Under the pieces are notes generated by a model. That model did no database searches. It worked only from the letters and a program-made list of their open reading frames with translations, and had not been told where the DNA came from. A program made the translations under genes and the position numbers. This document shows positions 1 through 64,000 of a stretch of 64,000 nucleotides of DNA, in pieces. The first letter of the stretch is position 1. Each line of letters starts with the position of its first letter. The DNA comes from Mycobacterium sp. Marseille-P9652. Lineage in GTDB: Bacteria > Actinomycetota > Actinomycetes > Mycobacteriales > Mycobacteriaceae. Where the stretch lies: contig NZ_CACRUY010000001.1 of NCBI RefSeq assembly GCF_902652685.1, forward strand, positions 248,001 to 312,000, read 5' to 3'.

Positions 1-690
1 GATCCGCTGGGCCTCCAACCCGAGCGCCGAGCGCAAGCTGCCGAACACGCTGCGCGGCAGGAACTCCCAGAAGGTCTCGCCGAAGCGCGCCGACGCGGGG
101 TCCTCCGGGGTCGACACCCGCACGTGGTGACCGCGGTTGTGCTCGAGGTAGAAGTGGCCGTAGCAGGTCTGCGCGAGGGTGATCTTGGACAGCCAGCGCT
201 CGAGCGACTCCTTCTTGTGGCCCATTTCGTGAGCGGTGTTGATGCCGACGCCGCCGACGATGCCGACCGACAGCGCCACGCCGAGCTTGCCCGCCCAGCC
301 CAACGGGCCGTCAAAGCCGAGCCAGCTCAGGTGGGGGGCGGTGAACAGGTAGGCGCCCAGCACCACGCTCAGGTATTGGAACGGAATGAAGATGTAGGTG
401 CAGTAGCGGTAGTACTTGTCGTTCTCCAGCCGTTCCATCACCTCGTCGGGCGGGTTCTGTCCGTCGGGGCCGAAGCGCATGTCCAGCATCGGCAGCAGGA
501 TGTAAACCAGGAACGGCCCGATCCACAGCGGCGCCTGAGCTGCCGCGTGCCAGCCGAGCTGGTTCAGCCCCCACACGAGCGGGAGCATGACGAACAGCGC
601 CGTCGGCGGGATGAGCCCGATGAGCCACAGGTGGCGCTTCTTGTCGCGCCAGACGTCCTGGCTCTCGGGCAACCGGTCCAGTGTGGTCAT
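1..690 (-). CDS. alkB: Alkane 1-monooxygenase AlkB (3' end cut by window edge)
   Basis: Integral-membrane non-heme di-iron hydroxylase that oxidises n-alkanes to 1-alkanols using rubredoxin-delivered electrons. The 230 codons present start MTTLDRLPESQDVW and show several hydrophobic segments in the first ~110 residues. Two of the three family histidine boxes are visible: HEMGH and EHNRGHH. The third (NYxEHYG type) lies beyond the window edge. The ATG at 690 is preceded by a strong AAGGAGG ribosome site at 699-705. Rubredoxin and TetR genes normally lie downstream and are out of view. The amino-acid permease lies upstream on the same strand, across 228 bp in which no gene was seen. Identification is secure. 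Confidence 0.95.
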   Translation of the reverse strand, partial: MTTLDRLPESQDVWRDKKRHLWLIGLIPPTALFVMLPLVWGLNQLGWHAAAQAPLWIGPFLVYILLPMLDMRFGPDGQNPPDEVMERLENDKYYRYCTYIFIPFQYLSVVLGAYLFTAPHLSWLGFDGPLGWAGKLGVALSVGIVGGVGINTAHEMGHKKESLERWLSKITLAQTCYGHFYLEHNRGHHVRVSTPEDPASARFGETFWEFLPRSVFGSLRSALGLEAQRI

Positions 691-918
691 ATGCCAAACC
701 TCCTTGTGAGTCACACCACGTTGAGATTGGACAATACCGTCCTCTGCGTCTCCTGTCTAGACACAGAGCCTCCATTTGTAAACCAATAGGCCGACGGCTG
801 CCGCTCACGGTGGGCGTCGATCCTGCGCTGACGGCATCGAACCTGCGGCCACGTCGCGATTGCGGCGGATTCCGCCGCCGTGGATGCAGGCTCGAATGAG
901 CCCGGGGTGATCGCGGGC

Positions 919-2397
919 TCAGGCTGCCGCTTTGCCGGCCATGCGTCGGCCCTGCACCGAGTGCCGGTAGCCGTAGCCGACGTAGATCGCGGTCCCGATC
1001 ACCAGCCAGATGCCGAACCGGACCCAGGTCAGCGCGGTCAGGTTGAGCATCAGCCACAGGCACGCGCAGATCGAGGCGATCGGCAGCACCGGCACCCACG
1101 GCGCCCGGAAGCCGCGCTCGAGGTCGGGGCGGGTGCGGCGCAGCACCAGGACGCCGGCCGACACCAGGACGAACGCGAACAGCGTTCCGACGTTGACCAT
1201 CTCCTCGAGCTTGGCGATCGGGAACACCGATGCCGTCAGGGCCACCAGCACCGCGACCAGCACGGTGATGCGGACCGGCGTGCCCCGGGAGCCGGTCTTG
1301 GCCAACCCCCGCGGCAGCAGGCCGTCGCGCGCCATCGCGAACAGCACCCGGCACTGCCCCAGCATCAGCACCATCACCACGGTGGTCAGCCCCGCGAGCG
1401 CGCCGATCGAGATGATCTCGCTGGCCCACCCGATGCCGTTGTCGGAGAACGCGGTGGCCAGGTTGGCGTGACCCCGACCGGGGACCGTCTTGAGCCGCGT
1501 GTAGGAGACCATGCCGGACAACACGACCGAGACCGCCACGTAGAGCACGGTCACGATGCCCAACGACGCGAGGATGCCCTTGGGGACGTCGCGCTGGGGG
1601 TTCTTGGTCTCCTCCGCCATGGTCGCGACGATGTCGAACCCGATGAACGCGAAGAACACGATGGACGCCCCGGCCAGCACGCCGTACCAGCCGTAATGAC
1701 TGCCGTGCGCCCCGGTCAGCAACGACAGCACCGACTGGTCGATGCCACGGGCGTCGGACCCGGCTTCGGGCTTGGGGATGAACGGCGAGTAGTTCGAGCG
1801 CTTGATGTAGAACGCGCCGACGGCAACGACCAGCACCACCACCGTCACCTTGATCCCCGTGACCACCGCGGAGAACCGCGACGACAGCTTGGTGCCCAGC
1901 GCGATCAGCGTCGCCACCACCGCCACGATCAACAGCGCGCCCCAGTCCAGCTGAATCGAGCCCAATTGTATTGTGCCGCCGCCGAATCCGAACACCGAGC
2001 CGAGGTAGCTCGACCATCCCTTGGAGACGACGGCGGCGCCGATGGCCAGCTCCAGCAGCAGGTTCCAGCCGATGATCCAGGCCAGGAACTCGCCGAAGGT
2101 GGCATAGGAGAACGTGTAGGCGCTGCCCGCCACCGGGAGGGTGGAGGCGAACTCGGCGTAGCACAGCGCGGCCAGCGCGCAGGTGACCGCGGCGATGATG
2201 AACGAGATCCAGATGGCCGGGCCCGTGATGTCGCCGGCGGTCGACGCGGTGACGGTGAAGATGCCGGCGCCGATCACGACGGCGACCCCGAACACGACGA
2301 GGTCGATCCAGGTCAGCTCCTTGCGCAGGCGGGTGTCGGGCTCGTCGGTGTCGGCGATCGACTGCTCGACCGACTTGGTGCGCCATTTGTTCGCCAT
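919..2397 (-). CDS. APC-family cationic amino-acid permease
   Basis: A 492-residue amino-acid/polyamine/organocation (APC) transporter of the cationic amino-acid type; the M. tuberculosis counterpart by position is Rv3253c. It begins MANKWRTKSVEQSIAD, followed by about twelve hydrophobic helices. The consensus GAGIFTVTAS stretch of helix 1 is present, as is a typical GFDIVATMAEETKNPQRD loop in the middle. It probably imports basic amino acids, but the substrate cannot be read from sequence. The ATG at 2397 was chosen because an AAGGGG ribosome site lies just upstream; the reading frame stays open further 5', but that part is antisense to the FAD gene and looks non-coding. Confidence 0.88.
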   Translation of the reverse strand: MANKWRTKSVEQSIADTDEPDTRLRKELTWIDLVVFGVAVVIGAGIFTVTASTAGDITGPAIWISFIIAAVTCALAALCYAEFASTLPVAGSAYTFSYATFGEFLAWIIGWNLLLELAIGAAVVSKGWSSYLGSVFGFGGGTIQLGSIQLDWGALLIVAVVATLIALGTKLSSRFSAVVTGIKVTVVVLVVAVGAFYIKRSNYSPFIPKPEAGSDARGIDQSVLSLLTGAHGSHYGWYGVLAGASIVFFAFIGFDIVATMAEETKNPQRDVPKGILASLGIVTVLYVAVSVVLSGMVSYTRLKTVPGRGHANLATAFSDNGIGWASEIISIGALAGLTTVVMVLMLGQCRVLFAMARDGLLPRGLAKTGSRGTPVRITVLVAVLVALTASVFPIAKLEEMVNVGTLFAFVLVSAGVLVLRRTRPDLERGFRAPWVPVLPIASICACLWLMLNLTALTWVRFGIWLVIGTAIYVGYGYRHSVQGRRMAGKAAA

Positions 2398-2439
2398 CCG
2401 CCCCGCCCCTTCCTGGTCAGCTGACCGCACAGTACTGGG

Positions 2440-2445
2440 TACGCT
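2440..2445 (+). promoter_or_regulatory. Candidate -10 element (TACGCT) for leaderless FAD oxidoreductase mRNA
   Basis: TACGCT matches the mycobacterial TANNNT -10 pattern and ends 6 nt before the ATG at 2452. That spacing would start the transcript at or next to the start codon. No ribosome-binding sequence lies between them. Inferred from spacing only. Confidence 0.45.
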
Positions 2446-2451
2446 GCGGGC

Positions 2452-3879
2452 ATGGGGGTTAGCGCAGCGAACACCAGAGAGCACGCGGTCGTCATCGGCG
2501 GGAGCCTTGCCGGCCTGTGCGCCGCGCGGGTGTTGTCGGACACCTTCTCCCGGGTCACGGTCTACGAACGCGACGAGCTGCCTTCGACGCCGGACAACCG
2601 CGCGGCGGTGCCGCAGGGCCAACACCTGCACCTGCTGATGGCCCGCGGGGCGGCCGAGTTCGAGGGTTTGTTCCCCGGCCTGCTCGACGACATGGTGGCC
2701 TGCGGCGTCCCGATGCTGGAGAACCGCCCGGACTGCATCTACCTGGGCGCTGCCGGCCACGTCCTGGGCACGGGGCACACCCTGCGCGACGAGTTCACCG
2801 CCTACGTGCCCAGCCGGCCGCAGCTCGAGTGGCAGATCCGCAACCGCGTCGCCAAGATCGAGAACGTCGAGATCGTGCGGCGCTCGGTCGCCGAGCCGCG
2901 GTTCGACGCGCCCCGCGAGCTCGTCACCGGCGTCCTGCTGGACCCCTCCGACAATCACGGTGAGCCGGAGTTCGTGCCGTCCGATCTCGTCGTCGACGCC
3001 GCGGGCCGGGGCACCAGGCTGCCGGTGTGGCTGGAGCAGTGGGGCTACGAGCGGCCCGTCGAGCAGACCATCGACATCGGGATTCACTACGCCACCCACC
3101 GATTCCGCATGCCGGAAGGCCTCGTCGCCGAGAAGGTCGTCGTCGCCGGCGCCTCCCACGACCAGTCGCTGGGGCTGGGCATGCTGTTCTACGAGGACCG
3201 CACCTGGGTCCTGACGACGTTCGGGGTGGCGAACGAGAAGCCGCCACGGACGTGGCCCGAGATGCTGGCGCTGGCCAAAGAGCTGCTGCCCGAGCACTTT
3301 ACGTCGGCAATGGCCCAAGCGGAGCCCATCGGCGAACCGGCGTATCACGCGTTCCCGGCCAGCAGATGGCGGCGATACCACAAGATGAAGCGCTTCCCGG
3401 GCGGCATCGTCCCGCTCGGCGACGCCGTCGCCAGCTTCAACCCCACCTTCGGCCAGGGCATGACGATGACCTCGCTGCAGGCCGGTCACCTGAAGTGGGC
3501 GCTGGGGTTCCCGGATCACCAGCTGGCCGCCGTGCTCAACGGCGCGACCGCCCGGACTACCTATCCAATTTGGATGATGAACGGCATCGCCGACGTCCAC
3601 TTCCACCATGCGAAGACGAAGGCGCCCGTCCCCTGGTGGTGGCGGCCGTCGGCGGCGCTGTTCGACCAGTTCCTGGGGGCCGCCGAGACGGAACCCGTTC
3701 TGGCGGAATGGTTTTTGCGGCGGTTTTCGCTGCTGGACAGCCTCTATATGGTGCCGCCGCTGAGCATTGTCGGCCGCACCATGCGGCACAACATGCGGCT
3801 GTGGCTGCGCGAGCGCCGCGAGGCCCGGCGCAACGGATCGCCGCGGCCGGAGGCCGTCACAGCCCTTCGGTCACCCTGA
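2452..3879 (+). CDS. FAD-dependent oxidoreductase / monooxygenase-like protein
   Basis: A 475-residue flavoprotein, syntenic with M. tuberculosis Rv3254. The N-terminus carries an FAD-binding Rossmann motif (AVVIGGSLAGLCAARVL, then an acidic YERDE strand end). A second FAD contact, PLGDAVASFNPTFGQGM, lies near residue 320; this GD/P loop is typical of aromatic-hydroxylase-type flavoproteins and geranylgeranyl-reductase-like enzymes. The substrate is unknown. It is transcribed divergently from the permease. Its last 23 bp overlap the 3' end of convergent manA. Alternative: a squalene-epoxidase-like or tetracycline-hydroxylase-like enzyme; the sequence alone does not decide. Confidence 0.8.
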   Translation: MGVSAANTREHAVVIGGSLAGLCAARVLSDTFSRVTVYERDELPSTPDNRAAVPQGQHLHLLMARGAAEFEGLFPGLLDDMVACGVPMLENRPDCIYLGAAGHVLGTGHTLRDEFTAYVPSRPQLEWQIRNRVAKIENVEIVRRSVAEPRFDAPRELVTGVLLDPSDNHGEPEFVPSDLVVDAAGRGTRLPVWLEQWGYERPVEQTIDIGIHYATHRFRMPEGLVAEKVVVAGASHDQSLGLGMLFYEDRTWVLTTFGVANEKPPRTWPEMLALAKELLPEHFTSAMAQAEPIGEPAYHAFPASRWRRYHKMKRFPGGIVPLGDAVASFNPTFGQGMTMTSLQAGHLKWALGFPDHQLAAVLNGATARTTYPIWMMNGIADVHFHHAKTKAPVPWWWRPSAALFDQFLGAAETEPVLAEWFLRRFSLLDSLYMVPPLSIVGRTMRHNMRLWLRERREARRNGSPRPEAVTALRSP

Positions 3880-5083
3880 ACAAGGTGGTGGGCTGGCGGG
3901 CGACCAGCCGGATCGGCCCGTCGTCCGCCGGCACCCAGGCCGCCATCCCCCGCTGCAGCGTGAGCGAACGGGATTTGCCGTGCACGGTGGTGCAACCCTC
4001 GGTGCACAACAGGATCTGCGGTCCCTCGTGGCTGCAGGACGCGTCGACCTCGTGGCCGAGGTACTCGCCCTCGAGCGTCAGCAGCGCGACCGCGAACTCG
4101 TCGGCGGGCGTCTCGTAGACCTGAACGAACCCCTCGCGGTGGACGCGCGGGCGCAGTTGGGACTCGGCGCTCGGAGTGAAGTCGAGCACCCGCAGCAACT
4201 CGGGCACGTCGACGTGCTTGGGGGTCAGCCCGCCGCGTAACACGTTGTCGGAGTTGGCCATCACCTCCACGGCGAAGCCGCGCAGGTAGGTATGCAGGTT
4301 GCCGGCCGGCACGAAGATGGCCTCCCCGGGGGCCAGGGTGACGCGGTTGAGCAGCAGGGCCGCCAGTACCCCGGCGTCGCCGGGGTAGCGCTCGCCCAGC
4401 TCCAGCACCGTCTTCGCCTCGGCGGCGAATTCCGTTGCGCCGCAACTGACGTACTGGATCGCGCCGTCCAGCACCGCGGACACCAGCACGTCGATGTCGG
4501 GCTGGGGCGCGGTGATCCACGTGGTGAACAGCGCGCGCAGGCCGTCGGCGTCGGACTGGTCGCTGAGCAATTCGATGAAGGGGTCGAGGTCGGAGACGGC
4601 CAGCGCCCGCAACAGCTCGGTGGTCCGCGACGCCTGACGGAAGCCGGCCAGCGCCTCGAACGGCTCCAGCGCCACCAGCAACTCCGGCTTGTGCGAGGTG
4701 TCGCGGTAGTTGCGGATCGGCGAGTTCACCGGAATGCCGAGCCGCTCCTCGCGCAGGTAGCCCTCCAGCGCCTGGGTGGAGCTGGGGTGCGCCTGCAGCG
4801 ACAGCGGCTCGTCGGCCGCCAGCACCTTGACCAGGAACGGCAGCACGTCACCGAAGCGGGCACGCGACCCTGAGCCGAGCTCCCCCTCCGGATCGTCGGT
4901 CAGCGCCGCCAGCAGCGAGATCTCGCCCTCGTCGGTCTCCAGCCAGGCCGGGTCGCCGGGGTGCGCGCCGAACCACAGCTCGGCCTCCGGATGGGCCGCC
5001 GGAACCGGGCGTCCGGTGAATTCCGCGATCGCCGTACGTGATCCCCACGCGTACGTGCGCAACGCCCCGCGAAGCAACTCCAC
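3857..5083 (-). CDS. manA: Mannose-6-phosphate isomerase (type I)
   Basis: Interconverts fructose-6-phosphate and mannose-6-phosphate, the entry into GDP-mannose for mannolipids and mycobacterial glycans. The 408-residue product contains the type I zinc-site segments QAHP, HKPE, NLHTYL and the long C-terminal EVMANSDNVLRGGLTPKH block. The start is the GTG at 5083 (VELLRGALRTYAWGS), 8 nt after the stop of the upstream gene. The frame continues upstream but is antisense-like there. It is the third gene of the manB / SIS-like / manA operon. Counterpart: Rv3255c. Confidence 0.93.
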   Translation of the reverse strand: MELLRGALRTYAWGSRTAIAEFTGRPVPAAHPEAELWFGAHPGDPAWLETDEGEISLLAALTDDPEGELGSGSRARFGDVLPFLVKVLAADEPLSLQAHPSSTQALEGYLREERLGIPVNSPIRNYRDTSHKPELLVALEPFEALAGFRQASRTTELLRALAVSDLDPFIELLSDQSDADGLRALFTTWITAPQPDIDVLVSAVLDGAIQYVSCGATEFAAEAKTVLELGERYPGDAGVLAALLLNRVTLAPGEAIFVPAGNLHTYLRGFAVEVMANSDNVLRGGLTPKHVDVPELLRVLDFTPSAESQLRPRVHREGFVQVYETPADEFAVALLTLEGEYLGHEVDASCSHEGPQILLCTEGCTTVHGKSRSLTLQRGMAAWVPADDGPIRLVARQPTTLFRVTEGL

Positions 5084-5091
5084 TTGTCTAT

Positions 5092-6201
5092 CTATCCCCG
5101 CACCAGTCGCATGTAAACGGCCGCCATCTCCAGCCGAACGGCCAATACTGCCAGTTGCTGCTCGGGGCGCCCCGCACCGGCGCCGGCGCTTGCGGGTGCG
5201 GCCGCGTCCGGGGGCGCCTCGCCGGGTTCCGTCACCTCGGGCACGTCCTGGGCCGAGAGCAGGTCGACGTCGTCGAGCCCGGCGACGCGGGCGGCCACCA
5301 CCGTCCGCTCGTCGGACAACGTGAGCGCCAGCACCCGCAGCCGCTCGGGCAGCGGTCCGTCGATCTCCTCGTCGTGGAAGAGGGCGTCCACCGCGGGCGC
5401 GCCGGCCATGCCGCGCAGCGCGACCACCGCGTCCGCCAGCCCGGTGGCTGCGACCGACTCGTGGGCGATCCGCAGCAGGGTCGAGCTGCCGTGCCGGGCC
5501 AGCGCCAGGGTCGCGGCGGAGTCGCCGGCCAGCGCCACCCGACGGCCCGCCATGCGCGCGGCCAGCGTCTTGGCCGGGTTCGTGAACAGCTCGCGACCCG
5601 CGCTGTTGCGCAGCGCCTCGGCGTCCAGCTCGTCGGCCAGCGAAGCGAGGTCCTGGCCGGCGTTCGGGCGGGGGTCGACGGTCTGCAGCGTCGCCAGCCC
5701 GGCGGCGAGGTAGCGGCACAGCCCGAGTTCGTCGGGAACCCAGAGCCGCGGCGCGAGAACGGCGACCCGGCCCGCGGTGGAATCGCGCAGCGGACCTTCG
5801 AACGGCGCGACCACCACCACGCGCGCGCCGCGGCGCACCCCCATCGAGGCGGCGCTGACCAGCGCGGGGTCCCCGGGGTCGTCGCCGGCGACCACCAGCA
5901 CGTCGAGCGGCCCCACCCACGGCGGCGCCTCAGAGAGCAACGCGACCGGCTCGGCCGCCGCGGCGCCCAGCGTCGCCGAGAGCATGGCGCCGGCGCTCTC
6001 GGCCGCGCCCCGCCCGGCGACCCAGATGATGCTGCGGGGTCGGTCGCCCGTCCGCAGCGCGTCGAGCGCGCCCTCGTCGACGGCCGCGGCGATTGCGCGC
6101 ACCTGCGCGCCGGCCGACGACGCCGCCCGCAGCAGACCGTCCCGATCGGCGCCGAGCAGGCCCTCGGTGTCCTCCAGGTCGATCACGCGGGTGTCGCTCA
6201 C
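5092..6201 (-). CDS. SIS-domain-like conserved protein of the manB-manA operon (TobH-like)
   Basis: A 369-residue protein without a clear catalytic assignment, syntenic with Rv3256c. The middle reads like a sugar-isomerase (SIS) fold: short beta strands such as SIIWVAGRGAAES and LDVLVVAGDDPGDPAL, separated by Ala-rich helices, as in bifunctional phosphoglucose/phosphomannose isomerases. The GTG start at 6201 overlaps the manB stop by 4 nt (GTGA), so it is likely translationally coupled, and manA follows 8 nt downstream. The context argues for a role in hexose-phosphate handling or regulation. Catalytic residues of the isomerase family were not identified, so a non-enzymatic sugar-phosphate sensor is also possible. 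Confidence 0.75.
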   Translation of the reverse strand: MSDTRVIDLEDTEGLLGADRDGLLRAASSAGAQVRAIAAAVDEGALDALRTGDRPRSIIWVAGRGAAESAGAMLSATLGAAAAEPVALLSEAPPWVGPLDVLVVAGDDPGDPALVSAASMGVRRGARVVVVAPFEGPLRDSTAGRVAVLAPRLWVPDELGLCRYLAAGLATLQTVDPRPNAGQDLASLADELDAEALRNSAGRELFTNPAKTLAARMAGRRVALAGDSAATLALARHGSSTLLRIAHESVAATGLADAVVALRGMAGAPAVDALFHDEEIDGPLPERLRVLALTLSDERTVVAARVAGLDDVDLLSAQDVPEVTEPGEAPPDAAAPASAGAGAGRPEQQLAVLAVRLEMAAVYMRLVRG

Positions 6202-7604
6202 GGCGCCGCCTCGGCGTGCGCCGTTTGCGCCGCGGTCGCTGAAATCTGACTGCTGATCTGGCCGACGAGCGCGTCGACGTCCTCGGCGCTGCGGGCCTCG
6301 ACGTTGAGCCGCAGCAGCGGCTCGGTGTTGGAGCTGCGCAGGTTGAACCAACTGCCGCCACCGAGGTCGACGGTCACCCCGTCGATGTGGTCGATGGAGT
6401 GGATGCGGGTGCCGAACGACTTGAGCACCTCGTCCACGCACCGCCCCGCGTCGGCCACAGTGAAGTTGATCTCGCCGGAGGACTCGTAGCGCTGGTAGTC
6501 GGCGGTCAGCTCCGACAGCGGCCGGTCCTGCTCGCCGAGGGCGGCGAGCACGTACAGCGCCGCCAGCATCCCCGAGTCGGCGCCCCAGAAGTCGCGGAAG
6601 TAGTAGTGCGCCGAGTGTTCCCCGCCGAAGATGGCGCCCGTCTCGGCCATCAGCGCCTTGATATAGGAGTGCCCGACCCGCGAGCGCAGCGGCGTGCCGC
6701 CTCGCTCGGTGACCAGTTCGGGGACGGCGCGCGACGTGATCACGTTGTGGATGATCGTCGCGCCGATCTCCCGGCTCAGTTCCCGCGCGGCCACCAGGCT
6801 GGTCACGGTCGACGGCGACACGGGCCGGCCGCGCTCGTCGACGACGAAGCAGCGGTCGGCGTCGCCGTCGAAGGCCAGCCCGATGTCGGCGCCCGTCTCG
6901 CGGACGAAGTTCTGCAGGTCCACCAGGTTCGCCGGGTCCAGCGGGTTGGCCTCGTGGTTCGGAAAGGAGCCGTCGAGCTCGAAGTACAACGGCAGCAGGG
7001 TGATCGAGCCGATCGCGCCGAGCACCGCGGGCGCCGTGTGCCCGGCCATGCCGTTGCCCGCGTCTACCGCGACCCGCAGCGGGCGCAGGTCGGAGGTGTC
7101 CACGAGCGAGCGCAGGAAAGCGCCGTAGTCGTCGAGCACGTCGGCGTCGGCGACGGCGCCGGGCAGGCCGTTATACGGCTCGACCCCGGCGATCAGCTGG
7201 TCGGCGATCACGCGCAACCCGGTGTCGGCGCCCACGGGCTTGGCACCGGCCCGGCACAGCTTGATCCCGTTGTAGGCGGCCGGGTTGTGGCTCGCGGTGA
7301 ACATCGCGCCCGGGCAGTCCAGCAGGCCGGAGGCGAAGTACAGCTCGTCGGTCGACGCCAACCCGATGCGCACCACGTCCAGGCCCTGCCCGGTGACGCC
7401 GTCGGCGAACGCCGCCGCCAGGGCCGGCGAGCTGTCGCGCATGTCGCGGCCGATCACCACCCGGTTCGCGCCCTCGTCGCGCATCAACCGGGCGAAGGCG
7501 GCGCCCAGGTCGCCGACGAAGGACTCGTCGAGCTCCTCGCCGACCAGGCCGCGCACGTCATAAGCCTTGACGACGCGGTGGACGATCGCGGCGGGCCGAG
7601 ACAT
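6198..7604 (-). CDS. manB: Phosphomannomutase / phosphoglucomutase
   Basis: Converts mannose-6-phosphate to mannose-1-phosphate (also named pmmA; Rv3257c counterpart). The 468-residue product has the alpha-D-phosphohexomutase signatures in order: the YDVRG opening, the phosphoserine loop TASHNPAAYNG, the metal-binding DGDADRC loop, the sugar-binding GGEHSAHYYF segment and the C-terminal phosphate-binding RSSNTEP. The ATG at 7604 (MSRPAAIVH) follows an AGGAGGG ribosome site; another in-frame start exists at 7625 but is less well placed. It is first in the operon with the SIS-like gene and manA. A TAGGCT -10 element lies about 45 nt upstream. Confidence 0.93.
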   Translation of the reverse strand: MSRPAAIVHRVVKAYDVRGLVGEELDESFVGDLGAAFARLMRDEGANRVVIGRDMRDSSPALAAAFADGVTGQGLDVVRIGLASTDELYFASGLLDCPGAMFTASHNPAAYNGIKLCRAGAKPVGADTGLRVIADQLIAGVEPYNGLPGAVADADVLDDYGAFLRSLVDTSDLRPLRVAVDAGNGMAGHTAPAVLGAIGSITLLPLYFELDGSFPNHEANPLDPANLVDLQNFVRETGADIGLAFDGDADRCFVVDERGRPVSPSTVTSLVAARELSREIGATIIHNVITSRAVPELVTERGGTPLRSRVGHSYIKALMAETGAIFGGEHSAHYYFRDFWGADSGMLAALYVLAALGEQDRPLSELTADYQRYESSGEINFTVADAGRCVDEVLKSFGTRIHSIDHIDGVTVDLGGGSWFNLRSSNTEPLLRLNVEARSAEDVDALVGQISSQISATAAQTAHAEAAP

Positions 7605-7649
7605 GCGGGACCCTCCTGACGCCATCTATTGCTGTGCCTCTTGGGCGCC

Positions 7650-7655
7650 AGCCTA
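7650..7655 (-). promoter_or_regulatory. Candidate -10 element (TAGGCT) for the manB operon
   Basis: On the minus strand TAGGCT lies 45 nt upstream of the manB ATG. It is the same hexamer that precedes several other genes in this window. No clear -35 was seen. Confidence 0.35.
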
Positions 7656-7680
7656 TCCGCCCCCGGTTCGGCGCAGTGCT

Positions 7681-7756
7681 CTAGCCGGATGGCCGGGCTA
7701 GTCGCATGGCCGGGCTCCTCGCTCGCGCCCTGTCGGCGATCGCCGCGCCCGGCTAC
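7681..7756. repeat. Intergenic repeat-rich segment with hairpin and direct repeats
   Basis: This spacer between manB and the DUF3499 gene contains three short structures. CTAGCC...GGCTAG (7681-7686 / 7696-7701) can form a hairpin. An 11-nt direct repeat, ATGGCCGGGCT, occurs at 7689-7699 and 7706-7716. A 16-nt stretch at 7741-7756 (CGCCGCGCCCGGCTAC), which covers the DUF3499 stop codon, recurs exactly at 31361-31376 in another spacer. It may be a mycobacterial interspersed repeat or a terminator for the DUF3499 gene. Confidence 0.45.
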
Positions 7757-8199
7757 TCGCTGGGATCTGGTAGCACGCGCAGGTGCCCGCGGCGCCGGCC
7801 CGACCGGTGCTCGGGCGGGGCCAGCACGCTGCCGCTCGGTGCGGTGGCGTGGGGCCCGGCGTGGTGGACGTGCGGATCGGCGTACCCGTCGAACCCGGTG
7901 CGCGGTGCCGCGGCGCCGGCGCGGCCCGGGGCGCCCTCGCGCACCGCGTCCGCCAGGGCGACGAGGTCGTCCTCGTCGGGATTGCTGGGGATCGGCAGCG
8001 GGCCGGCGTGGCGCACCAGGTCCCACCCGCGTGGCGCGGTGATGCGACCGGCGTGGCCGACGCACAGGTCCCACGAGTGGGGCTCGCGCGCGGTGGCGAG
8101 TGGACCCACGACCGCAGTCGAGTCCGAGTAGACGAACGTCAAGGTCGCCACTGCGTAGTGCGGACACCCGGGCCGGCAACAGCGACGGGGAACGTTCAC
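7753..8199 (-). CDS. DUF3499 family protein
   Basis: A 148-residue actinobacterial protein of unknown function (Rv3258c counterpart). It opens VNVPRRCCRPGCPHYAV, and the Cys-rich start (CC-x3-C) with a later C and H in the segment ending DLCVGHAGRI looks like a small zinc ribbon. The conserved core includes EPHSWDLCVGHAGRITAPRGW. The C-terminus is low-complexity and Arg/Ser-rich. The GTG start at 8199 is supported by a leaderless-type -10 seven bases upstream. It is transcribed divergently from the metallopeptidase-like gene. Confidence 0.85.
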   Translation of the reverse strand: MNVPRRCCRPGCPHYAVATLTFVYSDSTAVVGPLATAREPHSWDLCVGHAGRITAPRGWDLVRHAGPLPIPSNPDEDDLVALADAVREGAPGRAGAAAPRTGFDGYADPHVHHAGPHATAPSGSVLAPPEHRSGRRRGHLRVLPDPSE

Positions 8200-8206
8200 G
8201 ATCGAA

Positions 8207-8212
8207 AGGCTA
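8207..8212 (-). promoter_or_regulatory. Candidate -10 element (TAGCCT) for the DUF3499 gene, leaderless type
   Basis: TAGCCT on the minus strand is separated by 7 nt from the GTG at 8199, the spacing expected if transcription begins on the start codon. Confidence 0.5.
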
Positions 8213-8276
8213 TCGTGCGGAAACGCCGCCGAAGCGCCGGACACGCGCAACCGTTCGACCCGCGATGTCCAACCGT

Positions 8277-8282
8277 TACCAT
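8277..8282 (+). promoter_or_regulatory. Candidate -10 element (TACCAT) for the metallopeptidase-like gene, leaderless type
   Basis: TACCAT is followed by 6 nt and then the GTG at 8289. This supports the longer of two possible starts for that gene. Confidence 0.5.
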
Positions 8283-8288
8283 CGGCGC

Positions 8289-8834
8289 GTGGGCGATTCG
8301 CGCGGTTTTCCGCGAAGCGATCGGTCTTGGGACGAACCAAGCGGGCGCGGATCGGGCGCGCAGCCGGGGGCGGGGCGCTCGGCTGGCCGCCGGTCGCGGC
8401 GGGGCCGCGAGATGCGCGGGCCGCTCCTGCCGCCGACCGTGCCGGGGTGGCGCAGCCGGGCCGAGCGGTTCGACATGGCGGTGCTCGAGGCCTACGAGCC
8501 GATCGAGCGGCGCTGGCAGGATCGACTGTCCGACTTGGACGTGGCGGTCGACGAGATTCCGCGGATCGCCGCGAAGGACCCGGAGAGCGTCCAGTGGCCG
8601 CCCGAGGTGGTCGCCGACGGCCCGATCGCGCTGGCCCGGTTGATCCCGGCGGGTGTCGACGTGCGTGGCAATTCCACGCGGGCACGAATCGTGTTGTTCC
8701 GCAAGCCGATTGAGCGACGGGCCAAGGACACCGTCGAACTCGGCGATCTACTGCATGAGATTTTGGTGGCTCAGGTCGCCATCTACCTTGACGTCGACCC
8801 CTCGGTCATCGACCCGACGATCGACGACGACTGA
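8289..8834 (+). CDS. Zincin-like metallopeptidase family protein, active site degenerate
   Basis: A 181-residue protein matching the Rv3259 family, which is annotated as metallopeptidase (zincin_1 type). The conserved part begins MRGPLLPPTVPGWRSRAERF. Near the C-terminus, where family peptidases carry HExxH, the sequence reads LLHEILVAQVAIYLDVDP: the HE pair is kept but the second His is absent. Catalysis is therefore doubtful. The GTG at 8289 was chosen because a -10 element sits 6 nt before it; the alternative ATG at 8412 would remove an Arg/Gly-rich N-terminus and give 140 residues. It converges on whiB2. Confidence 0.75.
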   Translation: MGDSRGFPRSDRSWDEPSGRGSGAQPGAGRSAGRRSRRGREMRGPLLPPTVPGWRSRAERFDMAVLEAYEPIERRWQDRLSDLDVAVDEIPRIAAKDPESVQWPPEVVADGPIALARLIPAGVDVRGNSTRARIVLFRKPIERRAKDTVELGDLLHEILVAQVAIYLDVDPSVIDPTIDDD

Positions 8835-8866
8835 CTGCGTGACTGCTTGGCTGCTTGGCGCGCGCG

Positions 8867-9229
8867 TCAGATGATGCCGCGCTTGAGGCGCCGGCGCTCG
8901 CGCTCGGACAGCCCGCCCCAGATGCCGAACCGCTCGTCGTGTTCGAGGGCGTACTCGAGGCACTCGTGGCGCACCTCGCAGCCCAGGCAGATCTTCTTGG
9001 CCTCCCGCGTGGAGCCGCCCTTCTCGGGGAAGAAGGCCTCGGGGTCGGTTTGCGCGCACAGCGCGCGGTCCTGCCACTGGTCGGCGACCGGCGGGGCCGG
9101 CTCCGGCTCGAATTCGACTGCGACATCAGGAACCACAGTCAGGTGCGGCCGGAGAAGCGGCGTGGGGGCGCTGCTCATAACGGTGTTTGATGTGTTTGCC
9201 ATGACGCCCCGAAGGTGCTCGTAAGACAT
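8867..9229 (-). CDS. whiB2: Transcriptional regulator WhiB2 (WhmD)
   Basis: Iron-sulfur transcription factor required for septation and cell division in mycobacteria. The 120-residue product has the four cluster cysteines (ALCAQTD, then KKICLGCEVRHECLEYA), the GIWGG turn and the basic C-terminal ERERRRLKRG DNA-binding tail. The start MSYEHLRG at 9229 was chosen because M. smegmatis WhmD, as remembered, begins MSYE, and because a GAGGAGG ribosome site precedes it. A shorter start near residue 30 would resemble the M. tuberculosis annotation. The upstream region holds an SOS-box-like palindrome. Confidence 0.93.
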   Translation of the reverse strand: MSYEHLRGVMANTSNTVMSSAPTPLLRPHLTVVPDVAVEFEPEPAPPVADQWQDRALCAQTDPEAFFPEKGGSTREAKKICLGCEVRHECLEYALEHDERFGIWGGLSERERRRLKRGII

Positions 9230-9297
9230 GCGGTCGTCCGCCTCCTCAGCTTGGTGGAGAGAGTGAGTAAGTCGCTCTGTTCTGATGTACAGACAAT

Positions 9298-9313
9298 TCG
9301 AACAAGTGATCGA
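9298..9313. promoter_or_regulatory. SOS-box-like palindrome upstream of whiB2
   Basis: TCGAAC-AAGT-GATCGA differs at one of twelve defined positions from the mycobacterial LexA site TCGAAC-N4-GTTCGA. It lies about 70 bp upstream of the whiB2 start. Next to it, at 9276-9293, is a TCTGT...ACAGA inverted repeat. The rest of the 288-bp whiB2-fbiA spacer shows no gene. Confidence 0.4.
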
Positions 9314-9503
9314 ATCTCGGTCTGCGACACCGGAATCGGCCGGCCAACCGGGAAATGACACTGTTGTGATTAGACACGGGTTGACCTGCTGGGTCAAGCG
9401 TTTCGGCGCATTTCCATATCATCTCGTGACCAGATTTCGGCGTTTCTGTTGTTTTGGGGTCGCGGCGTGTCGATCACATCCCGATAACACCGCAGCGCGA
9501 CGG

Positions 9504-9509
9504 TACTGT
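9504..9509 (+). promoter_or_regulatory. Candidate -10 element (TACTGT) for fbiA-fbiB
   Basis: TACTGT lies 8 nt before the GTG start of fbiA with no ribosome site between, consistent with leaderless or near-leaderless transcription of the F420 operon. Confidence 0.45.
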
Positions 9510-9517
9510 CGGGCGGT

Positions 9518-10519
9518 GTGAAGGTCACCGTTCTGGTCGGCGGGGTTGGCGGCGCCCGTTTCCTGCTGGGTGTTCAACAGCTGCTCGGGCTCGGTCAGTT
9601 CCGTACGCAACAGGCCCCAGACGCGGCCGCCTCCGGCCACGATCTGACGGCGATCGTCAACGTCGGCGATGACGCGTGGATCCACGGAGTGCGGGTCTGT
9701 CCGGATCTGGACACCTGCATGTACACCTTAGGTGGAGGTGTAGATCCGGAGCGCGGGTGGGGTCACCGCAACGAAACCTGGCACGCCAAAGAGGAATTGG
9801 CGCGGTATGGCGTGCAGCCCGACTGGTTCGGACTGGGCGACCGCGACCTGGCGACCCACCTGGTGCGCACCCAGATGCTCAACGCGGGCTACCCGCTTTC
9901 CCAAATCACGACCGCGCTGTGCGACCGCTGGCAACCGGACGCGCGATTGCTGCCGGCGAGCGACGACCGCTGCGAGACGCACGTTGTGATCACCGACCCG
10001 GCCGACGGCGGCCGGCGGGCGATTCACTTCCAGGAGTGGTGGGTGCGCTACCGCGCCCAGGTGCCCACCCACAGCTTCGCGTTCGTCGGCGCCGAAAAGG
10101 CAAGCGCGACAAGCGACGTCCTGGCCGCCATCGCCGAGGCCGACGTCATCCTGCTGGCGCCCTCGAACCCCGTCGTCAGCGTCGGGCCCATCCTGGCGGT
10201 CCCCGGCATCCGCGGCGCCCTGCGCGCCGCGGCCGCCCCGGTCGTCGGCTACTCACCGATCATCGGCGGAAAGCCGTTGCGCGGCATGGCCGATGCGTGC
10301 CTGCAGGTGGTCGGTGTCGAGTCCACCGCCGAGGCGGTCGGCCGCTACTACGGGGCGCGGCGCGGCACCGGGATCCTGGACTGCTGGCTGATCGCCGAGG
10401 GCGACGAGGCCGACGTCGAGGGCGTCGCGGTGCGCTCGGTGCCGCTGTTGATGCGCGACCCCAAGGCGACCGCGGAGATGGTGAGCGCCGGGCTGGAGCT
10501 GGCGGGCGTCGGTGTCTGA
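9518..10519 (+). CDS. fbiA: Phosphoenolpyruvyl/2-phospho-L-lactate transferase FbiA (CofD family)
   Basis: Joins the phospho-lactyl type side chain to FO during coenzyme F420 biosynthesis, giving (dehydro-)F420-0. The 333-residue product begins [18 protein letters not shown], the nucleotide-binding GGxGGxR loop of CofD proteins. It retains [18 protein letters not shown], the [18 protein letters not shown] segment and the [15 protein letters not shown] block near the C-terminus. It is followed by fbiB with an 8-nt overlap, so the two are co-translated. Confidence 0.95.
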
Positions 10520-11861
10520 GCACGGAACCGCAGCGCGGGTCGAAATCCTCCCGGTCCCCGGGCTTCCCGAGTTCCGGCCCGGCGACGACCTCGGCGGCGC
10601 CATCGCCGCGGCCGCGCCGTGGCTGCGCGACGGCGACGTCGTCGTCGTCACCAGCAAGGTGCTGTCCAAGTGCGAGGGCCGGCTGGTGCCCGCGCCGCAG
10701 GACGCCGAGGAGCGCGACGCGCTGCGGCGCACGCTGGTCGAGGGAGAGGCGGTCCGGGTGCTGGCGCGCAAGGGTCGCACCCTGATCACCGAGAACCGCC
10801 TGGGCCTGGTGCAGGCCGCCGCCGGCGTGGACGGGTCCAACGTCGGCCGCGACGAGCTGGCGCTGCTGCCCACCGATCCCGACGGCAGCGCGGCGGCGCT
10901 GCGCACCGCCCTGCGCGAACGGCTCGGCGTCGACGTGGCCGTGGTCATCACCGACACCATGGGGCGCGCGTGGCGCAATGGGCAGATCGACGCGGCGATC
11001 GGCGCCGCGGGCCTGGCTGTGCTGCACGGTTATTCGGGGGCGGTCGACGCACACGGCAACGAGCTGCTCGTCACCGAGGTCGCCGTCGCCGACGAGGTGG
11101 CCGCGGCCGCCGACCTGGTCAAGGGCAAGCTGATGGGCATGCCGGTGGCGGTGGTGCGCGGGCTGTCGGTACCCGACGACGGCACGAGACCTTCCAGGGC
11201 CCGCGACCTGTTGCGGCCCGGCACCGAGGACCTGTTCTGGCTCGGCACGGCCGAGGCCATCGAGATGGGGCGGCGGGAGGCGCAGCTGCTGCGCCGGTCG
11301 GTGCGCCGCTTCTCCGGTGAGCCCGTGCCACCCGAACTCGTCGAGGGCGCCGTCGCCGAGGCGCTCACCGCGCCCGCCCCCCACCACACCCGGCCCGTGC
11401 GGTTCGTGTGGCTGCAGACGCCGGCGACCCGAAGGCGGCTGCTGGATCGCATGAAGGACAAGTGGCGCGCCGACCTCGCCGGTGACGGCAGGCCGGCCGA
11501 CTCGATCGAACGGCGCGTCGCGCGCGGCCAGATCCTGTACGACGCGCCCGAGGTCGTCATCCCGTTCCTGGTGCCCGACGGCGCGCACGAGTATCCCGAC
11601 GCCGCGCGCACCGCCGCCGAGCACACCATGTTCACCGTCGCGGTCGGGGCCGCGGTGCAGGCCCTGTTGGTCGCCCTGGCGGTCCGCGGGGTGGGCAGCT
11701 GCTGGATCGGCTCGACGATCTTCGCCGCCGACCTGGTGCGCGCGGAGCTCGGGCTGCCACCCGAGTGGGAGCCGCTGGGCGCCATCGCGATCGGCTACCC
11801 CGCCGAGCCAGCGGGGCCGCGCGATCCGGCGGGGGTCGCCGACCTGCTGATCAGGAAGTGA
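10512..11861 (+). CDS. fbiB: Coenzyme F420 gamma-glutamyl ligase / dehydro-F420 reductase FbiB
   Basis: A two-domain F420 maturation enzyme of 449 residues. The N-terminal half is a CofE-type ligase ([51 protein letters not shown]) that adds the poly-gamma-glutamate tail. The C-terminal half is an FMN nitroreductase-like domain ([20 protein letters not shown], then GVGSCWIGS and [10 protein letters not shown]) that reduces dehydro-F420. The GTG start at 10512 lies inside fbiA, and the Nudix gene starts 1 nt after its stop, suggesting a three-gene transcript. Confidence 0.95.
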
Positions 11862-11862
11862 C

Positions 11863-12408
11863 GTGAGCCTTCGGGAGTCGGCGATCGCGATGCTCACCGA
11901 CTGGCGCGCGCCGGACGCGGCCCAGGACTCGCTGCGGCACGCCGTGCTCGCCTTCCTGCACGCCCGACCCGACGCCTGCTCGCGGGAATGCGTGCCGGGG
12001 CACGTGACCGCCTCGGCGTTGGTGCTCGACCACACCGGCTCGCGGGTGCTGTTGACCCTGCACCCCCGGGTGGGCCGCTGGGTGCAATTGGGCGGGCACT
12101 GCGACGACGGCGACGCGGACCTCGTCGCCGCGGCCCTGCGCGAGGCGACCGAGGAGTCCGGCACCGACGGCCTGCGCATCGATCCCGAGCCGGCCGCCAT
12201 CCACGTCCACCCGGTCACCTGCGCGCTGGGCGTGCCCACCCGTCACCTGGACGTGCAGTTCGTGGCGCACGCGCCGCCCGGCGCGCAGATCTCGATCAGC
12301 GACGAGTCCGAGGACCTCCGGTGGTGGCCCGTCGATGCGCTGCCGCCAGGCTCCGACGAGGCGCTGGAGTATCTGGTGGGCCGGGCGGTCGGCCGAGTGT
12401 CACGCTAG
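11863..12408 (+). CDS. Nudix hydrolase
   Basis: A 181-residue hydrolase of nucleoside-diphosphate-linked compounds. The Nudix box at residues ~77-100 reads GGHCDDGDADLVAAALREAT followed by EESG. The REATEESG core is intact, but the conserved Glu before it is Asp and the spacing is one residue longer than canonical, as in a GGHxDxGD subgroup. The GTG start sits 1 nt after fbiB, so it probably belongs to the F420 operon; whether it cleans up an F420 intermediate is speculation. In M. tuberculosis this slot between fbiB and manC holds a DNA methylase gene instead. Its stop codon lies inside the first copy of a tandem palindromic repeat. Confidence 0.85.
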   Translation: MSLRESAIAMLTDWRAPDAAQDSLRHAVLAFLHARPDACSRECVPGHVTASALVLDHTGSRVLLTLHPRVGRWVQLGGHCDDGDADLVAAALREATEESGTDGLRIDPEPAAIHVHPVTCALGVPTRHLDVQFVAHAPPGAQISISDESEDLRWWPVDALPPGSDEALEYLVGRAVGRVSR

Positions 12409-12452
12409 CGTGGCAGCCGGCGCCGAGCGTCACGCCAGCGTGACGGCCGGCG
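12393..12452. repeat. Two tandem 30-bp palindromic repeats between convergent genes
   Basis: Copies at 12393-12422 and 12423-12452 match at 26 of 30 positions. Each contains an inverted repeat: CACGCTAGCGTG in copy 1 and GTCACGCCAGCGTGAC in copy 2. The first carries the Nudix stop codon; the second ends 13 bp before the manC stop. The position suggests a bidirectional terminator or a protein-binding site. Confidence 0.7.
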
Positions 12453-12465
12453 CGGCCCAGCGGAC

Positions 12466-13545
12466 CTACACGTCGGACGAGTACCGGATCCCGCCGTCGG
12501 GAATGGAGACGCCGGGCCACACGCGCGCACCGCGCAAGAGCTCGCAGCGCGCGCCGATGTCGGCGCCGTCGCCGATCACCCCGTCGCGGATCAGGGCCCG
12601 CGGGCCGATGCGCACGCCGAACCCGATGATCGAGCGCTCGATCACGCTGCCGGCCTCGACCTTGACGCCGTCGAAGATCACCGCGCCGTCCAGCCGCACG
12701 CCCGGGCCGATCTCGGCGCCGCGGCCGACGACCGTGCCGCCCACCAGCACCGCGCCGGGCGACACGGCGGCGCCGTCGTGCACCAGCTGCTCGGCGCGAT
12801 GCCCGTGCAGGGCGGGTGACGGCGCGATCCCGCGCACCAGGTCCGCCGAGCCGCGGACGAAGTCCTCGGGCGTGCCCATGTCGCGCCAGTAGGTCGCGTC
12901 GACGTACCCGCAGACCTTGACGTCGGGATCGGACAGCAGGGCGGGGAAGACCTCGCGTTCGACCGACACCTCGCGGCCGCGCGGGATCCGGTCGATGATC
13001 TCGCGCGCGAATACGTAAGTGCCGGCGTTGATCTGGTCGGTCGGCGGGTCCTGCGTCTTCTCGACGAAGGCGGTGACGCGACCGTTGTCGTCGGTGGTGA
13101 CGCAGCCGAACGCCCGCGGGTCGCCCACCCGCACCAGGTGCAGGGTGACGTCGGCGTGCTGTTTGCGGTGGAACTCGAGCATCTGGCCGAGGTCGGCGCC
13201 GGAGAGCACGTCGCCGTTGAACACCATCACGGTGTCGTGACGCAGGTGGCCCGCCACGTTGGCGATGCCGCCGCCGGTGCCCAGCGGCTGCTCCTCGGTG
13301 ACGTACTCCATCTGCAGCCCCAGCTTGGACCCGTCGCCGAACTCCGCCTCGAACACCTGGGCCTGATACGAGGTGCTCAGCACCACGTGCTCGATGCCCG
13401 CCGCGGCGATCCGCGACAGCAGGTGCGTGAGGAACGGCAGCCCGGCGGTGGGCAGCATCGGCTTGGGCGCCGACAGCGTCAGCGGCCGCAGGCGGGTGCC
13501 CTTGCCGCCCACCAGCACCACGGCGTCGACCTGTGGTTTGTCCAT
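12466..13545 (-). CDS. manC: Mannose-1-phosphate guanylyltransferase (GDP-mannose pyrophosphorylase)
   Basis: Makes GDP-mannose from mannose-1-phosphate and GTP (named manB in some M. tuberculosis annotations; Rv3264c). The 359-residue product has the nucleotidyltransferase signature VVLVGGKGTRLRPLTLSAPK, the metal/sugar region VMVFNGDVLSG and a C-terminal left-handed beta-helix of hexapeptide repeats (for example VSPGAVLVGGTVVGRGAEIG). The start ATG directly abuts the wbbL stop codon, and a GGGGAGG ribosome site lies in the wbbL 3' end. It is last in the rmlD-wbbL-manC operon. Confidence 0.95.
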   Translation of the reverse strand: MDKPQVDAVVLVGGKGTRLRPLTLSAPKPMLPTAGLPFLTHLLSRIAAAGIEHVVLSTSYQAQVFEAEFGDGSKLGLQMEYVTEEQPLGTGGGIANVAGHLRHDTVMVFNGDVLSGADLGQMLEFHRKQHADVTLHLVRVGDPRAFGCVTTDDNGRVTAFVEKTQDPPTDQINAGTYVFAREIIDRIPRGREVSVEREVFPALLSDPDVKVCGYVDATYWRDMGTPEDFVRGSADLVRGIAPSPALHGHRAEQLVHDGAAVSPGAVLVGGTVVGRGAEIGPGVRLDGAVIFDGVKVEAGSVIERSIIGFGVRIGPRALIRDGVIGDGADIGARCELLRGARVWPGVSIPDGGIRYSSDV

Positions 13546-14436
13546 TCAGCGCCTCCCCTCCGCCAGTCTGCGCCTGCGCGCGCTGCGCACCATCAGTCGC
13601 GACCGCACCCCCAACGACGCCCGCAGCGTCCAGCGAAGCGGCGCCCGCCACCAGCCCCCGTGGCGATCGGCCAGGAACAGGTACGTGCTGCGGTGGTGGG
13701 CGGCCAGGTGGCTGGCCGGGTCGTGACCGGTGGAGTGGCCCTTGTGGTGCAGGACCTCGGCCGTCGGCACGTAGACGCTCTGCCAGCCGGCCCGGCCGAG
13801 CCGGTCGTCGAGGTCGACGTCCTCCATGTACATGAAGTAGCGCTCGTCGAAGCCGCCGACCTGACTGAACGCCGACCGCCGCACCAGCAGGCACGACCCG
13901 GACAGCCAGCCGACCGGCCGTTCGCTGGGCTCGAGCCGCTCCTGGCGGTAGGCGGCGCTCCACGGGTTGCGCTTCCAGAACGGCCCGACCACCGCGTGCA
14001 TGCCGCCCCGGACCAGGCTGGGCAGGTGGCGCGCCGACGGGTACACCGACCCGTCGGGATCGCGGATGAGCGGCCCGAGGGCGCCGGCGCGCGGCCAGCG
14101 GGCCGCCGCCTCGAGCAGGGCGTCGATGCTGCCCGGGCCCCACTGCACGTCGGGGTTGGCCACGATCACCCAGTCCCCCGCGTCTTCCAGGCCCTGGTCG
14201 AGCTGTTCCACCGCCCGGTTCACCGCGGTCCCGTAGCCGAGGTTGGCGCCGGTCTCGAAGAGCCGGACGTTCGGGTAGCGCTCGACCGCCGTCTGCGGGG
14301 TGCCGTCGGTGGAGCCGTTGTCGGCCAGCAGGACGCTCACCGGACGGTCGGTGGCCAGCGACAACGACGCGAGGAACCGCTCCAGGTGGGGCCCCGGCGA
14401 GTAGGTCACCGTCACGACCGGCAGGACGTCAGTCAC
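13546..14436 (-). CDS. wbbL: Rhamnosyltransferase WbbL (arabinogalactan linker)
   Basis: Transfers L-rhamnose from dTDP-rhamnose to GlcNAc-PP-decaprenol, forming the linker that joins arabinogalactan to peptidoglycan; essential in mycobacteria. The 296-residue GT2 enzyme has an N-terminal strand VVTVTYSPGPHLERFLASL, the nucleotide-binding ADNGSTDGTP, the NPDVQWGPGSID acidic motif and the EDVDL acceptor-side motif. The C-terminus is basic. The start is the GTG at 14436 (VTDVLPVVTV). The frame remains open upstream, but that part is antisense to rmlD. Counterpart: Rv3265c. Confidence 0.95.
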   Translation of the reverse strand: MTDVLPVVTVTYSPGPHLERFLASLSLATDRPVSVLLADNGSTDGTPQTAVERYPNVRLFETGANLGYGTAVNRAVEQLDQGLEDAGDWVIVANPDVQWGPGSIDALLEAAARWPRAGALGPLIRDPDGSVYPSARHLPSLVRGGMHAVVGPFWKRNPWSAAYRQERLEPSERPVGWLSGSCLLVRRSAFSQVGGFDERYFMYMEDVDLDDRLGRAGWQSVYVPTAEVLHHKGHSTGHDPASHLAAHHRSTYLFLADRHGGWWRAPLRWTLRASLGVRSRLMVRSARRRRLAEGRR

Positions 14437-14474
14437 GCGTCGAGGGTAGCGGTCGGCTGGACACGGCGTTGACG

Positions 14475-15329
14475 TCAGATGGCGCCGGCGTCGGACAGCG
14501 CCGCGACCAGCGCGTCGCGCCACGGCCGCAGCGGCGTCATGCCCGCGGCCGCCGACTCGCGGCTGCCCAGGGCGGAGTAGGTCGGCCGCGGCGCAGGCCG
14601 CGGGAACTGGGCGGTGCTGACCGGCCGCACCCGCTCGGGGTCCTCGCCGCACAGCTCGAAAACCGCGCGCGCCAGCCCGAATCGGGAGACCGCGCCCTCG
14701 TTGGCGGCGTGCAGGAGAGGGCCGGGAACCTCGTCGTCGGCGATCTGCAGCAGCGCGGCCGCCAGGTCGCCGACGTACGTGGGCGACCCCGCCTGGTCGT
14801 CGACGACGTCGATCGGCCCGTCGCCGGCGGCCAGCCGGCGCATGATCGCGACAAAGTCCCGCCCGTCGCCGCCGGTGTACACCCAGGCGGTTCGGACGAC
14901 GACAGCGTCCGGGGACGCCGCCAGTGCGGCCCGCTCCCCCGCCAGCTTGGTCTGCGCGTAGACGCCCCGCGCGTCGGTTTCGTCGCTGGGCTCGAAAGGC
15001 CGGTCGCCGTCGCTGAACACGAAATCGGTGGACACGTGGATCAGCCGGGCGCCGGCCTTGGCGCAGGCCCGGGCGAGGTTCTCGGGGCCGGTGGCGTTGA
15101 CCGCGTGGGCCGCCGCCGCGTCGCTCTCGGCGCCGTCGACGTTGGTGTAGGCCGCGCAGTTGATCACCACGTCGCCGGCCTCGATGAGGCGCTGCGCGGC
15201 GGCCGGGTCGGTGATGTCCCACTCCGATGAGGTGAATGCCAGGGCGTTCCGGCCCTGCTCGGTGGTGATGGCGGCGAGCCGCCCGCCCAGTTGCCCGCCC
15301 CCGCCCGTGATCAGGATCCTCGCCGACAT
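14475..15329 (-). CDS. rmlD: dTDP-4-dehydrorhamnose reductase
   Basis: Final step of dTDP-L-rhamnose synthesis, supplying the donor used by WbbL just downstream. The 284-residue short-chain dehydrogenase has the NAD(P)-binding LITGGGGQLGGRL, the strand INCAAYTNVDGAE, the catalytic region HVSTDFVF and the catalytic pair in GVYAQTK. ARGVYAQTKLAGERA and VVRTAWVYTGG are family landmarks. The start was taken as the ATG at 15329; a GTG six bases upstream (15335) is equally possible, and neither has a clear ribosome site. It is the first gene of rmlD-wbbL-manC and divergent from cpsA. Counterpart: Rv3266c. Confidence 0.93.
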   Translation of the reverse strand: MSARILITGGGGQLGGRLAAITTEQGRNALAFTSSEWDITDPAAAQRLIEAGDVVINCAAYTNVDGAESDAAAAHAVNATGPENLARACAKAGARLIHVSTDFVFSDGDRPFEPSDETDARGVYAQTKLAGERAALAASPDAVVVRTAWVYTGGDGRDFVAIMRRLAAGDGPIDVVDDQAGSPTYVGDLAAALLQIADDEVPGPLLHAANEGAVSRFGLARAVFELCGEDPERVRPVSTAQFPRPAPRPTYSALGSRESAAAGMTPLRPWRDALVAALSDAGAI

Positions 15330-15395
15330 GGTCACGAGTTTGGCATGCCCCGGGCACGCCGGGGCTCGTTACGCCCGAAGCGCGTGTGGCGCAAG

Positions 15396-15401
15396 TAGCC
15401 T
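15396..15401 (+). promoter_or_regulatory. Candidate -10 element (TAGCCT) for cpsA, leaderless type
   Basis: TAGCCT is followed by 6 nt and the ATG at 15408. There is no ribosome site. Confidence 0.5.
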
Positions 15402-15407
15402 GTTGTG

Positions 15408-16883
15408 ATGCCTGTGCAGCGTGTGATTCGTGTGATTGCCACTGTGCTGACCCTTGTCGTGGTTCTCGGGACCGGGCTCGCCTGGAGCAACGTCCGCGCG
15501 TTCGAGGACGGCATCTTCCACATGTCCGCGCCCTCGCTGGGCAAGGGCGGCGACGACGGCGCCATCGACATCCTGCTCGTCGGCCTCGACAGCCGCACCG
15601 ACGCGCACGGCAACCCGCTGTCCGCCGAGGAGCTGGCGACGCTGCGCGCCGGCGACGAGGAGGCCACCAACACCGACACGATCATCCTCATCCGCATCCC
15701 GAACAACGGGAAGTCGGCCACCGCGATCTCGATCCCGCGCGACTCCTACGTCGCCGCCCCCGGCCTGGGGAAGACGAAGATCAACGGCGTCTACGGCCAG
15801 ACCCGGGAGGCCAAGCGCGTCAGCCTGGTCAAGGCCGGCGACTCCGCCGAGGACGCGGCGCGGCAGGGCACCGAGGCCGGCCGCGAGGCGCTGATCAAGA
15901 CGGTCGCCGACCTGACCGGGGTCACCGTCGACCACTACGCCGAGATCGGCCTGCTGGGCTTCTCGCTGATCACCGACGCGCTGGGCGGCGTGGACGTGTG
16001 CCTCAAACAGCCTGTGTTCGAACCGCTTTCGGGCGCCGACTTCCCGGCCGGCCCGCAACGGCTCGACGGTCCGGAGGCCCTGAGCTTCGTGCGGCAGCGC
16101 CACGAACTCCCCCGGGGCGACCTCGACCGGGTGGTGCGCCAGCAGGTGGTGATGGCGTCGCTGGCCCACCGGGTGATCTCGGGCCAGACCCTGTCGAGCC
16201 CCACCACGGTCAAGCGGCTCGAGGCCGCCGTGCAGCGCTCCGTGGTGATCTCGTCGGGCTGGGACGTCATGGATTTCGTGCAGCAGATGCAGAAGCTGGC
16301 CGGCGGCAACGTCGCGTTCGCCACGATCCCCGTGCTCGACGGCGCCGGCTGGAGCGACGACGGCATGCAGAGCGTGGTGCGGGTGGACCCGCACCAGGTG
16401 CAGGAGTGGGTGGCCGGCCTGCTGCACGACCAGGACCAGGGCAAGACCGAGGAACTGGCCTACACCCCCGCCAAGACCACCGCCAGCGTGGTGAACGACA
16501 CCGACATCAACGGGCTGGCGGCGTCGGTGTCACAGGTGTTGAGCGCCAAGGGCTTTGCCACCGGCACCGTCGGCAACAACGACGGCGGCCACGTGAAGAC
16601 CAGCCAGGTGCGCGCGGCCAAGACCGACGACCTCGGCGCCCAGCAGGTGGCCAAGGAGCTCGGCGGGCTGCCCGTCGTCCCCGACGCCTCGCTGGCACCC
16701 GGCGCGGTGCGGGTGGTGCTGGCCAACGACTACACCGGCCCGGGCTCGGGCCTGTCCGGCGGGCCGAGCAACCAGGTGATGGCCGCCGCCGCGTCGGGGC
16801 CGGGCTCGGCCCCCGACCCGACCGTGCCGCCGCCGTCGCCGATCCTGACCGCGGGTTCCGACAAACCCGAGTGCATCAACTGA
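15408..16883 (+). CDS. cpsA: LytR-CpsA-Psr (LCP) family arabinogalactan-peptidoglycan ligase
   Basis: Membrane-anchored phosphotransferase that attaches lipid-linked arabinogalactan to peptidoglycan (Lcp1/CpsA1, Rv3267 counterpart). The 491-residue product has one N-terminal membrane helix (IRVIATVLTLVVVLGTGLA). An LCP domain spans roughly residues 50-250, with DILLVGLDSR, NTDTIILIRI, ISIPRDSYV and ALSFVRQRHELPRGDLDR, the last carrying the conserved Arg/Asp residues that bind pyrophosphate and Mg2+. A C-terminal LytR_C domain follows, then a Pro/Ser tail. The ATG at 15408 was chosen over the GTG at 15405 because of -10 spacing. The next gene overlaps its end by 13 bp. Confidence 0.95.
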   Translation: MPVQRVIRVIATVLTLVVVLGTGLAWSNVRAFEDGIFHMSAPSLGKGGDDGAIDILLVGLDSRTDAHGNPLSAEELATLRAGDEEATNTDTIILIRIPNNGKSATAISIPRDSYVAAPGLGKTKINGVYGQTREAKRVSLVKAGDSAEDAARQGTEAGREALIKTVADLTGVTVDHYAEIGLLGFSLITDALGGVDVCLKQPVFEPLSGADFPAGPQRLDGPEALSFVRQRHELPRGDLDRVVRQQVVMASLAHRVISGQTLSSPTTVKRLEAAVQRSVVISSGWDVMDFVQQMQKLAGGNVAFATIPVLDGAGWSDDGMQSVVRVDPHQVQEWVAGLLHDQDQGKTEELAYTPAKTTASVVNDTDINGLAASVSQVLSAKGFATGTVGNNDGGHVKTSQVRAAKTDDLGAQQVAKELGGLPVVPDASLAPGAVRVVLANDYTGPGSGLSGGPSNQVMAAAASGPGSAPDPTVPPPSPILTAGSDKPECIN

Positions 16884-17599
16884 GCACGCTCAGCGCCGCC
16901 ATCCTGGACCCGATGCTGCGGGCCGACCCGGTCGGCCCGCGCATCACCTACTACGACGACGCGTCCGGCGAGCGCATCGAGCTGTCCGCGGTGACGCTGG
17001 CGAACTGGGCGGCCAAGACGGGCAACCTGTTGCGCGACGAGCTGGGTGCCGGTCCGGCGAGCCGGGTGGCGATCCTGCTGCCGGCGCACTGGCAGACCGC
17101 GGCGGCGCTGTTCGGGGTGTGGTGGATCGGCGCGGAGGTGGTGCTGGACGGCGCGGCCGACCTGGCGCTGTGCACGGCCGACCGGCTTGAGGAGGCCGAC
17201 GCCCTGGTGGCCGGCGGTGAGGTGGCCGTCCTGTCGCTCGACGCGTTCGGCCGCCCGGTCCCCGACCTGCCGATCGGGGTGACGGACTACGCGACCGCGG
17301 TCCGCGTGCACGGCGACCAGATCGTGCCCGAACCGCACCCGGGTCCCGCGCTGGCCGGCCGGTCGGCCGACGAGATCCTGGCCGAGTGCCAAAGCTCGTC
17401 CGCGGCAAGGGGTTTGACGCCAGATGACCGGGTGCTCTCCACCGCCTCGTGGGCCCGAGCCGACGACCTGGTGGACGGCCTGCTGTCGATCCTGGCCGTC
17501 GGCGCCTCGCTGGTGCAGGTGGCCAACCCCGACCCGTCGCTGCAGGCGCGCCGGATCGAGACGGAGAAGGTCACCCGGGTGCTCGACCAGCCACTCTGA
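16871..17599 (+). CDS. TIGR03089 family protein (AMP-binding-enzyme-like, truncated fold)
   Basis: A 242-residue actinobacterial protein (Rv3268 counterpart). It resembles the N-terminal part of acyl-CoA synthetases: ITYYDDASGERIELSAVTLANW, AAKTGNLLRDELGAGPASRV and AILLPAHWQTAAALFGVWWIG correspond to the first adenylate-forming subdomain. It ends before the catalytic AMP-binding loop and the C-terminal lid, so it is unlikely to form adenylates by itself. The GTG at 16871 overlaps the cpsA end by 13 nt, implying co-translation with the LCP ligase and a possible link to cell-wall assembly. Function unknown. Confidence 0.8.
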   Translation: MHQLSTLSAAILDPMLRADPVGPRITYYDDASGERIELSAVTLANWAAKTGNLLRDELGAGPASRVAILLPAHWQTAAALFGVWWIGAEVVLDGAADLALCTADRLEEADALVAGGEVAVLSLDAFGRPVPDLPIGVTDYATAVRVHGDQIVPEPHPGPALAGRSADEILAECQSSSAARGLTPDDRVLSTASWARADDLVDGLLSILAVGASLVQVANPDPSLQARRIETEKVTRVLDQPL

Positions 17600-17607
17600 C
17601 ATTGCCG

Positions 17608-17630
17608 AGTTAGCTTACCCAATGCTAACT
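17608..17630. promoter_or_regulatory. 7-bp inverted repeat upstream of the PPE gene
   Basis: AGTTAGC (17608-17614) and GCTAACT (17624-17630) are perfect inverted arms around a 9-nt centre. The site lies 9 bp after the TIGR03089 stop and 126 bp before the PPE start. It could be an operator or a weak terminator. The TTAG...CTAA ends recall the IdeR box, but the core matches poorly (13 of 19 by eye). Confidence 0.4.
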
Positions 17631-17756
17631 TCACGGCGTTAAGTCAAGTCCGAGTGGGGGCAGGAGCTTGGATAACCGCCACGCCGGCACGATCCGGACC
17701 CGGGGCGTGTTGGACGCCTGGGGAGTTCGCCGCGCGTCTCGGGATGGCTGCGGTCC

Positions 17757-19382
17757 ATGACGGCGCCCATCTGGATGGCCGCGCCGCCGGAGGTGCATTC
17801 GGCGTTGCTCAGCAGTGGTCCCGGTCCGGCGTCTTTGCTCGCGGCGGCGACGGCGTGGGACGGGTTGAGTGCCGAGTACGCCGCCGTGGCCGAGGAACTC
17901 GCCGCGGTGGTGGCGAACGTGCACGCCGGTTCGTGGCAGGGGCCGAGCGCCGAGTCGTTTGCCGCGGCTCATGCGCCGTATCTGGCGTGGTTGACCCTGG
18001 CCAGTGCCGTCAGCGCCGCGACCGCCGCCCGGCAGCAGGCGGCAGCCGCCGCCTTCGCCGCCGCGCTGGCTGCTATGCCGACTCTGGGCGAGCTGGCCGC
18101 CAACCACGTCGTCCACGCGGTGCTGGTGGCGACCAACTTCTTCGGGCTCAACACCATCCCGATCGCCCTCAACGAGGCCGATTACGCGCGAATGTGGATC
18201 CAGGCGGCCACCACGATGGCCACTTACGAAGCCGTCTCGAGCGCGGCCGTCGCGTCGACGCCGCACACCACCCCGGCGCCGGCGGTGGTGAACCCGGTAT
18301 CGGGGTGGGTCGATTCGGTCGGCAGCGCCGTCCAGACCGCGGGACAGCTCGCCCAGGACGCCGCCGCGACAAACCTGTCCGACCTGCCGTCCGCGTTGCT
18401 CGACTTGATCCAGAACTTCAGCATCACCGCCTTCCTGCAGGACCCGATCGGCTACACCCAGGAAGTATTCGAGTCGTTCCTGGGCCACTTCCCCCTGCTG
18501 TCGGACCTCTATCTCGGGTTCGGCGGCGACCACATCTTCGAGTTCCTGGAGAACCCGGTGGGCTTCGTGGAGAACGTCATCAACAAGTTCCTGGCGGATC
18601 CGGTTGCCGCGCTGAGTAACCCGTTTCTGTTGGTACTGAGCCCGGACGATTTCGCCTCCATCGCCTACAGCCTCTTCTCCCCGTTCGTCGCGCCCGCCGC
18701 ACTGGCTGCGGCGCCCGTCGGGGCGGTCGGCCTCGCGGGGCTGGCCCAAGCGATCGGCCCGGCCGGCATACCTCCGGTCGCTGTGGCGCCGTCGCTTGCA
18801 CCCGCGGTGGCTGCGCCCGTCGTGCTGCCGGCCGCCGCGGTGGCTCCCACCACGGTCGCGTCGGCCGTCGCCTCCGGCGCCCCGCCGACACCGGCTCCCG
18901 CGCCCGCGGCGAGCACCGTCGCCTCTCCGGCGCCGCCGCCCGCCGCGGGTGGGCCGGCGGTCGTGGGTCCTTACGCCGTGGGGCCGCCCGGCATCGACGT
19001 CGGTTCGGGGCGCGGCGCCGTGGCCGGTGCCAGCGCCAGAAGTAGGACGCCGCTGGGCGACACCGCGGCCGCGGCCGACGCGGCGGCGACGCGGCAGCGG
19101 GCGGCGGCGCGCCGGCGGCGCCGGGCGAAACAGCGCGGCTACGGCGACGAGTTCGCGGACATGAATGTCGAGGTCGAGGCGGACTGGGGCGCACCGCCCG
19201 CCGCCGAACCGGTGGCGGTGGGCTCGGACCTCGGTGCAGGGACTATCGGGTTCGCCGGGACGGTGTCGGAAGACGGTGCCCAAGCGACGGGGTTGACCAC
19301 GTTTTCCGCCGACGACTTCGGCGGTGGACCAAGCACGCCGATGCTGCCCCACACATGGGGTACCGACAACTCCGAGAGGTAG
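17757..19382 (+). CDS. PPE family protein, PPW subfamily
   Basis: A 541-residue mycobacterial PPE protein, probably exported by an ESX type VII system. The N-terminal ~180-residue PPE domain begins [20 protein letters not shown] and contains the conserved [20 protein letters not shown] stretch. The middle is hydrophobic and Ala/Pro-rich. The C-terminus has both subfamily motifs: GFAGT and PMLPHTW (PxxPxxW). No PE partner gene is adjacent. In M. tuberculosis the region after Rv3268 holds Rv3269-ctpC-Rv3271c instead, so this gene marks a local replacement. An ATG start at 17757 is assumed; the ribosome site is weak. Confidence 0.93.
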
Positions 19383-19490
19383 CGAGGGGAGGGCTGACGG
19401 TTTGAGCAAACGACGGCCGATCGCTGCCGCCGACACATCTTGATATCGCTATAGGGCAACCTCGCCGGCGACCACATTCGCGCAGATCGT

Positions 19491-19496
19491 TATTGT
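19491..19496 (+). promoter_or_regulatory. Candidate -10 element (TATTGT) for the methyltransferase gene
   Basis: TATTGT sits 8 nt before the ATG at 19505, in the near-leaderless arrangement seen repeatedly in this window. Confidence 0.4.
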
Positions 19497-19504
19497 GGCT
19501 AACC

Positions 19505-20413
19505 ATGGCGCGCACCGACAACGACACCTGGGACCTCGCGACGAGCGTGGGGGCCACCGCGACCATGGTGGCGGCGGGGCGGGCCCGGGCCACCCGCACG
19601 GGCCTGATCGACGACCCGTTCGCCGAGCCGCTGGTGCGCGCCGTCGGTGTGGACTTCTTCACCCGCTGGGCCGCAGGCGAACTCGACTCCGCCGAGGTCG
19701 ACGTCCCCGGTGCCCCGTGGGGCATGCAGCGCATGACCGACATCCTGGCCGCCCGCACCCGCTACATCGACGCGTTCTTCGCCGAGGCGCAGGACGCGGG
19801 CATCCGCCAGGTGGTCATCCTGGCCTCCGGCCTGGACGCCCGCGGCTACCGGCTGCCCTGGGCCGACGACACCACGGTGTTCGAGATCGACCAGCCACAG
19901 GTCATCGACTTCAAGGCCGTCACCATCGCCGGGCTCGACGCCAATCCCACCGCCGAGGTGCGGGCGGTTCCGATCGACCTGCGCAACGACTGGCCGGCCG
20001 CGCTGCGGGCGGCCGGGTTCGACACCGCCCGCCCCGCCGCCTGGGCGGCCGAGGGCCTGCTCGGGTTCCTGCCCGCCGACGCCCAGGACCGGCTGCTGGA
20101 CAACATCACCGCACTCAGCGCCCGCGGCAGCCGGCTGGTGGCCGAGGTGTTCTGGAACTCCGGCACCAACGAGGACGCGCTGAACGCCGCGGCCGGAAAG
20201 TGGCGGGAGAACGGCCTCGACGTCGAACTCGACGACCTGGGCTTCCCCGGCGAGCGCAACGACGTGGCGACGTACCTTGAGGGCCGCGGATGGCGGCCGG
20301 CGAGCACGCCGATCAACGGGTTGCTGGCCGACGCCGGACTGCCATTGCAGTCCACCGACGAGTCGGCGCCGTTCGCCAGGAACTATTACTGCACCGCGGT
20401 ATTCGAGGGCTGA
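19505..20413 (+). CDS. Class I SAM-dependent methyltransferase (TIGR00027 / LCMT-like family)
   Basis: A 302-residue member of the mycobacterial family of putative S-adenosylmethionine methyltransferases related to leucine carboxyl methyltransferases. Diagnostic segments are [20 protein letters not shown] at the N-terminus, [21 protein letters not shown], the SAM-binding loop [17 protein letters not shown], the acidic [13 protein letters not shown] and [20 protein letters not shown]. Substrates of this family are not established. The CoA-transferase gene starts 10 bp downstream, so the two probably form one transcript. Confidence 0.9.
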
Positions 20414-20423
20414 GGGAGGCCCC

Positions 20424-21605
20424 ATGGCACACAGGCCCCTGGACGGATTCCGCGTCCTGGACTTCACCCAGAACGTCGCCGGGCCGCTGGCCGGCCAGGT
20501 GCTCGCCGATCTGGGCGCCGAGGTCATCAAGGTGGAGGCCCCCGGCGGCGAGGCCGCCCGGCACATCACCGCCGTCCTGCCCGGGCGCCCGCCGCTGGCA
20601 ACGTATTTCCTGCCGAACAACCGCGGCAAGAAGTCGGTGACCGTCGACCTGACGACCGAGGAGGGCAAGCAACAGATACTGCGGCTCGCCGACACGGCCG
20701 ACGTCGTCCTGGAGGGCTTCCGGCCCGGCGTCATGGAACGCATGGGCCTCGGACCCGACGACTTGCGTTCGCGCAACCCCAAACTCGTCTACGCGCGCCT
20801 GTCGGCCTACGGCGGCAACGGCCCGCACGGCAGCAGGCCCGGCGTCGACCTGATGGTCGCCGCCGAGGCGGGCATGACCACCGGAATGCCCACGCCGGAC
20901 GGCAAGCCGCAGATCATCCCGTTCCAAATGGTCGACAACGCCAGCGGTCACGTCCTGGCCCAGGCCGTGCTGGCCGCGCTGCTCAACCGGGAACGCCACG
21001 GGGTGGCCGACGTCGTGCGCGTGGCGATGTACGACGTCGCGGTGGGGCTGCAGGCCAACCAGCTCACCATCCACCTGAACAAGCCGACGGATGCGCCCAA
21101 ACCTGACCAGGCGCCAAAGGCCAAGCGCCGCAAGAGCGTCGGCTTCGCGACCCAGCCGTCGGACGCGTTCCGGGCGGCCGACGGCTACCTGGTGATCAGC
21201 GCGTACGTGCCCAAGCACTGGGCCAAACTGTGCGAGATCATCGGCCGGCCCGACCTGCTGGCCGACGAGCGGTTCGCCGACCAGCGCGCGCGAGCGCTGA
21301 ACTATCCCGAACTCACCGAGGAACTCGAATCGGCGCTGGCCGCCAAGACCGCCGCCGAATGGGTCGACCTGCTGCAGGAGGGCGGCCTGATGGCCTGCCT
21401 GGCCTACACGTGGAAGCAGGTGGTCGGCACGCCGCTGTTCGCCGAGAACGACCTGGCCCTGCGGGTCGGGGAGGGTGATGACGCCATCACCGTGATCCGC
21501 ACGCCCGCACGGTATTCCAGCTTCGACGCCGTCGCGACCGATCCCCCGCCGGAGCCCGGCCAGCACAACGCCGAAGTGCTGCCGAAGCCCGAACCGGCCT
21601 CCTGA
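20424..21605 (+). CDS. CaiB/BaiF (family III) CoA-transferase
   Basis: A 393-residue CoA-transferase (Rv3272 counterpart by position and size). The family hallmarks are at the N-terminus: RVLDFTQNVAGPLAGQVLADLGAEVIKVE, then NRGKKSVTVDL. The catalytic Asp of the family lies in the conserved GVDLMVAAEAG region, and GRPDLLADERF occurs in the second half. The acyl substrate is unknown. The ATG at 20424 has a GAGGGAGG ribosome site. Its 3' end faces the convergent receiver gene, with only 2 bp between stop codons. Confidence 0.92.
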   Translation: MAHRPLDGFRVLDFTQNVAGPLAGQVLADLGAEVIKVEAPGGEAARHITAVLPGRPPLATYFLPNNRGKKSVTVDLTTEEGKQQILRLADTADVVLEGFRPGVMERMGLGPDDLRSRNPKLVYARLSAYGGNGPHGSRPGVDLMVAAEAGMTTGMPTPDGKPQIIPFQMVDNASGHVLAQAVLAALLNRERHGVADVVRVAMYDVAVGLQANQLTIHLNKPTDAPKPDQAPKAKRRKSVGFATQPSDAFRAADGYLVISAYVPKHWAKLCEIIGRPDLLADERFADQRARALNYPELTEELESALAAKTAAEWVDLLQEGGLMACLAYTWKQVVGTPLFAENDLALRVGEGDDAITVIRTPARYSSFDAVATDPPPEPGQHNAEVLPKPEPAS

Positions 21606-21607
21606 CG

Positions 21608-22057
21608 TCAGACCCCCGGAAGCCGAACCACCTGGATGAAGAACTCGTCGATCTGCCGGACCGCGTTGATGAACTGGTCCAGGTCGACCGGCTTGGTGAC
21701 GTAGGCGTTGGCGTGCAGCTCGTAGCTGCGCAGGATGTCCTCCTCGGCCGACGAGGTGGTGAGCACCACGATCGGGATGCGCGACAGGTCCGGATCGGAC
21801 TTGACCTTCTCCAGCAGCTGGCGGCCGTCGTACTTGGGCAGGTTCAGGTCGAGCAGGATGAGGTCGGGCCGCGGGGCCTCGGCGAATTGCCCTCGCTTGT
21901 AGAGGAAGTCGAGGCCCTCCTCGCCGTCGTGCGCGACGTGCAGATTGTTCTTGAGCTTGTTGTGTTCGAACGCTTCCCGCGTGATCAGTTCGTCCCCGGG
22001 GTCGTCCTCCACAAGCAGGATCTCGATCGCCCGACCCTCGGGTGTTCCGGATGTCAC
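21608..22057 (-). CDS. Single-domain response regulator, Rcp1-like
   Basis: A 149-residue stand-alone receiver domain of the type paired with phytochrome-like kinases. It has the acidic pocket LLVEDDPGDE, phospho-acceptor Asp at about residue 70 (LILLDLNLP), the Thr/Ser switch VVLTTSS and the invariant Lys in AYVTKPVDLDQF. There is no output domain, so it acts by protein contact or as a phosphate shuttle. The GTG start overlaps the kinase stop by 4 nt (GTGA). It is third in a coupled cassette with the kinase and the receiver-PP2C protein. Confidence 0.92.
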   Translation of the reverse strand: MTSGTPEGRAIEILLVEDDPGDELITREAFEHNKLKNNLHVAHDGEEGLDFLYKRGQFAEAPRPDLILLDLNLPKYDGRQLLEKVKSDPDLSRIPIVVLTTSSAEEDILRSYELHANAYVTKPVDLDQFINAVRQIDEFFIQVVRLPGV

Positions 22058-23655
22058 TGGTGCGCTCCTTCCAAAGCGGCCTGGCTGTCGTCCGCGGTCG
22101 CGGGAACGGGCAGCGTGAAGATGAACCGGGTCCCGTCGGTGTAGGTGTCGTCGATCCTGATGGTGCCGCCGTGGTGCTCGACGATCTTCTTGACCAGCGC
22201 GAGCCCGACGCCGGTGCCGGCGTACACCTCTCGGCCGTGCAGGCGCTGGAAGATGACGAAGACCTTGTCGGCGAACTCCTGCGGGATGCCGATGCCGTTG
22301 TCCGACACGCTCAGCACGTACTGGCCGTCGGAGTCGCCGGCGCCCTCCCGGCACTCGATGACGATGCGCGGGCGCCGGTCCTTGTGCCGGAACTTCACCG
22401 CGTTGCCGATCAGGTTCTGCCACAACATCGTCAGCAACACCGGGTCCCCGACGATCCGGGGCAGCGGCTGGGCCGGCCGCACGATCTCGGCCTCGGACTC
22501 CTCGATGGCGGCGGCCAGGTTGGCCACGCCGGCGTCGAGCGCGGTGTCGAGTTCCACCTCGGTCTGCATCGTGTTGAGGCGGCCCGCCCGGGAGAAGGTG
22601 AGCAGGTCGTTGATCAGCACCTGCATGCGCTTGGCCCCGTCGACGGCGAAGCCGATGTACTCGAGCCCGCGCTCGTCAAGCTGGTCCCGGTAACGCTTCT
22701 CGAGCAACTGACAGAACGAGGCGACCTTGCGCAGCGGTTCCTGCAGGTCGTGGGAGGCGACGTAGGCGAACTGCTCGAGCTCGGTGTTCGACCGTCGCAA
22801 TTCGACCGCCTGCTCATCCAACTGGGCTCGGGCCGAACGGGATACCTCGAGTTCCTCGACGATCCGCCTGCGCATGTCCTCCACGTCGATCGCCATGTCC
22901 CGAATGTCTCTGGGCCGCTTCGGGGGGACGATGCGCTCGTCGAAGTTTCCCTCGGTGATCCGCCGGCACGCCGCCGCGAGCGCCGCCAGCGGGCGAGCGA
23001 CCATGTCGCGCACCAGGAAACCGAGCATGGCCGCCGCGGCGAAGAAGAACAGCACCATGGCGATCAGCACGCGGTCGCGCCACGCGTTGGTGCGCCGGAG
23101 CTCCTCGGCCGCGTGCGTGCGGCCCTCGGACAGATCCGCGTTCTGCTTGTCGAAAAGCGAACGCAGGTGGTCGAATTCGGCCTTGCCGCGCTCCGTGGCC
23201 GGTCGGTTGGTGAGGTTGCGGGTGCCCGGGGCGACGCTCGCGATCGCCGGCTCCGCGTAGTTGGTCCGCCAGTTGGCGGCGGCCTGCTCGACGGCGTCGA
23301 GGTCGGTGAGCAAGTCGACGCGCCCGGCGAGGCGGCGCCGCAGGTCGTCGGCGGCCGCCCGTTCGGTCTGTTGGCCGTCGTAGTATGGCGTGAGGAACTG
23401 CCGGTCGGCGGCAATCAGGTAGCCGCGCACACCCGTCTCCTGGTCGCGCAGCGCCGCCTGCAACTGAAAGGCCGTCACGCGCGCCGGCCCGAGGCTGTCG
23501 GTCAGCTCGCGCGTGGTCGCGTCGGTGTGGTGCAGCAGCAGCGCTCCGACGACCGCGCCGGCGAGCACCAGCACGCCCATCAGGGCGAGCGCCAGGGCCT
23601 GCCATCCACGGACCGTCAGCTGGGACAGTCCCAGGCGGTCCGGCAGAGCGCTCAT
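22054..23655 (-). CDS. CHASE3-type membrane histidine kinase
   Basis: A 533-residue sensor kinase. It has a first membrane helix (~residues 20-41), an extracytoplasmic CHASE3-like helical region (~45-190; DQETGVRGYLIAADRQFL is typical), a second membrane helix (~196-215), a HAMP linker, and a phytochrome-class HisKA with catalytic His at residue 302 (YVASHDLQEPLRKVASF). The HATPase domain has NLIGNAVKF, VSDNGIGIPQEF and GTGVGLALVKKIV. The ATG overlaps the stop of the upstream receiver-PP2C gene by 4 nt, and its own stop overlaps the next receiver gene. The signal is unknown; CHASE3 domains are extracellular stress or ligand sensors. Confidence 0.93.
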   Translation of the reverse strand: MSALPDRLGLSQLTVRGWQALALALMGVLVLAGAVVGALLLHHTDATTRELTDSLGPARVTAFQLQAALRDQETGVRGYLIAADRQFLTPYYDGQQTERAAADDLRRRLAGRVDLLTDLDAVEQAAANWRTNYAEPAIASVAPGTRNLTNRPATERGKAEFDHLRSLFDKQNADLSEGRTHAAEELRRTNAWRDRVLIAMVLFFFAAAAMLGFLVRDMVARPLAALAAACRRITEGNFDERIVPPKRPRDIRDMAIDVEDMRRRIVEELEVSRSARAQLDEQAVELRRSNTELEQFAYVASHDLQEPLRKVASFCQLLEKRYRDQLDERGLEYIGFAVDGAKRMQVLINDLLTFSRAGRLNTMQTEVELDTALDAGVANLAAAIEESEAEIVRPAQPLPRIVGDPVLLTMLWQNLIGNAVKFRHKDRRPRIVIECREGAGDSDGQYVLSVSDNGIGIPQEFADKVFVIFQRLHGREVYAGTGVGLALVKKIVEHHGGTIRIDDTYTDGTRFIFTLPVPATADDSQAALEGAHQ

Positions 23656-24896
23656 GAAGCGGTCCGCTCGATGCGCAGCACGGCGATGTCGTCGGTCAGG
23701 CCGCCGCGCGGCTCGGCGAGCCGCTGGGCGCCGTCGATCAGGGCGTCGACGAACTCCGGGCCGGGGCGGTGCGCGTGGGAGCGGGCCAGCGCGAGCAGGC
23801 CGTCCTCGCCGAGGCGTTCGATCCCCCGTCCCGAGTACCCCTCGAACAGGCCGTCGGTCAGTAGCAGCAGCCCCTGGCCGGCGGCCAGCTCGAATTCGGT
23901 GCGCGGCCAGTCGTTGGCGCGCAGGCCCAGCGCCGGGCCGGCCGGCGGCTCGACCCAGTCGACGGCGCCGCCGCTCTGCAGCAGCATCCCGGGGTGCCCG
24001 GCGCGCACGGCGGTGACGCGCGGGCTGTCGGGCGCGATCTCCAGACCCAGGACCGTCGCGAAGATCCCGATGTCCGTCCGCTCCGAGCGCAGCACCCGCT
24101 CGAGCTGGCACATCAGCTCGACGCCGTGCACCCCGGCGAACGTGAGCGCGCGGAACGCGATCCGCAGCGCCGCGCCCAGGGCCGCCTCGTCGGGCCCGTG
24201 GCCGGCGACGTCGCCGATCAGGACGTGGACGGTCCGGTCGGGCGTCTGCACGACGTCATAGAAGTCGCCGCACAGCAGCGCGTCCTCGCGGCTCGGCCGG
24301 TAGCGGGCGACGATGTCGACGCCCGGGTTGTCCTGCAGCAACGGGGACGGCAGCAGGCCCCGCTCCAGCAGCGCGTTCTCGCGCGCCCGGAGCTGGCTGG
24401 CATGCAGGTCGGCGGCGATGAGCTCGGCGCGCTTGCGCTCGATCGCGTAGAGCAGCGCCCGCCGCAGCATCTCAGGCTCGACGCGCCCCTTGACGAGGTA
24501 GTCCTGCGCGCCCGCCGCGACGGCCGAGGCCCCGAAGTACTCGTCGTTCAGGCCGGTCAGCACCACGATGGGCACGGTGGCGTCCCGCTTGGCGATACGG
24601 TCCAGCGCGTCGATGCCGTTGGCGTCGGGCAGGTGCAGGTCCAGCAGCACGCAGTCGGGGCGGGCCGAGGCGAGTTCACGCTCCGCGTGCGCCATCGACT
24701 GGGCCCACACCACCCTGATGTCGGCCACCGCGTCGGCGATCAGATCCTCCACCAGCACCGCGTCGGCGCGGTCGTCCTCGACCAGCAGCAATGACAGCGA
24801 CCGCCAGTGGGCGGCCGGGGTCACGGGAGCTTGCACGGGCATCAATTCCCGGTCATCCGATGACGCGCGAGGGCGACCGTGTTGTTCACTGGACAC
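23652..24896 (-). CDS. Receiver-domain PP2C/SpoIIE-type serine phosphatase
   Basis: A 414-residue fusion of a receiver domain (residues ~34-150; acidic VEDD, acceptor Asp near 86 in VLLDLHLP, Lys in YLVKG), a short helical linker and a PPM/SpoIIE phosphatase domain (~175-414). The phosphatase metal-site motifs are all present: CGDFYDVV, GDVAGHGPDEA, RAGHPGMLL, LLTDGLFEGYS and GLTDDIAVL. Such RsbU/RssB-like proteins dephosphorylate STAS anti-anti-sigma factors when their receiver is phosphorylated. The GTG at 24896 is assumed; an ATG at 24842 would trim 18 residues. First gene of the cassette with the kinase and single-domain receiver. Confidence 0.9.
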   Translation of the reverse strand: MSSEQHGRPRASSDDRELMPVQAPVTPAAHWRSLSLLLVEDDRADAVLVEDLIADAVADIRVVWAQSMAHAERELASARPDCVLLDLHLPDANGIDALDRIAKRDATVPIVVLTGLNDEYFGASAVAAGAQDYLVKGRVEPEMLRRALLYAIERKRAELIAADLHASQLRARENALLERGLLPSPLLQDNPGVDIVARYRPSREDALLCGDFYDVVQTPDRTVHVLIGDVAGHGPDEAALGAALRIAFRALTFAGVHGVELMCQLERVLRSERTDIGIFATVLGLEIAPDSPRVTAVRAGHPGMLLQSGGAVDWVEPPAGPALGLRANDWPRTEFELAAGQGLLLLTDGLFEGYSGRGIERLGEDGLLALARSHAHRPGPEFVDALIDGAQRLAEPRGGLTDDIAVLRIERTAS

Positions 24897-25003
24897 CCCC
24901 CTGGGCCGCGGACTGATCTTTGCTGTGGCGATGCGGCGGGATAGCCGGTGCGCCGCAGCTGACTCTACGTGTGGCCTGCCCAACCCGAATGGATGCCGGG
25001 CAA

Positions 25004-25033
25004 ATCTTATTCGGTCCGTTCGCGGCGACCCAA
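25004..25033 (-). promoter_or_regulatory. Candidate SigA-type promoter of the PP2C-kinase-receiver cassette
   Basis: On the minus strand TTGGGT (25028-25033) and TAAGAT (25004-25009) are separated by 18 bp. They lie about 110 nt upstream of the GTG at 24896, in a 206-bp spacer without a recognisable gene. Confidence 0.35.
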
Positions 25034-25102
25034 ATCGGGCGCCGGTCCGCAGGCACCTGAACTGCGGCGACGCGGGCCCGCGAGCGACACAAACAAGACG
25101 GC

Positions 25103-25804
25103 CTAGATCGGGGCCCATCGCTCACGCTTTGCCGTCACCCGTCCCGTGCCGCTGAGGACACCCGCGACGAGCACGCCGAAGACGAAGCCGCCCACGTGCG
25201 CGAAGAACGCGACGCCACCGCCGCCGGAGCTCGTGGGGTGCACCAGGGCGTTCCTGCCTTCCATGAACTGGTACACAAACCAGCCGCCGAGGTATATCCA
25301 CGCCGGGATGTTGACCGGGAACCACAGCATCAAGGTGCGCACGTTGGAGGTGGGATAGAGCACGAAGTAGGCGCCGAGCACGGCGGCGATCGCGCCGCTG
25401 GCGCCGAGGGTAGGAATCTGCGCATCGGACGCGCTGCCGAAATACAGCGTCATCGCCGCCTGCATCATGGTCGCCGCGAAACCGCCGGCAACGTAGAACA
25501 ACAGGTAGCCGAGCCGGCCGAAGGCGTCCTCGACGTTCTTGCCGAAGATCGCCAAGAACAGCATGTTGCCCAGGATGTGGTCCCAGCCGGCGTGCATGAA
25601 CATGGCGGTGATCCAGCTGACCCCCCACGGCAGGCCGAGCCGGCAGGTGTTGGTGACGTCGCAGGGGTGAAACGACGCCTGGTTGATCGCCGCGTCGCCG
25701 CTTGGCAGTTCGTAGAGCAGGAAGACCGCGAAATTGGCCGCGATCAGCGTGACGTTGACGACCGGGAAACGGCGGGCCGGGACGTCATCGGAGAACGGGA
25801 TCAC
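25103..25804 (-). CDS. Rhomboid family intramembrane serine protease
   Basis: A 233-residue membrane protease with six or so hydrophobic helices. The catalytic Ser is in GASGAIAAVLGAY and the catalytic His is in AHVGGFVFGVLVAG. The MHAGWDHILGNMLFL segment is the conserved HxxxN region lining the oxyanion site. It cleaves membrane proteins within the bilayer; substrates are unknown. The GTG at 25804 is the start. Immediately upstream on the minus strand, GGTTT and GGGCA are spaced by about 15 bp, weakly like a SigF promoter. It lies upstream of the signalling cassette on the same strand. Confidence 0.93.
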   Translation of the reverse strand: MIPFSDDVPARRFPVVNVTLIAANFAVFLLYELPSGDAAINQASFHPCDVTNTCRLGLPWGVSWITAMFMHAGWDHILGNMLFLAIFGKNVEDAFGRLGYLLFYVAGGFAATMMQAAMTLYFGSASDAQIPTLGASGAIAAVLGAYFVLYPTSNVRTLMLWFPVNIPAWIYLGGWFVYQFMEGRNALVHPTSSGGGGVAFFAHVGGFVFGVLVAGVLSGTGRVTAKRERWAPI

Positions 25805-25874
25805 CGACCTTGCCCCCTTTCGAAGGGCTAAACCATTGTGCGGCAGAACAATTCATCACACCGGCGAGCAGCGG

Positions 25875-26144
25875 CTACTCGGCCCCCTCCAGCACCGTGA
25901 GCTCCCAGTTGAACCACGCGCTGGCATACCGGATCCGTTTCTTCGCTTCGTCGATATCCGGCCTGACGGCCAGCCTGTCGAGAATCCGCTCGGCGACGTG
26001 ACGCGAATGATCCGGCAGGCCTTCGGCGCCGCACTGACACGTCGCCGTGCCGTCAGGGCCGCCCTCGCCCGGGCGGTGCTCGTCGACGACCCGGCCGACG
26101 TGCTCGGCCAGTCCTTGGTGGAAGTGCTCCAGCGGCTCTGCCAT
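25875..26144 (-). CDS. Small conserved hypothetical protein
   Basis: An 89-residue soluble protein I do not recognise, starting MAEPLEHFHQGLAEHVGRV. A central CQCGAEGLPDHSRHVAE segment combines CxC with two His residues and could bind a metal. The C-terminal RIRYASAWFNWELTVLEGAE is hydrophobic-amphipathic. The coding signal is moderate: the acidic/basic residue mix and GC at third positions fit the neighbours. The ATG at 26144 was chosen; an upstream GTG at 26180 is possible. It is a single gene between the rhomboid and a 342-bp spacer. Confidence 0.6.
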   Translation of the reverse strand: MAEPLEHFHQGLAEHVGRVVDEHRPGEGGPDGTATCQCGAEGLPDHSRHVAERILDRLAVRPDIDEAKKRIRYASAWFNWELTVLEGAE

Positions 26145-26486
26145 GTCATCACCCCGACGGCAATCCGGCGTCGAAACCACGGCGGCGCCCCCGACGGGAT
26201 TCCGCCTGTGATGGCCGCCATTTCACTGCGCTCGCTACCCCGGGCATAGGGCACAAAGTCATCGATGTGGGTAGGCAATCGAGCCTTCGCGGGCCTTCAC
26301 CTCTTGCCGTAACCCGCGCGCCGGGAGGATCCTATCCTGCAGAAAACAACGCCGATGTCGGTGCGGGAGAACGAGGCGATGCGGCCGCCCGCGGCCACGC
26401 GATCTGCCTTCCGGGCCGAAATAGCGCGCCGACAACCGTTTTGGGCGCCAGGCCGTCGATCGGCGCAGCACGGGAGGCGACGACCC
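26145..26486. other. 342-bp spacer without a recognised gene
   Basis: It lies between the small hypothetical (minus) and the HdeD-like gene (plus). A TATCCT hexamer at 26333-26338 could serve as a -10 for the HdeD-like gene, but no matching -35 is evident. Nothing else was recognised. Confidence 0.4.
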
Positions 26487-27092
26487 ATGGGTGCTCACGC
26501 TCGCGCGGTGCCCAGTCCCTGGCAGGTGACGCTGCCGTGGGGGGTGGCGACACTGATCCTCGGCGTGCTCCTCCTCGCCGCACCGGCGAGTTCGATCATG
26601 GCCGCGGCCGCCCTGTTGGGCATGTATCTCGCGGCGTCGGGCTTCGCCGAAATGGCTTTGGCGTCCGCGCTCGATTCAGCCGCGGGCAGCCGAATCGCGC
26701 TCTTCCTGACGGGCGCGTTGTCGTTGGTATTGGCTGTCGTCACGTTCCGGCACTTCGGCTACGCCTATGCGGTCCTGTTGCTGGCCCTCTGGATCGGCGT
26801 CGCGTTCATCTTCCAAGGCGTCTCCGAAGTCGCGGTGGCCCTCGATCAGCCGGCGCTGCCCAACCGCGGGTGGTACGCGGCCCTCGGGGTCATCAGCATG
26901 GTGGCGGGCGTCGTCATGCTCGCCTGGCCGTTTTCCACCCTCACCGCGGCGACGACCGCCGCCGGCGTCTGGCTGGTGGTTATGGGGACGGGCGATGTCT
27001 TCTGGGCCCTACGGGCGCGCCGACCCCTGGGACACGTGGCGCCCCGGGAGGTTGGTCAGCGCAGCAGTGCGCGTGACATCACCACGCGCTGA
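26487..27092 (+). CDS. HdeD-like (DUF308) membrane protein
   Basis: A 201-residue integral membrane protein with about six hydrophobic helices in repeated pairs, the DUF308/HdeD layout (PWGVATLILGVLLLAAPASS, LFLTGALSLVLAVVTFRHF, AALGVISMVAGVVMLAWPFS). Family members are stress-associated, but their molecular role is not established. The ATG at 26487 has a GGGAGG ribosome site; the frame is open further upstream with poorer coding character. Its 3' end overlaps the convergent fadE25 by 37 bp. In M. tuberculosis this slot is Rv3273 (carbonic anhydrase/sulfate transporter), which is absent here. Confidence 0.82.
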   Translation: MGAHARAVPSPWQVTLPWGVATLILGVLLLAAPASSIMAAAALLGMYLAASGFAEMALASALDSAAGSRIALFLTGALSLVLAVVTFRHFGYAYAVLLLALWIGVAFIFQGVSEVAVALDQPALPNRGWYAALGVISMVAGVVMLAWPFSTLTAATTAAGVWLVVMGTGDVFWALRARRPLGHVAPREVGQRSSARDITTR

Positions 27093-28225
27093 ATCTGGTT
27101 CGTGCCCTCGTAGATCTGCGTGATCTTGGCGTCGCGCATCATGCGCTCGACGGGGAAGTCGGAGGTGTAGCCGGCGCCGCCGAACAGTTGCACGGCGTCG
27201 GTGGTGACCTCCATCGCGACGTCGGAGGCGAAACACTTCGAGGCCGCGGAGATGAAGCCCAGGTTGGCTTCGCCGCGCTCGGCGCGCGCGGCCGCCTGGT
27301 ACACCAGCATCCGCGCGGCCTCGACCTTCATCGCCATGTCGGCGAGCATGAACTGCACGGCTTGAAAGCTGCTGATCGACTCGCCAAACTGCTTGCGGTC
27401 CTTGGTGTAGGCGATCGCGGCGTCCACCGCGCCCTGGGCGATGCCCACGGCCTGGGCGCCGATGGTCGGACGAGTGTGGTCCAGGGTGGCCAGCGCCGTC
27501 TTGAAGCCCGTGCCCGGCTCGCCGATGATCCGGTCGCCCGGGATGCGGCAGTTCTCGAAATACAACTCGGTGGTCGGCGAACCCTTGATCCCCAGCTTCT
27601 TCTCCTTGGGACCGACGGTGAAACCCTCGTCGTCCTTGTGCACCATGAACGACGAGATGCCGTTGGCGCCCTTGTCCGGGTCGGTCACCGCCATCACGGT
27701 GTACCAGGACGACTGGCCGCCGTTGGTGATCCAGCACTTGGCGCCGTTGAGGATCCAGTCGTCACCGTCGGCCTTGGCCCGGGTGCGCATCGCGGCCGCG
27801 TCGCTGCCGGCCTCACGCTCGGACAGCGCGTAGGACGCCATCGCGGTCCCGTCGGCGATCTGCGGCAGCACCTGCTTCTTCAGCTCGTCGGAGCCGCGCA
27901 GGATCAGGCCCATCGTGCCCAGCTTGTTCACCGCGGGAATCAGCGACGCCGACGCGTCGACGCGCGCCACCTCCTCGATGACGATGCACGCCGCCACCGA
28001 GTCCGCGCCCTGACCGCCGTACTCCTCGGGCACGTGCACGGCGTTGAACCCCGACGCGTTCAGGGCGTCCAGCGCCTCCTGCGGGAACCGGGAGTTCTCG
28101 TCCACGTCCGCGGCGTGCGGAGCGATCTCCTTTTCCGCCAGCGCGCGGATCGCCGCCCGCAACTCCTGATGCTCCTCGGGCAACTGGAACAAATCGAACG
28201 ACGGGTTTCCGGCCCAACCAGCCAT
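27056..28225 (-). CDS. fadE25: Acyl-CoA dehydrogenase FadE25
   Basis: FAD-dependent alpha,beta-dehydrogenation of acyl-CoA; the chain-length preference is not readable here. The 389-residue product has ALSEREAGSDAAAMRTRA, the FAD-contacting WITNGGQSSWYTVMAV and the C-terminal catalytic region ITQIYEGTNQIQRVVMSR with the proposed base Glu. The ATG at 28225 has a GGAGGAG ribosome site. It is downstream of purE by 15 bp on the same strand, giving a purK-purE-fadE25 transcript. Counterpart: Rv3274c. Confidence 0.95.
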   Translation of the reverse strand: MAGWAGNPSFDLFQLPEEHQELRAAIRALAEKEIAPHAADVDENSRFPQEALDALNASGFNAVHVPEEYGGQGADSVAACIVIEEVARVDASASLIPAVNKLGTMGLILRGSDELKKQVLPQIADGTAMASYALSEREAGSDAAAMRTRAKADGDDWILNGAKCWITNGGQSSWYTVMAVTDPDKGANGISSFMVHKDDEGFTVGPKEKKLGIKGSPTTELYFENCRIPGDRIIGEPGTGFKTALATLDHTRPTIGAQAVGIAQGAVDAAIAYTKDRKQFGESISSFQAVQFMLADMAMKVEAARMLVYQAAARAERGEANLGFISAASKCFASDVAMEVTTDAVQLFGGAGYTSDFPVERMMRDAKITQIYEGTNQIQRVVMSRALLR

Positions 28226-28240
28226 GACTAACTCCTCCTG

Positions 28241-28756
<516 letters not shown>

Positions 28757-28878
28757 TGCGCCGCTCCTCTCCCCCGCAAGCGGGTGGGGTCCCCGCAGGG
28801 CTGGGGAGTGCCCCCACATCGCTGCGTCCCCCTCGGCGCTCCGCGCCTGGGGGCGCCCCCACTGCATCGTCGCCGGCG
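28757..28878 (-). repeat. MIRU-like palindromic spacer between purK and purE
   Basis: Read on the minus strand, the spacer opens at the purK stop with CGCCGGCGACGATGCAG and closes against the purE start with GAGGAGCGGCGC. Both resemble the ends of mycobacterial interspersed repetitive units as I remember them. Between them are a perfect 14-bp palindrome, TGGGGGCGCCCCCA (28848-28861), and a CCCGC-AA-GCGGG hairpin. It is likely a mobile-type intergenic repeat with an inserted core. Confidence 0.6.
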
Positions 28879-30078
28879 CTACTCATGCGGGTCCCATCCG
28901 TCGGTCCACTCCCCGTGCGACAACCAGTGTGCCGCCAGCTCGGCGCGCTCCCGCAGCACGGGCAACTCGGCGGGATCCGCGCCCACGAAGTTCACGTGGC
29001 CCACCTTGCGGCCCGGTCGTTCGGTCTTCCCGTAGAGGTGAACGCGGGCCTCGGGCATCCGCGCGAACAGGTGGTGCATCCGCTCGTCCGGGCTCATCTC
29101 CGGCTCCCGCGCCGCGCCCAGGACGTTGGCCATCACGGTCACCGCCGCGATGGCGTCGGTGCTGCCGAGCGGATAGTCCAGCACCGCCCGCAGGTGCTGT
29201 TCGAACTGGCTGGTCCGCGCGCCGTCCATGGTCCAGTGCCCGGAGTTGTGCGGCCGCATCGCGAGCTCGTTGACGAGCAGCTCGCCGCGCGTGTCCTCGA
29301 ACAGCTCGACGGCGAGCACCCCGACCACGCCAAGCTCGTCGGCCAGGCGCAGCGCCAGCCGCTGCGCCGCCGCGGCGACGTGGTCGGCCAGGTCCGGGGC
29401 CGGGGCGATGACCTGCACGCAGATGCCATCACGCTGCACCGTCTCGACCACCGGCCAGGCGGCGCCCTGCCCGAAGGGGGACCGCGCGACCAGCGCCGAC
29501 AGCTCCCGCCGCAGGGCAACCCGCTCCTCGGCCAGCACCGGCACGCCGTCAGCCAGGTAGCCGGCCGCGATCTCCCGGGCGTGTCCCAGGTCGCGGGCCA
29601 TCTGCACGCCGCGGCCGTCGTAGCCCCCGCGGACCGCCTTCACGACGAGCGGCCCGTCGACGCGCGCCGCGAAGGCGTCCAGCTCGTCGAGGCTGCCGAT
29701 GCCCGCGTAGCGGGGCACCGGCGCGCCGAGCGCCTCCAGCCGGCGCCGCATCACGAGCTTGTCCTGGGCGTGGATCAGCGCCTGCGGCGGCGGGGCCACG
29801 TTGACGCCCTCGGCGACCAGCTTGTCCAGCAACTCCGACGGGACGTGCTCGTGGTCGAACGTCAGCACGTGGGCGCCCCTCGCCGCCCGGCGCAGGTCCT
29901 CCAGCTCGGTGTGCAGGCCGATCACGACGTCGGGGGTGACCTGCGCGGCCGGCTCGTCGGGGCCGGTGGCGAGCACCCGCAGCGTCTGCCCGAGCGCGAT
30001 CGCGGCCTGATGGGTCATGCGGGCGAGCTGTCCGCCGCCGACCATGGCGACTATCGGTGTATCCGGCACGGCCATCAT
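28879..30078 (-). CDS. purK: N5-carboxyaminoimidazole ribonucleotide synthase PurK
   Basis: ATP-grasp enzyme that carboxylates AIR with bicarbonate in purine synthesis. The 399-residue product has the N-terminal [31 protein letters not shown], the ATP-grasp loop [40 protein letters not shown] and [19 protein letters not shown]. The ATG at 30078 (MMAVPDTP) was chosen because the M. tuberculosis protein also begins MMAV; ATG 30075 and GTG 30069 are alternatives, and no strong ribosome site is present. It is divergent from the GtrA gene across 108 bp. Confidence 0.94.
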
Positions 30079-30172
30079 GGTGTCACGGCGACGGGATGAT
30101 GGTGACGGCGTGTTGACCGGCGGTGACGCGCAATAGTTATGCAATACTTTGCGCCGATTTTGTGTCCGTCCG

Positions 30173-30178
30173 TATGCT
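30173..30178 (+). promoter_or_regulatory. Candidate -10 element (TATGCT) for the GtrA-family gene
   Basis: TATGCT is followed by 8 nt and the GTG at 30187, without a ribosome site. Confidence 0.45.
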
Positions 30179-30186
30179 GACGTGTT

Positions 30187-30858
30187 GTGTCCTTCGCCGA
30201 AGCCGTCATAGCGCGTCTGCCCGAGGGCATTCAGCCGCTTCTGCTCCGCCACCGCGAACTGATCAAATTCGCCATTGTGGGCGGCACGACGTTCATCATC
30301 GACTCGGCGATTTTCTACACGCTCAAGCTGACGGTTCTGGAGTCCAAGCCGGTGACGGCCAAGGTGATCGCCGGCATCGTCGCGGTGATTGCTTCCTACG
30401 TCCTGAACCGGGAGTGGAGCTTCCGCGACCGCGGCGGCCGCGAGCGGCATCACGAGGCGCTGCTGTTCTTCGCGTTCAGCGGCGTGGGCGTGTTGCTGTC
30501 CATGGCGCCGCTGTGGTTCTCCAGCTACGTCCTCCAGCTGCGCGTGCCGACGGTGTCGCTGACCGTGGAAAACATCGCCGACTTCATCTCGGCCTACATC
30601 CTCGGCAACCTGATGCAGATGGCGTTCCGGTTCTGGGCGTTCCGGCGCTGGGTGTTCCCCGACGAGTTCGCCCGCAACCCCGACAAGGCGCTGGAGTCGG
30701 CGCTGACCGCCGGCGGCATCGCCGAGGTCTTCGAGGAAGCCCTGGAGGGCGAATTGGAGGACGGGAACGTCACCCTGCTGCGGGCCTGGCGCAACCGGGC
30801 CGGCAGGCGGGCTCAGCTGGGCGATTCCTCCGAACCCAGGGTGTCGAAAACCTCGTGA
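30187..30858 (+). CDS. GtrA family membrane protein
   Basis: A 223-residue protein with four hydrophobic helices in the GtrA layout: LIKFAIVGGTTFIIDSAIFY, AKVIAGIVAVIASYVLNREW, ALLFFAFSGVGVLLSMAPL and ISAYILGNLMQMAFRFWAFRRWVF. Family members are thought to flip or present polyprenyl-linked sugars in cell-envelope glycosylation. The soluble C-terminal ~60 residues are acidic then basic. Its last 46 bp overlap the 3' end of the convergent PH-domain gene. Counterpart: Rv3277. Confidence 0.88.
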   Translation: MSFAEAVIARLPEGIQPLLLRHRELIKFAIVGGTTFIIDSAIFYTLKLTVLESKPVTAKVIAGIVAVIASYVLNREWSFRDRGGRERHHEALLFFAFSGVGVLLSMAPLWFSSYVLQLRVPTVSLTVENIADFISAYILGNLMQMAFRFWAFRRWVFPDEFARNPDKALESALTAGGIAEVFEEALEGELEDGNVTLLRAWRNRAGRRAQLGDSSEPRVSKTS

Positions 30859-31331
30859 TACAGCAGCGCGTGCACTTCGCGCAGCCGGGGAATGTCGTAA
30901 AACTCCAATGGGTCCTGTGACGCCGATTCGATAATCAGCGTCCCGGTCCGAAACATTCGCTCGAGAAGCCGGTCGCGGAATTCCACGCTGTTGATTCGCG
31001 CGAGCGGGATGTCGATTCCGGTGCGGGTCAGCACCCCGTGCCGGTACATCACGCGCCGGTTGGTGACGACGAAGTGGGTGGTCAGCCAGCTCAGGAACGG
31101 CCAGAGGGTCAGCCAGCCGACGATCACCAGCCAGATGCCCCAGATGACGCCGTGCAGGATGTTCTTCGCGATCTGCTCCCAGTGCGTCGAGTTGACGTAG
31201 CCCGACCCGAACGCCGCCAGCGCGGTCGTCAGCACGAGCACGACGACGGGCCAGATCAGGCGTTTCCAGTGGGGGTGGCGGTGGATGACCACCTGCTCGC
31301 CGGCGGCCAGGGCGTTGTCCGGATAGCTCAC
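30813..31331 (-). CDS. PH-domain (bacterial PH / DUF304) membrane protein
   Basis: A 172-residue protein with two N-terminal membrane helices (KRLIWPVVVLVLTTALAAFG and ILHGVIWGIWLVIVGWLTLW), then a bacterial PH-like domain: THFVVTNRRVMYRHGVLTRTG, IPLARINSVEFRDRLLER and GTLIIESASQDPLEFYDIPR. Function unknown; syntenic with Rv3278c. The GTG at 31331 is the start. It lies 72 bp downstream of birA on the same strand, behind a spacer that can form a hairpin. Confidence 0.88.
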   Translation of the reverse strand: MSYPDNALAAGEQVVIHRHPHWKRLIWPVVVLVLTTALAAFGSGYVNSTHWEQIAKNILHGVIWGIWLVIVGWLTLWPFLSWLTTHFVVTNRRVMYRHGVLTRTGIDIPLARINSVEFRDRLLERMFRTGTLIIESASQDPLEFYDIPRLREVHALLYHEVFDTLGSEESPS

Positions 31332-31351
31332 GGAGCGAAGCTACCTCGACG

Positions 31352-31396
31352 GTGGCGACCCGCCGCGCCCGGCTACGCCGCGCTTGCGATCGCCAC
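31352..31396. repeat. Hairpin-forming spacer sharing a 16-bp repeat with 7741-7756
   Basis: GTGGCGA (31352-31358) and TCGCCAC (31390-31396) are perfect inverted arms. The loop region holds the 16-nt sequence at 31361-31376 that also occurs at 7741-7756. It sits between birA and the PH-domain gene and may attenuate read-through. Confidence 0.45.
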
Positions 31397-31403
31397 TACG
31401 CTG

Positions 31404-32195
31404 CTAGCGCAGATGCACCACGTCACCAGCGGAAATCACGACGGATCCGTCGCCGGTGTCGAGCATCAGCCTGCCCTGGTCGTCGATGCCGGTGGCGGTC
31501 CCGACGATCTCCTTGCCGCCGGGCAGGTGCGCGCTCACGCGACCGCCGATCGTCAGGCTGCGGTCCCGGTAGTCGGCCGCCAGCTCCCAGTCGGCCCCAC
31601 GGGCGGCCCGCCACGCGACGATCCGCCTGCCGAGTTCGGTCAGGATCGCGCGGACCAGCGCGTGCCGGTCCGGCTCCACCACTCCCAGATCGAGCAGGGA
31701 CGTCGCCCCCATTCCCTCGGGTGCGTGAAAAACGTTGAGCCCCAGGCCGATCACCACGACGGGCCGCGACACCTCGGCGAGGATGCCGGCCAGCTTGCGG
31801 ACCGAATCGGGGGGGCCGGCCAGCACGTCGTTGGGCCACTTGAGGCCGGCCCGGACGCCCGTGACGGCCTCGACCGCGTCGACGACCGCGACGCCCGTCG
31901 CCAGCGGTAGCCAACCCCAGCCGGCGACCGGGACGTCGACGACGCTCACGCCCACCGACATGGTGATCTGGGTCCGCACCCCGGCCGACCAGTCCCGGCC
32001 GTGCCGCCCGCGGCCGGCGGTCTGGTACTCGGCGATGAGGACCGCCCCGGCGACGTCGGCCCCGGCGGCCGCCCGGGCCAGCAGGTCGGCGTTGGTGGAG
32101 CCGGTCTGCTCGACGACGTCGAGCTGCCGCCAGCCCAGGCCGGTGCCGATCACCTCGGCGCGCAGCGCCGCCGCATCCAACCCCTCCAAGTCCAT
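31404..32195 (-). CDS. birA: Biotin--[acetyl-CoA-carboxylase] ligase BirA
   Basis: Attaches biotin to the AKM lysine of carboxyl carrier domains; in this neighbourhood the obvious client is AccA3. The 263-residue product has [15 protein letters not shown], the biotinyl-AMP loop [19 protein letters not shown] and a C-terminal SH3-like domain. No N-terminal DNA-binding domain is present, so it is the monofunctional type. The ATG at 32195 is preceded by a TAGGCT -10 eight bases upstream. It is divergent from accD5, with promoters about 30 bp apart. Counterpart: Rv3279c. Confidence 0.93.
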
Positions 32196-32203
32196 CACCG
32201 CCC

Positions 32204-32239
32204 AGCCTAGAAGGCGCCGCGAAACCCAGCCGATACCAT
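32204..32239. promoter_or_regulatory. Back-to-back -10 elements of divergent birA and accD5
   Basis: TAGGCT on the minus strand (32204-32209) serves birA, with 8 nt to its ATG. TACCAT on the plus strand (32234-32239) serves accD5, with 8 nt to the ATG at 32248. Both genes look leaderless or nearly so, and the two promoters must overlap upstream. Confidence 0.5.
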
Positions 32240-32247
32240 CGACTCCC

Positions 32248-33888
32248 ATGACAAGCGTTACCGACCACACCGCTGAGCCCGCTGCCGAGCACACCATCGA
32301 CATCCACACCACCGCAGGCAAGCTGGCCGAGCTGCACAAGCGCCGCGAGGAGGCGCTGCACCCGGTGGGTGAGGAGGCGGTCGAGAAGGTCCACGCGAAG
32401 GGCAAGCTGACCGCGCGCGAACGCATCCTCGCCCTGCTCGACGAGGACTCGTTCGTCGAGCTCGACGCGCTGGCCCGGCACCGCAGCAAGAACTTCGGCC
32501 TGGAGAACAACCGCCCGCTCGGCGACGGCGTGATTACCGGCTACGGCACCATCGACGGTCGCGACGTCTGCATCTTCAGCCAGGACGCCACGGTGTTCGG
32601 CGGCAGCCTCGGCGAGGTGTACGGCGAGAAGATCGTCAAGGTCCAGGAGCTGGCGATCAAGACGGGCCGCCCGCTCATCGGCATCAACGACGGCGCCGGC
32701 GCCCGCATCCAGGAGGGCGTCGTCTCGCTCGGCCTCTACAGCCGGATCTTCCGCAACAACATCCTCGCCTCGGGCGTGATCCCCCAGATCTCGCTGATCA
32801 TGGGCGCCGCGGCGGGCGGGCACGTCTACTCCCCCGCCCTCACCGACTTCGTGGTGATGGTCGACCAGACCAGCCAGATGTTCATCACCGGGCCCGACGT
32901 CATCAAGACCGTCACCGGCGAGGACGTCACCATGGAGGAGTTGGGCGGCGCGCACACGCACATGGCCAAGTCGGGCACCCTGCACTACGTCGCCTCGGGC
33001 GAGCAGGACGCCTTCGAGTGGGTCCGCGACCTGCTGAGCTACCTGCCGCCCAACAACGCCACCGACGCGCCGCGCTACGCCGTGCCCGCCCCGGAGGGCG
33101 CCATCGAGGAGAACCTCACCGAGGAGGACCTCGAGCTGGACACGCTGATCCCCGACTCGCCCAACCAGCCCTACGACATGCACGAGGTGATCACCCGCAT
33201 CCTCGACGACGACGAGTTCCTGGAGATCCAGAACGGCTACGCGCAAAACATCGTCGTCGGGTTCGGTCGCATCGACGGCCGCCCGGTGGGGATCGTGGCC
33301 AACCAGCCCACGCAGTTCGCCGGCTGCCTGGACATCAACGCCTCGGAGAAGGCGGCCCGGTTCGTCCGCACCTGCGACTGCTTCAACATCCCGATCATCA
33401 TGCTGGTGGACGTCCCGGGGTTCCTGCCGGGCACCGGCCAGGAGTACAACGGCATCATCCGCCGCGGCGCCAAGCTGCTCTACGCCTACGGCGAGGCCAC
33501 GGTCCCGAAGATCACGGTGATCACCCGCAAGGCCTACGGCGGCGCGTATTGCGTCATGGGCTCCAAGGACATGGGCTGCGACGTCAACATCGCGTGGCCG
33601 ACCGCCCAGATCGCGGTGATGGGCGCCTCGGGCGCCGTCGGCTTCGTCTACCGCAAGCAGCTCTCGGAGGCCGCCAAGGAGGGCAAGGACGTCGACGCGC
33701 TGCGGCTCGAGCTGCAGCAGGAGTACGAGGACACCCTGGTCAATCCGTACGTCGCCGCCGAGCGGGGCTACGTCGACGCCGTCATACCGCCGTCGCACAC
33801 CCGCGGGTACATCGCGACGGCGCTGCGCCTGCTGGAACGGAAAGTCTCCCACCTGCCCCCGAAGAAGCACGGGAACATACCGCTATGA
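32248..33888 (+). CDS. accD5: Acyl-CoA carboxylase beta (carboxyltransferase) subunit AccD5
   Basis: Carboxyltransferase of the propionyl/acetyl-CoA carboxylase that makes methylmalonyl-CoA for methyl-branched lipids. The 546-residue protein has the N-terminal carboxyltransferase core ([53 protein letters not shown]) and the C-terminal half ([35 protein letters not shown]). Both oxyanion-hole glycine regions are visible. The accE5 start overlaps its stop by 4 nt. Counterpart: Rv3280. Confidence 0.96.
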
Positions 33889-34139
33889 GCAACGAATCCG
33901 TCTCCGAGACAACCGAATCCGTGCACCACGCGCACGAGCCGCACATCCGGATCCTCAAGGGCAAGCCCACCGCCGCCGAGCTGGCCGCGCTGGTCGCGGT
34001 GCTGGGCAGCGCCGGCGGGGCGCCGGAGCCGGCGCAACCCGAGCGCACCCGCTGGGGAATGCCGGTGGACCGCTTGCGCTTTGCCATGTCCAACTGGCAG
34101 CGGATGACGATGCAGCAGATGATGCACATCAAGCAGTGA
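33885..34139 (+). CDS. accE5: Acyl-CoA carboxylase epsilon subunit AccE5
   Basis: An 84-residue small subunit that stimulates the AccA3-AccD5 complex. The conserved epsilon-subunit motif [20 protein letters not shown] is followed by a short linker and the basic [18 protein letters not shown] tail. It is much shorter than the M. tuberculosis protein, mainly for lack of a long N-terminal extension; this is common outside the tuberculosis complex. The ATG overlaps the accD5 stop (ATGA), and maf overlaps its own stop (GTGA). Confidence 0.93.
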
Positions 34140-34852
34140 CCCGGGTCGTGCTGGCGTCGGCCTCGGCCAGCCGGCTCAGGGTGCTGCGCCAAGCGGGCGT
34201 CGACCCGCTGGTCGTCGTCTCGGGCGTCGACGAGGACCTCCTCACGGCGCGCCTCGGCGCCGACGCGTCGCCCGACGACGTGGTCTGCGCCCTCGCGGCC
34301 GCCAAGGCCGAGCGGGTGGCCGGTGAGTTGGACATGCGCGTCGGTCGCGATTGCGTTGTAGTGGGCTGTGATTCGATGCTGTCCATCGACGACCGACTCT
34401 GCGGCAAGCCGGGAACGGCGGACGCCGCGGTGCGCCAGTGGCGCCTGATGGGCGGCCGGTCGGGGGTGCTGCACACCGGACACTGCCTGCTGCGCCTGTC
34501 CGACGGTGCCGTCACCCACCGCGAGGTGGAATCGGCTTGCACGACAGTGCATTTCGCGGTTCCGGACGAAGCGGACCTGCGGGCCTACGTAGCGCACGGC
34601 GAGCCGCTGGACGTGGCGGGCGGCTTCACGCTCGACGGGCTGGGCGGGTGGTTCGTCGACGGGATCGAGGGCGACCACTCCAACGTCATCGGGCTGAGCC
34701 TGCCGCTGCTGCGTCGCATGCTGGGCCGCGCCGGGTTGTCGGTGGCCGCGCTGTGGACCGGCGGACTAGCGCCGAGCGTCGACTTGTTGGGCGGTAACCC
34801 CGAAATTGCCGACCACAAGTCGACGTTGGGCGGGGCAGACGGGGGTGGGTAG
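34136..34852 (+). CDS. maf: Maf-like nucleoside triphosphate pyrophosphatase
   Basis: House-cleaning hydrolase of non-canonical or modified NTPs. The 238-residue protein has the N-terminal [18 protein letters not shown], the catalytic [33 protein letters not shown] and the [26 protein letters not shown] stretch. The GTG overlaps accE5 by 4 nt, placing it in the carboxylase operon. Its TAG stop is part of the -10 element for sseA. Counterpart: Rv3282. Confidence 0.93.
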
Positions 34853-34855
34853 GCT
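34850..34855 (+). promoter_or_regulatory. Candidate -10 element (TAGGCT) for sseA, overlapping the maf stop codon
   Basis: TAGGCT includes the maf TAG stop and is followed by exactly 7 nt and the sseA GTG, the ideal leaderless spacing. Confidence 0.55.
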
Positions 34856-34862
34856 CGGAAGC

Positions 34863-35756
34863 GTGCCGCTACCACCCGATCCCGACCCCTCCCTCCTCGA
34901 CTACGCCCACCCCGAACGGCTGGTCACCGCCGACTGGCTGTCGGCCAACATGGGTGCCCCCGGCCTGGCGATCGTCGAATCCGACGAGGACGTCCTGCTC
35001 TACGACATCGGCCACATCCCGGGCGCGGTCAAGATCGACTGGCACACCGACCTCAACGACCCGCGGGTCCGGGACTACATCGACGGCGCGCGGTTCGCCG
35101 ACCTGATGAACCGTAAGGGCATCGCCCGCGACGACACCGTGGTGATCTACGGCGACAAGAGCAACTGGTGGGCCGCCTACGCGCTGTGGGTGTTCACCCT
35201 GTTCGGCCACCCCGACGTGCGCCTGCTCAACGGCGGGCGCGACCTCTGGCTGAGCCAGGGCCGGGAGACCACCCTGGAGGTCCCGACCAGGACCAGCACC
35301 GGCTACCCCGTCGTCACCCGCAACGACGAGCCGATCCGGGCGTTCAAGGACGACGTGCTGGCCATCCTCGGCACGCAGCCGCTGATCGACGTCCGTTCGC
35401 CCGACGAGTACACCGGCAAGCGCACCCACATGCCGGAATATCCGGAGGAGGGCGTGCTGCGCGGGGGGCACATCCCCACCGCCCGGTCGATCCCGTGGGC
35501 CAGGGCGGTCGACGAGTCGGGGCGGTTCCGCACCCGCGCCGAGCTCGAGGAGCTGTACGGCTTCCTCGACCCCGACGACAAGACCGTCGTCTACTGCCGC
35601 ATCGGGGAGCGCTCCAGCCACACCTGGTTCGTACTCACCCACCTGCTCGGCAAGCCCGGCGTGCGCAACTACGACGGGTCGTGGACCGAGTGGGGCAACA
35701 CGGTGCGCACCCCGATCGTCGGCGGTGACCAGCCCGGAGACGCCCCGGCCCGATGA
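34863..35756 (+). CDS. sseA: Thiosulfate sulfurtransferase (rhodanese) SseA
   Basis: A two-domain rhodanese of 297 residues. The N-terminal inactive domain contains [20 protein letters not shown] and [20 protein letters not shown]. The catalytic C-terminal domain has [28 protein letters not shown] and the active-site loop [17 protein letters not shown], with Cys as persulfide carrier. The GTG start is set by the promoter spacing. The SufE-like gene overlaps its stop by 4 nt, suggesting that sulfane sulfur moves between the two proteins. Counterpart: Rv3283. Confidence 0.94.
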
Positions 35757-36172
35757 GCATGCCCGCGCCCCTGGCCGAGGTGGTGTCCGACTTCGCCGAG
35801 GTCGAGGGCCAGGACAAGCTCAAACTGCTGCTGGAGTTCGCCGACGAGCTGCCCGAGCTGCCCGCCGACCTCGCGCAGGCGGCGATGGAGCCGGTGCCCG
35901 AGTGCCAGACCCCGCTGTTCCTCCACGTCGACGCGACGAACCCGGACAGCGTGCGGCTGTACTTCAGCGCGCCGGCCGAGGCGCCGACCACCCGTGGCTT
36001 CGCGTCCATCCTGGCCGCCGGCCTGGACGGGCAACCGGCCGCCGACATCCTGGCGGTGCCCGAGGACTTCTACACCGACCTGGGCCTGGCCGCTCTGATC
36101 AGCCCGCTGCGGTTGCGCGGCATGTCGGCGATGCTCGGCCGGATCAAGCGCCGATTGCGCGAGATGTCCTGA
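35753..36172 (+). CDS. SufE family sulfur-acceptor protein
   Basis: A 139-residue SufE-like protein (Rv3284 counterpart). The segment [20 protein letters not shown] is followed by [15 protein letters not shown], in which Cys near residue 51 sits where SufE proteins accept sulfur. The C-terminus [20 protein letters not shown] and [19 protein letters not shown] fits the family. The ATG overlaps the sseA stop (ATGA). The partner desulfurase is not encoded here; SseA is the likely sulfur source or recipient. Confidence 0.9.
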
Positions 36173-36243
36173 TCGCAAAGGGGAATGGAGACCGGGTTTC
36201 GGCGCGTTCTGCGCGGCGCATAAACTCCGGTGAACAAGACTTG

Positions 36244-36258
36244 TAAGAAATTCTCTTA
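36244..36258. promoter_or_regulatory. Inverted repeat TAAGA-N5-TCTTA upstream of accA3
   Basis: A small perfect 5-bp palindrome in an unusually AT-rich patch, 34 bp before the accA3 GTG. It could be an operator or contain the -10 of the accA3 promoter. No known binding-site consensus was matched. Confidence 0.3.
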
Positions 36259-36291
36259 GAGACGACGACGTCCAGCCGATCAGGAGGCGCA

Positions 36292-38085
36292 GTGCCCACT
36301 CACGCCAGCTCGAGGATCTCCAAAGTGCTCGTCGCCAACCGGGGCGAGATCGCTGTCCGGGTGATCCGCGCGGCCCGCGACGCGGGGCTGCCAAGCGTGG
36401 CGGTGTACGCCGAGCCCGACGCCGACGCGCCGCACGTGCGCCTCGCCGACGAGGCCTTCGCCCTGGGGGGTCAGACGTCCGCCGAGTCGTACCTGGACTT
36501 CGCGAAGCTCCTGGACGCGGCCGAGAAGTCCGGCGCGAACGCGATCCACCCGGGCTACGGCTTCCTGAGCGAGAACGCCGACTTCGCCCAGGCGGTCATC
36601 GACGCCGGCCTGATCTGGATCGGGCCGAGCCCGCAGTCGATCCGCGACCTGGGTGACAAGGTCACCGCCCGGCACATCGCCGCCCGCGCGCAGGCCCCGC
36701 TGGTGCCCGGCACCCCGGACCCGGTGAAGGACGCCGCCGAGGTGGTGGCGTTCGCCGAGGAGTACGGCGTGCCGGTCGCCATCAAGGCCGCGTTCGGCGG
36801 CGGCGGCAAGGGCATGAAGGTCGCCCGCACCATCGAGGAGATCCCCGAGCTGTACGAGTCGGCCGTCCGCGAGGCGACGGCCGCGTTCGGCCGCGGCGAG
36901 TGCTTCGTCGAGCGCTACCTCGACAAGCCGCGCCACGTCGAGGCGCAGGTGATCGCCGACCAGCACGGCAACGTCGTCGTCGCCGGCACCCGCGACTGCT
37001 CGCTGCAGCGCCGTTTCCAGAAGCTGGTCGAGGAGGCGCCGGCGCCGTTCCTCACCGACGCGCAGCGCAAGGAGATCCACGAGTCGGCCAAGCGGATCTG
37101 CAAGGAGGCGCACTACTACGGCGCCGGGACCGTCGAATACCTCGTCGGCCAGGACGGGCTCATCTCGTTCCTGGAGGTCAACACCCGCCTGCAGGTCGAG
37201 CACCCGGTTACCGAGGAGACCGCCGGCATCGACCTGGTGCTCCAGCAGTTCAAGATCGCCAACGGCGAGAAGCTCGACATCACCGAGGACCCCACGCCGC
37301 GCGGGCACGCCATCGAGTTCCGGATCAACGGCGAGGACGCCGGCCGCAACTTCCTGCCGGCCCCCGGCCCGGTCACCAAGTTCCACCCGCCGGCCGGCCC
37401 GGGCGTCCGGCTGGACTCCGGCGTCGAGACGGGCTCGGTGATCGGCGGCCAGTTCGACTCGATGCTGGCCAAGCTCATCGTGTACGGCGCCGACCGCAAC
37501 GAGGCGCTGGCCCGCGACCGCCGGGCGCTCGACGAGTTCGAGGTCGAGGGCCTGGCCACGGTCATCCCGTTCCACCGCGCCGTCGTCTCCGACCCGGCGT
37601 TCATCGGCGACGAGAACCGCTTCACGGTGCACACCCGCTGGATCGAGACCGAATGGAACAACACCGTCGAGCCGTTCACCGCCGGCGAACCGCTCGACGA
37701 GGACGACAACCGGCCCCGCCAGAAGGTGGTGGTCGAGGTCGACGGCCGCCGCCTCGAGGTCTCGCTGCCCGGCGACCTCGCCCTCACCAACGGCTCTGCC
37801 GATCCGGCCGGCGTCATCCGCAAGAAGCCGAAGCCGCGCAAGCGCGGGTCCCACTCCGGGGCGGCGGCCTCCGGTGACGCGGTGACCGCCCCCATGCAGG
37901 GCACCGTGGTCAAGGTCGCGGTCGAGGAGGGCCAGGAGGTCACCGCGGGCGACCTCGTGGTGGTGCTCGAGGCGATGAAGATGGAGAACCCGGTGACCGC
38001 CCACAAGGACGGCACGATCACCGGCCTCGCGGTCGAGGCGGGCGCCGCGATCACCCAGGGCACGGTGCTCGCGGAAATTAAGTAA
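36292..38085 (+). CDS. accA3: Acyl-CoA carboxylase alpha subunit AccA3 (biotin carboxylase + BCCP)
   Basis: Biotin carboxylase fused to a biotin carrier domain, shared by several mycobacterial acyl-CoA carboxylases. The 597-residue protein has the N-terminal [20 protein letters not shown], the ATP-grasp loop [34 protein letters not shown] and [18 protein letters not shown]. The C-terminal carrier domain contains [13 protein letters not shown], where the Lys of AMKM is biotinylated by BirA. The GTG start has an AGGAGG ribosome site 5 nt upstream. Counterpart: Rv3285. Confidence 0.96.
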
Positions 38086-38182
38086 CTGACCTTGGGAAAC
38101 GCTGGAATTGTTGTCGGCCCGAGCCACCGCGAGTAGGGTTCGGGGCAGGTTGAGTTCACAGCCATCCGGATAACGTCAGGAC

Positions 38183-38204
38183 GCGGGGCAGGTGAACGCC
38201 CCGC
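38183..38204 (+). terminator. Candidate hairpin terminator after accA3
   Basis: GCGGGGC (38183-38189) and GCCCCGC (38198-38204) form a perfect 7-bp stem with an 8-nt loop, 97 bp after the accA3 stop. There is no T-run, so it is at best an L-shaped mycobacterial-type terminator. Confidence 0.35.
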
Positions 38205-38268
38205 CTTCGGCGCCATATGCGCCCGGCGTCATCCACAGCACACCCTCCTCTACTGATGGAGACGGACA

Positions 38269-38688
38269 ATGTCTGTGGCTCAATCGTGGCAACACAGCCG
38301 CACGGCCCTCTTCAGCGCTCGCTGGGACCCGTCGGCCACCCTCATCACCGTGGACGGCGAACTCGACGCCGCCAACGCCGACGAGCTCGCCGGTTACGTG
38401 CAGCACAGCGCCAGCCGCGGCCGCCGGGTGATCCTGGACCTGCGCGGCTTGGACTTCATCGGCACGGCCGGCTTCTCGGCGCTGCACCGGATCAACGTCG
38501 TGTGCTCGGGCGCCCAGGTGGAGTGGGCGATGGTGCCCAGCCCCGCGGTGGCCCGGCTGCTGCGCATCTGCGATCCCGACGGCACCCTGCCGGTGACCAG
38601 CCCGGCGCAGGAGCCGCTGGTGCCCGCCGACCGGGCGACGCCGGCGCGGCCGGAAGACCTACTCCAGCTGGTCGCGCAGCCGCGCTAG
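38269..38688 (+). CDS. STAS-domain anti-anti-sigma factor
   Basis: A 139-residue STAS protein. Segments TLITVDGELDAANADEL and VILDLRGLDFIGTAGFSALHRI are the conserved strand and phospho-loop. The usual D-S-S/T-G is G-T-A-G here, making Thr66 the best candidate acceptor, as in several mycobacterial STAS proteins. A Pro-rich tail follows. The ATG has GGAG upstream. Its last 30 bp overlap the convergent sigF. Such proteins bind RsbW-type anti-sigma factors when unphosphorylated, so SigF-RsbW next door is the likely target; this link is inference. Confidence 0.88.
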   Translation: MSVAQSWQHSRTALFSARWDPSATLITVDGELDAANADELAGYVQHSASRGRRVILDLRGLDFIGTAGFSALHRINVVCSGAQVEWAMVPSPAVARLLRICDPDGTLPVTSPAQEPLVPADRATPARPEDLLQLVAQPR

Positions 38689-39447
38689 CGACTTCGCCAG
38701 CAGCCGGGAGACGTGCATCTGCGAGATGCCGACCCGCTCGGCGATCTGCGTCTGGGTCATCGACTCGAAGAACCTGAGCACGAGGACCGTTCGCTCCCGC
38801 TCGGGGAGCGCCTCGAGCATGGGGCGCAGCGCCTCGCGGTCCTCGATCCGGTCGAGTCCGGTGTCCACGTCGCCCAGGGTGTCGGCGATGGCGCGCGCCT
38901 CGTCGTCGTCGCCGCCGCCCCCGCTGTCGATGGACAGGGTGTTGTAGGAGCTCCCCGCCACCAGGCCCTCGACCACCTCGGCGCGGTCCATGCCCAGCTC
39001 CGCGGCGAGTTCGGTGGCGGTGGGGGCCCGCCCGAGCCGCTGGGAGAGCTCGGCGGTCGCGGTGCCGAGCCGCAGGTGCAGTTCCTTGAGTCGCCGCGGG
39101 ACCTTGACCGACCAGCTGTTGTCGCGGAAGTGGCGACGGACCTCGCCCATGATCGTGGGCACGGCGAACGAGACGAAGTCGGTGCCGGCCTGCACGTCGA
39201 AGCGGACCACCGCGTTGACCAGTCCCACCCGCGCCACCTGGACCAGGTCGTCGCGCGGTTCGCCGCGGCCCTCGAAGCGCCGGGCGATGTGGTCGGCCAG
39301 CGGCAGGCAGCGCTCGACGATCTTGTCCCGTTGACGCTGGAATTCCGACGAGTCGGCCGGAACCGAGGCCAGCTCGCGGAACATGTCCGGGACATCGGCA
39401 TACTCGTTCGGCCGGGAGACCGAACCGCCGGCAGCTCTCGCTGTCAC
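38659..39447 (-). CDS. sigF: Alternative sigma factor SigF
   Basis: Group III (sigma-B/F-like) sigma factor for stress and stationary-phase genes. The 262-residue protein shows region 2 (LADHIARRFEGRGEPRDDLV, VPTIMGEVRRHFRDNSWSV), region 3 (ELSQRLGRAPTATELAAELG) and the region 4 helix-turn-helix (MTQTQIAERVGISQMHVSRLL). The GTG start overlaps the rsbW stop by 4 nt, coupling sigma to anti-sigma synthesis. Counterpart: Rv3286c. Confidence 0.95.
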   Translation of the reverse strand: MTARAAGGSVSRPNEYADVPDMFRELASVPADSSEFQRQRDKIVERCLPLADHIARRFEGRGEPRDDLVQVARVGLVNAVVRFDVQAGTDFVSFAVPTIMGEVRRHFRDNSWSVKVPRRLKELHLRLGTATAELSQRLGRAPTATELAAELGMDRAEVVEGLVAGSSYNTLSIDSGGGGDDDEARAIADTLGDVDTGLDRIEDREALRPMLEALPERERTVLVLRFFESMTQTQIAERVGISQMHVSRLLAKSLARLRDQLE

Positions 39448-39881
39448 CTGCTGGAGGCCGCCCGTCGCGCCGTCAATTTGATGCCGAATACGCTGCCGCT
39501 CTCATTGGGCTCGCGGCCGTCGTGGAATGTCTGGACGTCGTCGGCCAGCGACGTGAGGACGTGCCAGCTGAAGCTGCCCGGCGCGACCACGTCGTGGGTG
39601 TCGCATGCCGCCGAAGCTTCGACGACGAGCTCGTCCTCGTGCGGGTCCACCACGACCACCAGCGTGGCGTCCGGGGTGGCCGAGCGGATCAGCCGGGTGC
39701 AGACCTCGTCGACGGCGAGCCGCAGATCGGCGACCGCGTCGAAGTCGAGGTCCTCGAAGGTGCCGATGGCGCCGACCAGCGTGCGCAGCATCGCCAGGTT
39801 CTCCAAGCGTGCCGCGACATGCAGTTCGACGGCGCGATGGCCCCGTTGACGCTTGTTGGCGCGCGATCCCGCATCGTTCAT
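39444..39881 (-). CDS. rsbW: Anti-sigma-F factor RsbW (UsfX)
   Basis: Serine-kinase-type (HATPase) anti-sigma factor that sequesters SigF. The 145-residue product starts MNDAGSRANKRQRG. The core HVAARLENLAMLRTLVGAIG, LRLAVDEVCTRLIRS and ACDTHDVVAPGSFSWHVLTSLADDV is nearly that of the M. tuberculosis protein as remembered, which also has 145 residues. The Asn of the canonical N-box (ExxxN) is not seen in DEVCTRL, so kinase activity is uncertain. The ATG at 39881 has GGGAG upstream; an in-frame start at 39962 is possible. Counterpart: Rv3287c. Confidence 0.94.
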   Translation of the reverse strand: MNDAGSRANKRQRGHRAVELHVAARLENLAMLRTLVGAIGTFEDLDFDAVADLRLAVDEVCTRLIRSATPDATLVVVVDPHEDELVVEASAACDTHDVVAPGSFSWHVLTSLADDVQTFHDGREPNESGSVFGIKLTARRAASSR

Positions 39882-40063
39882 CTGGTCTCCCGGCAACGTT
39901 TGACTGACCCTACTACTGCTCTGCAACTCGCCGTGGACCGTAGGCTCCAATCGGTTGGTCATGACGGCCGCTTCCGCGCCGGCGCGCCCCGAAAACCATC
40001 GGGGGTCACGCTGGTCATATGGCTCGTTCCCGCGTCACGGCACTCATCATGGTCTAGACCTAG

Positions 40064-40088
40064 TACCCAAATGATCCTCCGAATAACC
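40064..40088 (-). promoter_or_regulatory. SigF-type promoter upstream of rsbW-sigF
   Basis: On the minus strand GGTTA (40084-40088), a 15-bp spacer and GGGTA (40064-40068) match the mycobacterial SigF consensus GGTTT-N15-17-GGGTA with one mismatch. It points toward rsbW-sigF, fitting autoregulation of the operon. Confidence 0.6.
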
Positions 40089-40126
40089 CCTCCAGAAAGT
40101 CGCTTAACAGTTGTTGGCCGGCGGCT

Positions 40127-40132
40127 TACAAT
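40127..40132 (+). promoter_or_regulatory. Candidate -10 element (TACAAT), leaderless type, for the 4-TM protein gene
   Basis: TACAAT is followed by 7 nt and the ATG at 40140. It is divergent from the SigF-type promoter. Confidence 0.5.
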
Positions 40133-40139
40133 CGGCAGC

Positions 40140-40526
40140 ATGAAGCAAGCTCTGCTTCGAGCAGTTGCGCTTCTGGTCTGGTGGACGATCGGGCTGCTGG
40201 TGGCGGCCCGGGTGGTTCCCAACGTCTCGGTGTCGGTGGCCGGCGTCGTCGCCGCCGTGGTCCTGTTCTCACTGGCGCAAGCCGGTCTGTCGCTCTGGAT
40301 AGTCAAGCTGCCCCACGCCTACGCATCGCTGTTACTCGGGGCGGTCGGGCTGGCGCTGACCCTCGCCGCGTTGATCGTTTCGTCGGGCATCACCCACGGG
40401 ATCAACATCGCAGGCGTCGAATCCTGGATCGCCACAACGGTTTTGGTGTGGCTTATCACCACCATCGGGGCGATTTCACTGCCCGACGTGCTCGATCGCG
40501 ATCCGGCTCGGCTCGATGTGACCTGA
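40140..40526 (+). CDS. Small four-helix membrane protein (Phage_holin_4_2 / PF04020-like)
   Basis: A 128-residue membrane protein with four hydrophobic helices (LLRAVALLVWWTIGLLVAAR, VAAVVLFSLAQAGLSLWIV, LGAVGLALTLAALIVSSG, SWIATTVLVWLITTIGAISL) separated by short loops. The arrangement and the VVPNVSVS loop recall the PF04020 family; despite its name this is a widespread housekeeping-type membrane family, not evidence of a phage. Function unknown. UsfY follows 37 bp downstream on the same strand, so the two are probably co-transcribed, divergently from rsbW-sigF. Confidence 0.7.
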   Translation: MKQALLRAVALLVWWTIGLLVAARVVPNVSVSVAGVVAAVVLFSLAQAGLSLWIVKLPHAYASLLLGAVGLALTLAALIVSSGITHGINIAGVESWIATTVLVWLITTIGAISLPDVLDRDPARLDVT

Positions 40527-40563
40527 TCGACGAAAAGGGCATCGACGGAAGGAGGGTGAAGCC

Positions 40564-40917
40564 ATGGGCAGCAGGCATCGAGACCCGACGGATCATTTCC
40601 GGACGGTACTGCCGCACGCCGGCATCACGATGAAGGACAACCTGTACTGGCCCGGCTTCATCCTGCTTGCCGTCGCGGTGTCCGGGATGATCGGCGCGAC
40701 GGTCACCGCCGCGTACCGGCACTACGAATGGCTTGCCACGACGACACTGGTGGCCGTGCTCGGAACGATCGCGGCAGCGATGTGGTTCGTCGTGGAGACC
40801 CGCCGCGTGCGCCGCATCGACGACCGGTGGTCCATCGCCGATGACACCGACAGCGCACTGTACCGGCGCGCAGCCACGCCCGACCCGACCCGAACCATCA
40901 GCGGTTCGGCGGGTTAG
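40564..40917 (+). CDS. usfY: UsfY-like membrane protein
   Basis: A 117-residue protein with two membrane helices (YWPGFILLAVAVSGMIGATV and WLATTTLVAVLGTIAAAMWF). It resembles UsfY (Rv3288c), encoded upstream of usfX-sigF in M. tuberculosis: shared features are an N-terminal RDPTDHFRT, a WPG before the first helix and E-x-RR-x-R-x-I-x-DRW after the second (ETRRVRRIDDRW). An excellent GAAGGAGGG ribosome site precedes the ATG. Role unknown; location and name tie it to the SigF locus. Here it is divergent from rsbW. Confidence 0.75.
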   Translation: MGSRHRDPTDHFRTVLPHAGITMKDNLYWPGFILLAVAVSGMIGATVTAAYRHYEWLATTTLVAVLGTIAAAMWFVVETRRVRRIDDRWSIADDTDSALYRRAATPDPTRTISGSAG

Positions 40918-40929
40918 CCGGCTCAGTCC

Positions 40930-41313
40930 CTACAGCGCGAGCACCGGCCCGGCGATCGGGCCGACGCCCAGCGAGACCGTCAGCACCGTCAGCGTCAGGA
41001 GAAACCACCCGGCGCCATGCCACGCCCACCAGGTGCCCTCGGCCTTCCACACCCGGTAGGTGCGGAGGAACGCCCAGATCCCCGCCGCGAACAGGATGAG
41101 CGGGCTGCCCAGGGCGAGCATGGTGCGCTGCGGGGCGCCGCAGGCCACCGTGTCGACGCTGGTTCCCGGGCAGGTGCTGACCCAGAGGGCGGCCAGGATC
41201 AGGAAGCCGAGGCCGGCGACCGCGGCCAGGACGGCGAACCGGATGGCCGCGTGGACCTCGCGATCGTCCTCACCAAGACGGTCGCCGTGCGATCGCTCGT
41301 CTGCCCTGTGCAT
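40930..41313 (-). CDS. Small transmembrane protein (Rv3289c-like by position)
   Basis: A 127-residue membrane protein with three to four hydrophobic helices (AIRFAVLAAVAGLGFLILAA, TMLALGSPLILFAAGIWAFL, AGWFLLTLTVLTVSLGVG) and a loop with two Cys (STCPGTSVDTVACGAP) that may form a disulfide outside the membrane. The N-terminal ~20 residues are charged. The ATG at 41313 has a GAGGGG site 6 nt upstream. Convergent with usfY. Function unknown. Confidence 0.75.
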   Translation of the reverse strand: MHRADERSHGDRLGEDDREVHAAIRFAVLAAVAGLGFLILAALWVSTCPGTSVDTVACGAPQRTMLALGSPLILFAAGIWAFLRTYRVWKAEGTWWAWHGAGWFLLTLTVLTVSLGVGPIAGPVLAL

Positions 41314-41485
41314 CGGTACCCCTCACGTCCGCCAACCCGCCCCATTCGGGCCGCTCCCCGGATTCATCGCTCGCCGGGCCGCTTTGGTTACCGCGCCTGC
41401 ACCGGCGGGCCGCACATTTCGCAGCGCATACCCCGCGGCCAAACCCGATAAACGCGTCGGCGAAGTGCGGGTTTACCTGCATGAG

Positions 41486-41491
41486 TAGTAT
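41486..41491 (+). promoter_or_regulatory. Candidate -10 element (TAGTAT), leaderless type, for the TetR-lhr operon
   Basis: TAGTAT is followed by exactly 7 nt and the ATG at 41499. Confidence 0.55.
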
Positions 41492-41498
41492 CTGACAC

Positions 41499-42164
41499 AT
41501 GCCGACAGCCAGGAGGCGGTTATCCCCCGAGGATCGACGCGCCGAGCTGCTCGCTCTGGGGGCAGAAGTTTTCGGGAAGCGACCGTACGACGAGGTCCGC
41601 ATCGACGAGATCGCCGAGCGCGCCGGGGTGTCCCGCGCGCTCATGTACCACTACTTCCCCGACAAGCGCGCCTTCTTCGCGGCGGTGGTCAAGGACGAGG
41701 CCGACCGCCTGTTCGAGGCCACCAACAACCCGCCGCCCGCGGGCCTCACGATGTTCGAGGAAATCCGCATGGGCGTGCTGGCCTACATGGCCTATCACCA
41801 GTCGAACCCGGAAGCCGCGTGGGCGGCCTACGTCGGTCTCGGCCGGTCGGATCCGGTCCTGCTCGGGATCGACGAAGAGGCCAAGAACCGCCAGATGGAA
41901 CACATCATGTCGCGCATCCACGAGGTGGTCAGCGGCATGGAGGACAACCGGGCTCTGCAGCCCGTCGTCGAGCGCGACCTGCGGGTGATCCTGCAAGGCT
42001 GGCTGTCGTTCACCTTCGAGATCTGCCGGCAGCGGATCATCGACCCGACCACCGACGCCGACCGGCTCGCCGACGCCTGCGCGCACGCGCTCCTGGACGC
42101 CATCTCCCGGGTACCGGAGATCCCGGAGGAGCTGGCGCACGCGATGGCCACCGCGCGGTTGTGA
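41499..42164 (+). CDS. TetR/AcrR family transcriptional regulator
   Basis: A 221-residue repressor-type protein (Rv3295 counterpart). The DNA-binding domain lies at residues ~10-60: RRAELLALGAEVFGKRPYDEV, then the helix-turn-helix IDEIAERAGVSRALMYHYFPDKRAFF. The C-terminal ligand-binding part is hydrophobic and Ala/Leu-rich. The lhr gene starts 32 bp downstream on the same strand, so it may be co-transcribed and regulate the DNA-repair genes lhr-nei or itself. The ligand is unknown. Confidence 0.92.
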   Translation: MPTARRRLSPEDRRAELLALGAEVFGKRPYDEVRIDEIAERAGVSRALMYHYFPDKRAFFAAVVKDEADRLFEATNNPPPAGLTMFEEIRMGVLAYMAYHQSNPEAAWAAYVGLGRSDPVLLGIDEEAKNRQMEHIMSRIHEVVSGMEDNRALQPVVERDLRVILQGWLSFTFEICRQRIIDPTTDADRLADACAHALLDAISRVPEIPEELAHAMATARL

Positions 42165-42196
42165 TTCCTGTCGGTGCCGCTTGGCACCATGGTTAG

Positions 42197-45100
42197 GTGA
42201 GCACTACCGACCCGTTAACCCGGTTCAGCCCGGTCACCCGTGAGTGGTTCGCCAGCACCTTCGCCGCGCCGACCACAGCCCAGGAGCATGCCTGGGATGC
42301 GATCGCCGACGGTCACAACACGCTGGTGATCGCGCCGACCGGATCCGGCAAGACGCTGGCGGCGTTCCTGTGGGCCCTGGACAGCCTTTCCGGCGCGGCC
42401 GACCGGCCGGCCGGCACCCGCGTGCTCTATGTGTCCCCGCTCAAGGCGCTCGCGGTCGACGTCGAGCGCAACCTGCGCACGCCCCTGGCGGGCCTCACCC
42501 GCGTCGCCGAGCGCCGCGGCGTGCGGCCTCCGGCGATCAGCGTCGGGGTCCGCTCCGGCGACACGCCGCCCGCCGAGCGCCGGGCGCTCATCGCGCGGCC
42601 GCCCGACGTGCTGATCACCACCCCCGAGTCGCTGTTCCTCATGCTCACCTCCGCCGCGCGCGACACGCTCGCCGGCGTGCAGACCGTGATCGTCGACGAG
42701 ATCCACGCGATCGCCGCCGGCAAGCGCGGCGCCCACCTGGCCCTGTCGCTCGAGCGGCTCGACGAACTGCGGGGCGGGCGCCCCGCCCAGCGCATCGGGC
42801 TGTCCGCGACCGTCCGCCCGCCCGAGGAACTCGCCCGGTTCCTGTCCGGGCAGCAGCCGACCACCATCGTCGCGCCGCAGTCCGCCAAGACGATCGACCT
42901 CGCGGTGCAGGTGCCGGTGCCCGACATGGCCAACCTCGCCGACAACAGCATCTGGCCGGACGTCGAGGCGCGGCTCGTCGACCTGATCGAGGCGCACAAC
43001 TCCACGATCGTGTTCGCCAACTCCCGCCGCCTGGCCGAGCGGCTGACCGCCCGCCTCAACGAGATCCACGCCGAACGCAACGGCGCCGGGCCCGAGACGG
43101 ACACCAACCCCAAGGTCGCCGGCGGCGCGCCGGCCCACCTCATGGGCTCGGGCCAGACCTACGGCGCCGAGCCGATCCTCGCGCGCGCCCACCACGGCTC
43201 GGTCAGCAAGGAGCAGCGCGCCATCGTCGAGGACGATCTCAAGCGCGGCCTGCTCAAGGCGGTGGTGGCCACGTCCAGCCTGGAGCTGGGGATCGACATG
43301 GGCGCGGTCGACCTGGTGATCCAGGTCGAGGCGCCGCCCTCGGTGGCCAGCGGGCTGCAGCGCATCGGCCGGGCGGGCCACCAGGTCGGCGAGGTCTCCC
43401 AGGGGGTGCTGTTCCCCAAGCACCGCACCGACCTGATCGGCTGCGCGGTGACCGTCCAGCGCATGCTGGCCGGCCAGATCGAGACCATGCGCGTGCCGGC
43501 CAACCCGCTCGACATCCTCGCGCAGCACACCGTCGCGGCGGCCGCGCTCGAGCCGCTCGACGCCGACCGCTGGTTCGACACCGTGCGCCGCAGCGCCCCG
43601 TTCGCGACGCTGCCGCGCAGCGTGTACGAGGCCACCCTGGACCTGCTGAGCGGCAAGTACCCGTCCACCGACTTCGCCGAGCTGCGCCCGCGGCTGGTCT
43701 ACGACCGCGACACCGGCACGCTCACCGCGCGCCCCGGCGCGCAGCGGCTCGCCGTCACCTCCGGCGGCGCCATCCCCGACCGCGGGCTGTTCACGGTGTA
43801 CCTGGCGACCGACTCCGAAAAGCCGTCGCGCGTGGGCGAACTCGACGAGGAGATGGTCTACGAGTCGCGGCCCGGTGACGTCATCTCGCTGGGCGCGACG
43901 AGCTGGCGGATCACCGAGATCACCCACGACCGGGTGCTGGTCATCCCCGCGCCGGGGCAGCCCGCGCGGCTGCCGTTCTGGCGCGGCGACGACGCCGGCC
44001 GCCCGGCCGAGCTGGGTGCGGCCCTGGGCGCCTTCACCGGCGAGCTGGCCGGGATGAAGCGGGAAGCATTCGACGCGCGCTGCGCCGCTTTGGGTTTCGA
44101 CGCCTACGCCACCGACAACCTGTGGCGTCTGCTCGACGAGCAGCGGACGGCCGCCGGGGTGGTGCCCACCGACACCACGCTGCTGGTGGAGCGGTTCCGC
44201 GACGAGCTGGGCGACTGGCGGGTGATCCTGCACTCGCCGTACGGGCTGCGCGTTCACGGCCCGCTGGCGCTGGCCGTCGGCCGACGGCTGCGCGAACGCT
44301 ACGGCATCGACGAGAAGCCCACCGCCTCCGACGACGGCATCGTGGTGCGGCTGCCCGACACGCTCGAGGAGACGCCGCCCGGTGCGGAGCTTTTCGTGTT
44401 CGACGCCGACGAGATCGACCCGGTGGTCACCGACGAGGTGGGCGGCTCGGCGCTGTTCGCGTCGCGGTTCCGCGAGTGCGCCGCCCGCGCCCTGCTGCTG
44501 CCGCGCCGGCACCCCGGCAAGCGCTCGCCGCTGTGGCAGCAGCGCCAGCGCGCGGCCCAACTGCTGGAGGTGGCCCGCCGCTACCCCGACTTCCCGGTGG
44601 TGCTGGAAACGATCCGCGAGTGCCTGCAGGACGTCTACGACGTCCCCGCCCTGGTCGAGCTGATGGCGGGCATCGCCTCGCGGCGGGTCCGGGTGCTCGA
44701 GGCCGAGACGGCGCGGCCGTCACCGTTCGCCGCCTCCCTGCTGTTCGGCTACGTCGGGGCGTTCATGTACGAGGGCGACTCCCCGCTGGCCGAGCGGCGG
44801 GCCGCGGCGCTCTCGCTGGACAGCACGCTGCTGGCCGAGCTGCTCGGCCGTGTCGAGTTGCGGGAGCTGCTCGACCCCGACATCATCGCCGCCACGAACC
44901 GGCAGCTCCAGCACCTGTCACCCGACCGTGCCGCCCGTGACGCCGAAGCGGTCGCCGACCTGCTGCGCCTTTTGGGCCCGCTGACCGAGGACGAGGTGGC
45001 CGCCCGGGCCGGCGGCGCCGATGTGGGCGGCTGGCTCGAGGGCCTGCGCGCCGCCCGCCGCGCGCTGACGGTGTCGTTCGCCGACCGCACCTGGTGGGTC

Positions 45101-46735
45101 GCCATCGAGGACATCGGGCGGCTGCGCGACGGCGTCGGCGTGGCGGTTCCGCTGGGCGTGCCGGCGACCTTCACGGCGGAGGTGGCCGACCCGCTGGGCG
45201 AGCTGCTGAGCCGCTACGCGCGCACCCGCACCCCGTTCACCACGGCCCAGGCCGCCGCCCGCTTCGGCCTCGGCGTGCGGGTGACGGCCGACGTGCTCGG
45301 TCGCCTTGCATCCGACGGCCGCCTGGTGCGCGGCGACTTCGTCACGGGCGCGGACGTGGCCGGCACCGGCAGTGAACAGTGGTGCGACGCCGAGGTGTTG
45401 CGCATCCTGCGGCGGCGCTCCCTGGCGGCGCTGCGCGCGCAGGTCGAGCCGGTCAGCACCGCCGCCTACGGCCGGTTCCTGCCGGCCTGGCACCGGGTGA
45501 CCGACAGCGGCCACTCGGGCCTCGACGGGCTGATGTCGGTGATCGACCAGCTGGCCGGTGTCCGCATGCCGGCGTCGGCGATCGAGCCGCTGGTGCTGGG
45601 CCCGCGGGTGCGCGACTACTCCCCGGCCATGCTCGACGAGCTGCTCGCGACCGGCGAGGTCACCTGGTCGGGGTCCGGGTCGATCTCCGGCAGCGACGGC
45701 TGGGTCGCGCTACACGTCAGCGACTCGGCGCCGCTGACGCTGCCGCCGCTGACCCCGGAAATCGACCTCACCGACGCCCACCGCGCGATCCTGGAGACGC
45801 TCGCCGGCGGCGGCGCCTACTTCTTCCGGCAGCTCGCGCAGACCGGTGTCCCCGACTCCGAGCTCAAGGCGGCGCTCTGGGAACTGATCTGGGCCGGGCG
45901 CGTCACCGGCGACACGTTCGCCCCGGTCCGCGCCCTGCTGGGCGGCGGTGCGGCCCGCAAGCGCTCCGCGCCCGCGCACCGCGTGCAGCGCCCGCCCCGG
46001 CTGAGCCGGTACAGCGTCGCGCACGCCCAGCACCGCGCCGTCGACCCGACCGTCACCGGCCGGTGGTCGGCCGTGCCCACCCCCGAGCCGGACTCGACCG
46101 TGCGCGCCCACTTCCAGGCCGAGCTGCTGCTGGGCCGCCACGGCGTGCTCACCCGGGGCGCGGTGGCCGCCGAGAACGTGCCGGGCGGCTTCGCCACCCT
46201 CTACAAGGTGCTGAGCACCTTCGAGGACGCCGGCAGGTGCCAGCGCGGCTACTTCGTCGAGTCGCTCGGCGGGGCGCAGTTCGCGGTCGCGTCCACCGTC
46301 GACCGGCTGCGCGGGTTCTCCGACGGCGTCGACCCGGAGCGGCCGGAGTACCGGGCGGTGGTGCTGGCCGCCGCCGACCCCGCGAACCCTTACGGCGCCG
46401 CCCTGCCCTGGCCCGCGTCACCGGCGGACGGCGACGGCCCGGCGGCGCGGCCGGGCCGCAAGGCCGGCGCGCTGGTGGTGCTGGTGGACGGCAACCTGGC
46501 CTGGTTCCTGGAGCGCGGCGGCCGGTCGCTGCTCACCTTCACCGCCGACCCGGCCGCCTCCCGGGCGGCCGCCGCGGCGCTGGCCGACCTCGTTACGTCA
46601 CGGCGCGTCGCCGCCATCCTCGTCGAACGCATCGACGGGTCCCCGGCGCTGCAGCCCGCGGGCGACTCCGACGCGCTGGCCGCGCTCGCCGACGCGGGCT
46701 TCGCCCGCACGCCCCGCGGGATGCGGCTCCGGTGA
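42197..46735 (+). CDS. lhr: ATP-dependent 3'-5' DNA helicase Lhr
   Basis: A very large (1512-residue) superfamily 2 helicase linked to DNA repair, about the same length as Rv3296. Motifs in order: Q-like start TRFSPVTREWFASTFAAPT, Walker A APTGSGKTLAAFLWAL, LYVSPLKALAVDVERNL, Walker B VIVDEIHAI, GLSATVRPPEEL, VATSSLELGIDMGAVDLVIQ and QRIGRAGHQVGE. After the RecA domains come a winged-helix region, the Lhr-type beta-barrel and the long C-terminal domain. The GTG start at 42197 is assumed; it has no clear ribosome site. nei follows 15 bp downstream. Confidence 0.96.
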   Translation: MSTTDPLTRFSPVTREWFASTFAAPTTAQEHAWDAIADGHNTLVIAPTGSGKTLAAFLWALDSLSGAADRPAGTRVLYVSPLKALAVDVERNLRTPLAGLTRVAERRGVRPPAISVGVRSGDTPPAERRALIARPPDVLITTPESLFLMLTSAARDTLAGVQTVIVDEIHAIAAGKRGAHLALSLERLDELRGGRPAQRIGLSATVRPPEELARFLSGQQPTTIVAPQSAKTIDLAVQVPVPDMANLADNSIWPDVEARLVDLIEAHNSTIVFANSRRLAERLTARLNEIHAERNGAGPETDTNPKVAGGAPAHLMGSGQTYGAEPILARAHHGSVSKEQRAIVEDDLKRGLLKAVVATSSLELGIDMGAVDLVIQVEAPPSVASGLQRIGRAGHQVGEVSQGVLFPKHRTDLIGCAVTVQRMLAGQIETMRVPANPLDILAQHTVAAAALEPLDADRWFDTVRRSAPFATLPRSVYEATLDLLSGKYPSTDFAELRPRLVYDRDTGTLTARPGAQRLAVTSGGAIPDRGLFTVYLATDSEKPSRVGELDEEMVYESRPGDVISLGATSWRITEITHDRVLVIPAPGQPARLPFWRGDDAGRPAELGAALGAFTGELAGMKREAFDARCAALGFDAYATDNLWRLLDEQRTAAGVVPTDTTLLVERFRDELGDWRVILHSPYGLRVHGPLALAVGRRLRERYGIDEKPTASDDGIVVRLPDTLEETPPGAELFVFDADEIDPVVTDEVGGSALFASRFRECAARALLLPRRHPGKRSPLWQQRQRAAQLLEVARRYPDFPVVLETIRECLQDVYDVPALVELMAGIASRRVRVLEAETARPSPFAASLLFGYVGAFMYEGDSPLAERRAAALSLDSTLLAELLGRVELRELLDPDIIAATNRQLQHLSPDRAARDAEAVADLLRLLGPLTEDEVAARAGGADVGGWLEGLRAARRALTVSFADRTWWVAIEDIGRLRDGVGVAVPLGVPATFTAEVADPLGELLSRYARTRTPFTTAQAAARFGLGVRVTADVLGRLASDGRLVRGDFVTGADVAGTGSEQWCDAEVLRILRRRSLAALRAQVEPVSTAAYGRFLPAWHRVTDSGHSGLDGLMSVIDQLAGVRMPASAIEPLVLGPRVRDYSPAMLDELLATGEVTWSGSGSISGSDGWVALHVSDSAPLTLPPLTPEIDLTDAHRAILETLAGGGAYFFRQLAQTGVPDSELKAALWELIWAGRVTGDTFAPVRALLGGGAARKRSAPAHRVQRPPRLSRYSVAHAQHRAVDPTVTGRWSAVPTPEPDSTVRAHFQAELLLGRHGVLTRGAVAAENVPGGFATLYKVLSTFEDAGRCQRGYFVESLGGAQFAVASTVDRLRGFSDGVDPERPEYRAVVLAAADPANPYGAALPWPASPADGDGPAARPGRKAGALVVLVDGNLAWFLERGGRSLLTFTADPAASRAAAAALADLVTSRRVAAILVERIDGSPALQPAGDSDALAALADAGFARTPRGMRLR

Positions 46736-46750
46736 GCGCGCGGGGGCACC

Positions 46751-47515
46751 ATGCCCGAGGGTGACACCGTCTGGCACACCGCCGCCGTGCTGCGCGAGCA
46801 CCTCACCGGGCGCACGCTGACCCGCTGCGATGTCCGGGTGCCGAAGTTCGCCACCGTCGACCTCACCGGGCAGGTGGTGGACGAGGTGATCAGCCGGGGC
46901 AAGCACCTGTTCATCCGGGTCGGGACGGCGAGCATCCACTCGCACCTGAAGATGGACGGCAGCTGGCGGGTCGGCAACCGCCCGGTGCGGGTGGATCACC
47001 GCGCGCGGATCGTCCTGGAGGCCGGCCCGATCCGGGCCGTGGGCGTCGACCTGGGCGTCCTGGAGATCCTCGAGCGCGACCGCGACACCGAGGCCGTCGC
47101 GCACCTGGGACCCGACCTGCTGGGCCCCGACTGGGATCCCGTGCGCGCCGCGGCCAACCTGGTCGCGGACCACGCGCGGCCGCTCGGCGAGGCGCTGCTG
47201 GACCAGCGGGTGCTGGCCGGTGTGGGCAACGTCTACTGCAACGAATTGTGCTTCGTCAGCGGCCATTTGCCGACCGCCCCGGTGAGCGCGGTCACCGACC
47301 CGCGCCGGCTGGTTTCCCGCGCGCGGGACATGCTGTACCTGAACAGGTTTCGGTGGAACCGCTGCACCACCGGCGACACCAGGGCAGGACGGCAGCTGTG
47401 GGTCTACGGGCGCGCCGGGCAGCCGTGTCGTCGCTGCGGCACCCCCATCAGCTACGCCGAAGCCCGTGACTCCGGTGAGCGGGTGGCGTATTGGTGCCCG
47501 TCCTGCCAACATTGA
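46751..47515 (+). CDS. nei: Endonuclease VIII-type DNA glycosylase Nei2
   Basis: Fpg/Nei family DNA glycosylase/AP lyase that removes oxidised bases. The 254-residue protein begins MPEGDTVWH, so after Met removal the catalytic Pro and Glu are at the N-terminus. The helix-two-turn-helix region ([21 protein letters not shown]) and a C-terminal zinc finger are intact, with Cys pairs in [11 protein letters not shown] and YWCPSCQH. It lies directly downstream of lhr and probably shares its transcript. Counterpart: Rv3297. Confidence 0.95.
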
Positions 47516-47519
47516 CCCC

Positions 47520-47834
47520 GTGCGATCACTGGCCGGCCTCCTGGCGGCGGTGGCGCTGCTCGGCGTCGCCGGAGCGCATCACCCCGCCGCTTCCGCCGAT
47601 GCGGTCGACACGGCGTTCCTCAACGCGATGAAGGCCAAGGGCATCGACTTCTCGTCGCCGCAGGCCGCGATCGTCGCCGCGCACGAGGTCTGCGACGAGC
47701 TCGACCTCGGCCGGCAGAAGTCCGACATCGCCGGGGAAGTCCAGAAGAACAGCAACCTCGACGGTTATCGCGCCGGGTTCTTCGTCGGCGCGAGCGTCGC
47801 CGCGTACTGCCCGAGGTACCACTCGGCGTCGTGA
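47520..47834 (+). CDS. DUF732 secreted protein
   Basis: A 104-residue mycobacterial DUF732 protein. An N-terminal signal peptide (VRSLAGLLAAVALLGVAGAH to about ASA) precedes DAVDTAFLNAMKAKGIDFSS, then HEVCDELDLGRQK, GYRAGFFVGASVAAYCPRY. The two Cys probably form a disulfide. The GTG at 47520 is 4 nt after the nei stop, and the frame is open further upstream inside nei. Function unknown. The pstS3-like gene converges with 3 bp between stop codons. Two close relatives lie at 50175 and 50634. Confidence 0.82.
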   Translation: MRSLAGLLAAVALLGVAGAHHPAASADAVDTAFLNAMKAKGIDFSSPQAAIVAAHEVCDELDLGRQKSDIAGEVQKNSNLDGYRAGFFVGASVAAYCPRYHSAS

Positions 47835-47837
47835 GTG

Positions 47838-48944
47838 TCAGGAGACGGCGTCGACGGCGGCCTTGAGCCGGCCCATGAATTCCTGCGGGATGGGGATGTA
47901 CCCGTTGTCCGCCAGGCCGTCCTGTCCGGCGCCGATCGTGGTCTGCAGGAACGCCCTGACGGCGGCGCCCGCCTGCGGGTCGGGGTATTTCGAGCAGACG
48001 ACCTCGTACGTCGCCAGCACGATCGGGTAGGACTCGGGCCGGTTGGGCCGGTAGAACGAGATCGTGTCGAGGGCCAGGTCGTTGCCCTGCTTGATGAACC
48101 ACGCCCCGGAGATGGTCTTGCCCACCGAGTCCGGGGTGATGGTCACCGGTTCGGGGCCCGCCGACGTGACGATCCTGGCCATGTTCAGGTGCTGCGCCTG
48201 GGCGAACGACCACTCGTTGTACGTGATCGCGCCTTCCATGCCCTTGACCGCGGCGGCCGCCCCGTCGTTGCCCTTGGCGCCCTCCCCGACGCCGCCGTTG
48301 AACTTCTTTCCGGCGCCCCGGCCCCAGACGCCGCCCGACGCCGTGTCCAGGTACTTCTGAAAGTTGTCGGTGGTGCCGGACTCGTCGCTGCGGAACACGA
48401 CGCGGATCGGCTCGGCGGGCAGGTCGACGCCGGGGTTCAGCGCCTGGATCGCGCCGTCGTTCCACGCGGTGATGGCGCCGTTGAAGATGTTGGCCGCGGT
48501 GCGGCCGTCGAGGGTCAGCGAATCCACGCCGTGGACGTTGTAGGCGATCGCGATGGGGCCGAACACCACCGGCAGGTTCCAGGCCGGCGAGCCGCACCGC
48601 TGCTGGGCCCGCGCGTACTCGTCGACGTTCAGCGGCGAATCCGATCCCGCGAAATCCGTTTGGCCGCCCAGGAATTCGCCGATTCCCGCGCCCGACCCGT
48701 TGGGCGTGTAGTCCAGCGACTGCCCGGGACACGCCTGTTCGAAGGCCTTGACGAAGCGGGTCATCGCGTTGGCCTCGGCCGTCGATCCGCTGGCCTTGAG
48801 CACCTGCTTGCCGCCGCACGCCGCTTTGGCCGCGCCCGCGGGGGCCTGGGTCGCGCCTCCCCCGGACTGGTGGCCGCCGCCGCACGCGGACACCAGCACT
48901 GCGGCCAGGACGGTCAGCGCGGAACCAAATCTGTTGAGCGGCAA
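47838..48944 (-). CDS. pstS3: Phosphate-binding lipoprotein PstS (PstS3-like)
   Basis: Periplasmic receptor of the high-affinity Pst phosphate ABC importer. The 368-residue product has a signal peptide ending in the lipobox LVSAC, then [40 protein letters not shown] and [18 protein letters not shown], the phosphate-contacting loops. It aligns well with remembered PstS3 (Rv0928). The best start is a TTG at 48944 ([10 protein letters not shown]), with an AAGGA site upstream, matching PstS3 MKLNRFGAAV; other in-frame starts lie at up to 48992. No pstC/A/B genes are adjacent, so it is an orphan receptor here. Confidence 0.9.
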
Positions 48945-49024
48945 CTCATTTCCTTCGTGAGTCGTTACTCGCGGCTTTGAGGCATGGTACAAGATCGCCG
49001 CTCACCCGGCATGTCGAGCGGCAG

Positions 49025-49957
49025 CTACTGGTCGCGGGCGTGCGCCAGGAAGAACTGCGCGATCACCTCGGAGCCGTTCAGCGCGCGGGTGGTGGGCCCG
49101 ATGACCGCCGTCGGCAGGTACTGCTTGCCTCCCGGCCAGGTGTGGCCGCCGTTGTCGATCTCGTAGAAGACCACCTCGGTCGATGCCGCACACGCCGCGG
49201 AGTCGAAGCGGTGGACCACGGTTCCGTCGCCGGCTGCCGGCAGCACCTGCGCTGCCGGATCCTCTTGGCAGCCATCGACAGAACGCCACCGGTCCACCAT
49301 GCCGACCGCCGACACCGCGTGGCTCACCCCGCCGCGGCCGCGCACCTCACCGCCCTTGAACGGCACCAGGCGGTCGGCGGTCCCGTGCACGGCCAGGACG
49401 GAGACGGGACGCGAGGGGTTGCAGGGCACGCCGACGCCGAGCGTGCCCGCGACCGGCGCGACGGCGGCGAAGACGTCGGCGCGCTCGCAGGCCAGCCTGT
49501 TGGACATGAAGCCGCCGTTGGACATGCCGGTGACGAACACGTGGCCCGGCGCGATGCCGTAGTCGTGCTGCAGCTTGGCGGCTAGGGCTACGAGGAATCC
49601 GAGGTCGTCGACGTGGTGGCGGTCGGCCGGCGACGCGCCCCGCCCGTCCGCCCAGCTCTTGTCGTAACCGTCGGGATAGGCCACCAGCAGGCCGTGCGCG
49701 TCGGCCACGGCGTCGAAGTCCGTCAGCCCCTGCTGACCGATCCCCGTTCCCCCGCCGCCGTGCAGGCTGAGCACCAGGCCGACGGGGTCGCCGGGCGGCA
49801 CGTGCAAGGTGTACGTCCGGTCCATCCCACCGGAGCGGAAGGTGCCCGGCAGGTCTTTCGAGCTGGCCGCCGACACGTGCCGCACGCCGCAACCGGCCAC
49901 GTACGCCGCCACGCATCCCGTCACGATGGCGAGCCGAAACCATCGCGCGTAATGCAT
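49025..49957 (-). CDS. lpqC: Lipoprotein esterase LpqC (PHB-depolymerase / feruloyl-esterase-like)
   Basis: A 310-residue secreted alpha/beta hydrolase (Rv3298c counterpart). The N-terminal signal ends in the lipobox VAGC. The body has LVLSLHGGGGTGIGQQGL (oxyanion loop), VAYPDGYDKSWADGRG, the nucleophile elbow FVTGMSNGGFMSNRLAC and a C-terminal GGHTWPGG His motif. It probably cleaves polyester or acetylated polysaccharide substrates at the cell surface. The ATG at 49957 is 7 nt after a TAATTT -10 element. No phosphate transporter genes accompany it. Confidence 0.92.
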   Translation of the reverse strand: MHYARWFRLAIVTGCVAAYVAGCGVRHVSAASSKDLPGTFRSGGMDRTYTLHVPPGDPVGLVLSLHGGGGTGIGQQGLTDFDAVADAHGLLVAYPDGYDKSWADGRGASPADRHHVDDLGFLVALAAKLQHDYGIAPGHVFVTGMSNGGFMSNRLACERADVFAAVAPVAGTLGVGVPCNPSRPVSVLAVHGTADRLVPFKGGEVRGRGGVSHAVSAVGMVDRWRSVDGCQEDPAAQVLPAAGDGTVVHRFDSAACAASTEVVFYEIDNGGHTWPGGKQYLPTAVIGPTTRALNGSEVIAQFFLAHARDQ

Positions 49958-49964
49958 GGGTGTC

Positions 49965-49970
49965 AAATTA
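49965..49970 (-). promoter_or_regulatory. Candidate -10 element (TAATTT) for lpqC, leaderless type
   Basis: On the minus strand TAATTT is followed by 7 nt and the lpqC ATG. The remaining ~200 bp to the next plus-strand gene show no other recognisable feature. Confidence 0.5.
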
Positions 49971-50174
49971 CCGATCCGGGCGGTGAATCGGCGAGGGCGG
50001 GCGGGTGAAGCGCGGCTGTCGGTCTCGGGGGGCCGCGGGAACCTACGCGAATGTTGGGACGTTCGCAATCTCGAGGATCATTGGATCACCCCAATGCTTA
50101 ACCTTCTGGCAACATCGGGAGCAACACTTGATGACGGCAACTGTTCGCGCATCTACATCGACGGGGAATCGACC

Positions 50175-50531
50175 ATGACCAGGATCCGTATCCGCAAGCC
50201 CGGCCGCCGGCTGTCGATTCTCGCCGCCGGCCCGCTGGTGGCGGCCTCGCTGTTTGCTCCGCTCGCAGTGGCAGCCCCCACTCCCAATCCCGGCTCGACC
50301 GACGACGCGTTCATCGCGGCGCTGCACGCCGACGGCATCGAGCACGAGTCGAGGCAGGCGGCGATCACCGCCGGTCACCTGGTGTGCCACCAGCTCGACA
50401 TGGGCAAGACGCAGGAGCAGGTGGCGACCGACGTGATGAACAGCAGCGGCATCGACGGCGACCACGCCGGGTATTTTGTGGCCATCGCCGAACGTGCGTA
50501 CTGCCCGCAATACGCCGACATCCCGTCGTAA
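50175..50531 (+). CDS. DUF732 secreted protein
   Basis: A 118-residue exported protein: a basic N-terminus (MTRIRIRKPGRRLSI), a hydrophobic signal core ending in AVA, then the DUF732 domain (DDAFIAALHADGIEHES, GHLVCHQLDMGKTQEQVA, GYFVAIAERAYCPQYAD) with its two Cys. It is more divergent from its neighbours at 47520 and 50634 than those are from each other. Start ATG 50175 with GGGGAA upstream. Function unknown. Confidence 0.8.
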   Translation: MTRIRIRKPGRRLSILAAGPLVAASLFAPLAVAAPTPNPGSTDDAFIAALHADGIEHESRQAAITAGHLVCHQLDMGKTQEQVATDVMNSSGIDGDHAGYFVAIAERAYCPQYADIPS

Positions 50532-50571
50532 CCGGGCCCGATCCTCGTAGGATCGCGAGTGCGCGGAGTGA

Positions 50572-50620
50572 CGCCCCCGGCGCGGCGCTTCGGGGGCGGT
50601 CGCCTCAGGGCGATTTTTTT
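50572..50620 (+). terminator. Hairpin plus T-run between two DUF732 genes
   Basis: CGCCCCCG (50572-50579) and CGGGGGCG (50591-50598) form an 8-bp stem. A second small CGCC-TCAG-GGCG stem is followed directly by seven T residues (50614-50620). A true T-run is rare in this GC-rich sequence, so this is the best intrinsic-terminator candidate in the window. It could instead act as a leader attenuator for the gene at 50634. Confidence 0.6.
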
Positions 50621-50633
50621 CAGGGGAGTTTTT

Positions 50634-50963
50634 ATGACCAGCACCGGCACCTTCGGTCGCCTGGCACCGGGCCTGGCGAGCCTGATGGTTGCGGTGGGGT
50701 TGCTCGGTTCGGCCGAGGCGACCGCGCACGCCGACGCCACCGATGACGCGTTCCTCGCGGCGCTCAACGCGAAGGGCATCAAATTCAACACGCCGGAAAG
50801 GGCGCTGATCGCGGCCCACGAGGTGTGCGACGAGCTCGACACCGGCAGGTCGGCGGCCCAGGTCGCGCAGACCGTTCAGAACAACAGCAACCTCGACGGG
50901 TACCACGCGGGCTTCTTCGTGGGCGCCGCCATCCGGGCCTACTGCCCGCAGCACACCTCTTAA
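50634..50963 (+). CDS. DUF732 secreted protein
   Basis: A 109-residue exported protein close to the one at 47520: signal peptide to about AHA, then ATDDAFLAALNAKGIKFNTPE, AAHEVCDELDTGRSAAQVA, NNSNLDGYHAGFFVGAAIRA and a final YCPQH. The shared NSNLDGY-x-AGFFVGA block suggests recent duplication. The ATG has a GGGGAG ribosome site 6-7 nt upstream, just after the T-run of the preceding hairpin. Function unknown. Confidence 0.85.
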   Translation: MTSTGTFGRLAPGLASLMVAVGLLGSAEATAHADATDDAFLAALNAKGIKFNTPERALIAAHEVCDELDTGRSAAQVAQTVQNNSNLDGYHAGFFVGAAIRAYCPQHTS

Positions 50964-51037
50964 CCTGATCGCAACGCGCGACACGACTTTCCCGTAACAG
51001 CGGCTTGTAGCATTGAGTCAGCCACGATTACGGAGTA

Positions 51038-51259
51038 ATGCAATTGTTTACACGGGTCATGTTTGCTGCGACCATCTCCCTCTCCCTTTCCCTCGGGCTT
51101 GCGGCCCAGGCCGGCGCCGACCCGACCGCCTTCGGAGGCCTGACCTGCGCTTGCCACGAAACGGCCCCGCCGGGCAGCGCCGTGCTCACCGACAAGATCA
51201 ACCAGGGCATCCACGACGGCCTGGGCACCCCGGGGACCGCGTCCGCGGTCGTGCAGTAA
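51038..51259 (+). CDS. Small secreted hypothetical protein
   Basis: A 73-residue exported protein I do not recognise. The N-terminal signal (MQLFTRVMFAATISLSLSLG, cleavage likely after AGA) leaves about 45 residues containing a CxC pair (GGLTCACHETAPPGS) and a short helical C-terminus. The ATG has GGAG four bases upstream. A TAGCAT hexamer at 51007-51012 may be the -10. It follows the DUF732 gene and converges on mgtA across 94 bp. Confidence 0.65.
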   Translation: MQLFTRVMFAATISLSLSLGLAAQAGADPTAFGGLTCACHETAPPGSAVLTDKINQGIHDGLGTPGTASAVVQ

Positions 51260-51353
51260 CTCTTCTTCAGCCCGCCGCGCCCGTCTTCGGTTGCCCCGGT
51301 GGGGTTTTCGGCGCCGACGACAGGCGCGTGCTCTTCGCCCGTGACCTTGCGAA

Positions 51354-53984
51354 CTAACGCCGGACGGGCCGGCGGCCGTTGACGTAGTGGAACCGCGCGG
51401 CGCGCCGCCGGACGCGGTGCGCATGGCCGCGGGTGCGGTGCGGCGCCCCGGCCAGGTGTATCGGCTCGGCGTAGAACATCAGCTTGGCGAGTTCCACCAG
51501 CACCAGGTAGCTGACGACGAAGGCGCCCAGCACGGCGAAGAACTGCCACGGCAGCGGGGCAAAGCCCAGCGGCCGGGCCAGCGGCGAGAGGGTGATCGCG
51601 ACGCCGACGGCCACCACGGTCAGGCTGGTGGCGGTGAGCTGCCAGCTCGGCCGGCTCCGGAAGAACGGCACCTTGCGGGTGCGGATCGCGAAGATGATCA
51701 GCGTCTGCGTCGCAAGGGATTCCACAAACCAGCCGGTGCGGAACTCAACGGCGCCGGCGTGCAGCACGCCCAGCATCAGCCCGAAGGTGAGGAAGTCGAA
51801 CAGCGAGCTGATGGGGCCGAAGACGAGCATGAACCGGCGGATGAAGGCGACGTTCCAGTGCGCGGGCGCGTGCAGCTGCTCGTCGTCGACCCGGTCGGTC
51901 GGGATCGCCAGTTGCGAGCTGTCGTAGAGCAGGTTGTTGAGCAGGATCTGGCTGGGCAGCATCGGCAGGAACGGCAGCAGCGCCGACGCGGCGGCCGCGC
52001 TGAACATGTTGCCGAAGTTGCTCGACGTGCCCATCAGGACGTACTTGATGGTGTTGGCGAAGATCCGCCGGCCCTCGGCCACCCCGGTCGCCAGCACGCC
52101 GAGGTCCTTCTCCAGCAGCACCACGTCCGCGGCGTCCTTGGCCACGTCGGTGGCGCTGTCGACGGAGATCCCGACGTCGGCGGAGTGCAGGGCGAGCGCG
52201 TCGTTCACGCCGTCGCCCAGGAAGCCGACCGAGCGGCCGGTGCGGCGCAGCGCGGTGATGAGCCGGGCCTTCTGCTCGGGGGTGATGCGGGCGAAGATGG
52301 TGTGCCGCTGGGCGGCCTCGGCGAACTCGTCGTCGCCCAGCCCGTCCAGCTGTGCGCCGGTGACGGTGCCCTTGGACCCCAAACCGAGATCCGCGCAGAC
52401 CTTTTCGGCGACGCGCGGATTGTCGCCGGTGGCTATCTTCAGTTCGATGCCCAGGCGGGCAAGTGCGGCAAGGGATTCGCGCGCGGCGGGTTTGGGTTCG
52501 TCGGCGAAAACCAGGAACCCGGCCAGCGTCAGGCCGGCCTCGTCCCCGCCGGCGATAGCGGTCGCGCCCGGGGCGGCCCTCGTGGCCACGGCCACCACCC
52601 GGCGGCCCGCGGCGAACAGGCCCGCGAGGGTGTCGTCGGCGGCCGGCGGGGTCGAGACGCACTGTGCCATCACCTGTTCGGGCGCGCCCTTGACCACCAG
52701 CAGGCGCTGCCCGTCGTCGTCGACCAGCACCGACGTCGCGCGGCGTTCGTGATCGAAGGGCCGCACCGCGACGCGGCGGACGCCACCGACGAGTTCCTGG
52801 GAGCGCGGCGACTCCCAGAGCGCCGCGTCCAGCGGATTGGCGCTCACGCCGCCAGCTTCGGGGTCCACGTCGGAGGCCAGCAGCCCGAGGCGGCGCACCG
52901 GCTCACTGTGGCCGCCGGCCGCGTCGATCGTGTCGACCAGGCGGATCCGGCCCTCGGTCAGCGTGCCGGTCTTGTCGGTGAGCAGGATGTCGATGTCACC
53001 GAGGTCCTCGATGCACACCAGCCGCTTGACGAGCACCTTGGCCGCGGCCAGCCGCCGGGAGCCGGTCGCCAGGCTGGTGCTGACCACCGCGGGCAGCAGC
53101 TGGGGCGTGATGCCCACCGCGATCGCCAGCGAGAACAGCACGGAATCGATGACGGGCTTGCTCAGCAGCAGGTTGCTGATCAGGATGATCACGACGAGCG
53201 CGACTGCGACCTGCAGCAGCAGGTAGGAGAACTTGCGCAGCCCCACCTGGAAGTCGGTCTCCGGCGGTCGCTCGTCCAATCCCGCTGCAATGCGGCCGAA
53301 TTCGGCGTTGCGGCCGGTGGCGTACACCACACCGGTGCCCTCGCCGGCGCTGACGATCGTGCCCATGAACGCGACGTCGGTCGAGTCGGCGAGTTCGCTT
53401 CCCGCCGGCACGGCTTCCGGTGACTTCTCCGACCCGGTCGACTCGCCGGTCAGGATGCTTTCATTGCATTCCAGGCCGCTGACCTCGATCAGCCGGACGT
53501 CGGCCGGCACGGCCTCGCCCAGCGAGAGCCGGATGATGTCGCCGGGAACCAGCGCGGTGACGTCGAGCGTGACGTAAGTCCCGTCGCGGCGCACCAGCGT
53601 GTTGTGGTGCACCCCGGCGTGCAGGGCGGCGGCGGCCCGCTCGGCGCGGTACTCGTTGAGGAAGCCCAGGCCGACGCTGGCGGCCAGGATCACGCCGATG
53701 ATGACCGCCTGCATGCTGTCGCCCAGGAAATAGGAGACCACCGCGGTGCCGGCCAGCAGGATCAGCACCGCGTTGCGCAGCTGGCGGCCCAGCACCGCGA
53801 ACGCGTTGACGTGGTGGGTCCGCACGGCGTTCGGGCCGTAGCGCTCCAGCCGGGCGGCCGCCTCGGCCCCGGACAGGCCGGCGGGCGAGCTGTCCAGCCG
53901 CCGCAGCACCTCGTCGACGGGGGCGCCGGCCGCGGCCCCGGTGTCCAGGGCCGCCGTGGCGGGCCGGGCGACGTCGGCGGTCAC
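51354..53984 (-). CDS. mgtA: Magnesium-translocating P-type ATPase (MgtA-like)
   Basis: P3B-type ATPase of 876 residues importing Mg2+. It has an N-terminal domain, actuator TGES (residues 179-182), the phosphorylation site LLTDKTGTLTEG (Asp337), KGAPEQV in the nucleotide-binding domain, ATGDNPRVAEKVCADLG and the hinge FLGDGVNDALAL, so it looks active. About ten membrane helices include AIAVGITPQLLPAVV and SQILLNNLLYD. The GTG at 53984 overlaps the corA stop by 4 nt. It is third in the phoY1-corA-mgtA operon. The C-terminus has an Arg/His-rich tail. Confidence 0.93.
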   Translation of the reverse strand: MTADVARPATAALDTGAAAGAPVDEVLRRLDSSPAGLSGAEAAARLERYGPNAVRTHHVNAFAVLGRQLRNAVLILLAGTAVVSYFLGDSMQAVIIGVILAASVGLGFLNEYRAERAAAALHAGVHHNTLVRRDGTYVTLDVTALVPGDIIRLSLGEAVPADVRLIEVSGLECNESILTGESTGSEKSPEAVPAGSELADSTDVAFMGTIVSAGEGTGVVYATGRNAEFGRIAAGLDERPPETDFQVGLRKFSYLLLQVAVALVVIILISNLLLSKPVIDSVLFSLAIAVGITPQLLPAVVSTSLATGSRRLAAAKVLVKRLVCIEDLGDIDILLTDKTGTLTEGRIRLVDTIDAAGGHSEPVRRLGLLASDVDPEAGGVSANPLDAALWESPRSQELVGGVRRVAVRPFDHERRATSVLVDDDGQRLLVVKGAPEQVMAQCVSTPPAADDTLAGLFAAGRRVVAVATRAAPGATAIAGGDEAGLTLAGFLVFADEPKPAARESLAALARLGIELKIATGDNPRVAEKVCADLGLGSKGTVTGAQLDGLGDDEFAEAAQRHTIFARITPEQKARLITALRRTGRSVGFLGDGVNDALALHSADVGISVDSATDVAKDAADVVLLEKDLGVLATGVAEGRRIFANTIKYVLMGTSSNFGNMFSAAAASALLPFLPMLPSQILLNNLLYDSSQLAIPTDRVDDEQLHAPAHWNVAFIRRFMLVFGPISSLFDFLTFGLMLGVLHAGAVEFRTGWFVESLATQTLIIFAIRTRKVPFFRSRPSWQLTATSLTVVAVGVAITLSPLARPLGFAPLPWQFFAVLGAFVVSYLVLVELAKLMFYAEPIHLAGAPHRTRGHAHRVRRRAARFHYVNGRRPVRR

Positions 53985-54973
53985 AACCAGTCCCGTCGCC
54001 GGAACGTCACGTAGAGCAACGCCATCAGGACGACGATCACGGTGGCGCTCACGAGGAAGCCCGCGGGCCTGCCGAAGCCCGGATAGGGCACGTTCTGGCC
54101 GTAGAAGCCGGTGATCGCGGTCGGGACGGCGATGATGGCCGCCCAGCCGGTGAGCTTCTTCATGACGGTGTTCAGCCGGGCGTCCTGCAACGACAGGTTG
54201 GTCTCGAAAATCGTTGTGATCATGTCGCGCAACGACTCCGTCCATTCCGACACGCGCAGCACGTGGTCGTAGAGGTCGGCGTAGAGGGGGTCGAGCTCCC
54301 GCGCGGAGTCGATCTGAAGGCGGTGATGCTGAATGGAATTGACGACCTCGCGCATCGGCAGCGCCACCCGCCGCAGGTTGACCAGGTCCCGGCGCATCTG
54401 AAACGTCCTGCGCTGGAACGACCCCTGCCGCTGGGAGCTGCCGTCGAACAGCTCGTCCTCGATCGCCTCGATGCAGTCGTCCAGCGCCTCCACGGCCGCG
54501 AAGTGGCTGTCGACCACGACGTCGAGCAAGCCGTGCACCAACGCGCCCACGCCGAACTGCTGGCCGCCGATCTCGTCCCACCGCCGCGTGATCCGCCCGA
54601 TGTCGAAGTCGGGCGTCAGGCGCACCGTGATCAGGCCCCGCGGCAGGACGAACGCCGAGATGCGGCGCATCGTGAGCATCCGCGGCGCGTCCTCGGTGGT
54701 CTCACCGGCGACGTCGACGGCGTAGACGGTGAAGAAGGTGTGGCTGGCGTACGCGGTCGACTTGACGCGCTCGGCCTCCGCGACGGCGTCCTCGACGGCC
54801 CAGTGATTCAAACCGAGTTCCTCCGCCAGGCCGCACAGCGTGTCGTGGTCTGGGTCGCAGAGGTCCACCCACACCAAAACGCCCTCCTGCGCGAGGTATT
54901 CGGAGACGTCCTCGAAGGCGAAATCGGCCTGCGGCTCACCGGAACGCCACACGCGGCCCTGAATGCTCGGCAC
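53981..54973 (-). CDS. corA: CorA-family divalent cation transporter with GQN motif
   Basis: A 330-residue CorA-type channel. A large cytoplasmic funnel with long helices (VNSIQHHRLQIDSARELDPL, SLQDARLNTVMKKLTGWAAI) ends in two membrane helices. The pore signature normally reading YGMN is YGQN (residues 291-294), in GFYGQNVPYPGFG, so the selectivity-filter Met is Gln. The C-terminal RRRDWL basic end is kept. The GTG start is 10 bp after phoY1 and its stop overlaps mgtA (GTGA). It probably moves Mg2+ or another divalent ion in step with MgtA. Confidence 0.9.
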   Translation of the reverse strand: MPSIQGRVWRSGEPQADFAFEDVSEYLAQEGVLVWVDLCDPDHDTLCGLAEELGLNHWAVEDAVAEAERVKSTAYASHTFFTVYAVDVAGETTEDAPRMLTMRRISAFVLPRGLITVRLTPDFDIGRITRRWDEIGGQQFGVGALVHGLLDVVVDSHFAAVEALDDCIEAIEDELFDGSSQRQGSFQRRTFQMRRDLVNLRRVALPMREVVNSIQHHRLQIDSARELDPLYADLYDHVLRVSEWTESLRDMITTIFETNLSLQDARLNTVMKKLTGWAAIIAVPTAITGFYGQNVPYPGFGRPAGFLVSATVIVVLMALLYVTFRRRDWL

Positions 54974-54983
54974 GCCCCCGCCC

Positions 54984-55649
54984 TCAGTAAGTCGAAATCT
55001 CGTCTTCGGCGGGCAGATCCCCGGTGACCGCGAAGATGACGCGCCGCCCGACCTCCACGGCGTGGTCGGCGAAGCGCTCGTAAAACCGCCCCAGCAAAGC
55101 GGTTTCGACGGCCGCGTGGATGCCGTGCGCCCAGTGGTCGTCCATCAGCACCCCGAACAGCTGCCGGTACAGGTCATCCATCGCGTCGTCCTGCTCGTGC
55201 AGCCGGGCGCCCTGCGCCGGGTCACGCGAGATCAGCACCTGTTTTGCGCTCTCCCCCATGGCAATTGCCACCTTACCCATCTCGGCGAAGCACGCGCGGA
55301 CGTCCTCGGGGAGTGGGTGCGCCGAATACTCACGCCGCGCGATCTTCGCGATGTGCACGGCCAGCGCGTCCATCCGCTCGGTGTCGGCGAGGATCTGGAA
55401 GCCGCTGAAGACCGCCCGCAGGTCCCCGGCCACCGGCTGCTGCAGGGCCAGCAGGTCGAAGGCCTGGCGCTCGGCGTGCGCGCGCATCTCAACGATCCGC
55501 TCGTGGCCACCGATCACCGCTTCCGCCGCGCCCGTATCCGCTTCCAGCAGCGCCTGGGTCGCGCCCTTCATCGACTCCCCGGCCAGCCCGCACATCTCTC
55601 CGAGTTGCACGGCCAGCTCGACCAGCTGCTGTTGGTACGCGGTTCGCAT
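54984..55649 (-). CDS. phoY1: PhoU-family phosphate signalling protein PhoY1
   Basis: A 221-residue PhoU protein made of two three-helix repeats with the metal-binding motifs [18 protein letters not shown] and [14 protein letters not shown]. It mediates inhibition of the phosphate two-component system (SenX3-RegX3) when phosphate is sufficient. Its length and sequence match remembered PhoY1 (Rv3301c), and synteny near lpqC agrees. A GGGAGG site precedes the ATG. Being first in an operon with corA and mgtA is unusual and links phosphate with Mg2+ supply. Confidence 0.92.
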
Positions 55650-55856
55650 CGCACAAGCCTCCCTAGGGCGCGCGTCACACGCTAGAGACCGCCGTGACAT
55701 TTGCACAAGTGACGAAAGGCATCCAAGGAGAGCCGCAACGACTCCTGCCCCGCACGTGGCCGGCCGGTTAGTCTCCACTCAGCCAAAGGGTTTGCCGAAC
55801 GTTAACTCAACTCCGGTCATGGTGGCCGCCTGCTTGCCCGAAAATCGCACAAGGCC
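55650..55856. promoter_or_regulatory. Divergent promoter region of phoY1-corA-mgtA and ctpI
   Basis: This 207-bp spacer must drive both operons. Visible elements are a direct repeat of GTGAC around ATTTGCACAA and an AACGTTAAC near-palindrome close to the ctpI start. No DosR-type or other known box was recognised. Confidence 0.35.
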
Positions 55857-58800
55857 GTGAAACGAATTCTTACCGTCCCCTTCACCGCCGCCCTGCTGGG
55901 CGGCAACGCCGCGCTGAACGTGGGCAGGTCGCTGGCCCGAGCCACGCCGGACGTGCCGGCACTGACCCGCGCGGTGGCGGGCGTGGCGCTCGAGGCCGTC
56001 GGCGGGGCGCCGGCGCGACGCTGCAGCACCAACGGTCCGCGGCGCTGGATCGAGGTGCGCGGCCTTGACGGCCCGTACGCCCCGGCCATCGCCGCCGGCG
56101 TGCTGGCGGCGGCGAGGTCGGCCCCCGGCGTGCGCCAGGCGTACCTCAACCACACCCTGGCGCGGCTGGTGGTCACCGTCGACGAGGACTCGGACAAGGT
56201 GCCTTCGGCGGCCGAGCTGTGCCGGGTCGTCGCCGACGCCGAACGCCACGAGGACCCATCGACGCCCCGGACCCACCCGGCGAGCCTGCCCGGGGACGAC
56301 GCGCTGCTGGTCGGCCGGATCATCGCGGCCACGGCCGCCACTGTGGGCCTTGGCGTTTCGCTGACCGGCAGCCTGCTGCGCCTGCCCCGGCTGCCCGACC
56401 TGGTGGCCGTGCCGCCGACGCTGGCCGACCACGTGCCGCGGGTGCGCCGGGAGCTGGACCGGCGCCTCGGTCCCGAGGGGGCCGACGTGCTGTTCGGCTT
56501 CGTCAACGCCGCGACCGCCGCTCTGACGCTGTCGCCGGCGGCCGCGGCCGCGGAGGCGGCCACGCGGGCGATGCTGGTGGTCGAGGCGTGGAACGGCCGG
56601 GTCTCGTGGTCCCGGCAGGAACCGGCGCTGGGCGGCCGGGCGGTGCCCGACGACGCGGCCGTGGCGCCGCGCGGCTTTCCCGCGCCGCCCGACGGGCCTG
56701 CGGAACGCTACGCCGACCGCGCCGGCGCGGCCGGGCTGGCCGCCGCCGCCGCGGTCGGACTGCTGTCGCTCAACCCCGACGCGGCCGGGGCGGCCGCGCT
56801 GGCCGCCGTCCCCAAGCCCCTGCGCACCGTCCGCGAGGCGTTCGGCTGCGCGATGACCCGCGGGCTGTCCACCCGCCACGACGCGCTGGTGCTGCGGCCC
56901 CGGGCCCTTCGCACCCTCGACCGCGTCGACGCGATCATGATCGACCCGCGGGCGCTGTACACCGACGACTTGACGGTGACCCGCGTTCTGGGACTGGACA
57001 ATTCGGCCCGGGCCCACGCTTGGGAGGCGGTGCGCGCCGCGCTCGACACCGACGGGCTGGAGCCGGGGTGGCACCGGCTGGCCGACATCCCCGGCGCCGG
57101 CGACACCGGCGAAGCCCTGATCAGCCCGGTGCGCGACCCGTTCGCGGCGGCGGTGCTCACCGAAGCGCGGCAGGCACAGCCGCGCATCTATTCCCTCGAC
57201 GACGACGGATTGCGTTCCCTCGCACAGGGATTCGATCAACTGTACCCGGACGACGGCGGGTCGACCGACCACGCCGTCGCGGCGGCCGTCGCCGAACTTA
57301 AGGCCGGCGGGGCCACCGTCGCGCTGTTGACCACCTCGGCGATGCGGGCCACACACCGCGCCGACGTCACGATCGGCGTGCTGCGCGACGGACATCTCCC
57401 GCCGTGGGGCGCCGACATGGTGGTGTCCGACCTCACCGGCGCCTGGCGGGTGCTGCACGCGCTGCCCGCCGCGCGCGCCGCCACCGGCGGCGCCGTGCGG
57501 CTGTCGGCGTCGGCGTCGGTGATCGGCGCGCTGATGCTGATTCCCGGTGTGCCGGGACGCAGTTCGACGTCGACCAATGTCGGCATGGCCGCCAGCCTGT
57601 GGTTCGGGTACCGGGCCGGCGTCAAGGTCTTCTCCGACCCGTTGCCGGAACCGGAAACCACGCACGACTGGCACGGCCTGCCGGTGGCCGAGGTGCAACG
57701 CCTGCTCGCCCGGCCCCCCGACGAACACGCTGGGCAGCAGGCGGTTCCGGTGCGCGCGCTGCGCGGCGCCACCGTTGGTTTCGTCGGGGCCTCGTGGGGA
57801 CTGCTCCGCGACTTCGCCGAGGAGATGAGGGCGAACCTCGCCGATCCCATCACCCCGCTGCTGGCCACCGGCGCGCTGGCCAGCGCGCTGCTCGGTTCCC
57901 CGCTCGACGCCGTCCTCGTCGGCAGCGTGCTGCTGGCCAACGCCGCGCTGTCGTCGGAACAGCAGCTGCACGCCGAACGGATCCTCAATCGCCTGCTGGC
58001 CGTGCAGGAACCGCCCGCGCGGCGCCGGATCGGCCCCCCGAACGCGCGGCGCACCGAGAAGGTGCCCGCCACCCGGCTGCGCCCGGGCGACGTCATCGAG
58101 CTGCACGCCGATGAGGTGATCCCTGCCGACGCCCGGCTGATCTACGCCCTGAACGTCGAGGTCGACGAGGCCACGCTCACCGGCGAGTCGCTGCCGGTGG
58201 CCAAGCAGACCGAGCCCACGCCGGGCGCCCCGCTGGCCGAGCGGACCTGCATGCTCTACGCGGGGACGACCATGGTGGCCGGCACGGCGGTGGCCGTGGT
58301 GACGGCGGTCGGCTCTCGATCGGAGATGCGCCGCGCGCTGGCGATGGCGCCGCGCAAGATGCAGGAGATCGGGCTGCAGCGCCAGCTGCAGCGGGTGACG
58401 CGGCGCGCGTTGCCGTTCAGCATGGCCGGCGGAAGCCTGGTGGGGGCGCTCAGCGTCGCGCGGGGCACCCCGCTGCGCGAGGCGGTCTCCAGCGCGGTCA
58501 CCCTCATCGTCGCCGCCATCCCGGAGGGCCTGCCGCTGGTGGCCACGCTGGCCCAGCAGGCCGCGGCGCGCCGGCTCACCGGCGCGTCGGTGCTGATCCG
58601 CAACGCCCATTCCATCGAAGCGCTGGCCCGGCTGAACGTGGTGTGCTTCGACAAGACGGGCACGCTCAGCGAGAACCGGCTGCGGGTGAAGTCGGTGCAC
58701 CCGGTGGACGGCTTCACCGCGGGCCAGGTGCTGGACGCGGCGGTGAGCACGAGCTACGCGATGCACAGCCACCGCGTCGAGCACGCCACCGACGACGCGA

Positions 58801-60245
58801 TCACGCAGGCGGCCGACGACCCGTCGCTGCGGGGTGACGGGTCGCGGGCACGGCACCGGCAGACGCGCGACGCGTTCCTGCCGTTCCAGTCCGGGCGCCC
58901 GTTCGCCGCCGCGCTCGTCGGGACCCGGCTGACCATCAAGGGCTCCCCCGAGGTCCTGGCGTCGGCCCTGCGCCGGGCTGACGGCCCGGTGGAGCGGCGC
59001 ATCGACGAGATGGCCGCGGACGGCCTGCGGGTGCTCGCCGTGGCCGAGCGCGAGCTCACCGCGGAGCAGGCCGCGGCCGCGGCGGCGGATCCCGACTTCC
59101 TGGAAGGCCTCTGCACGTCGGAGCTCACGCCGGTCGGGCTGCTCGGCCTGGCCGACACGCTGCGCCCGAAGGCCGCCGACGTGCTGGACGAGCTGGCCCG
59201 ACGCGACATCGGCGTCCGGCTGATCACCGGCGACCACCCGGCGACCGCGGCCGTGATCGCCCGCGAGCTGGGCATCGACGTGACCGCCGAGCAGGTGGTC
59301 ACCGGCAGCGACTGGGAGGCGATGTCGGCGGACGACCGCGCGCGGACGGCCGCGTCGCGGCAGGTGTTCGCCCGCATGACGCCCGAGCACAAGATCGACG
59401 TGGTGCAGACCCTGGAGCGGGCCGGGATGGTCACGGCCATGGTCGGCGACGGCGTCAACGACGCCGCGGCGATCCGGGCGGCCAGCGTGGGCATCGGGGT
59501 GGCCGCGCGGGGCAGCGACGCGGCGCGCACCGCCGCCGACGTCGTGCTGCTCGACGAGCGGATCGAGGCGCTGCTCGACGCCCTCGACGAGGGTCGCCAG
59601 CTGTGGCGGCGGGTGCAGTCGGCGGTGTCGATGCTGCTGGGCGGCAACCTCGGCGAGGTCTCCTTCGCGCTCATCACCACAGTCCTCACGGGGCGTTCGG
59701 TGCTCAACGCCCGCCAGATGCTGCTGGTCAACATGCTCACCGACGCGCTCCCCGCCGCCGCACTGGCCGTGAGCCCGCAGATCGGCACGGCCGAGGTCGA
59801 CCGCGACGAGGCGGCGATGTGGCGGGCGATCGCCATCCGCGGCGCGGCGACGACCGCCGGCGCCACGCTGGCGTGGACCATGGCCATCGCCACCGGCACC
59901 CCGTGGCGTGCCGGGACGGTGTCGCTGATCGCGCTGGTCGGCACGCAGCTCGGCCAGACGCTCGTCGACTCGCGCGCCCCGCTGGTGCTGCTGACGTCGG
60001 TCGGGTCCCTCGGGGCCCTCGCTCTGGTGGTCAGCACCCCCGGGCTCAGCCAGGTCTTCGGCTGCACGCCGGTCGGGCCCGTCGCCTGGGCCCAGGGCCT
60101 GTCGGCCGCCGCCGCGGCCAGCCTGCTGTCGGCCGTCGCACCCGGGCTGCTGCTGAGCGCCTCGCAGGCCGCACAACGCCGCGTCGCCCCTGATTTTCCC
60201 GCCCAGGTCGCGGCCGGACCGTCAAGGCCTTACATTCCGAGATGA
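55857..60245 (+). CDS. ctpI: Large cation-transporting P-type ATPase, CtpI-like
   Basis: A 1462-residue P-type ATPase with the long N-terminal extension typical of mycobacterial CtpI. The extension contains an HMA-like segment (WIEVRGLDGPYAPAIAAGVL, RQAYLNHTLARLVVTVDE) and a degenerate ATPase-like half. The catalytic half is complete: TGES (775-778), VVCFDKTGTLSEN with Asp932, the KGSPE nucleotide-binding motif, LITGDHPATAAVIARELG and MVGDGVNDAAAI. The ion is unknown. The GTG at 55857 is taken as the start. The DUF5994 gene follows 19 bp downstream. Confidence 0.9.
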   Translation: MKRILTVPFTAALLGGNAALNVGRSLARATPDVPALTRAVAGVALEAVGGAPARRCSTNGPRRWIEVRGLDGPYAPAIAAGVLAAARSAPGVRQAYLNHTLARLVVTVDEDSDKVPSAAELCRVVADAERHEDPSTPRTHPASLPGDDALLVGRIIAATAATVGLGVSLTGSLLRLPRLPDLVAVPPTLADHVPRVRRELDRRLGPEGADVLFGFVNAATAALTLSPAAAAAEAATRAMLVVEAWNGRVSWSRQEPALGGRAVPDDAAVAPRGFPAPPDGPAERYADRAGAAGLAAAAAVGLLSLNPDAAGAAALAAVPKPLRTVREAFGCAMTRGLSTRHDALVLRPRALRTLDRVDAIMIDPRALYTDDLTVTRVLGLDNSARAHAWEAVRAALDTDGLEPGWHRLADIPGAGDTGEALISPVRDPFAAAVLTEARQAQPRIYSLDDDGLRSLAQGFDQLYPDDGGSTDHAVAAAVAELKAGGATVALLTTSAMRATHRADVTIGVLRDGHLPPWGADMVVSDLTGAWRVLHALPAARAATGGAVRLSASASVIGALMLIPGVPGRSSTSTNVGMAASLWFGYRAGVKVFSDPLPEPETTHDWHGLPVAEVQRLLARPPDEHAGQQAVPVRALRGATVGFVGASWGLLRDFAEEMRANLADPITPLLATGALASALLGSPLDAVLVGSVLLANAALSSEQQLHAERILNRLLAVQEPPARRRIGPPNARRTEKVPATRLRPGDVIELHADEVIPADARLIYALNVEVDEATLTGESLPVAKQTEPTPGAPLAERTCMLYAGTTMVAGTAVAVVTAVGSRSEMRRALAMAPRKMQEIGLQRQLQRVTRRALPFSMAGGSLVGALSVARGTPLREAVSSAVTLIVAAIPEGLPLVATLAQQAAARRLTGASVLIRNAHSIEALARLNVVCFDKTGTLSENRLRVKSVHPVDGFTAGQVLDAAVSTSYAMHSHRVEHATDDAITQAADDPSLRGDGSRARHRQTRDAFLPFQSGRPFAAALVGTRLTIKGSPEVLASALRRADGPVERRIDEMAADGLRVLAVAERELTAEQAAAAAADPDFLEGLCTSELTPVGLLGLADTLRPKAADVLDELARRDIGVRLITGDHPATAAVIARELGIDVTAEQVVTGSDWEAMSADDRARTAASRQVFARMTPEHKIDVVQTLERAGMVTAMVGDGVNDAAAIRAASVGIGVAARGSDAARTAADVVLLDERIEALLDALDEGRQLWRRVQSAVSMLLGGNLGEVSFALITTVLTGRSVLNARQMLLVNMLTDALPAAALAVSPQIGTAEVDRDEAAMWRAIAIRGAATTAGATLAWTMAIATGTPWRAGTVSLIALVGTQLGQTLVDSRAPLVLLTSVGSLGALALVVSTPGLSQVFGCTPVGPVAWAQGLSAAAAASLLSAVAPGLLLSASQAAQRRVAPDFPAQVAAGPSRPYIPR

Positions 60246-60264
60246 CCAACGAGCAGGAAGACAC

Positions 60265-60876
60265 ATGGAACTCGCAAATCGATTGCAGCTCAAGCCCTAT
60301 CGGACGGCGTCGGAGCACATCGACGGCGCCTGGTGGCCGCGGTCGGCGAACCTGGTGGACGAGCTGCCGGCGTTATCCGCCGCGGTGTCGGACCGGCTGG
60401 GCCAGGTCGTGATGGTGGGCTATCGCCGCAACGGCTGGCAGGAGGCGCCGGCCCTGGCCGAGATCGGCGGCCACACCGTGGAATTGCTCGGGTTCACCAG
60501 CGACGAGCCCACCAGCATCATCCTCATCGGCGAGGACGGCCGGCACCTCACGCTGCACGTGATCCGGCCCGACGCGGGCGAGGAGGCGGCCCGCCGGGCC
60601 CTGGACGAGGCGGGGGCGCGCGCCGACGCCGACGCCGCGCCGGCCGGCCGCGCCGCCGCCGCCAAGTCACTGGCCGATGTCGCGGACAAGCTGGCCCGCC
60701 ACGAGGGCACCGACGACGAGCAGCGGATCGCCCAGATCAGGCACTGGTGCGACGACGCCGCCGGCCAGTTCGTCGACGCGCCGGTCCAGACCTTCGTGCC
60801 CATCCTCGTCGAACACATCGTCCGCAACCGCATGGTCGAGTCCCGCAGGCAGGCCGCGTCAGCCACGCGGTCGTGA
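60265..60876 (+). CDS. DUF5994 family protein
   Basis: A 203-residue actinobacterial protein. The conserved N-terminal half contains RLQLKPYRTASEHIDGAWWP and RSANLVDELPALSAAVSDRL, with YRRNGWQEAPALAEIGGHTV and TSIILIGEDGRHLTLHVIRP after it. The C-terminal half is helical and charged (AKSLADVADKLARHEGTDDE). It looks cytosolic; function unknown. An AGGAAGA site precedes the ATG. Its stop codon overlaps the start of the degenerate P-type ATPase (GTGA), so the two are made together, downstream of ctpI. Confidence 0.85.
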   Translation: MELANRLQLKPYRTASEHIDGAWWPRSANLVDELPALSAAVSDRLGQVVMVGYRRNGWQEAPALAEIGGHTVELLGFTSDEPTSIILIGEDGRHLTLHVIRPDAGEEAARRALDEAGARADADAAPAGRAAAAKSLADVADKLARHEGTDDEQRIAQIRHWCDDAAGQFVDAPVQTFVPILVEHIVRNRMVESRRQAASATRS

Positions 60877-63404
60877 ACCCCGACCGCGGGCCGGGCACCG
60901 ACCCGGACCGCGGACTGACTGCGCAGGAGGCCGCCCGCCGCCTCGCCGCGGTCGGCCCCAACGACATCGAGCGCGCGGCGCCGTTGCCTGCTTGGAAGAG
61001 GCTGGCGGCGCAGTTCCGCAGCCCGCTGATCTACCTGCTGGCGGCCGCGCTGGTCGCCTCGCTCGGGGTCTGGGTGGCCGAGGGGGCCACCGGCTGGCCG
61101 GTCGACGCGGTGGTGATCGGCGTCATCCTGGTGCTCAACGCCGTGCTCGGGTACGTGCAGGAGTCCCGCGCCGAACATGCCGTCGACGCCCTGGCAAGGA
61201 TGACGGCGGCGACGGCGACGGTGGTCCGCGACGGCACGCGCCGCGAGGTTCCGGCCCGAGATTTGGTGCCGGGCGATGTGCTGCTGCTGGCGGAGGGCGA
61301 CGCGGTGCCCGCCGACGCCCGACTGCTGTCGGCGGCCGGGCTGGAGGTGTCCGAGGCCGCGCTGACGGGGCGCAGCCAACCCGTCACCAAGACCGCCGGG
61401 AATTCGGCCGATGACACGTCCATGGTCTGCATGGTTTTCAAAGGCACCGCGGTCGCCCGGGGCGCCGGGCGCGCCGTCGTGACGGCCACCGGGATGCGGA
61501 CGCAGACCGGGCAGATCGCCGGGCTGGTGCGCGCGGTCGGCCACGAGCCGACCCCGCTGCAGCGCGAGGTGGCGAGGGCCAGCCGGGTGCTCGGGATCGC
61601 CGTCGTCGTGATCGCCGTGGTGGTGATCGCGACCGTCGTGTTCGTCTACGGGATCCACGACGCGCACGGCGCGGTCACGGCCGTGCTGCTGGGGGTGTCG
61701 CTGGCCGTGGCGGCCGTGCCGGAGGGGCTGCCCGCCATCATGTCGGTGGTCCTCGCCGTCGGGATGCGGCGGATGGCCGGGCAGAACGCCATCGTCAGGG
61801 AGCTCGCGTCGGCCGAGACCCTGGGGTCGGCGTCCGTCATCTGCTCCGGCAAGACCGGCACGCTGACCACCGGGGAGCTGGCGATCGTCCGCGTCGTCAC
61901 CCCGGTGGGCCGATTGACGATCCCCGCCGGCGACGCGCCCGCGGCCCCGGCCCTGGCGCGGCAGGTGGCACTGGTGCTGGACGCCGGCGGCGCGGCCGAC
62001 GGCAGCGAGCCGATCCGGGCGGCTTTCCGGGCGGCCCGGCGCGGCGCGACCGCCGCCGGCGACGTCGCGGGCCCACTGGCTGGCGACCCGGCGGCGGTGG
62101 TCGCCCGCTGCGCATGCCTGCGGGCCGGCGATCGGCTGGCGCCGCTCGACGAGCCGGCCCGGGAGGCGATCCTGGGCGACGCCGAGCGGCTGGCTCGCGA
62201 CGCGCTGCACCCGGTCGCCGTCGCGCACCGCTCCCCGGAGGGCGACCTGGTCTACCTGGGCATGGTCGGCATCACCGACCCGCCGCGTCCCGAGGCGGCC
62301 GCGGCCATCGCCGACGCACACCGCGCCGGGGTCAAGGTCGTGATGATCACCGGCGACCACCCGCGCGCGGCGGCGCGCATCGCCCGCGAGCTGGGCATCG
62401 AGGCGCGGGAATCGGCGCTGTCCGGCGCCGAACTCGAGGCCCTCGACGACGACCAGCTGCGCGAAACCGTGCGCCGCCACTCGCAGTTCACTCAGGTCAA
62501 CCCGGTGGACAAGCTGCGAATCATCGAGGCACTGCAGGCCGACCATGAGATCGTCGCGGTCACCGGCGAGGGCATCAACGACGCGCCGGCGCTCAAGTCC
62601 GCCGACATCGGCATCGCGATGGGCCGGACCGGCACCGACGTCGCCCGGGAGGCGGCGAACATGATCCTGGCCGACGACAACTTCGCGACCATCGTCGCGG
62701 CCATCCGCGAGGGCCGGGGCATCTTCGCCAACATCAAGAAGTCGCTGCGCTACCTGCTGTCGTCGAACATGGGCGAGATCTTCACCGTCTTCTTCGGTGT
62801 CGTGCTGGCCGGCCAGATCGGCCTGTCGCAGGGCGGCGCCATAACGCTGCCGCTGCTGGCGACACAGATCCTGTGGGTCAACCTGCTCACCGACGGCGCG
62901 CCGGCGCTGGCGATGGGCGTGGACCCGCAGACCGAAGAAGTGATGGGCCGGCCACCGCGGGCGAGGTCCGAGCGGGTCATCGACGGGCGGATGTGGAACA
63001 ACATCGTGCTGATCGGCGCCGCGGTGGGGGCCGCGACGCTGGTCACGATCCACCTCTACGCGCCCACCGGCCCGATGCCGTCGTCGCTCGACACCGCGCG
63101 CACGGCGGGGTTCACGGTGCTGGTGATCAGCCAGCTGTTCAACACGATCAACGCCCGCAGCGAGACCCGGAGCGCGTTTCACCGGTTCTTCGCCAACGGC
63201 TGGCTGTGGGCGGCGATCGCGGTGTCGGCGCTGCTGCAGGTGGGCGTTGTTCAGCTGCCGTGGCTCAACACGGCCTTCACCACCACGCCGCTGTCGCCGG
63301 GCCAGTGGCTGGTGTGCATCGTGGTGTCCAGCAGCGTGCTGTGGGTCAGCGAGGCGCGCAAGCTCATCCTGCGGCTGCGCGACCGGCGGCCATCAGGGCG
63401 GTGA
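60873..63404 (+). CDS. P-type ATPase homologue with all catalytic motifs altered (pseudo-pump)
   Basis: An 843-residue protein with the fold of CtpF/PacL-type P-type ATPases: an N-terminal cation-ATPase domain, helices 1-2 (SPLIYLLAAALVASLGVWVA), helix 4 (AVAAVPEGLPAIMSVVLAVG) and the C-terminal six helices (LLATQILWVNLLTDGAPALA). The key catalytic residues are changed. The actuator TGES is TGRS (Arg167). The phosphorylation site DKTGT is GKTGT (Gly326). The hinge GDGxND is GEGIND (Glu566). The nucleotide-binding domain is only ~110 residues and lacks KGAPE. The reading frame is intact and coding character normal, so it is probably expressed. The GTG overlaps the DUF5994 stop. It cannot form the aspartyl-phosphate; a channel, sensor or regulatory partner of CtpI is possible. 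Confidence 0.9.
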   Translation: MNPDRGPGTDPDRGLTAQEAARRLAAVGPNDIERAAPLPAWKRLAAQFRSPLIYLLAAALVASLGVWVAEGATGWPVDAVVIGVILVLNAVLGYVQESRAEHAVDALARMTAATATVVRDGTRREVPARDLVPGDVLLLAEGDAVPADARLLSAAGLEVSEAALTGRSQPVTKTAGNSADDTSMVCMVFKGTAVARGAGRAVVTATGMRTQTGQIAGLVRAVGHEPTPLQREVARASRVLGIAVVVIAVVVIATVVFVYGIHDAHGAVTAVLLGVSLAVAAVPEGLPAIMSVVLAVGMRRMAGQNAIVRELASAETLGSASVICSGKTGTLTTGELAIVRVVTPVGRLTIPAGDAPAAPALARQVALVLDAGGAADGSEPIRAAFRAARRGATAAGDVAGPLAGDPAAVVARCACLRAGDRLAPLDEPAREAILGDAERLARDALHPVAVAHRSPEGDLVYLGMVGITDPPRPEAAAAIADAHRAGVKVVMITGDHPRAAARIARELGIEARESALSGAELEALDDDQLRETVRRHSQFTQVNPVDKLRIIEALQADHEIVAVTGEGINDAPALKSADIGIAMGRTGTDVAREAANMILADDNFATIVAAIREGRGIFANIKKSLRYLLSSNMGEIFTVFFGVVLAGQIGLSQGGAITLPLLATQILWVNLLTDGAPALAMGVDPQTEEVMGRPPRARSERVIDGRMWNNIVLIGAAVGAATLVTIHLYAPTGPMPSSLDTARTAGFTVLVISQLFNTINARSETRSAFHRFFANGWLWAAIAVSALLQVGVVQLPWLNTAFTTTPLSPGQWLVCIVVSSSVLWVSEARKLILRLRDRRPSGR

Positions 63405-64000
63405 TCGCCTCCACGTCGGCCGGTCCCGGCAGGCCCCAGTCCGGCTTGTAGTCGAACAGCTCGTCGGCCCGCACGGTCCGCAGGTCGACGTCGAGCAGCT
63501 CGAACGCGTCGAGCGGAACGAGGGCGGGGTGCGCGTGGCCGCACGCGCGGGCCAGGCACAGCAGCTCGAAGCGCAGGGTGGCCAGGTAGTTGGCGCAGCG
63601 CACAGACTTCAGCGCCGGGTCCAGCCCGTGCTGCAGCCACGCCGACTGCGTGGCCACGCCCGACGGGCAGCGGCCGGTGTGGCAGCGCTGCGCCTGGATG
63701 CAGCCGATGGCGAACATCGCGGTGCGGGCGACGTTGATCATGTCGCAGCCCATCGCCATCGCCAGCAGCGCGTTCTCCGGCAGGCCCAGCTTCGCCGACC
63801 CGACGAACACCACGTCGTGATGCAGGCCCGCCTCGGCGAACGCGCGGTACACCCGCGGGAACGCCCACTTGAAGGGCAGCGCGACGTGGTCGGCGAAGAC
63901 CAGCGGGGCCGCGCCCGTGCCGCCCTCGCCGCCGTCGACGGTGACGAAGTCCACGCCCGTCCCGGTGCGGGCCATACGCGCCGCCAGCTCGGGCCAGAAC
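63364..64000 (-). CDS. Glutamate-synthase-like FMN protein (5' end cut by window edge)
   Basis: The C-terminal ~210 residues of a stand-alone FMN-binding glutamate synthase domain protein (GltB alpha-subunit-like). FVTVDGGEGGTGAAPLVFAD is the FMN phosphate loop. MINVARTAMFAIGCIQAQRC followed by HTGRCPSGVATQ carries the C-x5-C-x4-C ligands of the [3Fe-4S] cluster. Such proteins usually lack the glutaminase domain and use unknown substrates. The start lies beyond the window. Its 3' end overlaps the convergent pseudo-pump gene by 41 bp. Confidence 0.88.
   Translation of the reverse strand, partial: FWPELAARMARTGTGVDFVTVDGGEGGTGAAPLVFADHVALPFKWAFPRVYRAFAEAGLHHDVVFVGSAKLGLPENALLAMAMGCDMINVARTAMFAIGCIQAQRCHTGRCPSGVATQSAWLQHGLDPALKSVRCANYLATLRFELLCLARACGHAHPALVPLDAFELLDVDLRTVRADELFDYKPDWGLPGPADVEAITALMAAGRAAAG

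What the first reader, a model, noticed from the sequence alone, without database searches (positions are those of the whole stretch)
60873..63404. P-type ATPase that has lost all catalytic residues but keeps an intact reading frame
Three hallmark motifs are changed in frame: DKTGT to GKTGT (codon GGC at 61848-61850), TGES to TGRS (CGC at 61371-61373) and GDGxND to GEGIND (GAG at 62568-62570). The nucleotide-binding domain is roughly half the usual size with no KGAPE. The membrane helices and the P-domain TGDH segment are well conserved. A random pseudogene would show frameshifts or stops. Selection for a non-pumping role (channel, ion sensor, or dominant partner of CtpI) is plausible and, to my knowledge, not described for mycobacteria.
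Basis: partly seen in the sequence, partly recalled or inferred. Interest (0 to 1): 0.88.

Follow-up and report, generated by a model that had tools for sequence, protein, structure and literature searches.

The report
Conserved dead calcium pump in mycobacteria
A group of mycobacteria keeps, under strong natural selection, a calcium-pump gene whose engine is broken while its calcium-binding sites are intact, and some cyanobacteria evolved a similar gene independently, so the protein probably does something other than pump.

Summary
The 843-codon frame at 60873-63404 is a SERCA/PacL-type (P2A) calcium ATPase with TGRS, GKTGT and TGEGIND in place of TGES, DKTGT and TGDGVND, and a cut-down nucleotide domain. 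It is neither a sequencing error nor, in this species, a decaying pseudogene. Of 396 genomes of the genus, 20 carry a GKTGT homologue, one clade with a single D-to-G change (97/94). Nineteen also have GEG and a shortened N domain; one has only the D-to-G change, so loss was stepwise. dN/dS is about 0.09, equal to that of adjacent CtpI. Seven residues matching SERCA calcium ligands are invariant in 20 of 20. Nine other P-type ATPases of this genome keep DKTGT and GDG. In 19 of 19 species the gene follows CtpI and a DUF5994 gene; in 11 inspected relatives it is absent, and M. genavense has a frameshift. Seven cyanobacteria share a second, independent GKTGT clade with TGE lost and cation motifs kept. 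Best reading: a selected pseudo-pump with a non-pumping role, perhaps calcium sensing or regulation in the CtpI operon; that role is inferred. Isolated DKTGT variants were noted in 2014; I found no published conserved bacterial clade.

The parts
60873..63404 (+). dead P2A (SERCA/PacL-type) calcium-ATPase homologue, 843 aa, GTG start
   Evidence: translation, Pfam, PDB sequence search: LMCA1 7.7e-135, SERCA1 2.3e-129
61371..61373 (+). R167 in place of E of the TGES phosphatase motif
61719..61736 (+). M4 PEGLPA; E284 aligns with the PEAL Glu of LMCA1, taken as SERCA E309 (recalled numbering), intact
   Evidence: alignment to LMCA1; E in 20 of 20 GKTGT rows
61848..61862 (+). GKTGT: phosphorylatable Asp replaced by Gly326
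   Evidence: 20 of 20 in the clade
61908..62237 (+). shortened N (nucleotide) domain without KGAPE
   Evidence: alignment A1 with 18 of the 19 dead copies, spacing in all 19
62343..62357 (+). MITGD of the P domain, intact
62565..62582 (+). GEGIND: Mg-binding Asp replaced by Glu566; N569 and D570 kept
62760..62777 (+). M5 SSNMGE, N632/E635 aligned with SERCA N768/E771 (numbering recalled), intact
   Evidence: alignment to SERCA
62880..62897 (+). M6 NLLTDG, N670/T673/D674 aligned with SERCA N796/T799/D800, intact
63162..63164 (+). M8 E764 aligned with SERCA E908, intact
60265..60876 (+). DUF5994 protein with C-terminal MSMEG_6209-type three-helix bundle; stop overlaps the start of the dead pump
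   Evidence: Pfam PF19457 5.1e-33, NCBIfam NF046112 1.4e-9
55857..60245 (+). CtpI-like P-type ATPase with intact TGES/DKTGT/GDG, 19 nt upstream of the DUF5994 gene
54984..55778 (-). PhoU-domain protein, divergent from CtpI
53981..54973 (-). CorA-like Mg transporter
51354..53980 (-). MgtA-like P-type ATPase (intact DKTGT/GDG); start approximate
63364..63999 (-). glutamate-synthase-domain gene (runs past the window end) on the 3' side of the locus

Best explanation
It is a conserved pseudo-pump: a P2A calcium ATPase that can no longer form or hydrolyse the aspartyl-phosphate or hold ATP normally, yet keeps its cation sites and the P-domain scaffold. SHOWN here: loss of the nucleophile, the TGES glutamate, the GDG aspartate and the N-domain core, conservation and purifying selection, intact cation ligands, and gene order CtpI-DUF5994-pseudo-pump. 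INFERRED: it cannot pump; it binds calcium (or a similar cation) in the membrane; the occupied or empty state is passed to the retained A and P domains, and it acts as a calcium-responsive regulator in the CtpI operon. I give about 0.92 to 'selected non-pumping P-type ATPase' and about 0.4 to the regulator/sensor role with CtpI in particular.
For: Motif loss shared by 19 of 19 full orthologues. One D-to-G change on the tree; 20 GKTGT rows one clade, 97/94. dN/dS 0.094 for 22 rows; 0.095 within the dead clade against 0.083 on the active branches; 0.091 against 0.092 for CtpI in the same 16 species; five close pairs 0.061-0.138. Seven residues matching SERCA calcium ligands invariant in 20 of 20. 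The P domain's raw change ratio to active pumps (0.86-0.88) is like that of the membrane parts (0.78-0.90). Order CtpI-DUF5994-dead pump in 19 of 19. Other P-ATPases found in this genome 9 of 9 intact. An independent GKTGT clade in 7 cyanobacteria keeps PEGLP, SSNxGE and NxTTDG in 7 of 7.
Against: No biochemical evidence. The gene is dispensable: 11 of 11 inspected relatives with CtpI lack it beside CtpI and had no strong match; G058, nested among the holders on the CtpI tree, lacks it; the M. genavense copy is frameshifted. CtpI-type genes (paralogues included) match in 160 of 297 genomes, the homologue in 21, so CtpI does not need it. The stem branch has a raised dN/dS (0.197), so a relaxed phase may have come first; the cyanobacterial clade has 0.153 against 0.094 for active paralogues. 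Structure prediction failed (mean pLDDT 34.9).
Confidence: 0.55

Rival explanations
1. Passive calcium carrier or leak: with no phosphorylation gate, the membrane domain with its intact sites slowly exchanges cations down the gradient (uniport), supplying or venting calcium for the cell.
For: The tested calcium ligands are invariant, and M3-M10 changes no faster than in active pumps.
Against: A leak does not by itself need the P domain, yet the P domain is as slow to change as the membrane parts; no transport data.
Confidence: 0.2
2. Decaying pseudogene or assembly error.
For: Absence in relatives and a frameshift in M. genavense; raised dN/dS on the stem.
Against: 18 of 19 orthologues have a full open frame; dN/dS about 0.09 within the clade; the same changes occur in 19 genomes.
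Confidence: 0.04
3. Still an ATP-driven pump with another phosphorylation site or another energy source.
For: K327, T328, TGD, K547 and D570 are kept in 20 of 20 and N569 in 19 of 20.
Against: The nucleophile is gone in 20 of 20; the N domain is shortened and GDG is changed in 19 of 20; the TGES glutamate is lost in 14 of 20.
Confidence: 0.04
4. Dominant-negative or chaperone-like subunit that physically pairs with CtpI or the DUF5994 protein, with no role for bound calcium.
For: Operon-like order in 19 of 19; a HAD-superfamily protein without catalysis is reported to act by binding partners (PcrP, PMC12632274, abstract and outline seen).
Against: Does not explain why the seven tested calcium-ligand positions stay invariant; CtpI exists without it.
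Confidence: 0.17

Closest known systems
PacL / SERCA / CtpF (P2A calcium ATPases)
   Same: Whole architecture, PEGLP, calcium-site residues, P-domain scaffold
   Different: No phosphorylatable Asp, GDG aspartate changed, N domain shortened, TGES glutamate lost in 14 of 19. M. tuberculosis CtpF itself was not aligned here
Active sister pumps in the same genus, G185 and G037
   Same: 63-64% identity; in G185 the pump also sits beside CtpI
   Different: DKTGT, TGES, GDG and full N domain intact; in G185 it is read divergently from CtpI, not downstream of DUF5994; in G037 the best CtpI match lies on another contig
GKTGT clade in seven cyanobacteria (Chlorogloeopsis, Fischerella, Nostoc, Amazonocrinis, Mastigocoleus, Pleurocapsales, PCC 7702)
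   Same: D-to-G, TGE lost 7 of 7, cation motifs kept
   Different: Independent origin on the tree; GDG kept in 7 of 7, frames of 921-1024 aa; 6 of 7 genomes show a DKTGT paralogue at 46-48% identity and the seventh (G423) one at 59%
TMEM94 / ERMA (human)
   Same: P-type fold lacking TGES and GDG, with DKQGI for DKTGT; no ATPase activity in one study (PMC12134183, whole text read)
   Different: Eukaryotic; keeps an Asp that another group reports as needed for Mg uptake (PMC13322241, passages); positively charged entry path
Apicomplexan guanylate cyclase PfGCbeta with P4-ATPase domain
   Same: Degenerate P-type ATPase domain retained (PMC6592433, passages)
   Different: Fused lipid-flippase-type domain in a protist
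Single DKTGT variants in the 2014 survey
   Same: 22 of 9,634 P-type sequences, 17 of them bacterial, lack an exact DKTGT (PMC3896382, passages)
   Different: Treated there as possible sequencing errors, non-functional or highly specialised; the passages I saw mention no conserved clade, selection or locus analysis

Membership tests
P-type ATPase fold, P2A (SERCA/PacL) subfamily | E1-E2_ATPase, HAD and Cation_ATPase_N/C domains | tested here: met
   Pfam above gathering scores
P-type ATPase fold, P2A (SERCA/PacL) subfamily | PEGL in M4 and calcium-site residues in M5, M6, M8 | tested here: met
P-type ATPase fold, P2A (SERCA/PacL) subfamily | NCBIfam calcium-ATPase equivalog cut-offs | tested here: not met
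   577.4 against 798.3 (PMR1-type) and 567.8 against 703.4 bits (SERCA-type)
Functional P-type ATPase (primary pump) | DKTGT phosphorylation motif | tested here: not met
   GKTGT
Functional P-type ATPase (primary pump) | TGES dephosphorylation motif | tested here: not met
   TGRS
Functional P-type ATPase (primary pump) | TGDGxND | tested here: not met
   TGEGIND
Functional P-type ATPase (primary pump) | KGAPE-type nucleotide-binding core of the N domain | tested here: not met
   deleted or replaced
Functional P-type ATPase (primary pump) | phosphoenzyme formation, ATP-driven transport | not testable with these tools
   needs biochemistry
Pseudogene | stops, frameshifts or dN/dS near 1 | tested here: not met
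   open frame in 18 of 19; dN/dS about 0.09; the M. genavense copy is frameshifted
CtpI regulatory subunit | genetic linkage to CtpI in holders | tested here: met
   19 of 19
CtpI regulatory subunit | physical or functional interaction with CtpI | not testable with these tools
   none; CtpI is found without it

The most novel reading that the evidence does not exclude
The protein is a two-input switch rather than a pump: calcium sits in its intact membrane sites, and free phosphate or another phosphoryl ligand sits without a covalent bond in the P-domain pocket that lost its aspartate but kept K327, T328, TGD, K547, N569 and D570. Together they set an E2P-like or E1-like shape that gates passive calcium flow or CtpI. 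The divergent phoU gene beside the operon would fit a phosphate link. A former pump turned into a receptor, evolved at least twice (mycobacteria and cyanobacteria).
Probability: 0.1. Interest if true: 0.88.

Novelty: new variant of a known kind. Interest (0 to 1): 0.75.

Why it matters
Pseudo-kinases and pseudo-phosphatases are well known (recalled); a selected, catalytically dead cation pump in bacteria is not, as far as my searches show. The clade offers a series: active pump (G185), nucleophile lost only (G384), N-domain core and GDG lost (19 species), TGES glutamate lost too (14 of those 19). An independent cyanobacterial clade lost the nucleophile and TGE but kept GDG. This makes the question 'what can a P-type ATPase do without ATP?' directly testable, partly in harmless organisms. 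CtpI, its neighbour, had no assigned ion as of 2022 (PMC9180918, passage), so the pair also gives a handle on CtpI.

Tried and rejected
Structure prediction of the dead pump and of the N-terminal half of CtpI gave mean pLDDT 34.9 and 36.1 with shallow alignments, so no fold search was run. A DosR-type box scan of the window found fewer matches than chance (2 against a mean of 10.18). The codon model suggested relaxed constraint in the A and P domains against active pumps (ratios 1.7-1.9), but synonymous sites look saturated in the active set and an amino-acid count did not confirm it (A+P against membrane 1.13, 95% interval 0.91-1.42), so I do not claim it. The dN/dS code is my own GY94-type model, not PAML. 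Holding the 19 holders together as one clade on the CtpI tree is rejected (p 0.0045) because G058, without the gene, falls inside; I read this as one secondary loss.

Rows left out: the out-of-frame N-terminal part of G076 (M. genavense) was cut before the tree and codon fits, and G076 was left out of the amino-acid count. The CtpI comparison used 16 of 19 species (not G001, G100, G076) and PhoU 15. Of the 160 genomes with a CtpI match only 11, taken from the best matches without the dead gene, were inspected. One of 16 cyanobacterial loci (L255) had no KTGT frame and was skipped.
Full report
WHAT IS THERE. The frame at 60873-63404 (+) encodes 843 residues without an internal stop. Pfam and PDB sequence searches place it among P2A calcium ATPases: best PDB relatives are the Listeria pump LMCA1 (7.7e-135) and SERCA1 (2.3e-129). 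The nucleotide domain is shortened: 165 residues from KTGT to MITGD against 230-240 in seven active relatives, with the KGAPE core gone. Not everything catalytic is lost: K327, T328, T493, D495, K547, N569 and D570 stay.

IT IS SPECIFIC TO THIS GENE. One search found 14 matching places in the window's own genome, which I read as ten P-type ATPase genes; the nine others all keep DKTGT and GDGxND. The next-best match to P0001 in this genome with a query cover over most of its length is 36% identical, so no canonical close paralogue was found here.

IT IS CONSERVED IN A CLADE. In 297 genomes of the genus, 21 had a match at E <= 1e-150: 17 GKTGT genes and four active pumps. A pattern search for GKTGTLT in 396 genomes gave 21 with a hit, of which 20 are this gene family and one is a 94-aa frame without P-type motifs; the reversed control pattern gave none. 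Nineteen of the 20 have GKTGT, GEG and the shortened N domain. At the TGES position those 19 read R in 3, L in 11, E in 5 (one of them TGEG). The 20th, G384, has GKTGT but TGES, GDGVND and a full N domain. The pattern would miss holders with another residue than Gly.

HISTORY. The protein tree of 30 rows needs a single D-to-G change, and the 20 GKTGT rows form one clade with 97/94 support. G384 is the first branch; G185 and G037, active pumps, are the sister pair (90/89). In G185 and G384 the pump lies next to CtpI and is read divergently; in the 19 it lies downstream of CtpI and a DUF5994 gene. The simplest order is: nucleophile lost, then GDG and N-domain core lost with a change of locus, then TGES lost in some lineages. 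The order of events on the long stem is not resolved.

SELECTION. With four branch classes (lnL -24457.8 against -24466.8 for one): 0.095 within the dead clade, 0.083 on the active branches, 0.060 on G384 and the stem above it, 0.197 on the stem of the 19. In the same 16 species the dead gene has 0.091, CtpI 0.092, DUF5994 0.150; PhoU 0.134 in 15 of them. Five close dead pairs gave 0.061-0.138. By domain within the dead clade: P1 0.028, M3-M4 0.053, P2 0.059, M5-M10 0.079, A 0.098, N-terminal/M1-M2 0.121, N 0.19. An amino-acid count that avoids synonymous saturation gives raw dead/active ratios of 1.68 for N, 1.16 for A, 0.86-0.88 for P and 0.78-0.90 for the membrane parts; A+P against membrane is 1.13 with an interval of 0.91-1.42. 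So the P domain, which cannot be phosphorylated, is not measurably freer to change than the membrane domain.

CATION SITES. Aligned with SERCA (M5, M6, M8) and LMCA1 (M4), with SERCA residue numbers recalled, E284, N632, E635, N670, T673, D674 and E764 correspond to E309, N768, E771, N796, T799, D800 and E908. All seven are invariant in 20 of 20 GKTGT rows; in the seven active relatives E764 is E in 5 and G in 2.

LOCUS. The window order is MgtA-like(-), CorA(-), PhoU(-), CtpI(+), DUF5994(+), dead pump(+), glutamate-synthase-domain gene(-). CtpI, DUF5994 and the dead pump keep this order in 19 of 19 holders. The DUF5994 gene starts 19 nt after CtpI and its stop overlaps the start of the dead pump, so they are probably one transcript (inference). 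Against a necessary tie, 11 of 11 inspected relatives with CtpI lack the dead pump beside it: the glutamate-synthase gene was found near CtpI in 10 of them and DUF5994 in 7. On the CtpI tree the 19 holders plus G058 form one clade (98), so G058 probably lost the gene. M. genavense has frameshifts in both CtpI and the dead pump. CtpI-type matches, paralogues included, occur in 160 of 297 genomes.

A SECOND, INDEPENDENT CLADE. The collection scan holds GKTGT P-type ATPases in seven cyanobacteria: Chlorogloeopsis fritschii PCC 6912, PCC 7702, Fischerella muscicola, Nostoc sp. 106C, Amazonocrinis nigriterrae, a Mastigocoleus MAG and Pleurocapsales LEGE 06147. The other six are 64-81% identical to the Chlorogloeopsis one. 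TGE reads TGV, TGI or TGA in 7 of 7; PEGLP, SSNxGE and NxTTDG are kept in 7 of 7; GDG is kept in 7 of 7; the M8 glutamate is not in all (RSQHD and RSARD in two). On a joint tree they form one clade (SH-aLRT 100) next to an active pump of G423, and D-to-G happened twice. Their dN/dS is 0.153 against 0.094 for six active paralogues, so constraint is weaker but clear. Other single cases: a Desulfotomaculaceae MAG (TGKS, GSGIDD, no PEGL), a Microvirga plasmid contig, and fragments in a proteobacterial and an Afipia MAG.

HOW IT MAY WORK. With no nucleophile and no N-domain core it should not run the Post-Albers cycle (established P-type mechanism). What remains is a membrane domain that should bind calcium and a P/A head that moves with it. 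I think it most likely senses calcium and adjusts CtpI or another membrane partner; a passive carrier is the main rival. Neither is shown.

PRINT. Searches with P-type ATPase and pseudoenzyme, catalytically inactive, DKTGT, loss-of-catalysis and related terms listed no bacterial clade like this. I saw passages of PMC10654040 and PMC3573892, PMC13322241, PMC7858053, PMC6592433, PMC9180918 and PMC3896382, the outline and abstract of PMC12632274, and the whole text of PMC12134183. The nearest are a 2014 survey listing 22 of 9,634 P-type sequences with altered DKTGT, TMEM94/ERMA, and PfGCbeta. The library lacks most subscription papers, so earlier mention cannot be excluded.

Noticed in passing
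window 56925-56969, inside CtpI (55857-60245): The N-terminal half of CtpI holds a segment RVDAIMIDPRALYTDDLTV that resembles a degenerate P-type stretch around DKTGTLT, as if CtpI carried a fused dead half. Pfam gave no match, NCBIfam only chance-level ones, and structure prediction failed.
   Followed up: partly
L241-L247 (from L100, L114, L132, L134, L143, L149, L158): Seven cyanobacteria share an independent GKTGT P2A ATPase clade with TGE lost and cation motifs kept.
   Followed up: partly
L118 686-3454 (-): A Desulfotomaculaceae MAG has a P-type ATPase homologue with GKTGT, TGKS, GSGIDD and no PEGL in an open 923-aa frame.
   Followed up: no
L122 1-2385 (+): A Microvirga roseola plasmid contig carries a GKTGT P-type ATPase with KGAPE and GDGVND kept; its N-terminal part lies beyond the locus.
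   Followed up: no
L184 3297-10906 (+); L170 6690-7285; L175 11719-16292; L178 1924-2909: Frame breaks: CtpI and the dead pump in M. genavense; also DUF5994 in G062, CtpI in G100 and CorA in G038 come as two tblastn pieces. Real decay or draft errors not told apart.
   Followed up: partly
L050-L167, short frames: Many Acidobacteria, Intrasporangiaceae and other contigs share a short frame reading like VGAS...CSGKTGTLTA, probably another frame or strand of a conserved unrelated gene.
   Followed up: no
window 60265-60876: The DUF5994 protein ends in an MSMEG_6209-type three-helix bundle dimerisation domain.
   Followed up: no
window 51354-63404 and just past the window end (G000:C1:313300-314694): Four P-type ATPase genes lie within about 16 kb: MgtA-like, CtpI, the dead pump and a 788-aa frame with DKTGTVT.
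   Followed up: partly
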